DNA of 24,588 nucleotides from a virus: positions 1 to 24,588 of IMG/VR virus record IMGVR_UViG_3300023179_000497; one strand, written 5' to 3'. Below, in pieces: positions 1 to 24,588 of this stretch (its first letter is position 1; the number at the start of each line of letters is the position of its first letter). The notes beneath the pieces were generated by a model, which saw nothing but the letters and a program-made list of their open reading frames with translations, was not told where the DNA came from and ran no database searches. Made by a program: the position numbers and the translations under genes.

Positions 1-116
1 CTGATGTCGATGCTGCTCTCGCTGCACTGAACTACGCTGTGGCAGAGACAGCGACTATCGAGCCGCAGGTAGAGACTGCGACGAGAAAGAAGCCGCTGCG
101 ACGAAAGAGAGACTGA
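1..116 (+). CDS. 3' end of an unidentified virion (head) protein, partial
   Basis: The frame that begins at base 3 is open from the window edge to a TGA at 114-116 and gives 37 residues. The tail is alanine-rich and acidic, then strongly basic (ending KKPLRRKRD). The next gene starts 3 bases after the stop, as in a tight virion operon. In related phages the gene before the head-tail connector is usually the major capsid protein or a small head protein, but the visible part has no diagnostic motif, so I do not name it. The gene starts outside the window. Confidence 0.6.
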   Translation, partial: DVDAALAALNYAVAETATIEPQVETATRKKPLRRKRD

Positions 117-119
117 CGC

Positions 120-722
120 ATGGCGATAACGAACGGCTACTGCACGCTCGCAGAAGTCAAGGCAGCCCTGCGACTCTCTGACGCTATCGACGACACGCTG
201 ATCGAGAACTCGATCGAAGGTGCGTCACGCCGCATCGACGGCTACTGCGGCAGGTTCTTCTACAAGACTGCTGCGACCGCCGTGCCGCTGTTCGCTCACG
301 ATGCCTATCGTCTGATGACCAGCGACATCGCCACCACCAGCGGTCTCATCGTCAAGATCGACGACGCTGGCGACGGCACATACGACACGACGCTGACACT
401 GAACACCGATTACATCGTTGAGCCGACCGACTATGCGATTCTCGGCAGACCGATTCGCACACTCACGATGATCGGCGGCTACACCTTCCCTATGTTCTAC
501 CTGCCGACGAACACTGGCGTGCAGGTCACTGCGCAGTGGGGCTGGAATGCTGTGCCAGATGATGTGCGTGAAGCGTGCGTGCTGCTGAGCATCAGACAGT
601 TCGCCAGATACAACGCTGCTCTCGGTGTCATGGCGTTCGCAGACATGGCGATCACGGTGCGTGCCGTCGATCCCGATGTTCGAGACCTGTTGCAGCCGTA
701 CAAACTGCTGGGTGTCGCCTGA
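120..722 (+). CDS. head-tail connector (adaptor) protein, gp6-like
   Basis: This is a 200-residue protein. Its N-terminal region (about residues 8-48) reads as the helical pattern of phage gp6/gp15-type head-tail connectors: a short helix with LAEVKAALRL, an acidic turn, then an amphipathic helix ending in RRIDGYCGRFF. Proteins of this family form a ring under the portal and join the filled head to the tail. The length is typical, and it lies ahead of the terminator-like and tail tube genes as expected. Its stop overlaps the next start (TGATG). The family call is from pattern and gene order; a long antisense frame here is a shadow. Confidence 0.75.
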   Translation: MAITNGYCTLAEVKAALRLSDAIDDTLIENSIEGASRRIDGYCGRFFYKTAATAVPLFAHDAYRLMTSDIATTSGLIVKIDDAGDGTYDTTLTLNTDYIVEPTDYAILGRPIRTLTMIGGYTFPMFYLPTNTGVQVTAQWGWNAVPDDVREACVLLSIRQFARYNAALGVMAFADMAITVRAVDPDVRDLLQPYKLLGVA

Positions 723-1129
723 TGCCTGCCACCGTTTCTCAGGTGGCTGATGGTCTGAAAGCACGACTCGCCACGATCTCAGGGCTGCGCACCTTCTCGT
801 ATCAGCCTGAGCAGGTGAACCCACCTGTGGCGTTCCCGATTCTTGATTCGGTCGAGTATCACCGTGCGATGCAAGGCGGTAATGTGCAGATGCGATTCAC
901 CGTGATGACGATCGTGGGTCGCTATCTCGATCGTGTGGCGCACACGAATCTTGACGGCTATCTCTCTTACAGCGGTGCGACATCTCTGCGTGCAGCGATC
1001 GAAGGTGATCGCACACTCGGCGGTGTGGCACAGACGCTCGTGCTCGACTCTGGTGCGTCGGTCGGTTCGCTCACTGTTGCGGAAGCAGACTTCCTGTCTG
1101 TATCATTCTCGGTGCTAGTTCACGCATAG
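722..1129 (+). CDS. putative tail terminator / neck protein
   Basis: The ATG at 722 overlaps the previous stop as TGATG, so this start is preferred to an upstream in-frame ATG at 575 that lies deep inside the connector gene. The product is 135 residues. Size, the alternating beta pattern (MRFTVMTIVGRY, then LTVAEADFLSVSFSVLVHA at the end) and position between connector and tail tube match tail terminator proteins, which cap the tail tube and dock it to the head. No signature residue is visible, so the role rests on synteny. It could instead be another neck component. Confidence 0.55.
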   Translation: MPATVSQVADGLKARLATISGLRTFSYQPEQVNPPVAFPILDSVEYHRAMQGGNVQMRFTVMTIVGRYLDRVAHTNLDGYLSYSGATSLRAAIEGDRTLGGVAQTLVLDSGASVGSLTVAEADFLSVSFSVLVHA

Positions 1130-1138
1130 GCAGGAACG

Positions 1139-1303
1139 ATGACCACATACAAGATCACCAGCGACACTACGACACTTGGCAAGCAGGGTGACACGGTGAG
1201 CGCAGATGCTCTCGCAGGTCTCAATGTCGATGCACTCGTGAGCGCAGGTCACATCGAACCTGTTAGCATCGGCAGGAAGCAAGACAAGAAAGAGCAGGAA
1301 TAA
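1139..1303 (+). CDS. small virion-operon protein of unknown function
   Basis: A 54-residue frame fills the space between the terminator-like gene and the tail tube. It starts 9 bases after the preceding TAG with an AGGA ribosome-binding stretch at 1132-1135 (GCAGGAACG), and ends 5 bases before the tube start. The sequence (start MTTYKITSDTTTLGKQGD, end QDKKEQE) has a short beta-like N-terminus, a middle segment LAGLNVDALVSAGHIEPV, and a lysine/glutamate-rich tail. Proteins of this size with the 'L...NVDALVSAGHI' pattern occur beside phage tail genes, but I know no assigned function. Confidence 0.65.
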   Translation: MTTYKITSDTTTLGKQGDTVSADALAGLNVDALVSAGHIEPVSIGRKQDKKEQE

Positions 1304-1308
1304 CCGAC

Positions 1309-1716
1309 ATGGCACAGATCGTTCTCACTGACGCAAGCATCACTATCAACTCGGTCGATCTATCGAGCCGTGCGAATCAGGTGACGATCAACTACGAGAA
1401 GGAAGCCGTCGAGACGACAGCCTTCGGTTCGTCTGGTCGCACTTACTCGGCTGGCTTGCAGAACATCACGGTTGACATCGAACTGAATCAAGACTTCGCC
1501 GCAGCGAATGTCGAAGCGACCGTGTTCCCGTTAGTCGGTACGAGCACCACGATCGTCGTCAAACCGACGAGCAGCGCAGTCTCGGCAACGAACCCTTCGT
1601 ACACGATCGCCAGCACCTATCTTGCTGCGCATACACCTGTGAACGGGTCGGTTGGTGAACTCGCCACGACATCGCTCTCATTTCAAGGCGGCACACTTAC
1701 GAAGGCGACTACCTGA
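1309..1716 (+). CDS. major tail (tube) protein
   Basis: This is a 135-residue, beta-rich, Ser/Thr-rich protein. Its opening (IVLTDASITINSVDLSS) and the later LQNITVDIELNQDF are typical of the short siphovirus tail tube proteins, which stack as hexamer rings around the tape measure. It lies immediately before the frameshifting chaperone gene, the standard position for the tube gene. It is at the short end for the family and carries no extra C-terminal immunoglobulin-like domain. A GGAAC element and a 5-base gap connect it to the small gene upstream. Confidence 0.8.
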   Translation: MAQIVLTDASITINSVDLSSRANQVTINYEKEAVETTAFGSSGRTYSAGLQNITVDIELNQDFAAANVEATVFPLVGTSTTIVVKPTSSAVSATNPSYTIASTYLAAHTPVNGSVGELATTSLSFQGGTLTKATT

Positions 1717-1743
1717 TCTCACACTCTCTGAAAGGGGAAGAGA

Positions 1744-2028
1744 ATGAAACTGCCGCTAACTATCCACTACACGAACGGTGAGAAGCGTGATGTCGTCGCA
1801 TCGTTCGCAGACTTCGTTCAGTTCGAGCGCACATGGTCTCGCAGCGTGGCACGATTCGAGCACGACTTTCGGCTCACCGATCTCGCATGGCTGGCGTGGT
1901 CTGCCGAGTCTCGTGCGAAACGCACCGACAAGAAGTTCGACCCTGACTGGCTCGAAACCGTCGATACCGTCGAACTCGGTGAAGCGCAGGGTGATACCCC
2001 TTTGGCGACGACTCAGCCCACTGGCTGA
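1744..2028 (+). CDS. tail assembly chaperone, short form (gpG-like)
   Basis: The zero-frame product is 94 residues (start MKLPLTIHYTNGEKRD) and ends at TGA 2026-2028. The start follows an AAAGGGGAAG ribosome-binding site at 1731-1740. It sits between tube and tape measure, where lambda-like phages encode the chaperone pair that keeps the tape measure soluble during tail assembly. The region reads as a small folded domain with FADFVQFERTW and LAWLAWSAE. It is not found in finished virions in characterised relatives. A -1 slippage site near its 3' end gives the longer form (separate entry). Confidence 0.8.
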   Translation: MKLPLTIHYTNGEKRDVVASFADFVQFERTWSRSVARFEHDFRLTDLAWLAWSAESRAKRTDKKFDPDWLETVDTVELGEAQGDTPLATTQPTG

Positions 2029-2153
2029 TAGCGGCGGTCGCCGTCGAGACGGGTATCTCGCCCGTCGATCTGATCGAGTCGGGCGATGTGATGCTGAATA
2101 CTATGGTCGCCTACATGAAGAAGCGCAGCGAGCGTCAGCGCAGACGGCGGTGA
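1744..2153 (+). CDS. tail assembly chaperone, frameshifted long form (gpGT-like)
   Basis: A -1 ribosomal frameshift joins 1744..2004 to 2004..2153. The slip site at 1998-2004 is C CCT TTG in the zero frame, a perfect X XXY YYZ heptamer: both tRNAs can re-pair on CCC and TTT. The -1 frame is open from 1995, has no start of its own near the junction, and adds 49 residues containing AVAVETGISPVDLIE and a basic end (KKRSERQRRRR), which looks like the T domain of siphovirus chaperones. The total is 136 residues. The reading is direct; that slippage occurs is inferred from the conserved lambda G/GT arrangement. Confidence 0.82.
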
Positions 2154-2156
2154 GTC

Positions 2157-2855
2157 GTGGCTGAGCCGCAGATTATCGGGCAGCAAGACAACTTCGGTGC
2201 GGTGCAGGTGCAGGGTCTGACGCAGTTCATCAAAGACATCAGGGCTGCGAGCGATAAGAAGGCTGCCGATGTGCTGATTCGTGAAGCGAATGAGCGTGTG
2301 GCGAAGGTGGTGATTCGTATGGCGAGATCGCTGGCGAACACGAAGCAGGAACGGCGAGCAGCGGAATCGTTAGAGACATCGAGCAGCGTGCAGCAGGTGA
2401 AGGTGAGCATGGGTGGCAGGGCTGCGCCGTATGCAGGTGGTGCGAACTTCGGGTCGTACACCGATCTGCGTCGTCTCATCAAAGCACCGAATCAGCGTGG
2501 TCGCCGCAGCCGTGCGACGATCGTGCGGCAGGGTGAGAGCATTCTGAAAGTCGCTACCCGTGTCGAGTCGCAGTTCGTGTCACGCTCAGGTCGCACCGTG
2601 TCTGCCTTCGAAGGTGGAACACGGGTGAAACTTGCACGCAACTCGTCTGGTGGTCTGCGTGTGATTCGTGGCTGGAATCAGTTCCGTGCGAAGGGTCAAG
2701 AGCCGACACGCTATGCGAAGGGTCGAGACCAGTTTCTGTATCGTGCGGTGACGCTGACGCAAGACCAGATCAGTCAGTCGTATCAAGAGTTCATCGACCG
2801 CATGATCGGGAAGGCGTTCCCTGACGCATCATCTGGCGATAGTGCTGCTGCGTAG
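2157..2855 (+). CDS. putative tail component, HK97 gp10-like
   Basis: This 232-residue protein starts with GTG at 2157, 3 bases after the frameshifted chaperone stop. The N-terminal half (about residues 18-65) has the helix GLTQFIKDIRAASDKKAAD followed by AKVVIRMARSLA, a pattern seen in HK97 gp10-like tail completion proteins, which control the joining of head and tail. The centre is very basic (RGRRSRATIVR). Its place between chaperones and tape measure, rather than before the tube gene, is unusual for gp10. It may be a basic tail-associated protein of another family, so the call is tentative. Confidence 0.45.
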   Translation: MAEPQIIGQQDNFGAVQVQGLTQFIKDIRAASDKKAADVLIREANERVAKVVIRMARSLANTKQERRAAESLETSSSVQQVKVSMGGRAAPYAGGANFGSYTDLRRLIKAPNQRGRRSRATIVRQGESILKVATRVESQFVSRSGRTVSAFEGGTRVKLARNSSGGLRVIRGWNQFRAKGQEPTRYAKGRDQFLYRAVTLTQDQISQSYQEFIDRMIGKAFPDASSGDSAAA

Positions 2856-2866
2856 AATCACCGACT

Positions 2867-5227
2867 ATGGCTGAGCGCAAGTTATCCCTAGTCATTCTCG
2901 GCAAGGCGACTGGTGCGCTCGCCGCCATGAAGAGCGTCGGTGACGAAGCAGGTGGTCTCGGCAAGAAGATCACAGACCTGCTGCCTTCGTTCAAGACGGT
3001 CGCTCTCGCTGGTGCGGCAGCGTTCGGTGCGGTCGCAGCCGCTGCCTTCGGTGCGGCGCAGGCTGCTGCCGAAGATGAACTTAGCCAGAAGAAACTCGCT
3101 GACCAGTTGCGCCGCACGACAGGTGCGACCGATGAGCAGATCGCCGCCGTCGAGCAGAACATCAGCAAGCAGATGATGCTCACGGGCGTGACCGACGATG
3201 AGTTGCGACCTGCTATGGCGAACCTAGTCAGAGCGACTGGCGATGTCGGCTTCGCTCAGCAGCAGTTGTCGCTTGCGCTCGACATCTCTGCGGCGACAGG
3301 CAAAGACTTAGAGAGTGTGTCGCTCGCTCTCGGTAAGGCGTTCACAGGGAATGTCGGTGCGCTCACGAAGTTAGGTGTGCCACTTGATGCGAGCGTCGTG
3401 AGATCGAAGAACCTGAGCGAAGTCGTGGCGACTCTGAACACGCAGTTCGGTGGTGCTGCCGCCGACGCAGCAGACACATTCTCTGGTCGGTTGAAGATAC
3501 TGCAAGTGTCGCTCGGTGAAGCGGTCGAAGGTATCGGCTATGCACTGCTGCCGTTTCTAGAACGGGTGGTGGCGTTCATTCAGGCGAATGTCGTGCCTGT
3601 GATTCAGGCGTTCAGTGACACGCTCGCTGGTGGCGGCGGTCTGCGTCAGGCGTTCGTGAACGCTGCTGCGCAGGCTGGCACATTCGGGCTGCAAGTGATC
3701 GACGCTCTCGAATCGGTGGCGAAGGCAGTCGTGTCGTTCGGCAATGTCGTCGTCACGATCGGCAAGCCGCTGCTTGTAGTCGTCGGTAATCTTGCCGCTG
3801 GTCTCACGCTGCTGGCGACTCTGAACTTTGGCAAGGCAGAGCAGGTGTTCAAGACATTCGAGACTGTGTATCTCGGTCTCGACAAACTGAAAGTGAATGC
3901 TGGTGATGTGTCGAAGGCGTTTGACGGCTTCCGTGCATCGGTGAATCAGCAGGCGAAACTGAACGCTGCTCTGGCGACTGGCGATCTCATCTCACGCAAG
4001 TATGGTCAGACGACGCAAGGCACGACCGATCTGAATGCGCAGTTCGCTAAGACGCTTGCAGAATTGCAGGGTAAGGCTGGTGGTGCTGGCGGTGCGGTGA
4101 AGAAGGCTGCCGACGCAGCGAAGACCTACGGCGATGCGGTGGTGAAGGCTCGTGATGCGACACGCTCGCAGACCGACGCAGCGAAGCAGGTGCAGAAGGC
4201 GCAGGGTGATGTCGCCGCTAAGACGAAGGCTGCCGCCGATGCGCAGGCACGGTTCGACACTGTGGTGCGTGGCTTCCCGTCGAATGCGAGAGAGAGCATC
4301 GAAGCAAACCGCCGTCTCGCTGATGCGCAGCGTGGCGTGCGTGACGCTGGCTTGCAGGTCGCTGACGCTGTGCGTGGCGTGCAGGAAGCCGAGAAGCGTC
4401 TGGCTGATCTGCGTGCGCAGAAGGCTGACGCAGAGAAGGTCGGTGGTGCTGAGCGTGCGCTGGAACGCTCGAAGTACGGTGTGGAAGAAGCGAACTTCCG
4501 TGTGGCTGATGCCGAGCGTGAACTAGCCAAACTGCGTCTCGACCCTGAGTCTTCTGCTACCGAGATTCGTCGTGCCGAGATCGCTCTGCTCGAAGCGAAA
4601 CTCGGTGTGAGCGATGCGATACAAGCGGTCACTGATGCCGAGCGCAGACTGAACGATGAGCGTGACGCTGCGGCGACACCCGATGAGATAGCCGAAGCAG
4701 AACGAAATCTGGAACGGGCGAAGTATGCGGTGACTGATGCGCTCGACGCTCAGACTCAGGCGACCGATGAGCAGTCTGCTGCGCAGCAGAACCTGAACGA
4801 GATCACCTACGGTGCGGTCGTCGGCTCTGCGATCTACAACGCTGCGCTGAAAGAACTCGAAGATGCGAAGGCTGCTCAGGTCGAAGCGTCTGACTCGCTC
4901 GCTGATGCGCTGCGCCGTGAAGCCGATGCGATGCGTGATCTGGTCGAAGCGCAGAAGGCTCTGCTGGCGGTGCAGGGTGCGACGAAGCAGGGTGTGGTGA
5001 ACCGTGTGCAGGCTGGTCTCGGCGTGACGGTCGGTGCTGCTGGCAGCATCGTCGAGCAGGTCGCAGCCGTGTCTGCGGCGACTGGCTCAGCACCTGTCGC
5101 TGGTAGCGGTGTGACGCTGAATGTGACCGCACCGATGTTCACGAATCCCGTCGAGATCGGTACTGAGATCGTTGATGCGCTCGAAGCGTACCTGCGCAGC
5201 AACGGCTCGCTGCCGTTCGCCGTCTAG
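2867..5227 (+). CDS. tape measure protein
   Basis: This 786-residue protein is the longest in the window and sets tail length. It starts MAERKLSLVILGKATGA. There is a hydrophobic alanine-rich segment at about residues 45-68 and another near 295-320 (LLVVVGNLAAGLTLLATL), which fit the membrane-active parts of tape measures that help DNA entry. Residues from about 410 to 720 are a long alanine/glutamate/arginine coiled coil with repeated units (VADAVRGVQEAEKRLADLR, ANFRVADAERELAKLR, AIQAVTDAERRLNDER). At about 0.15 nm per residue it predicts a tail of about 120 nm. Position after the chaperones is diagnostic. Confidence 0.93.
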   Translation: MAERKLSLVILGKATGALAAMKSVGDEAGGLGKKITDLLPSFKTVALAGAAAFGAVAAAAFGAAQAAAEDELSQKKLADQLRRTTGATDEQIAAVEQNISKQMMLTGVTDDELRPAMANLVRATGDVGFAQQQLSLALDISAATGKDLESVSLALGKAFTGNVGALTKLGVPLDASVVRSKNLSEVVATLNTQFGGAAADAADTFSGRLKILQVSLGEAVEGIGYALLPFLERVVAFIQANVVPVIQAFSDTLAGGGGLRQAFVNAAAQAGTFGLQVIDALESVAKAVVSFGNVVVTIGKPLLVVVGNLAAGLTLLATLNFGKAEQVFKTFETVYLGLDKLKVNAGDVSKAFDGFRASVNQQAKLNAALATGDLISRKYGQTTQGTTDLNAQFAKTLAELQGKAGGAGGAVKKAADAAKTYGDAVVKARDATRSQTDAAKQVQKAQGDVAAKTKAAADAQARFDTVVRGFPSNARESIEANRRLADAQRGVRDAGLQVADAVRGVQEAEKRLADLRAQKADAEKVGGAERALERSKYGVEEANFRVADAERELAKLRLDPESSATEIRRAEIALLEAKLGVSDAIQAVTDAERRLNDERDAAATPDEIAEAERNLERAKYAVTDALDAQTQATDEQSAAQQNLNEITYGAVVGSAIYNAALKELEDAKAAQVEASDSLADALRREADAMRDLVEAQKALLAVQGATKQGVVNRVQAGLGVTVGAAGSIVEQVAAVSAATGSAPVAGSGVTLNVTAPMFTNPVEIGTEIVDALEAYLRSNGSLPFAV

Positions 5228-5229
5228 TC

Positions 5230-6480
5230 ATGGCGACGACGCTCGTATTCGGTGAGCAGGTCAGCGTCATCGCTGCGCTCGGTTTCACCGTGCGAGAGTT
5301 CACGCTGAACAGCAGCCAACTGAACGGCGACGATGTGCTCGACGGCACGCTCGAAGGCTTAGACATCGCACCGTATGTGCAGAACCTGACTATCAGCAGG
5401 GGCAGGTCTGATCAGTTCTCGTCGTTCCGTGCAGGCACTTGCACGATCGTGCTGAACAATAACGACCGCCGCTTCGACCCGATCAACGAGAGTTCGCCGT
5501 ACTGGAATCCCACGACGAACAGCAGTGGCGTGACACCGAGACGGCGTGTAGAGATAGCGAGTGGCGGCAACACGCCGCTGTTCACGGGTCGCATCACCGA
5601 CATCGACATCGACTACGACCACAACCTGAGCACCTGCACGATCAGCGCATCAGACGACTTCGTGCTGCTCGCCAGCACCTTCACGGGCAGCGACATCACA
5701 CCGCCAGCAGAACTGTCGGGCGCACGAGTGACGAGCATTCTCGATCTGCCAGAAGTGAACTTCCCTGCTGCGACTCGCAGCATCGACACGGGTGTGGCTG
5801 CTCTCGGTGCGTATCAGATAGATGCGAACACGAACGCTGCCGCCTATCTGCAACGGGTAGCGGAAGCCGAGCAGGGTCTGTTCTATGTCGCCGCTGACGG
5901 CACGCTCACCTTCACCGATCGTGTGACGAGTTCGTTCGCATCACCCGTCGCCACCTTCACCGACACGGGCAGCAACATTCCGTACATCGGACTGGCGACG
6001 ATCTACGGTCAAGAGTTTCTCTACAACCGTGTGCAGACGCAGACCGAGACGGGTGCGGTACAGACCGCCGATGATGCGACGAGCCAGACCGAGTTCGGTG
6101 TCAGCACGCTCGCTCTCGACGGGCTGCTGCTCGCCAGCGACTCCGCTGCGCTGACGCTCGCAGACAAACTGCTGGCTCTCTACAAGCAGCCCGAATACAG
6201 GTTCGACGACTTGCAGGTGCTGGCATCGACTCTGAGTTCTGGCAACCGCAACCTGCTGATGAGTCTCGACATGGGCGATGTCATCACCGTGACCAGAACC
6301 TTCTCGACTGGCTCGCCTGCGAGCGTGTCTGACGACTATGCGATCGAACGCATCACGCATCAGATCACACCCGACAGGCACACGGTCACGCTCGGTCTGT
6401 ATGTCGCTGATCTGGTGAACGCCTTCATACTGAACGATGCCGTGTTCGGGCGGCTCGACGAACAGAACGCCGTGACCTGA
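5230..6480 (+). CDS. minor tail / tail-hub protein
   Basis: This 416-residue protein starts 2 bases after the tape measure stop. It is beta-rich. The first third holds the pattern ISRGRSDQFSSFRAGTCTIVLNN followed by RRVEIA, TPLFTGRITDIDIDYD, which is typical of the siphovirus distal-tail and hub proteins that follow the tape measure in phages of Gram-positive bacteria. The middle has EQGLFYVAADGTLTFTDR. Such proteins form the tip of the tail and anchor receptor-binding proteins. It appears to merge the roles of distal tail and hub, since no second large protein follows. No enzymatic motif is seen. Confidence 0.7.
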   Translation: MATTLVFGEQVSVIAALGFTVREFTLNSSQLNGDDVLDGTLEGLDIAPYVQNLTISRGRSDQFSSFRAGTCTIVLNNNDRRFDPINESSPYWNPTTNSSGVTPRRRVEIASGGNTPLFTGRITDIDIDYDHNLSTCTISASDDFVLLASTFTGSDITPPAELSGARVTSILDLPEVNFPAATRSIDTGVAALGAYQIDANTNAAAYLQRVAEAEQGLFYVAADGTLTFTDRVTSSFASPVATFTDTGSNIPYIGLATIYGQEFLYNRVQTQTETGAVQTADDATSQTEFGVSTLALDGLLLASDSAALTLADKLLALYKQPEYRFDDLQVLASTLSSGNRNLLMSLDMGDVITVTRTFSTGSPASVSDDYAIERITHQITPDRHTVTLGLYVADLVNAFILNDAVFGRLDEQNAVT

Positions 6481-6502
6481 CCTGTTAGGCTGAGCCGCAA
6501 CT

Positions 6503-6781
6503 ATGGCTATCACTGGAACGAAACTGTGGGCGAGTGGTGATGTAGTCACCGCCGCCGATGTGAATCAGTATCTGATGCGTGGCGTGAAGGTGTTCGCTAA
6601 TGCGGCGACTCGTGACGCTGCCTACGGTGGTGCTGGCGAACCGACGCTCGAAGAAGGCGAAGTGTGCTATCTCGTCGATACGAATCAAGTGCTCGCCTAC
6701 ACTGGTGCTGCGTGGTCGCCCGTAGGTGACGACGCACCCGACAGCGATCAGATCGTGCTGGCATCAGCAGTGTTCATCTAG
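6503..6781 (+). CDS. small tail-tip protein of unknown function
   Basis: The product is 92 residues, beginning MAITGTKLWASGDVVTAADVNQYLMRGVKVFAN. The 'W..GDVVTAADVNQYL..Q.V..F' type opening is common in small structural proteins lying next to tail fibre genes in actinobacterial and freshwater phages, where it resembles the N-terminal attachment part of fibres. The rest (CYLVDTNQVLAYTGAAW) resembles the short beta segment often found in such fibre-associated proteins. It is followed 12 bases later by another small gene. It is probably a tail appendage or adaptor; no enzymatic residue can be named. Confidence 0.65.
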   Translation: MAITGTKLWASGDVVTAADVNQYLMRGVKVFANAATRDAAYGGAGEPTLEEGEVCYLVDTNQVLAYTGAAWSPVGDDAPDSDQIVLASAVFI

Positions 6782-6793
6782 GAAGGCTCAGAC

Positions 6794-7156
6794 ATGGCGA
6801 CATTCAGCAAGATCAAACTCAGCGGCTCGACTGACGGCAGGCTCATCAAGGTGGCTGCGACTGCGACGGCTGGCACGACGATTCACACAGGCTCATCGAC
6901 GACGACGACGATCGACGAAGTATGGCTGTATGCGGTGAACTCGGATACGACCGACCGCAAACTCACGATCGAGTTCGGCGGTACTTCGTCGCCTGACGAT
7001 CTCATCGAGCAGACGATCACTGCCGAGTCAGGTCTGCTGCTGGTGGTGGCTGGGCTGATCATCGTCGGCAACGCCACGCCGCTTGTCGTTCGTGCGTTCG
7101 CCGCTACTGCGAATGTCGTGCTGGTCGGCGGTTATGTGAACCGCATCACCGCATAA
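6794..7156 (+). CDS. small beta-rich tail-associated protein
   Basis: This 120-residue protein starts 12 bases after the preceding stop with a GGAAGG ribosome-binding site (6781-6786). It is threonine/alanine-rich with alternating hydrophobic strands (VWLYAVNSDTTDRKLTIEFG, then LLLVVAGLIIVGNATPLVV). The pattern suggests a beta-sandwich like the small phage structural proteins that decorate the tail tip. The hydrophobic C-terminal stretch looks more like packed beta strands than a membrane helix. Function is not recognised; the assignment to the virion rests on position and composition. Confidence 0.6.
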   Translation: MATFSKIKLSGSTDGRLIKVAATATAGTTIHTGSSTTTTIDEVWLYAVNSDTTDRKLTIEFGGTSSPDDLIEQTITAESGLLLVVAGLIIVGNATPLVVRAFAATANVVLVGGYVNRITA

Positions 7157-7166
7157 GGTTCGCTGT

Positions 7167-8045
7167 ATGCGTTTCGGTGAGCGCACACGCTCAGGCACAT
7201 CAGTATCAGGGTGGACTAAGCGAAGTGCTGGTAAGCAGACGCTTGCTGTTGAGTACCTGCTTGTTGCTGGTGGTGGCGGTGGTGGTGGCGGTGCGGACGT
7301 ATACAGCATCGGTTCTGGTGGCGGCGGTGGTGGCGGCGTGAAGACAGGTAGCGGCATCATCGGCAAGACGACCTACACGGTGGTCGTCGGTGCTGGCGGT
7401 GCGGCAGCGAACAGCAGACAGACTGTCGGCTATTCGGGTGGTCAGTCATCGTTTCTTGACAGCGTTATGGGCGGTGGCGGCGGTGCTATTTACACGGTGA
7501 ACGGTGGCAACGGTGGTTCTGGTGGCGGTGCTGGTGCGGCAAATGCTACGGGCGGCGGTTCTGGCGGAACAGGTGTAAGCGGTCAAGGCAACAATGGTGG
7601 CGAAGAAGGAACTACGGCTGGTGGTGGTGGTGGTGGTGCTGGTGGCACAGGTAGCAACGGTTCTGGTGCTACAGGCGGCAACGGTGGTGCGGCTACGACG
7701 AACTCGTACACAGGTTCATCTATCTCGTATGGCGGCGGCGGCGGTGGCGGTGCTTACAGCAACGGTACGGGTGGCACGGGCGGCACTAACGCAGGCAACG
7801 GTGCTGGGTCAAATATCGGAACAGGCTCTAATGGTACGGCAAATCGTGGTGGCGGCGGTGGTGGCACTTACAACACAACTTCATACAGCGGCGGTTCAGG
7901 TCGTGTCGTCGTGCGCTGGCTCAAAACAGATGCGGCAGGTTTGACCATTACAAGCACAGGCACTACTACGACAGGTGATAGCGGTGCGTCAAACGAATAC
8001 ACCTACATTGCGTGGGATAGCACAGGCACATTGGTGGTGGCGTAA
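7167..8045 (+). CDS. glycine-rich tail appendage protein
   Basis: This 292-residue protein has a short N-terminal segment and then many poly-glycine runs (YLLVAGGGGGGGG, SGGGGGGG), a TYTVVVGAGGA strand, and NGG/GTGG repeats. 'YLLVAGGGGGG' followed by 'Y.V.VGAGG' is the hallmark of the glycine-rich domain of phage tail fibres and receptor-binding proteins, in which polyglycine-II helices pack in a bundle, as shown for the tips of some T-even-like fibres. It is probably a host-recognition part. The second half uses more A/T-ending codons than its neighbours, suggesting exchange. Its stop overlaps the next start (TAATG). Confidence 0.75.
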   Translation: MRFGERTRSGTSVSGWTKRSAGKQTLAVEYLLVAGGGGGGGGADVYSIGSGGGGGGGVKTGSGIIGKTTYTVVVGAGGAAANSRQTVGYSGGQSSFLDSVMGGGGGAIYTVNGGNGGSGGGAGAANATGGGSGGTGVSGQGNNGGEEGTTAGGGGGGAGGTGSNGSGATGGNGGAATTNSYTGSSISYGGGGGGGAYSNGTGGTGGTNAGNGAGSNIGTGSNGTANRGGGGGGTYNTTSYSGGSGRVVVRWLKTDAAGLTITSTGTTTTGDSGASNEYTYIAWDSTGTLVVA

Positions 8046-8281
8046 TGGCACACTTCGCAAAGGTCGAGAACGGTATCGTGCGTGAAGTCATCGTCGTCGG
8101 CAACGCCGACGCACCAACGGAAGCCGCAGGCAAAGCGTTTATCGCCGCTTGTGGTATCGCTGGTGAGTGGGTGCAAACTTCGTACAACAGCAACTTTCGT
8201 GGGAAGTTCGCTGGCATTGGCGACACCTACGATGTCGAGAATGATGTGTTCGTAGCACCTGCCACCGAAGTAGCCGAATGA
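8045..8281 (+). CDS. small conserved phage tail-fibre-associated protein
   Basis: This 78-residue protein is MAHFAKVENGIVREVIVV followed by WVQTSYNSNFRGKFAGIGDTYD. This 'VENG.V..VIV....W.QTSYN..FR..(F/Y)AGIG..YD' pattern is widespread in cyanophage, pelagiphage and freshwater phage structural regions, alone or as a fibre domain. Its function is unknown to me. The start overlaps the glycine-rich gene's stop by one base, so the two are translationally coupled, and they may be acquired together as a receptor-recognition pair. Confidence 0.7.
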   Translation: MAHFAKVENGIVREVIVVGNADAPTEAAGKAFIAACGIAGEWVQTSYNSNFRGKFAGIGDTYDVENDVFVAPATEVAE

Positions 8282-8303
8282 CCACGAAAGTAGGCGATCG
8301 ACG

Positions 8304-8489
8304 ATGAACGAACAGACGAAACAGATGCTGCTCTCATACGCACGCAGCGCACTGTGCGCAGTCGCAGCGGTCGCAGCGACAGGGAACTACGACATCGACG
8401 ATCTGGCGAAGGCAGCAGTCGCAGCACTCATACCGCCGCTACTCAGGTGGGCGAACAGCGGCGACAAAGCATTCGGGCGTGGTGCGTGA
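8304..8489 (+). CDS. small membrane protein, probable holin
   Basis: The product is 61 residues. A hydrophobic, alanine-rich helix at about residues 11-25 (ARSALCAVAAVAATG) and a second at 34-48 (AAVAALIPPLLRWA) suggest two short membrane passes, and the end is polar (NSGDKAFGRGA). Similar small proteins ending with 'PPLLRW.N..D.AFGR' lie before endolysins in aquatic phages. Its 3' end overlaps the endolysin start (GTGA), the usual holin-endolysin coupling. A role in permeabilising the inner membrane is inferred from topology and position, not shown. Confidence 0.6.
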   Translation: MNEQTKQMLLSYARSALCAVAAVAATGNYDIDDLAKAAVAALIPPLLRWANSGDKAFGRGA

Positions 8490-8998
8490 AAGCACGCCGA
8501 TACACAGGCACTGCTGACGGCGTAGCCGCTGGTCGCAGGGCTGGCATGACGGCGTTCATCAGAGAGATCGAGACACGCAGCAGCGGTGCGCTGTGGAATA
8601 ACGGCGACTATGTGGTGCGTCAGATGCGTGGCAAAGACTCGCTGAGCGTTCATGCGACGGGTCGAGCCGTCGATCTCTCGTACCGTCATGTGCGTGGCAC
8701 AGGCAAGGGTGATGCGACTCGTGGCATTCCCGAAGGCGGCAGGAAGCAGGCGATCTGGTGGTCTCGTCTGCTCATAATCAACGCCGACCTGCTCGGTGTC
8801 GAACTGATTCTCGACTACTTCCCTGAGCCGTATGGTCGTGGCTGGCGGTGCGATCGCAGAGACTGGATACGGTACGAAGTGCCGACGATCTCTGGCGCAC
8901 CGAAGGGTGACTGGCTGCACATCGAACTGTCACCGAGCATGGCTGACGACGCAGCCGCAGTGCGCAGAGCATTCACCGAGATAGTGCTGCCGAACTAG
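8486..8998 (+). CDS. endolysin, M15-family zinc D,D/L,D-peptidase
   Basis: I choose the GTG at 8486, which overlaps the holin stop by 4 bases; an in-frame ATG at 8354 would start inside the holin gene. The product is 170 residues. The zinc-peptidase motif SVHATGRAVD (residues 54-63) supplies ligands H56 and D63, and DWLHIE (142-147) supplies H145 plus the partly conserved acidic residue, as in VanY/M15 carboxypeptidases and L-alanyl-D-glutamate peptidase endolysins. It would cut peptidoglycan stem peptides at lysis. No cell-wall binding domain or signal peptide is present, so export depends on a holin. Confidence 0.85.
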   Translation: MKARRYTGTADGVAAGRRAGMTAFIREIETRSSGALWNNGDYVVRQMRGKDSLSVHATGRAVDLSYRHVRGTGKGDATRGIPEGGRKQAIWWSRLLIINADLLGVELILDYFPEPYGRGWRCDRRDWIRYEVPTISGAPKGDWLHIELSPSMADDAAAVRRAFTEIVLPN

Positions 8999-9008
8999 CC
9001 TGTGACCT

Positions 9009-9236
9009 ATGAGCACGCCCGTCATCGTCGCTCTCATCACGGGTGCGTTCGCCATAGTGGTCGCACTGATTCAGTCGGCACGCCGTGAGAACCGTGACGA
9101 TCATGCGACGGTCGCAGAGAGCCTGCGCCAGATTCACAAAGATGTGCATCGTGTCGGTGAGAAGGTAGATAGACACATCGAGTGGCACGCCGAAGGGGGC
9201 AGCAGTGGCAGGTTTAGCCGATCAGATCAAGGGTGA
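9009..9236 (+). CDS. single-pass membrane protein of the lysis cassette
   Basis: This 75-residue protein has one N-terminal membrane helix (about residues 4-24, VIVALITGAFAIVVALIQSA). A charged, probably coiled-coil tail follows (AESLRQIHKDVHRVGEKVDRHIEWHAE). This build is common for second lysis membrane proteins downstream of endolysins in actinophages: holin-like proteins or partners that help disrupt the envelope. Nothing in the sequence distinguishes holin, antiholin or scaffold roles. It starts 10 bases after the endolysin stop. Confidence 0.6.
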   Translation: MSTPVIVALITGAFAIVVALIQSARRENRDDHATVAESLRQIHKDVHRVGEKVDRHIEWHAEGGSSGRFSRSDQG

Positions 9237-9447
9237 ACCGTTGCAGACGGGTGGCGTGAAACGCCGCCGCATCTGGCAAATCGCTGCGCAACTCGACGAC
9301 GAAGACAGGGCTGCGTTCGTCGCCGCACTGAACGACCCGAACACGCCTGCTCGCAGCATCGTGAGAGCACTGGCGAAGCGTGACATTCCGCTGAGCGAGT
9401 CGTGCATCAGCATCTATCGGTCAGGCGGCTATGGCTCGACTCTCTGA
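9205..9447 (+). CDS. small HTH-like DNA-binding protein
   Basis: The GTG at 9205 overlaps the preceding gene by 32 bases. The product is 80 residues. The central part (LDDEDRAAFVAALNDPNTPARSIVRALAKRDIPLSESCISIYRSGG) has helices arranged as a small helix-turn-helix: ARSIVRALAKR is followed by a turn and a putative recognition helix SESCISIYR. Very similar 75-90 residue proteins occur in many actinophages, often just before a phosphoesterase gene as here. It may be a DNA-binding partner of that enzyme or a small terminase-like subunit; the sequence does not decide. Confidence 0.6.
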   Translation: MAGLADQIKGEPLQTGGVKRRRIWQIAAQLDDEDRAAFVAALNDPNTPARSIVRALAKRDIPLSESCISIYRSGGYGSTL

Positions 9448-10498
9448 CGACATCGCCAGCAGCGGCGGCGAGCAGCAGCGCATCGAGACTGCCCGTCTGC
9501 GTCGTGAGCGTGACGCTGCGACGAGCGAGAACCTGCGGCTCACGCAGAAGGTGGAAGAGTTGCAGCGCACTCTCGATGTGGTCGAGCGTGTCGAGTCTGC
9601 ACGGCTCGCACCCGTCGAGTGGCTGACACCGAAGAAGCCCGTGAAGCAGTCGGCTGCGACACTGATGCTGATGCTCTCTGACCTGCATCTCGATGAAGTG
9701 GTCGAGCCGTCTGAGATCGACGGGCTGAACGCATACAACCGTGAGATCGCCGTGCTGCGTCTGCGTAAGACGATCGAGAACACGGTGAAACTGAGCCGGC
9801 ATTATCTCGCTGGCGTGAAGTATGACGGCTGTGTGGTGCTGCTCGGCGGCGACATCTTCTCTGGTGACATTCACGAAGAACTGTCTGAGACGAACGAAGA
9901 CACGATGCTCGGCTCGCTGCTCTACTGGGCGCAAGAGATCGCATCGGCTCTCGACCTGCTCGCCACAGAGTTCAGGCGTGTTCATGTCGCAGCGGTCGCA
10001 GGTAATCACGGGCGCACGACCCGTAAGCCGAGAGCGAAACTGCGTGCTCGCACGAACTTCGACTGGCTGCTGGCGAAGATGCTGGAACGGCATTTCGCTG
10101 GCGACAAGCGGCTGACATTCGATGTGCCTGAGTCGAGCGATGTGCTGGTGCGTGTCTATGACTCGGCGCATCTGCTGACGCACGGCGATCAGGCGCACGG
10201 CGGTGGCGGCATCGGCGGTATCTATCCGCCGATCATGCGGCTGCGAGCACGGAAGGCGCAGCGGTATCTCGCAACGGGTCAGTCGTTCGGCACGCTGTGG
10301 CTCGGTCACTGGCATCAGTATCTGCCGTCGCCGTCGCTGATCGTGAACGGGTCGATGAAGGGTGTCGATGAGTACGCCTTCGTGAATAACTTCGGCTACG
10401 AGCCGCCGCAGCAGGCTCTCGCTGTGGTCGTGCCTGAGAAGGGAATCACGCTGCAAGCACCCGTGTTCTGTGTCGATCGGAAGCGAGAGAAGTGGTGA
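9431..10498 (+). CDS. calcineurin-like metallophosphoesterase (possible SbcD/Mre11-like nuclease)
   Basis: This is a 355-residue protein. An N-terminal coiled coil (residues about 14-58) precedes a catalytic domain with every calcineurin-type metal motif: SDLHLD (83-88; D84, H86), GGD (139-141), GNH (191-193), THGD (250-253) and GHWHQ (292-296). Enzymes of this superfamily use two metal ions to cut phosphoesters, including DNA in the Mre11/SbcD branch. Coupling to an HTH-like protein points to a DNA substrate, perhaps in recombination or packaging. It overlaps its upstream neighbour by 17 bases. A 349-residue antisense frame is its shadow. Confidence 0.88.
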   Translation: MARLSDDIASSGGEQQRIETARLRRERDAATSENLRLTQKVEELQRTLDVVERVESARLAPVEWLTPKKPVKQSAATLMLMLSDLHLDEVVEPSEIDGLNAYNREIAVLRLRKTIENTVKLSRHYLAGVKYDGCVVLLGGDIFSGDIHEELSETNEDTMLGSLLYWAQEIASALDLLATEFRRVHVAAVAGNHGRTTRKPRAKLRARTNFDWLLAKMLERHFAGDKRLTFDVPESSDVLVRVYDSAHLLTHGDQAHGGGGIGGIYPPIMRLRARKAQRYLATGQSFGTLWLGHWHQYLPSPSLIVNGSMKGVDEYAFVNNFGYEPPQQALAVVVPEKGITLQAPVFCVDRKREKW

Positions 10499-10737
10499 GT
10501 GAGATCGAGCGCACGAGAGTGCTGGTTGTCTGGCATGATGCTCACACGGTGAGCAGCGGCTGGTGCGAACTGTCTGATGTCGATGATGAGCCGTGCAAGG
10601 TTGAGACGCTGGGCTGGCTGCTACCTAATCAGAAGGCTGGTCATGTGGTGGTGGTGCAGTCGATCACTGATGATGACGGTCTCGACTCTGTGCTGTGTAT
10701 CCCTGTGGGCATGGTGCAGTCGGTGTCTGTAATCTGA
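10492..10737 (+). CDS. small conserved hypothetical protein at the end of the late block
   Basis: The gene starts at GTG 10492, or GTG 10495, which would give the 4-base GTGA overlap; the product is 80-81 residues. It is an acidic beta-rich protein (VLVVWHDAHTVSSGWCELSD, then VVVVQSITDDDGLDSVLCIP, then VQSVSVI) resembling small actinophage proteins with the 'W.DA....GW......VV.S.G' arrangement. These have no assigned role that I know. It is the last plus-strand gene before the hairpin at 10781 and the convergent minus-strand operon. Confidence 0.6.
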   Translation: MVSEIERTRVLVVWHDAHTVSSGWCELSDVDDEPCKVETLGWLLPNQKAGHVVVVQSITDDDGLDSVLCIPVGMVQSVSVI

Positions 10738-10780
10738 GCAGCACGCTCGTGTAGTCGCTTCCCCTTCGGCACGCACGGGC

Positions 10781-10822
10781 TGGTCGGGTCGGGCGCAGCG
10801 TCTGCTGCGCTCGGCTCGGCTA
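10781..10822 (+). terminator. long GC-rich hairpin between convergent operons, probable terminator
   Basis: Bases 10781-10799 pair with 10804-10822 in a continuous 19-bp stem around the loop GTCT. The seven inner pairs (GCGCAGC/GCTGCGC) are all Watson-Crick. Five of the outer pairs are G-U in plus-strand RNA and would be C-A mismatches in minus-strand RNA, so the structure is stable mainly for the rightward transcript. It lies 43 bases after the last plus-strand gene and one base beyond the stop of the convergent operon. There is no U tract, which is common for actinobacterial terminators. Function is inferred. Confidence 0.6.
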
Positions 10823-10823
10823 C

Positions 10824-11030
10824 TCAGCGCAGGCGTGGGTGCAGCGCACCGCAGGCGCAGTGTGTGGCGGTCGGCGGTATGTCTGCTGCGCACGACCAGC
10901 ACGCTGACGGTCGCAGCGATTTGCGTTGCGCTCTCGGCACGAAGCCTGTGTCGTGCTGCTGGGTGACATGGCTCATGTGGTCGATCACTCGCTCGAATCT
11001 CTGACCGCAGTGCAAGCACTCGTACTTCAT
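10824..11030 (-). CDS. small zinc-finger/zinc-ribbon protein
   Basis: I choose the ATG at 11030, one base after the previous stop (TGA-G-ATG). The product is 68 residues. It begins MKYECLHCGQRFERVIDHMSH with CxxC and later histidines, like a C2H2 finger. A second cysteine set at the C-terminus (CWSC, then HCACG) looks like a zinc ribbon. It is the last gene of the minus-strand operon and ends at the hairpin. A DNA- or RNA-binding or protein-adaptor role is plausible for phage zinc-ribbon proteins, but no target can be inferred. Confidence 0.7.
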   Translation of the reverse strand: MKYECLHCGQRFERVIDHMSHVTQQHDTGFVPRAQRKSLRPSACWSCAADIPPTATHCACGALHPRLR

Positions 11031-11031
11031 C

Positions 11032-11424
11032 TCATGCACCTGCCTGCTCGGTGACGATGATGTGCCGCTTCGAGAAGTAGCAGCGGCGATACGAGCGTGC
11101 GGTGTGTGCATCGAGATACGCCGTCGCTGGTCGATAGATGTCGCTGGCGTAATCCCACATCTGTTCGCCGTCGCTCGTCGTCAGCCCTGTGTCGATGATT
11201 TCGATCGGCTGAGCGAACTGCTGCTCGACTGCTGCGGCGAATCGTGCGAGATACTTCTGCGCCGTGCGGTAGGTCTGGTGGCTGGTCGAGTTATCCCAGC
11301 AGGTCGGGCGACCGTCGAGCAGTAGGGTCGGCGTGTAGTAGTGGTAGCCGCCACGATGATCGACTGTGATTCTGGCGATGCCGTATGTGCGCTGCATCGT
11401 GAGCGCACCGATGTCTCTGCTCAT
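11032..11424 (-). CDS. hypothetical protein of the minus-strand operon
   Basis: This 130-residue protein starts MSRDIGALTMQRTYGIARI at ATG 11424; an internal ATG (residue 10) is an alternative. It contains VDHRGGYHYYTPTLLLDGRP with a strongly aromatic beta-like pattern, a helical SHQTYRTAQKYLARFAAAVEQ segment, and a tyrosine- and arginine-rich C-terminal part. I do not recognise a family. Its start lies 4 bases after the upstream stop and its end couples directly to the zinc-finger gene, so it belongs to the same transcript. Confidence 0.6.
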   Translation of the reverse strand: MSRDIGALTMQRTYGIARITVDHRGGYHYYTPTLLLDGRPTCWDNSTSHQTYRTAQKYLARFAAAVEQQFAQPIEIIDTGLTTSDGEQMWDYASDIYRPATAYLDAHTARSYRRCYFSKRHIIVTEQAGA

Positions 11425-11428
11425 GTCA

Positions 11429-11653
11429 TTACCAGCCTGTCGGTGTCACATCACCGAAGAACACTTGTCTGATGTGTTCCCATTTCTGATCGCATCGCTC
11501 AGTCAGGTATGTGTCGATGCCGTAGTCTCTCTCATACATCGACAGATCGTTCAGAGTGAGCGAGACCCGATGACGCTGCTGATCACTCGCCCATGTGGGG
11601 TGTGCGTTGATGATGCGCCAGCGACGATCAAACATTTCAGTCGTGAAGTGCAT
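11429..11653 (-). CDS. hypothetical protein of the minus-strand operon
   Basis: The ATG at 11653 follows the upstream TGA by one base (TGA-C-ATG), the same junction seen elsewhere in this operon. Longer in-frame extension is possible but would overlap the upstream gene. The product is 74 residues, starts MHFTTEMFDRRWRIINAHPT, is rich in aromatic and charged residues, and has a helical middle (LNDLSMYERDYGIDTYLTER). No known domain is recognised. It is presumably an early-expressed accessory protein. Confidence 0.6.
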   Translation of the reverse strand: MHFTTEMFDRRWRIINAHPTWASDQQRHRVSLTLNDLSMYERDYGIDTYLTERCDQKWEHIRQVFFGDVTPTGW

Positions 11654-11654
11654 G

Positions 11655-11978
11655 TCACGCCTGCACTTTCTTGAACTTGTAGGCAGGCTGCCACCTGAGA
11701 CCGCCGTCTGGTGAGTCGCCACCTTCTTTGCCGTTCGCCCAGCGAATCAGAATGATCTGCTGACCGACCCACGAAACACATTCGTAGGGTGCGCTGCTCA
11801 GAACGCTCTGCTCACGGATCGTGAGTTCTTTCTTGCGTGTCACGGCGATGACTGTGCCGATCGGTGACTCGTCGCTGTATGCGTTCGCATACTGCACTCG
11901 GTCGCCTTTGGCGTGCTCGATGGTCAGGTCATACTGCTTGCGCAGATACTGCGGCACATGATTCGGAATCGTCGTCAT
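11655..11978 (-). CDS. hypothetical protein, possible SH3/KOW-like beta barrel
   Basis: The ATG at 11978 follows the upstream TGA by one base (TGA-G-ATG); an ATG at 11987 overlapping the upstream gene is the alternative. The 107-residue product has a helical start (VPQYLRKQYDLTIEHAK) followed by short strands: KGDRVQYANAY, IGTVIAVTRKKELTI, ECVSWVGQQIILIRWANG. The 'GD.V......GTVI.V' pattern resembles small SH3-like or KOW-type barrels. The resemblance is by eye only; binding to RNA or protein would be speculation. Confidence 0.55.
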   Translation of the reverse strand: MTTIPNHVPQYLRKQYDLTIEHAKGDRVQYANAYSDESPIGTVIAVTRKKELTIREQSVLSSAPYECVSWVGQQIILIRWANGKEGGDSPDGGLRWQPAYKFKKVQA

Positions 11979-11979
11979 C

Positions 11980-12252
11980 TCACGCATCTGCTTTCGTGTA
12001 GTGCTCGTGAGCCATGATGCATTCGTCGCACCATGCGGTAAAACCTGCGCCACGCTTGGCTCGTATCCATGCTGCGAGTCGTCGCCTGTTCGAGTCCTGA
12101 ATCATGCCTGCGTTGTACCACTCACGCTTCTGCGCATCGAAGTGGTCGCAGTAGATGACCCACTTGCCGCCGTCGCTGGGGCATTCTGCGACTTCGACAT
12201 CGCTCACTCGTGTGAGATAGATCGGTGTCTGCGTCTCGTGTGCTCGGCTCAT
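11980..12252 (-). CDS. small Cys-pair protein, first gene of the minus-strand operon
   Basis: The preferred start is ATG 12252, which has the site AAGGGA (12264-12259) 6 bases upstream, giving 90 residues. An in-frame ATG at 12276 (98 residues) would be exactly leaderless from the predicted promoter and is a real alternative. The sequence KWVIYCDHF, then RRLAAWIRAKRGAGFTAWCDECI, resembles a small phage family with 'GKWV..C..H' and 'WC.EC', which probably binds zinc. Its role is unknown. The control region upstream is shared in structure with the one before the gene at 17832. Confidence 0.65.
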   Translation of the reverse strand: MSRAHETQTPIYLTRVSDVEVAECPSDGGKWVIYCDHFDAQKREWYNAGMIQDSNRRRLAAWIRAKRGAGFTAWCDECIMAHEHYTKADA

Positions 12253-12336
12253 GTCTGTTCCCTTCTCTGTGGTCATACCCCCACCCTATCAGACATCTGG
12301 CTAACTTGCGCAAATAGGCGAAATGCCTAGCAAATA
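12250..12336 (-). promoter_or_regulatory. promoter-leader module, copy 1 (drives the minus-strand operon)
   Basis: Read on the minus strand, this 87-base segment aligns without gaps to 17748-17834 on the plus strand (64 of 87 identical by my count). Shared blocks are TATTTGCTAGG, ATTTG (start of a TTGCGC -35-like element), TAGCCAGATG in the spacer, a TG-n extended -10 (TAGGGT at 12288-12283), TATGACCACA, and GAAGGGAAC with the ribosome-binding site. Transcription is predicted to begin at about 12276. Repetition of the whole unit suggests two promoters under one regulator. Confidence 0.7.
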
Positions 12337-12337
12337 G
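12310..12337. promoter_or_regulatory. candidate operator: two GCAAATAG repeats 20 bases apart, with an inverted repeat between
   Basis: GCAAATAG occurs at 12310-12317 and again at 12330-12337, a spacing of about two helical turns. Between and overlapping them is an inverted repeat TAGGC-GAAAT-GCCTA (12315-12329). The first repeat overlaps the -35-like element of the minus-strand promoter and the palindrome TTGCGCAA (12306-12313). This is the divergent region between two operons, where a phage switch protein would be expected to bind. The binding protein is not known; WhiB or the HTH protein of this phage are only guesses. Confidence 0.5.
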
Positions 12338-12414
12338 AGCACTTTCGGGCAGAGTATCCCTGTCACACCCCTGCGTCAGCATGAGCGTCACATCACCACC
12401 AGAAGGGAACACGA
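12338..12414 (+). promoter_or_regulatory. leader of the rightward DNA-metabolism operon
   Basis: This stretch separates the operator region from the exonuclease gene. It carries the ribosome-binding site AAGGGA (12403-12408) 6 bases before ATG 12415, with the same sequence and spacing as in the two promoter-leader modules (AGAAGGGAAC). I cannot point to a convincing -10/-35 pair for rightward transcription; GAGTAT at 12352-12357 is a weak -10 candidate. The rightward promoter must lie in this area or overlap the leftward one. Confidence 0.45.
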
Positions 12415-13392
12415 ATGACCACCACCGATCTCTACATCATTGAGAAACCGCCGCACGGCTCTCTCGACTGGCTCATGCGACGACACCGAGACGCAGCAGG
12501 CAGATGCGTGCTCGGCGCATCAGACGCACCAGCACTCGTTGATGTCTCACCATTCACGAGCCGTGCCGATCTGTTCCACAGCAAGAGCACCACACCGAAG
12601 GTGAGCGAAGGAACTGCTGCGATGCAGGTCGGGAACATTCTCGAACCTGCGCTCGTCGCAGAACTCGGTCGCAGACTCGGTGCGACGATGCACACACCGA
12701 ACTCGATGTATCAGCGAGATCGCTTCATCGTGTCGCTCGACGCTCTCGCACTAAGCGAAGGCAAGCCAGCGGTCGTCGGTGAAGTGAAGACGACACGCAG
12801 GCATCGCATCGAGACGATCGAAGATGTGCCAGCCGATTACCTGTGGCAGTGCTGGGCGCAGATGCTTGTGCTCGACCGACCCGTGTGGCTCATCGTGCTC
12901 GACAAAGACATGAGCATCAGCACGCACGAGATACCACGCAACGAAGAAGCACTTGACATCTTGCGTCGTGACTCGCAGGCGTTCTGCACTGCGGTCGATG
13001 AGCGTGACGCTGCGCTGCTCGCAGACCTGTCGCAGCAGATGACGGTCGAGCAGATCGCAGAACTGTACCGACCACCGCAACCGATCGAGCGTGCGCTGAC
13101 CGTCGATGAGTATGCGTGGATTCGTGAACTCGCTGACGCACGAGACTTGAAACGGCAGGCAGAGCAGATAGAGCAGGCGGCGAAAGACCACATCGCTCGC
13201 ATCATGCTTGACGCAGAGATCGCAACATTCGACGGGCGAAAGGTGCTCACATGGCGTGAGCAGGCTGGTCGCTCGTCGCTCGATGTGGCGAGTCTGCGAG
13301 AAGCACACCCTGCACTCGTCGCAGAGTTCACTATGCAGGGGTCACCGAGCCGTGTGATGCGGCTCTCAAACACGAAGGGGAATACGCAATGA
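12415..13392 (+). CDS. YqaJ-like viral recombinase / lambda-type exonuclease
   Basis: This 325-residue protein has the full set of YqaJ motifs: GASDAPALVDVSPF (34-47), GNILEP (73-78), SLDAL (107-111, D109), GEVKTT (122-127; E123 and K125 of the D-ExK core) and the glutamine helix LWQCWAQM (143-150). Such enzymes resect double-stranded ends 5' to 3' to give single strands for annealing. The C-terminal part (from about 225) is a helical extension. It overlaps the next gene (ERF-like annealing protein) by 4 bases, a classic exonuclease-annealing pair. Confidence 0.88.
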   Translation: MTTTDLYIIEKPPHGSLDWLMRRHRDAAGRCVLGASDAPALVDVSPFTSRADLFHSKSTTPKVSEGTAAMQVGNILEPALVAELGRRLGATMHTPNSMYQRDRFIVSLDALALSEGKPAVVGEVKTTRRHRIETIEDVPADYLWQCWAQMLVLDRPVWLIVLDKDMSISTHEIPRNEEALDILRRDSQAFCTAVDERDAALLADLSQQMTVEQIAELYRPPQPIERALTVDEYAWIRELADARDLKRQAEQIEQAAKDHIARIMLDAEIATFDGRKVLTWREQAGRSSLDVASLREAHPALVAEFTMQGSPSRVMRLSNTKGNTQ

Positions 13393-14024
13393 GTTTCGAC
13401 CTGAGCAACTATGTCGATGTGCCGACACGCATCAGACAACTACGAGAGAAGCACCCACACGCAGTGCTGCGACCGTACAACCCTGCCGAGCCGTTCCGCA
13501 TCGTCGAGATCGGTGGTCGTGAGTTCATCATCTACACAGCCGTGTGCTACCGTACGCCAGACGACCCGATGCCTGCGATCGCAGTCGCAGCAGAGCCTGT
13601 CATCGGCTCTTCGTCGTTCACTCGCAACAGCGAAGTGATGAACGCCGAGACTTCGGCGTGGGGCAGGTGCATCATGGCTGCGCTCGCAGTCGATGAGCCG
13701 CACATCGCCAGCCGTGAAGAAGTGCAGAACCGTCGCAACGACGATACTGCGAAACTCACCGAGCAGATCGTGCGTGATGTGTTCCCTGAGTCGCAGACCG
13801 TCGAGCCGCACCCTGCCGCACATCAGCCGTCTGGGTCGCAGAAACTCGCTGCCGTGGCATCGGTGAAGCAGCAGAACCTGATCAAGAAACTGAGCCGTGA
13901 ACGGCAGATTGCTGACCTGCACGCCCATGCGAGCGATGTGCTGAACCGTCAGGTGGATTCGCTGACGACGCTCTCGACGAAGGAAGCGTCGAAGGTGATC
14001 GAGTCGCTGATGAACGGCGGCTGA
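13389..14024 (+). CDS. putative ERF-like single-strand annealing protein
   Basis: This 211-residue protein begins with MSFDLSNYVDVPTRIRQLREKHPHAV and a short strand region. It contains NAETSAWGRCIMAALAVDE (85-103), the 'ETSA.GRALA..G' pattern common to a large actinophage family and reminiscent of the GRAL/Y helix of ERF-type annealing proteins. The variable C-terminal part ends with VLNRQVDSLTTLSTKEASKVIESL, a probable protein-protein helix. Its start overlaps the exonuclease stop (ATGA). The annealing role is inferred mainly from this partnership and the helix motif. Confidence 0.62.
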   Translation: MSFDLSNYVDVPTRIRQLREKHPHAVLRPYNPAEPFRIVEIGGREFIIYTAVCYRTPDDPMPAIAVAAEPVIGSSSFTRNSEVMNAETSAWGRCIMAALAVDEPHIASREEVQNRRNDDTAKLTEQIVRDVFPESQTVEPHPAAHQPSGSQKLAAVASVKQQNLIKKLSRERQIADLHAHASDVLNRQVDSLTTLSTKEASKVIESLMNGG

Positions 14025-14026
14025 GC

Positions 14027-14500
14027 GTGGCGTATCGAGAGTTCGAGTCGGCGCAGAGTCTGCTGCGTGAGCAGCAGGCTGCGCAGCGGCTGTCTGCGCA
14101 CTGGCATGGTCGCATCGTGCCAGCAGAGCAGTACGAGTCGTTCGACCGCAGGCTGCTGAACGATGACGGCACGACTGCTGCTCTCGTCGAGATCAAGTGG
14201 CGCAACTATCCGATCGAGTTCATGGTCGATCACGGCTATCTGCTCAGCATGAGCAAGGTGAAGTCTCTGCGTGCTCAGGCGAAGCAGCGCAGATGCGTGC
14301 CGCTGGTCATGGTCGTGCTCAGCGATGCCGACTTTCTGCTCGATCTCAGAGACGAGACGAGCCAGAGCGTGCGACGGCTGCCGATGAACGACCGCTACTA
14401 CGATGAGCGCACAGGTGAGACACTGATGCGTGACGAGTGGCTGATCTGTTTCTCGGTCGGCAGATTCATACCGATCGTCGCACTGCCGAGCCTGCTGTGA
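14027..14500 (+). CDS. putative PD-(D/E)XK nuclease-fold protein
   Basis: The gene starts at GTG 14027, two bases after the previous stop; the product is 157 residues. SFDRRLLNDDG (D40), then AALVEIKWRNYP (E55 and K57) match the D-x(n)-ExK core of restriction-like nucleases, followed by a hydrophobic strand (CVPLVMVVLSD). The DERTGE segment near 126 is polar. It lies directly after the exonuclease and annealing genes, so a junction- or flap-cleaving role is plausible. The fold is inferred from a three-residue pattern. The 3' end overlaps WhiB by 4 bases (GTGA). Confidence 0.5.
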   Translation: MAYREFESAQSLLREQQAAQRLSAHWHGRIVPAEQYESFDRRLLNDDGTTAALVEIKWRNYPIEFMVDHGYLLSMSKVKSLRAQAKQRRCVPLVMVVLSDADFLLDLRDETSQSVRRLPMNDRYYDERTGETLMRDEWLICFSVGRFIPIVALPSLL

Positions 14501-14748
14501 AGCAGTGGCGCAGACTCGCTGCGTGTCTCGGCGCAGACGGCAGCATCTTCTTCCCGACTCAGCGCAAGTTCAGTGCTCGCACATGGCGACCAGCACGAGC
14601 GATCTGCGAGACCTGCACGGTGCGTGAAGAGTGTCTGGCTATGGCTCTCGCCGTGCGTGAGACAGAAGACCGCTGGGGTATGTTCGGCGGCATGACACCG
14701 AGCGAACGCAGGGTGCATCGACGCACGATACGGCAGCAGCAGCGATGA
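14497..14748 (+). CDS. WhiB-like iron-sulfur transcription factor
   Basis: I choose GTG 14497, which overlaps the upstream stop by 4 bases, rather than an ATG at 14437; the product is 83 residues. Cysteines 10, 37, 40 and 46 (CxxC and CxxxxxC) are the four ligands of the [4Fe-4S] cluster, and RWGMFGGMTPSER (59-71) is the conserved turn before the basic C-terminal helix (RRVHRRTIRQQQR). WhiB proteins bind the housekeeping sigma factor and DNA. Phage copies can repress host genes, as with WhiBTM4. This gene is strong evidence for an actinobacterial host. Confidence 0.92.
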   Translation: MKQWRRLAACLGADGSIFFPTQRKFSARTWRPARAICETCTVREECLAMALAVRETEDRWGMFGGMTPSERRVHRRTIRQQQR

Positions 14749-15548
14749 CGCAGCGGTTCATCTCATACGGTGGCGGCGTGCAAAGCACTGCGCTCATCGT
14801 GCTCGCAGTGACTGGTCGCATCGAGCCAGTCGATGCAGCACTGTTCTGCAACACGGGCGACGACTCTGAGCACCCTGACACACTTCGATTCGTGAGAGAG
14901 ATCGCCGTGCCGTATGCACGAAGTCATGGTCTGCCGATACATGAGATTCAGCGAGTGACGAAAGGCGAGCCGCAAACGCTATGGGGTCGCATGATGAATC
15001 ACACAAGAGACAGTCTGCAAGAACCGATTCCCGTGTACGGCTGGAAGGGTGCGCCGATGTCACGAGCCTGCACGGTCGATCACAAGATTCTGGTGCTGAA
15101 ACGGTGGCTGAAACAGAACTGCGAGACGCTTCCAGTCGAGACGCTCATCGGTATTTCGGTCGATGAGATAGAAAGAGCGAAGACTGGCGAATCTGACTAT
15201 GAGATTCGTCGCTATCCACTGCTCGATCTCGGAATGAACCGCACAGACTGCGCCAAAGTAATCAGCGATGCTGGTCTGCCCGTGCCGCCGAAGTCATCGT
15301 GCTTCTTCTGCCCGTTTCATTCGTTGCTCACATGGTCTGAACTTCGCCGTGATCGACCCGATCTGTTCGAGAAGGCGGCGCAACTTGAAGATGTGCTGAA
15401 CGAGCGTCGAGCGAGACGAGAGAAACCGCCCGTGCATCTGACACGCAAACAGCAGCCCCTTCGTGATGCGATACCGATAGCGCAAGACTCGCTCTTCGCA
15501 AGTGATGAAATGGAAGGTCAGTGCGACGGCGGCGTGTGCTTCGTATGA
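14745..15548 (+). CDS. PP-loop ATPase, PAPS-reductase-like, with possible Fe-S cysteines
   Basis: This is a 267-residue protein of the adenine nucleotide alpha-hydrolase superfamily. Its PP-loop is SYGGGVQST (7-15) and the second motif is GISVDEIERAK (136-146). Cysteines at 109, 169, 186 and 189 (SSCFFCPF) and a C-terminal CDGGVC (260-265) could hold an Fe-S cluster, as in DndC and several tRNA-thiolation enzymes. Phages often carry PAPS-reductase-like genes whose function is mostly unknown; sulfur modification of nucleic acid is one possibility. The start overlaps WhiB by 4 bases (ATGA). Confidence 0.75.
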   Translation: MTQRFISYGGGVQSTALIVLAVTGRIEPVDAALFCNTGDDSEHPDTLRFVREIAVPYARSHGLPIHEIQRVTKGEPQTLWGRMMNHTRDSLQEPIPVYGWKGAPMSRACTVDHKILVLKRWLKQNCETLPVETLIGISVDEIERAKTGESDYEIRRYPLLDLGMNRTDCAKVISDAGLPVPPKSSCFFCPFHSLLTWSELRRDRPDLFEKAAQLEDVLNERRARREKPPVHLTRKQQPLRDAIPIAQDSLFASDEMEGQCDGGVCFV

Positions 15549-15859
15549 TCGATGCTGACGATCTGCCTGACCCTGAGAGCATCAGTCTCGGTGAGCCGCT
15601 GAACGAGTCGTATGGTGCGATCTGTGCGATGCTCACCGAGCACATGGTCGATGCCGACAGGCTGAACCGCTGGCTCATCGGGCTGATACTCGTCGCTCTC
15701 GACCACATCGATGCGAGCGATGTGCCGCTGGTCGATGCGCTCGAAGTCGTCAGCGAGATGAACTATGCAGACATGGCGATCGCAGGTTTCGATTCGATGA
15801 ACACGCTGGTCGCAGTCGTGAAGAAAGAGAGAGAGCGTGGCAGACGAAAGAAAGGGTGA
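15545..15859 (+). CDS. acidic helical hypothetical protein
   Basis: The ATG at 15545 overlaps the PP-loop gene's stop (ATGA), so it is preferred to an in-frame ATG at 15521. The product is 104 residues, strongly acidic at first and mostly helical (LGEPLNESYGAICAMLTEHM, then RLNRWLIGLILVALDHIDA), with a basic tail KKERERGRRKKG. No domain is recognised. It overlaps the next gene by 23 bases. It may be a partner of the following nuclease-like protein, by position only. Confidence 0.6.
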   Translation: MIDADDLPDPESISLGEPLNESYGAICAMLTEHMVDADRLNRWLIGLILVALDHIDASDVPLVDALEVVSEMNYADMAIAGFDSMNTLVAVVKKERERGRRKKG

Positions 15860-16301
15860 GTGCGAAGGCAGGCGTGATCGCTGCACGCTCGGTGACGGCT
15901 GCCCGAAGTTCGGGCTGCTCGGTCGCCAGTCTCGTGACGGTGCTCGACGGGTGAAAGGCTGCGGCGACCCTGTGGCTCGTGGCAGACGGAATCGGGCGAA
16001 GGGTGACGGCAAGGCGAGACGAGCGAGAAAGATGCTCGGCATCGCTGGTGCGAACACTCGTCACGAAGAGTTGTGGGGTGGTGCGCTGCGTGTCGAGATC
16101 AAGGCTGGTGCTCAGATCGAGCCGATAGCGACCCGATACCGCACTGCTGAGCAGCAGTCTGAGCAGCATCGTGCTCTCGGTGATGTGCGTGCGTTCGTTC
16201 TGGTGGCGATGCCTGACGGTGAGAGCGACGGGCTGGCAGTGATGCGGCTATCGGCGTTCTCGCAGATCATCGCACTGCTGAGAGACACAGGGCATCTCTA
16301 A
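15837..16301 (+). CDS. putative Cys-rich N-terminus plus PD-(D/E)XK-like nuclease domain
   Basis: The gene starts at GTG 15837; the product is 154 residues. The N-terminus has cysteines 9, 16, 22 and 42 followed by a basic stretch, as in a zinc-binding DNA contact. The second part, HEELWGGALRVEIKAGAQ (76-93; E87 and K89) and then FVLVAMPDGESDGL, is well known in mycobacteriophage and related proteins and looks like a resolvase or VRR-type nuclease core. It would act on branched DNA in recombination or replication. The nuclease fold is inferred from the ExK pattern and strand order. Confidence 0.55.
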   Translation: MADERKGECEGRRDRCTLGDGCPKFGLLGRQSRDGARRVKGCGDPVARGRRNRAKGDGKARRARKMLGIAGANTRHEELWGGALRVEIKAGAQIEPIATRYRTAEQQSEQHRALGDVRAFVLVAMPDGESDGLAVMRLSAFSQIIALLRDTGHL

Positions 16302-16316
16302 GAAAGGCGAAGGGGA

Positions 16317-17105
16317 ATGAGTATCAGACTGATGACATGGGTGTGGGCGAACTCGCCGTACAGCGGTGAGCGACTGCTGCTGCATCTCGCTCTCGCAGAC
16401 TTTGCCAACGATGACGGCGTGTGCTTCCCGTCGCACGGCACGCTGGCGAAGAAGGCTCGATGCTCGACAGGGTGGGTCTCGCAGACGATCAAGCAGATGA
16501 TCGCAGACTCGCTCATCGAAATCGTCGAGCCTGCTGGTCAGGGTCGTGGCAAGGTAGGCAGATACCGACTGCTGAAAGGTCTCACAGAGTGTGACCTATC
16601 CGAGCCGATAGGTCTCACTTCAAACGCAGTTAGGTCACACTCTGATGCATCTCTCTCTACTTATCTGAACCGTAATGAACCGTCAGATACTCAGAGCGAC
16701 TTCGAACGACTGTGGAAGTGCTATCCACGCAAGACGGCGAAAGGTGTCGCACGCCGATCGTTCGAGCGTGTGATGCAGCGCAGCGATGCGCCGACCGTCG
16801 ATGCTCTCGTCGCAGCCGTAGAGCGATACGCAGCACAGTTCACCAGCGGCAAGACCGACATGAAGTTCTGCGCACATCTCGCCACATGGCTGAACGGCGA
16901 ACGGTGGCTCGACGAGACGACGAGCAGCGATCAGCCGCAGCCGCAGGTATCCGCTGAGATACGCACCGCAGAGAATCTCGCTGCCGCATACGCACACACA
17001 CGACGCAGCGAAGCCGACCTAGTAGAGTCGGTCGCACCGTACTCGCCTGCTGCACAGACCGCAGCACTCGCACTCTTCCGAGCCATGAAAGCAGGCACGC
17101 CATGA
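16317..17105 (+). CDS. winged-HTH, DnaD-like replication initiator
   Basis: The gene starts at ATG 16317 with a strong GAAAGGCGAAGGGGA ribosome-binding region. The protein is 262 residues. Residues about 17-85 form a winged helix (LLLHLALADFANDDGVCFPS, TLAKKARCSTGWVSQTIKQM, then wing GKVGRYRLL). A linker rich in Ser/Thr follows. The C-terminal part (about residues 125-195, FERLWKCYPRKTAKGVARRSF ending HLATWLNGERW) is the typical C-terminal domain of phage DnaD-like initiators, which load the host helicase at the phage origin. Its overlapping neighbour, coupled by ATGA, is unrelated in function. Confidence 0.75.
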   Translation: MSIRLMTWVWANSPYSGERLLLHLALADFANDDGVCFPSHGTLAKKARCSTGWVSQTIKQMIADSLIEIVEPAGQGRGKVGRYRLLKGLTECDLSEPIGLTSNAVRSHSDASLSTYLNRNEPSDTQSDFERLWKCYPRKTAKGVARRSFERVMQRSDAPTVDALVAAVERYAAQFTSGKTDMKFCAHLATWLNGERWLDETTSSDQPQPQVSAEIRTAENLAAAYAHTRRSEADLVESVAPYSPAAQTAALALFRAMKAGTP

Positions 17106-17620
17106 CCAGACTCTCAGCCTTCGCATTCACTCTCATCATCTCGCTGCTCGGTGTCACCGCCGCACAGTCATACAGCGATCACCAGATCGCTGACATACCG
17201 CCCACGACTGGCAGCACGGTGACATCGAGCAGCACCCTGCCGAGCACCACCACGACGAGCACCGTGCCTGCACCCCCTGATGCACGATGCCCGATGTGGT
17301 GGTCGCTCGCACGCAGCGTCGGCTTCACCGATGAGCAGATGCCGACACTCGACCGCATCATGTTCGTCGAGAGCAGGTGCGATGAGACGCAACTGAACGC
17401 CACCGACCCGAACGGTGGCAGCATCTCGCTCACGCAAATCAACCGCTTCTGGTGTCTGCCGTCTCGCTACTATCCGTCTGGCTATCTGCAAGCGGTCGGT
17501 GTGCTCACGACCTGCGACGATCTCTGGCAGCCTGAGATCAACTTGCGTGCTGCGCTCGCTCTCGTCAAATACAGTCGCAGTGTCGGTCTCGACGACTGGC
17601 ATCAGTGGGCGTGGCTCTGA
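17102..17620 (+). CDS. secreted lytic transglycosylase-like protein
   Basis: This 172-residue protein has a signal peptide or N-terminal anchor (FAFTLIISLLGVTAAQS, about 7-23), then a Ser/Thr/Pro linker (STTTTSTVPAPPDA) and an SLT-type domain. IMFVESRCDE carries the likely catalytic glutamate, followed by GSISLTQINRFWC, the Gly-Leu-Gln-type motif with its Q, and a final NLRAALALVKYSR helix. Four cysteines lie in the exported part and may form disulfides. It would cut glycan strands outside the membrane. It overlaps the initiator gene by 4 bases, an odd place for a wall enzyme. Confidence 0.75.
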   Translation: MTRLSAFAFTLIISLLGVTAAQSYSDHQIADIPPTTGSTVTSSSTLPSTTTTSTVPAPPDARCPMWWSLARSVGFTDEQMPTLDRIMFVESRCDETQLNATDPNGGSISLTQINRFWCLPSRYYPSGYLQAVGVLTTCDDLWQPEINLRAALALVKYSRSVGLDDWHQWAWL

Positions 17621-17621
17621 G

Positions 17622-17774
17622 ATGTCGCCACAGCGTTTCTCGTGCGATGTGGTGCGTCATCTGCGCTCTGTCGGGTGCTCGCTGGGGTCACCGTTTCGGG
17701 CTGCTCTCAGAGCGTCTGCCAGAACTAGTAGGCATCTGAATAATGGTTATTTGCTAGGGAATCTGACGATTTGA
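17622..17774 (+). CDS. weak 50-residue open frame before the promoter, doubtful
   Basis: An ATG one base after the transglycosylase stop opens a 50-codon frame that runs through the 187-base gap up to TGA 17772-17774, reaching into the -35 box. It is basic and serine/arginine-rich with no recognisable domain, and its end contains AT-rich promoter DNA. Its position one base after a stop matches other coupled starts, but codon use and composition argue against it. The gap otherwise holds only the promoter module. Confidence 0.2.
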   Translation: MSPQRFSCDVVRHLRSVGCSLGSPFRAALRASARTSRHLNNGYLLGNLTI

Positions 17775-17834
17775 CACATCTAGCCAGATGGGTGCTATGA
17801 TGTAGGTATGACCACAACGAAGGGAACCCACATG
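17748..17834 (+). promoter_or_regulatory. promoter-leader module, copy 2, with extended -10 promoter
   Basis: This is the plus-strand copy of the repeated 87-base module. It holds TTGACA (17771-17776) and TG-C-TATGAT (extended -10; hexamer 17796-17801), spacer 19 bases, a near-consensus promoter. The predicted start point is about 17808, exactly the A of the upstream ATG, so the transcript could be leaderless. Inside the leader, AAGGGA (17820-17825) sits 6 bases before a second in-frame ATG at 17832. The upstream block TATTTGCTAGG and spacer TAGCCAGATG are identical to copy 1. Confidence 0.78.
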
Positions 17835-18161
17835 ATTACCACCACACACACACTCACGACGATCGACGGCATGACCGTCGATGCGATCAGCGATGCCGCA
17901 TGGCGGCAGTCAGTCGAGCAGCAAGAGAAGAACGCCAAGTTCTCTCGTGACGATGCTGCTCACAACGGCGGCTGCAAGATGTGCGGTCGCAAGATGAGCC
18001 GCAAGGCAGCCGAGAACGCATGGCACATTCACATGACGATCTACGGCGATCTCGTACCGATGAATGCAGACATGGGCGATAACTCACAAGGCTGGTTCCC
18101 AGTCGGCAGCGAATGCGCCAAGATGATTCCACTCACGCACCGTGCAAAGACAGGTGCGTGA
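17832..18161 (+). CDS. small zinc-binding-type protein
   Basis: The start at ATG 17832 has the AAGGGA site; the in-frame ATG at 17808 (117 residues) would be leaderless and is an alternative. The product is 109 residues. It contains CKMCGRKMSRKAAENAWHIH and then GWFPVGSECAKMI, matching a phage family with CxxC-GR, WxH and a later 'G.(F/Y)PVGSECA' cysteine, a probable zinc site. The N-terminus is Thr-rich. The function is unknown. It heads the second plus-strand transcript and is followed one base later by the next gene (TGA-C-ATG). Confidence 0.7.
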   Translation: MITTTHTLTTIDGMTVDAISDAAWRQSVEQQEKNAKFSRDDAAHNGGCKMCGRKMSRKAAENAWHIHMTIYGDLVPMNADMGDNSQGWFPVGSECAKMIPLTHRAKTGA

Positions 18162-18162
18162 C

Positions 18163-18351
18163 ATGAGCCGAGATACGAAGACCGCACTGCGTCGAGTTAG
18201 TGCCGACATCAGAGAGACATTGCGACAGGCAGCCGCAGCAGTCGATGCAGGCGACTGGCAGCAGGCTGAGCAGTTCTATCTCGAAGCATCAGCACTGGCA
18301 TCATCAGCAGCCGAGAGCGCAGAACGCAACGCAGAGAAGGCAGGTGCGTGA
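18163..18351 (+). CDS. small helical hypothetical protein
   Basis: The ATG at 18163, one base after the previous stop, gives 62 residues; a longer in-frame ATG at 18142 would overlap the upstream gene. The protein is almost entirely alpha-helical and alanine/glutamate-rich (SADIRETLRQAAAAVDAGDW, EASALASSAAESAERNAEK), like a short two-helix TPR-like or coiled-coil unit. No enzyme motif is present. Its stop overlaps the next start (TGATG), so it is translated together with the HTH gene. Confidence 0.6.
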   Translation: MSRDTKTALRRVSADIRETLRQAAAAVDAGDWQQAEQFYLEASALASSAAESAERNAEKAGA

Positions 18352-18743
18352 TGTCTGACGCAGCAGCACAGGTCGCAGCAGCGATCGAGACGCACGGCGT
18401 ACCGAAGTGGGTGAGCGTCGTGCCGATGAGCGTGCGCCGACAGGTCGCAGCAGAGACAAAGCGGCAACTGCTCGCCGCTGCACGAGTCAGCGAAGGCTGG
18501 TCACGGCAGAGCGACGGCAGACTCGTCTTCGGCAGGCTCGACGCACGAGACACGCTGCGCCAGTGGGCGACACAGAACATCTTCGCCGTGCTCACCGTGC
18601 GAGAGATCGCAGAGCAGGCAGGTGTGCCGCAGTCGGCGGTGCGCACGATGATCTCTGAGCGTGGCGACATCTTCCGTAAGAGCGACGGGCGCACCTATGA
18701 AGTGCGTGATGCGAACGCAGACCGACAGGCAGACAAGCGATGA
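18351..18743 (+). CDS. winged-helix DNA-binding protein
   Basis: The start is ATG 18351 (overlap TGATG) or GTG 18348; the product is 130 residues. The C-terminal part has a clear helix-turn-helix: LTVREIAEQAGVPQSAVRTMI is a textbook HTH with REIAEQAG as first helix and QSAVRTMI as recognition helix, followed by a wing (DIFRKSDGRTYEV). The N-terminal part is helical and basic. It is a candidate regulator of the phage's own promoters, for example the two repeated modules, but that is a guess from proximity. Confidence 0.65.
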   Translation: MSDAAAQVAAAIETHGVPKWVSVVPMSVRRQVAAETKRQLLAAARVSEGWSRQSDGRLVFGRLDARDTLRQWATQNIFAVLTVREIAEQAGVPQSAVRTMISERGDIFRKSDGRTYEVRDANADRQADKR

Positions 18744-18808
18744 CTGCCACACAGATCGCATCGGCAACCGCCGATACGAATACCACCAGACACAAAGGGG
18801 ATACACGA

Positions 18809-19213
18809 ATGAACAGGGAAGAGATACATCAGCGAGATGTGCGGCTGCTCACCAGCCGCATCGACGACGATGAGATGCGACCAGAGATGATCGACATCAG
18901 CCACATCTATGCGACGGTGCGACTGCATCTGGTCGCAGCGATCAACGGGCTGCGAGACATCGACGGCTACTCACTCGACGACAGCGCAACCTACGACGAA
19001 CTGCGAGACGATCTGCGGCAGATGCTGCGAGCACTGCGCAGCGACGAGATCGCTCTGCTCGAAATGTGCGGCAACATGAACGAGTCGATAGAAGCGGCAC
19101 AGTCGCCCACCGTGCAAGACGGCAGCAACTTGTTCGCAAATGCGAACGATGCGACCGTCTCAGGCATGAGCGACACGGCACTGCTCATCGCTCTCGACGG
19201 GAAGGCTTACTAA
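18809..19213 (+). CDS. acidic hypothetical protein
   Basis: The ATG at 18809 has AAAGGGG (18794-18800) 8 bases upstream. An in-frame ATG at 18740 overlapping the upstream stop (ATGA) would add 23 residues; the leader-like CACCAGACACAAAGGGG favours the later start. The product is 134 residues, acidic and helical (MNREEIHQRDVRLLTSRIDD, then EIALLEMCGNMNESIEAA). No domain is recognised. The last 30 residues are Ser/Asn/Ala-rich and end DTALLIALDGKAY. Confidence 0.6.
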   Translation: MNREEIHQRDVRLLTSRIDDDEMRPEMIDISHIYATVRLHLVAAINGLRDIDGYSLDDSATYDELRDDLRQMLRALRSDEIALLEMCGNMNESIEAAQSPTVQDGSNLFANANDATVSGMSDTALLIALDGKAY

Positions 19214-19215
19214 TC

Positions 19216-19488
19216 ATGGCGACGAAGAATCGGCGCATTGAAGCCGACCTGATCACGACTGAGCAGCCCGTGCGTAGCGACTACGCACTGATGCAGGTCA
19301 CACTGACGCTCGCCGTCGAGACCTACTTCTGCGACGAGCACATGGCACAGGCGCATGAAGCAGCGATCGAAGATGTGCTCGCACGCTTCGAGCCGCTGGT
19401 CGTCGAGTCCGAACTAATCGGCTCGCAGGTCATCGTGCTGCACAGCGAGTTCACGCCACTCGGTCTCACAAAGCAGGTGCGCTCGTGA
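19216..19488 (+). CDS. small hypothetical protein
   Basis: The ATG at 19216 lies two bases after the previous stop (TAA-TC-ATG), preferred to an upstream in-frame start. The 90-residue product has a beta-strand-rich pattern (ALMQVTLTLAVETYF, then SELIGSQVIVLHSEFTPLG) around an acidic helix (AQAHEAAIEDVLARFEPL), an alpha/beta pattern like small ferredoxin-like folds. I know no specific family. The 3' end overlaps the next start by 4 bases (GTGA). Confidence 0.58.
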   Translation: MATKNRRIEADLITTEQPVRSDYALMQVTLTLAVETYFCDEHMAQAHEAAIEDVLARFEPLVVESELIGSQVIVLHSEFTPLGLTKQVRS

Positions 19489-19640
19489 ACACATGGTCTG
19501 ACGCATTCTCGCTCATCTGCATAGCGATCGCATTCTTCTGCGCAGGCAGACTCTGGGGCTACGAGTCTCAGTGGAAGGAAGAAGAACAGCGTGCGGCACG
19601 CCGCCGTGCGCATCGACACTCAACGAAAGAGAGACACTAG
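19485..19640 (+). CDS. 51-residue single-pass membrane protein
   Basis: GTG 19485 overlaps the previous stop (GTGA). The product has a hydrophobic N-terminal helix (about residues 8-20, FSLICIAIAFFCA) followed by a highly charged, arginine-rich tail (WKEEEQRAARRRAHRHSTKER). Short inner-membrane proteins with basic cytoplasmic tails are frequent in phage early regions; this one cannot be assigned. It ends 2 bases before the DUF932 gene. Confidence 0.6.
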   Translation: MNTWSDAFSLICIAIAFFCAGRLWGYESQWKEEEQRAARRRAHRHSTKERH

Positions 19641-19642
19641 AC

Positions 19643-20647
19643 ATGACCAGAGAAACACTGAGCCACCTGAACACACAGGTGCTGATCGGATTCACCGAGA
19701 AGCGTGGCATGGCGTGGCACTACAAGAAAGATGAGCAGGCTGCCGAACCGAATCACTACACAGGTGCGATACCCGTCGCAGATGTGCAGCGCAGACTCTT
19801 CTCGTGGCACGCAGTAGCGATGCCGATGCACATCACCGCACCAGACGGCACACGATACGAAGTGCCGAACCGTCAGGCGATCGTGCGAGATGACTCGTGG
19901 CAGGTGCTCGGCGTACCGTCGAAGGCGTATCAGCCGCATCAGTACGACGAATGGCTGCTCACGCAGGTGGCGAACCTGCTCGACGACGATCTCAGCATCG
20001 GGTCGGCTGGTCTGCTGAAAGGCGGCGCAGTCGCATGGGTGCAGGTCGAGATGCCTGAGAACCTGACGGCGGCAGGGGTCGAGTTCAGACCGCACCTGCT
20101 CGCCACGACATCGTTCAACGGTGAGATCGCCACGCTCTACAAGCGCACCTGCACGGTCGTCGTCTGCGACAACACTCGTGCGAAGGCTCTGAGCGAGAGC
20201 AGCAACGAGATCAGGGTGAAGCACACGAGCCAGTCGCTGCTGCGTCTCGCTGATGCACGGCAGGCTCTCGACATCGTGCATCATCTCGGTGATGACTTCG
20301 CCGCAGAGATCGAGAAACTGATGAGCGTGAAGGTGAACGACCGCAACTTCGACCGCTTCCTGAGCGTGCTCGCACCGTCAGACGACCGTGAGAGCCGCCA
20401 GTCGCAGACCCGTGCAGAGAACCTGCGCAACACGCTGCGCCAGATGTGGCAGACCGACATCAGGTGCGCACCGTTCAGGGGTACGGCGTTCGGTGCTGTG
20501 CAGACGGTGAACACATGGCGGCAGCACATCAAGCCGACACGCAACGGGCGCAGCATGATCGAGCGCACGATGCTCGACACGCTCACAGGTGTCACCGAAC
20601 TCGAAGATCGGCAGGTCGCTGAAATGGTGCTGGCGGTCGCACGATGA
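19643..20647 (+). CDS. DUF932 / TIGR03299 phage-plasmid protein
   Basis: This is a 334-residue protein. The start MTRETLSHLNTQVLIGFTEKRGMAWHY and the middle (YQPHQYDEWLLTQVANLLDD, WVQVEMPE, then TTSFNGEIATLYKRTCTVVVCDNT) match the phage/plasmid-like DUF932 (TIGR03299) family found in many actinophages and plasmids. The exact function is unknown; an association with DNA metabolism or plasmid-like maintenance is only suspected. The length fits the family. It starts at ATG 19643 after the short membrane gene. Confidence 0.82.
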   Translation: MTRETLSHLNTQVLIGFTEKRGMAWHYKKDEQAAEPNHYTGAIPVADVQRRLFSWHAVAMPMHITAPDGTRYEVPNRQAIVRDDSWQVLGVPSKAYQPHQYDEWLLTQVANLLDDDLSIGSAGLLKGGAVAWVQVEMPENLTAAGVEFRPHLLATTSFNGEIATLYKRTCTVVVCDNTRAKALSESSNEIRVKHTSQSLLRLADARQALDIVHHLGDDFAAEIEKLMSVKVNDRNFDRFLSVLAPSDDRESRQSQTRAENLRNTLRQMWQTDIRCAPFRGTAFGAVQTVNTWRQHIKPTRNGRSMIERTMLDTLTGVTELEDRQVAEMVLAVAR

Positions 20648-20680
20648 CTAGGCTCACCGTCTCTGAGATAGGGGTAAGTG

Positions 20681-20833
20681 GTGCGAGACATAGACCTAGC
20701 GAACGCAATACACTTTCTGTCACGCATCTCGGTGGGTCGGCTCGACGAAGAGAAACTGATCGACACCGTAGATGCTCTACGGAAGGAACTGGAACGCAGA
20801 CGACATGAGCGACGGCAACGAAAGAATGGCTGA
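20681..20833 (+). CDS. 50-residue helical microprotein
   Basis: GTG 20681 has GGGGTA 5-10 bases upstream and opens a 50-residue frame. The product (VRDIDLANAIHFLSRISVGR, then DEEKLIDTVDALRKELERRRH) reads as two amphipathic helices with a basic end. It overlaps the next gene's start by 29 bases. It is too short for routine gene calls, but the ribosome-binding site and amphipathic pattern support it. It may be a protein-protein interaction module. Confidence 0.5.
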   Translation: MRDIDLANAIHFLSRISVGRLDEEKLIDTVDALRKELERRRHERRQRKNG

Positions 20834-21041
20834 GATCATCGAGTGGCAGGCACGCTGCTCAGATGCGCAGAACAGCATCGAGCGTCTGCGTGAAGAGCGT
20901 GACGCACTGCTCACCACGATCGTCTCATACGGTCAGCGTGAAGATGCTCTCATCGAGCGTGTCACCGAACTCGAAGCGACCGTGCAGCGTATGTCGCAAG
21001 AGATCGCACGCCACAGGGCTGACGGCGAACTGTACCCGTGA
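20805..21041 (+). CDS. small coiled-coil protein
   Basis: ATG 20805 (alternative 20826) gives 78 residues. Nearly the whole protein is a heptad-like coiled coil (EWQARCSDAQNSIERLREER, then DALIERVTELEATVQRMSQEI). Its likely role is oligomerisation with an unknown partner. It lies in a chain of tiny overlapping genes: its stop overlaps the next start (GTGA). Confidence 0.55.
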   Translation: MSDGNERMAEIIEWQARCSDAQNSIERLREERDALLTTIVSYGQREDALIERVTELEATVQRMSQEIARHRADGELYP

Positions 21042-21121
21042 ACGCTCTCGATGTCGTCGTCGTCATCTGGCTCGCCTGCGCTCTGGTGCTCATCGTGACG
21101 GTCGATAGGTTCACCCGATGA
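21038..21121 (+). CDS. 27-residue membrane microprotein
   Basis: GTG 21038 overlaps the upstream stop (GTGA) and the frame ends at TGA 21119-21121, itself overlapping the next start (ATGA). The product is VNALDVVVVIWLACALVLIV followed by TVDRFTR: one perfect membrane helix with a basic end. Coupling on both sides is good evidence that the frame is real despite its size. The function is unknown. Confidence 0.5.
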   Translation: MNALDVVVVIWLACALVLIVTVDRFTR

Positions 21122-21291
21122 TCGTGCGCTGCATGACCTGCCAGCATCTCGTCGTAGGTTCGAGAAATGCGACGGTCGGGTGCGTTTGCGACCCTGACGC
21201 ACCGACATGGCTCGCTGTGGTGAACGATGAGCGCATCATCGGTGGCACATACCGCTACTACATACCGCTGCACGCATCGCCAGATGAGTGA
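21118..21291 (+). CDS. 57-residue zinc-ribbon-like protein
   Basis: ATG 21118 overlaps the microprotein stop by 4 bases. The product has CMTC (residues 5-8) and CVC (22-24), four cysteines placed like a small rubredoxin or zinc ribbon, followed by a beta-rich half (WLAVVNDERIIGGTYRYYIP). It overlaps the methyltransferase start by 8 bases, so it may be co-translated with it and might be an accessory factor, though nothing shows this directly. Confidence 0.55.
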   Translation: MIVRCMTCQHLVVGSRNATVGCVCDPDAPTWLAVVNDERIIGGTYRYYIPLHASPDE

Positions 21292-22552
21292 CGCACGCTG
21301 GCGTGTAGAGCACGGCGACTGCCGCACACTGCTACGCACTCTGCCTGATCAGTCGATAGATGCGATCGTGACCGACCCACCGTATGAACTCGGCTTCATG
21401 GGCAAGGCGTGGGATTCGACAGGCATCGCCTATCAGGTCGATGTGTGGCGTGAGTGTCTGCGTGTATTGAAGCACGGCGGTCATCTGCTCGCATTCGGCG
21501 GCTCACGCACCTATCACCGTCTCGCCTGTGCTGTGGAGGACGCAGGGTTTCAGATTCGTGATCAGATCATGTGGGTGTACGGCTCAGGCTTCCCCAAGTC
21601 GCTCGATGTCAGCAAAGCCATCGACAAGGCAGCTGGGGCGAAACGAAACATCATTGGGGAACGACGGGGCGTCGTCAAGGGAACCGGAGGAAGATACAAC
21701 TGGCACACCGATTCGGAATCAGTTGGACAGACCATTATTCGAGACTCAATGCCGGCGACGGATGCTGCGAAGCAGTGGCAGGGTTGGGGTACTGCGTTGA
21801 AGCCTGCGCATGAGCCGATCGTGCTTGCCCGTAAGCCGCTTGACGGTACGGTGGCGCAGAATGTGTTGTGGTATGGCACAGGCGCACTCAACATCGACGG
21901 TTGTAGAGTCGAAGGCGCAGACGGTGACGGTGTATGGGGAGCTTCCAACGCCACAGTGAATCATCAAGACAGAATGTTCAACGGTTCGATGAATCCCGAT
22001 TACAGGTCGCAACGACATTCGCTTGGTCGCTTCCCTGCGAATCTGATTCATGACGGCAGCGACGAAGTGCTGCAACTGTTCCCTGATAGCAAGTCACCTG
22101 CGACCGTCACTCGTGGCGGCGCACGCCAGATGTCATTCGGTATGGGCGAGCAGGTAGATGTGCCGTGGTACGACGACAGCGGTTCTGCTGCTCGGTTCTT
22201 CTACTGTGCGAAAGCGAGTAAGACGGATCGCAACGAAGGTCTCGAAGAACTACCTGCTCACGCTCCCGTGTTTGGTGATAACGGCGGCACTTATCGTGGT
22301 CTATCGGCAAGCAAGAATCCGCAGGCGAATCATCACCCGACGGTGAAGCCGACCATGCTGATGCGCTATCTGGTGCGGTTAGTGACGCAGCCTGACGGTG
22401 TGGTACTCGACCCGTTCACTGGCTCAGGTTCGACAGGCAAGGCGTGTGTGCTGGAAGGGTTTCGGTTCGTCGGGTTCGAGCAGTCTGCCGACTATGTGGC
22501 GATCGCTCAGGCTCGCATCAACTACGCTGAGCAGCATCATGGCGAAGGGTGA
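21284..22552 (+). CDS. beta-class N4/N6 DNA methyltransferase
   Basis: The start at ATG 21284 (MSDARWRVEHGDC) is preferred to 21227; the product is 422 residues. The catalytic DPPY (31-34) precedes the AdoMet-binding motif DPFTGSGSTG (376-385), the order of beta-class N6-adenine or N4-cytosine methyltransferases. The middle (about 105-350) is a large variable, target-recognition-type region. The coding style changes inside it: GGG/GGA codons appear, and it holds the only AGCT and two of three CCGG sites in the window, suggesting recombination. It would protect phage DNA or build a base modification with its neighbours. Confidence 0.88.
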   Translation: MSDARWRVEHGDCRTLLRTLPDQSIDAIVTDPPYELGFMGKAWDSTGIAYQVDVWRECLRVLKHGGHLLAFGGSRTYHRLACAVEDAGFQIRDQIMWVYGSGFPKSLDVSKAIDKAAGAKRNIIGERRGVVKGTGGRYNWHTDSESVGQTIIRDSMPATDAAKQWQGWGTALKPAHEPIVLARKPLDGTVAQNVLWYGTGALNIDGCRVEGADGDGVWGASNATVNHQDRMFNGSMNPDYRSQRHSLGRFPANLIHDGSDEVLQLFPDSKSPATVTRGGARQMSFGMGEQVDVPWYDDSGSAARFFYCAKASKTDRNEGLEELPAHAPVFGDNGGTYRGLSASKNPQANHHPTVKPTMLMRYLVRLVTQPDGVVLDPFTGSGSTGKACVLEGFRFVGFEQSADYVAIAQARINYAEQHHGEG

Positions 22553-23078
22553 TCTGGATACTCAGACTGTCGAGATCGGGTCGGTGCGACCGCACCCGAA
22601 GAATGTTCGGCAGGGTGACATCGGTGCGATCTCAGAGTCGTTGAAGGCGCACGGTCAGTATCGGTCGATCGTGGTGCAGCGCAGCACAGGTCACATACTC
22701 GCAGGGAATCACACATGGAAGGCGGCGAAGGCTCTCGGCTGGTCTCACATCTCTACGCACTTCATCGACTGTGATGATGAGCAGGCGATGCGCATACTGC
22801 TCGCAGACAACCGTGCCAACGATCTAGCGACTTATGACCAGTCGGCTCTGGCGACAGTGCTCGCAGAACTGAACGCCACCGATCTCGGTCTCGCTGGCAC
22901 GCTGTATGACGGTGACGCACTCGATGATGTCATCAAAGACATGAATAATGACGGTCTGCCGATTTCATTTGATTCAAAGTACGAAGTCATCATCGAATGC
23001 AGTGATGAACAGATGCAAGCAGACATTCTTGAACGACTGAACGGCGAAGGTCTAACAGTTAGAGCCGTCACCGTATGA
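22539..23078 (+). CDS. ParB/Srx-fold protein coupled to the methyltransferase
   Basis: ATG 22539 overlaps the methyltransferase by 14 bases; the product is 179 residues. The N-terminal 95 residues are a ParB/sulfiredoxin domain: SVRPHPKNVR (15-24), SIVVQRSTGHILAGNHTWKAA (43-63), with the AGNH-xxx-A box, and the helix MRILLADNRAND. The C-terminal end (YEVIIECSDEQMQADILERL) is a module common in phage ParB-methyltransferase pairs. ParB-fold proteins bind or hydrolyse nucleotides (CTP) and some are nucleases. The last third is richer in A/T than the first, hinting at a recombination boundary. A role guiding DNA modification is inferred. Confidence 0.8.
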   Translation: MAKGDLDTQTVEIGSVRPHPKNVRQGDIGAISESLKAHGQYRSIVVQRSTGHILAGNHTWKAAKALGWSHISTHFIDCDDEQAMRILLADNRANDLATYDQSALATVLAELNATDLGLAGTLYDGDALDDVIKDMNNDGLPISFDSKYEVIIECSDEQMQADILERLNGEGLTVRAVTV

Positions 23079-24175
23079 CCGACATTCGGCTGACTAGCCG
23101 AATCGAGAACACTGCACGAGTCATACAGATTCGTGGAATGTTTGACATCAAAGCATCAAAGACAGAAACAGTAGTTATCAAAGATAATCTGCCGAATCTG
23201 GACGAGCGATCGTGGAACATCGGTCTCATTGTCGGCGCATCAGGCACAGGTAAGAGCACTATCGCCAAAGAACGCTTCAAGGAATGTTTCGACCCACAAG
23301 TGTCGTGGAATGAACACTCGCTAATAGACAACTTCGACAAGAAGCAACATCTGAAAGACATCGTGAACATTCTTACAGCAGTGGGCTTATCCAGCCCACC
23401 CACATGGCTTCGACCATTCGATTCACTATCCACAGGCGAGAAGTTCAGAGCAACGACCGCAAGACTTCTGCTCGACTATCCGCAACTAGTCGCAGTCGAT
23501 GAGTTCACATCAGTCGTCGATCGAACTGTCGCACAAGTCGCCTCATGTGCTATCGCAAAGACCGTCAGAAAGAGACAGCAACGATTCGTGGCAGTGTCGT
23601 GTCATTACGACATCATCGAATGGCTGCAACCCGACTGGCTGTACGAACCGCACAGCGGTCACTTCGAATGGAGGTCACTTCGGCAACGCCCACCGATTCA
23701 CGCCAGAATCATCTCGGTTGATACGCAAGCGTGGCAACTATTCGCACGACATCACTATCTAGATAGCACTCTGCATCAAGCAGCAAGATGCTTCGTCACA
23801 CTAATCGAGAACATTCCAGCCGTCTTCATCGCAGTTCTACCGTTGCCACACCCGAAACTGACTAACGCCTATCGAGTGTCACGCATCGTCACCATGCCAG
23901 ACTTTCAAGGCATCGGCATCGGCACGCAAGTATTGACGACCATTGCTGCCGCATACAGAGCACATCAGAAACATCTCTACATCACTACAAGTCACCCAGC
24001 ACTCATGCGATCACTGAACTCAAACAGGGAATGGCAGATGACACGCAAACCTTCAAGAGTGACAGCCATAGGCAAGACCAGCACTATTCGCTACAAGCCA
24101 GAGTCAGCCAACCGAATCACTGCATCATTCAGATACATCGGTCAGTCGAATCAACACGCAGCAGCCCTTCTATGA
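23075..24175 (+). CDS. ABC-type ATPase fused to a GNAT acyltransferase domain (COG2401-like)
   Basis: This is a 366-residue protein. Residues 45-200 form a compact ABC ATPase: Walker A GASGTGKST (54-62), signature LSTGEK (118-123), Walker B LVAVDE (138-143) with the catalytic glutamate, and a switch histidine (SCH, 175-177). There is no membrane domain. Residues about 210-350 are a GNAT fold with the acetyl-CoA loop RIVTMPDFQGIGIGTQVL (270-287). Such fusions (COG2401 type) are rare. The gene is clearly more A/T-rich than its surroundings, so it was probably acquired. Overlap with ParB on the left and HNH on the right (ATGA) puts it in one cassette. Confidence 0.8.
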   Translation: MTDIRLTSRIENTARVIQIRGMFDIKASKTETVVIKDNLPNLDERSWNIGLIVGASGTGKSTIAKERFKECFDPQVSWNEHSLIDNFDKKQHLKDIVNILTAVGLSSPPTWLRPFDSLSTGEKFRATTARLLLDYPQLVAVDEFTSVVDRTVAQVASCAIAKTVRKRQQRFVAVSCHYDIIEWLQPDWLYEPHSGHFEWRSLRQRPPIHARIISVDTQAWQLFARHHYLDSTLHQAARCFVTLIENIPAVFIAVLPLPHPKLTNAYRVSRIVTMPDFQGIGIGTQVLTTIAAAYRAHQKHLYITTSHPALMRSLNSNREWQMTRKPSRVTAIGKTSTIRYKPESANRITASFRYIGQSNQHAAALL

Positions 24176-24462
24176 CCATACGCAGACCGTGCATCAACTG
24201 CGGCACACTCACCACACGCACCACGAGATGCGACAACTGCCAGCCGATACACGACTCGCTCTACGACGCTGAGTATCGACGCATCGCACACATCATCAGA
24301 GCCACCGCAGTCACCTGCCACATCTGCGGCGAAGGCGCACGACCAGACGACCCATTCACCGCAGACCACATCAGACCACGAGACCCGACATCACCACTCG
24401 CCGCAGCACACAGATCATGCAACACACGCAAAGGCAACCGACCACCACACTCACCACGATGA
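24172..24462 (+). CDS. HNH endonuclease (packaging-type)
   Basis: ATG 24172 overlaps the previous stop (ATGA); the product is 96 residues. Two CxxC pairs at 7/10 and 20/23 form a small N-terminal zinc knuckle. The HNH core is CHIC (49-52), ADHIRPRD (64-71, with H66), AAHRSCNTRKG (78-88, with H80, C83 and N84). In many actinophages and HK97-type phages such small HNH proteins lie right beside the cos site and terminase and are needed for cleavage by terminase. The following C-rich repeats agree with this role. Confidence 0.85.
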   Translation: MTIRRPCINCGTLTTRTTRCDNCQPIHDSLYDAEYRRIAHIIRATAVTCHICGEGARPDDPFTADHIRPRDPTSPLAAAHRSCNTRKGNRPPHSPR

Positions 24463-24499
24463 CATCACCCTGCATCTGCACCCGACTGAGCGATCCGAT

Positions 24500-24511
24500 C
24501 TGCGATCGCAG
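24500..24511. repeat. 12-bp perfect palindrome CTGCGATCGCAG
   Basis: CTGCGATCGCAG is self-complementary over all 12 bases and lies 37 bases after the HNH stop, next to a CGA/GAC trinucleotide run (about 24512-24527). Such a site could bind a dimeric protein such as terminase small subunit or HNH. It may also be a chance palindrome, since GATCGC-type words are common here. Confidence 0.5.
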
Positions 24512-24531
24512 TGACGACGACGACGACTGAC

Positions 24532-24583
24532 CCGACCCCCCACCCCCACCCGATGCGTTTCTCTGGCAGCCGACCCCCCACCC
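24532..24583 (+). repeat. C-rich direct repeats, candidate cos/packaging site
   Basis: CCGACCCCCCACCC occurs at 24532-24545 and again at 24570-24583, starting 38 bases apart, with another CACCC motif between. The strand asymmetry (C runs on the plus strand) is unlike the rest of the window. Cos overhangs of actinophages are commonly in G/C-rich runs beside an HNH gene and the terminase gene. The window ends 5 bases later, so the rest cannot be judged. No gene is seen in the final 126 bases. Confidence 0.55.
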
Positions 24584-24588
24584 GACAT

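Follow-up and report, generated by a model that had tools for sequence, protein, structure and literature searches.

Does this viral locus encode a DNA-modification system, and if so, which of its genes belong to it? The window, the whole 24,588-nucleotide stretch of IMG/VR record IMGVR_UViG_3300023179_000497 that was analyzed, was originally predicted to carry such a system in three overlapping genes, coding for a beta-class DNA methyltransferase, a ParB-fold protein, and an ABC ATPase fused to a GNAT acyltransferase. The three ORFs are all open and on the + strand, and their overlaps are real, with 14 nt between methyltransferase and ParB (22539-22552) and 4 nt between ParB and ABC-GNAT (23075-23078). 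A further gene that had gone unlisted, coding for a small phage-type HNH, overlaps the end of ABC-GNAT by 4 nt (Table 1). The class given to the methyltransferase fits as well, as its DPPY motif precedes DPFTGSGSTG, the order that we take to define the beta class. PADLOC returned methyltransferase matches together with weak ATPase matches. The methyltransferase ORF also has an alternative upstream start at 21227, which had not been listed before.

Table 1. Genes and protein regions of the locus, in window coordinates
Feature	Position	Strand	Size, evidence, or role
Beta-class N6/N4 DNA methyltransferase (P0001)	21284..22552	+	422 aa; PF01555 E 2.7e-32, phrog_67 E 5.5e-77
ParB-fold protein with C-terminal tail (P0002)	22539..23078	+	179 aa; PF02195 ParB_N E 1.2e-6
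Beta-alpha-beta tail, P0002 residues 144-179	22968..23075	+	Proposed to dock on the ABC domain
ABC ATPase-GNAT fusion (P0003)	23075..24175	+	366 aa; phrog_11143 E 5.7e-108
ABC ATPase half, P0003 residues 1-205	23075..23689	+	Conserved columns, VIA structure matches
GNAT half, P0003 residues 206-366	23690..24172	+	Conserved columns, VIA structure match
Small HNH nuclease gene (P0004)	24172..24462	+	PF01844 E 6.9e-5; phrog_338 E 8.4e-7

Both halves of P0003 have Pfam matches over the cut-off, to ABC_tran (PF00005; E 1.5e-6) and Acetyltransf_1 (PF00583; E 1.2e-4). Residues 3-360 are covered by a single PHROG, phrog_11143, annotated as unknown function, and because this one family spans the full length of the protein, we can consider the ABC-GNAT fusion a real family. 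No transporter permease was noticed in its neighborhood. The ABC half contains a Walker A (54-61), the signature LSTGE (118-122), a Walker B (D142-E143), and an H-loop (H177), in columns that are invariant or near-invariant in an alignment of 71 sequences, the number picked from larger sets for each structure alignment. Walker A, signature, Walker B glutamate, and H-loop are all intact in P0003, as is the QGxGxG loop of the GNAT half, which reads QGIGIG at residues 278-283, just as originally described. Within this half, H227, Y228, R270, P275, G279, and W320 are kept in 140 of 140 sequences. In the AF2 model (pLDDT 95.2, pTM 0.90), the ABC half matches MJ0796 and MalK with a VIA Z of about 14 and the GNAT half matches 1y9k with a VIA Z of 14.6 (rmsd 3.6 over 138 residues), most of the matches listed by VIA for this model being to the ABC half.

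The gene for a ParB-type protein lies upstream of ABC in 157 of 174 ABC ORFs, the relatives having been taken in as 80 of 590 in one search and 80 of 432 in another. What recurs is a pair of genes, with ParB ahead of ABC-GNAT, and not a trio. P0002 is like the CTPase domain of Noc in fold (AF2 model with pLDDT 90.7; residues 6-136 against Noc 7ng0, VIA Z 14.2 over 129 residues, rmsd 2.6), and it shares the ParB_N domain of canonical partition ParBs by both Pfam and fold match. It differs from the ParB/Noc proteins in other respects, as the Pfam search gave no HTH family match, TIGR00180 (the ParB/Spo0J architecture) scored 29.7 bits against a cut-off of 58.45, and the window reads GNHT at the place of the Box II arginine. 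This arginine is reported as required for NTP binding in the available text of PMC12704722; among the ParBs examined here, 60 of 156 fell outside the Box II pattern used.

What appears to link the two proteins is the C terminus of ParB. All ParBs adjoining ABC-GNAT end in a beta-alpha-beta tail of ~36 aa, and a tail HMM matched 158 of 158 ParB-type hits beside ABC and 0 of 86 beside Mom, the former count being largely so by construction, because the HMM was trained on ABC-linked ParBs. In a separate scan, the three loci with a tail-bearing ParB all encoded ABC-GNAT as well. The tail is also found free, as micro-ORFs of 40-56 aa immediately 5' of ABC-GNAT in phages lacking ParB at that place, and in one case (L127) ParB, tail, and ABC-GNAT form a single polypeptide. 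Tail divergence follows that of the ABC domain (r 0.49) and not that of the ParB domain to which it is joined (r about 0; 84 dereplicated pairs), the value for ParB domain against ABC being 0.11, a co-variation that may reflect co-inheritance instead of contact. Of the 171 ABC loci preceded by 200 nt or more of sequence, 10 had no tail by HMM (P12024S, pT24, VmeM-32, PX29, phage 9184, L152, L160, L174, L190, and L117, the last being a start-call artefact); a ParB or a tail is therefore not a strict requirement.

Mom of phage Mu is an adenine modifier and was the precedent invoked in the original prediction. Of two syntenic Arthrobacter phages, one has ABC-GNAT and the other a Pfam Mom protein in the same slot; the ParB domain on the Mom side is 60% identical, with a CxxC knuckle replacing the beta-alpha-beta tail found on the ABC-GNAT side. 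This swap supports DNA-base acylation. One Mom clade sits after a ParB gene, as ABC-GNAT does: ParB was present in 79 of 80 Sicarius2-type Mom loci, in 0 of 5 Mom-family loci outside that clade (L176 and L179-L182), and in 0 of 33 Mu-type loci, a set biased to the ParB-linked Sicarius2 clade because single proteins, not alignment profiles, served as queries.

By sequence, the GNAT half does not group with Mom. PF25680 (Mom) gave no match in P0003 at E up to 0.1 (positive control Sicarius2 gp72, 6.6e-59), and profile similarity was marginal, with 2 of 110 ABC-GNAT halves and 0 of 30 generic GNATs above 10 bits with the Mom HMM, and 0 of 50 Mom proteins and 2 of 30 generic GNATs above 5 bits in the reverse test (the generic set being the 30 ORFs that 50 loci yielded once filtered by length and for duplicates). 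Membership in the Mom family was rejected on these tests, and a resemblance seen by eye was kept, namely, a His-Tyr pair near the start of the domain, invariant in both alignments. Mom differs in lacking an ABC half, and the QGxGxG loop was not seen in its alignment, while ABC-GNAT has both. Mom is assigned the GNAT fold in the available text of PMC7824862; our literature search on Mom chemistry found nothing on its mechanism, and the accessible part of PMC8670742 held no mention of GNAT or Mom.

That an ABC-ATPase-coupled GNAT acyl-modifies a DNA base is already in print as a prediction (Iyer et al. 2021, citing Iyer et al. 2013; PMC7824862, available text), with pT24 named as an example phage. 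pT24 encodes a P0003 homologue (tblastn E 1e-62, 35.3% identity over 100% of the query), and P0003 has the architecture of the predicted family, an ABC ATPase joined to a GNAT; the difference is that pT24 has no tail by HMM, whereas the ParB of the window carries one. The accessible part of PMC7824862 does not mention the ParB partner or the tail, and what is new here are two clues, the detachable putative docking tail and the exchange with Mom. The literature searched yielded no ABC-GNAT substrate, and no restriction data on Leptospira phages.

On balance we lean towards a ParB-tethered ABC-GNAT that acylates a base of the phage DNA and thereby protects it. The enzyme would be ABC-GNAT, probably an ATP-sandwich dimer, in which the GNAT half would move an acyl group from acyl-CoA to the target and the ABC half would gate or power access to that target. 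The ParB tail may dock on the ABC half and so hold the enzyme to its guide, the ParB fold, which would bind DNA or a nucleotide. Most likely, we infer, acylation falls on a DNA base, at N6 of adenine or N4 of cytosine, and takes place before packaging, so that the DNA would resist host nucleases. The DNA-modification system originally predicted is supported for ParB and ABC-GNAT by the near-constant partner, the Mom swap, and the published prediction, but not for the methyltransferase. The terminase families among the genes next after ABC-GNAT count in favor of this reading too.

Other targets have to be weighed. The GNAT half could acylate a host protein such as RNA polymerase or a nuclease, as phage Rac does, with ParB and the ABC half providing targeting or timing; for many GNATs of jumbo phages, host proteins are the predicted targets (PMC7824862, available text), and our structure search likened this half to generic acetyltransferases, but a near-constant partner with a ParB fold and a Mom-family protein in the same slot of a syntenic phage make this unlikely. 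An RNA target is a little less likely again. TmcA/NAT10, the N4-acetylcytidine synthase, also joins an ATPase to a GNAT acting on a nucleobase, and a comparable acetylation of tRNA or mRNA would agree with TmcA 2zpa ranking third in Foldseek across both halves of P0003, but at an rmsd of 13.5 A, and with a weak similarity to PF13718 (E 0.086). The TmcA ATPase is helicase-type, not ABC, and its substrate is RNA, whereas the ParB partner and the Mom swap favor DNA. We regard as improbable a role of the pair in DNA partition or packaging, with the GNAT acting on packaging proteins: the ParB fold and the terminase families among the next genes after ABC-GNAT (54 of 77 downstream genes scanned, leaving out opposite-strand genes and L021, L025, and L028) would agree with it, but P0002 gave no HTH match in Pfam, the GNAT loop is conserved, and Mom can take the same slot.

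Least probable of all is a single hypermodification pathway in which one base is the target of both the methyltransferase and ABC-GNAT. The 14-nt overlap in the window and a related methyltransferase in two other loci (L040, and L139, where it overlaps ParB by 14 nt) speak for it. Against it, N6_N4_Mtase (PF01555) occurs in only 3 of the 50 ABC-GNAT viral records tested (out of 80 viral loci) and is nearby in just one of them, and the gene upstream of ParB is variable (profile scan of 34 of 60 upstream genes). The trio, expected from the original prediction to recur as a unit, was dropped on these grounds, and because the methyltransferase is so rarely linked, comparison across loci does not support methylation as a step on the way to acylation; the methyltransferase is probably a neighbor and not a component of the module. 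Nor does the locus resemble a restriction-modification system, with methyltransferase and cognate nuclease conserved together, as the methyltransferase is rare beside ABC-GNAT and the HNH, small and phage-type, is at most a candidate for the cognate nuclease.

Returning to the tethered DNA acyltransferase, we tentatively extend it to a broader model, which we hold less firmly: ParB may be a general, exchangeable guide for phage base acyltransferases, an N-domain chassis with a C-terminal plug, the tail plugging ABC-GNAT and the CxxC knuckle plugging Mom, and ABC-GNAT may be an ATP-gated nucleobase acyltransferase with a previously unrecognized docking subunit of ~40 aa, free or fused to ParB. 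The prediction that ABC-GNAT proteins modify DNA is years old. It becomes directly testable through the tail, the Mom swap, and several isolated phages, namely, the Arthrobacter phages EastWest (ABC-GNAT) and Sicarius2 (Mom), the Pseudoalteromonas phage SL25, Jace, and Komp_PAO1_1, the same guide with two enzymes offering a basis for comparing virion DNA. If true, the model would explain how phages aim their base-modifying enzymes and what many of their ParB genes are for.

The three genes of the original prediction are open at their predicted positions and overlap by 14 and 4 nt, and Pfam and PHROGs assign them as an N6/N4 methyltransferase (P0001), a ParB_N protein (P0002) and a fusion of an ABC ATPase with a GNAT domain (P0003, here ABC-GNAT). 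P0003 is matched end to end by phrog_11143 (E 5.7e-108), a PHROG without assigned function. The window is the entire virus record (24,588 bases) and stops 126 nt past the HNH gene that follows, so the next gene of this phage is not seen. The same phage codes for a sulfur-related, PAPS-reductase-like protein (phrog_424, E 4e-38).

Coordinates of the genes and ORFs discussed (L handles are fetched relative loci or contigs)
Feature	Location	Remarks
Methyltransferase, P0001	window 21284-22552	
ParB, P0002	window 22539-23078	
ABC-GNAT, P0003	window 23075-24175	
HNH gene	window 24172-24462	96 aa; 4-nt overlap with ABC-GNAT
PAPS-reductase-like protein	window 14745-15548	
Free tail ORF	L009:4849-4998	Pseudomonas phage Komp_PAO1_1; 49 aa, annotated hypothetical; phrog_28816 (E 1.1e-21), family without assigned function
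Free tail ORF	L030:5843-6013	56 aa; immediately precedes ABC-GNAT
Free tail ORF	L427:1492-1617	41 aa; immediately precedes ABC-GNAT
Free tail ORF	L428:1522-1644	40 aa; immediately precedes ABC-GNAT
ParB	L001:4447-5001	Pseudoalteromonas phage SL25; unannotated in record
ABC-GNAT	L001:4980-6050	Pseudoalteromonas phage SL25; unannotated in record
ABC-GNAT, tail-less	L190:1244-2356	
Longer ParB-domain protein	L190:2356-3546	
ParB, tail, ABC and GNAT in a single ORF	L127:5248-7083	Gemmataceae MAG; 611 aa
ABC-GNAT without tail	L152:5995-7191	contig titled Woesearchaeota archaeon

The partner that recurs with ABC-GNAT is ParB. A tblastn search with P0003 matched 69 phage records, 45 of them with a cover of at least 80%, and we fetched the neighborhoods from 15 phages, from viral contigs (best 80 of 590 relatives) and from prokaryote contigs (best 80 of 432). 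A ParB HMM match lay upstream of the ABC ORF in 157 of 174 cases, within 400 nt in 151, and the most frequent overlap was exactly 22 nt (71/157, with start codons assigned mechanically). The 17 ABC ORFs lacking such a match comprise five that begin at a contig edge, the ParB-ABC-GNAT fusion of L127, a start-call artefact in L117, two with an ORF that holds only the ParB tail described below (L009, L030), and eight that show neither ParB nor tail (L003, L006, L007, L008, L014, L152, L160 and L174). The methyltransferase had been proposed as part of a trio, and this was not supported: of 50 viral records that carry ABC-GNAT, 3 have a PF01555 gene, which is near ABC-GNAT in L040 and far from it in L048 and L088. 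It is a neighbor and probably not a component. An HMM for the methyltransferase, trained solely on close relatives, matched in five of the loci fetched, namely the window, L040 and L139, and farther away in L048 and L102. The recurring unit is therefore the duo of ParB and ABC-GNAT.

The pair is also carried by many Nonomuraea chromosomes (L111, L115-L117, L123, L124, L129, L130, L142 and relatives), at some of which 0.8-2.5 kb separates a tail-bearing ParB from ABC-GNAT, and by phage SL25. The order is reversed in L190, with the ParB-domain protein directly after ABC-GNAT, while the ABC-GNAT of L152 adjoins a primase/helicase-like ORF (function assigned by eye).

The AlphaFold2 model of ABC-GNAT (pLDDT 95.2, pTM 0.90, from an alignment of 71 sequences) divides into an ABC half, whose residues 1-203 superpose on ABC cassettes (1f3o, Z 14.5, rmsd 3.1, 180 aligned), and a GNAT half, whose residues 208-357 superpose on GNATs (1y9k, Z 14.6, rmsd 3.6, 138 aligned; 2bsw, Z 14.1, rmsd 2.8, 132 aligned; all VIA-align of the model). 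TmcA (2zpa), also an ATPase-GNAT protein, ranked third in Foldseek but at 13.5 A rmsd. In the 71-sequence alignment the residues of the Walker and signature motifs vary little or not at all, and W220, F223, H227, Y228, R270, P275, G279 and W320 are invariant in 140 ABC-GNAT sequences, so the protein has the look of an active ATPase and acyltransferase. Both halves are separate overlapping genes in some Firmicutes phages.

ParBs preceding ABC-GNAT end in a beta-alpha-beta segment of ~36 residues, the tail. In the P0002 model the ParB domain is confident, the linker weaker (63-74 by block) and the tail helix (157-169) again confident. The tail HMM reached at least 10 bits in 158/158 ParB-type matches adjoining ABC (two of them tail-only ORFs), a figure that is largely by construction since the HMM was trained on these same ParBs; none has a CxxC in its last 60 residues. 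ParBs adjoining Mom (PF25680; n=86) gave 0/86 for the tail at that threshold and 82/86 for CxxC. Of the ParBs with neither ABC nor Mom close (n=91), eight reach 10 bits, all in loci with ABC-GNAT farther off or as a broken copy. An independent scan of 80 loci (L183-L262) by the ParB N-domain alone found a tail-bearing ParB in three, all three with ABC-GNAT, and one ABC-GNAT locus without tail (L190). The tail also occurs as a free ORF, in four cases unannotated or hypothetical and all directly upstream of ABC-GNAT, and in L426 it closes a 129-aa ORF that has no evident ParB domain. The Komp_PAO1_1 micro-ORF matched four phage records by tblastn, with ABC-GNAT adjoining in 4/4. The Gemmataceae MAG contig joins all the parts in one ORF.

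We compared pairwise distances of ParB domain, tail, ABC and GNAT in 140 ParB/ABC-GNAT pairs, dereplicated to 84. Distance correlations were 0.59 for ABC versus GNAT, 0.49 for tail-ABC, 0.38 for tail-GNAT, 0.11 for ParB domain-ABC and -0.003 for the ParB domain versus its own tail. Bootstrapping the difference between the tail-ABC and ParB-ABC correlations gave an interval of 0.21 to 0.53, partial correlations were 0.35 (tail-ABC given GNAT) and 0.14 (tail-GNAT given ABC), and within the ParB domain all 36-column windows stayed at or below 0.15. Judged by these distances, the tail travels with the ABC domain and the ParB domain is exchanged. Docking of the tail on the ABC half, a candidate interaction, is the simplest interpretation, although the pattern may also reflect co-inheritance without contact.

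Arthrobacter phage EastWest has the order gp73, ParB gp74, ABC-GNAT gp75, DNA-binding protein and sliding clamp, and phage Sicarius2 the order gp70, ParB gp71, gp72, HTH protein and sliding clamp. Over 129 residues the ParB N-domains of the two phages are 60% identical, and their flanking proteins share 67%, 71% and 53% identity. Pfam assigns Sicarius2 gp72 to Mom (PF25680, E 6.6e-59), and the ParB of this phage has a C-terminal CxxC segment in place of the tail. The ParB-Mom pair recurs in Microbacterium phage Appa, and ParB lies upstream in 79 of 80 viral loci with gp72 relatives; among the loci examined outside the Sicarius2 clade, ParB was beside Mom in 0/5 (L176, L179-L182) and in 0/33 of Mu type. 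Because Mu Mom is annotated as an adenine modification enzyme, the replacement of ABC-GNAT by a Mom protein beside a related ParB is the best evidence here that ABC-GNAT would also act on DNA.

The GNAT half, for which the original prediction had suggested a comparison with Mom, is not a Mom family member by Pfam, and profile comparison aligned 45-47 columns at a probability of 5-7%. Under a deep Mom HMM the median score was -1.8 bits for 110 ABC-GNAT halves (two above 10) versus -5.2 for 30 generic GNATs (none above 5), but the reverse HMM exceeded 5 bits in 0/50 Mom and 2/30 generic GNATs. A His-Tyr pair near the start of the domain is invariant in both families. Aeromonas phage PX29 (L008) codes for a Mom homolog and an ABC-GNAT protein within one genome.

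Among 54 same-strand genes directly 3' of ABC-GNAT in viral loci, 11 match terminase small subunit and four terminase large subunit families, with others matching further terminase families, and terminase genes lie shortly downstream in several named phages. Expression just ahead of packaging would suit a protective modification, and the annotation of Mu Mom places its action immediately before packaging.

According to passages of Iyer et al. 2021 (PMC7824862), which refer to Iyer et al. 2013, an uncharacterized acyl modification of a DNA base had been predicted for a GNAT coupled to an ABC ATPase. They give Tenacibaculum phage pT24 as an example, and pT24 matches P0003 with 35.3% identity over 100% (tblastn). 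Thus the main hypothesis, DNA-base modification, was already in print, and the window carries a member of a family for which this role had been predicted. No description of the ParB tail or of the Mom/ABC-GNAT swap was found in the literature searched, including passages of PMC7824862, PMC12704722, PMC10853773 and PMC12839542, which is weak evidence of novelty because subscription literature lies mostly outside the search. As far as that literature goes, what is new is the duo as the recurring unit, a detachable ParB tail that is elsewhere a free ORF of 40-56 aa, and Mom in place of ABC-GNAT in a syntenic phage.
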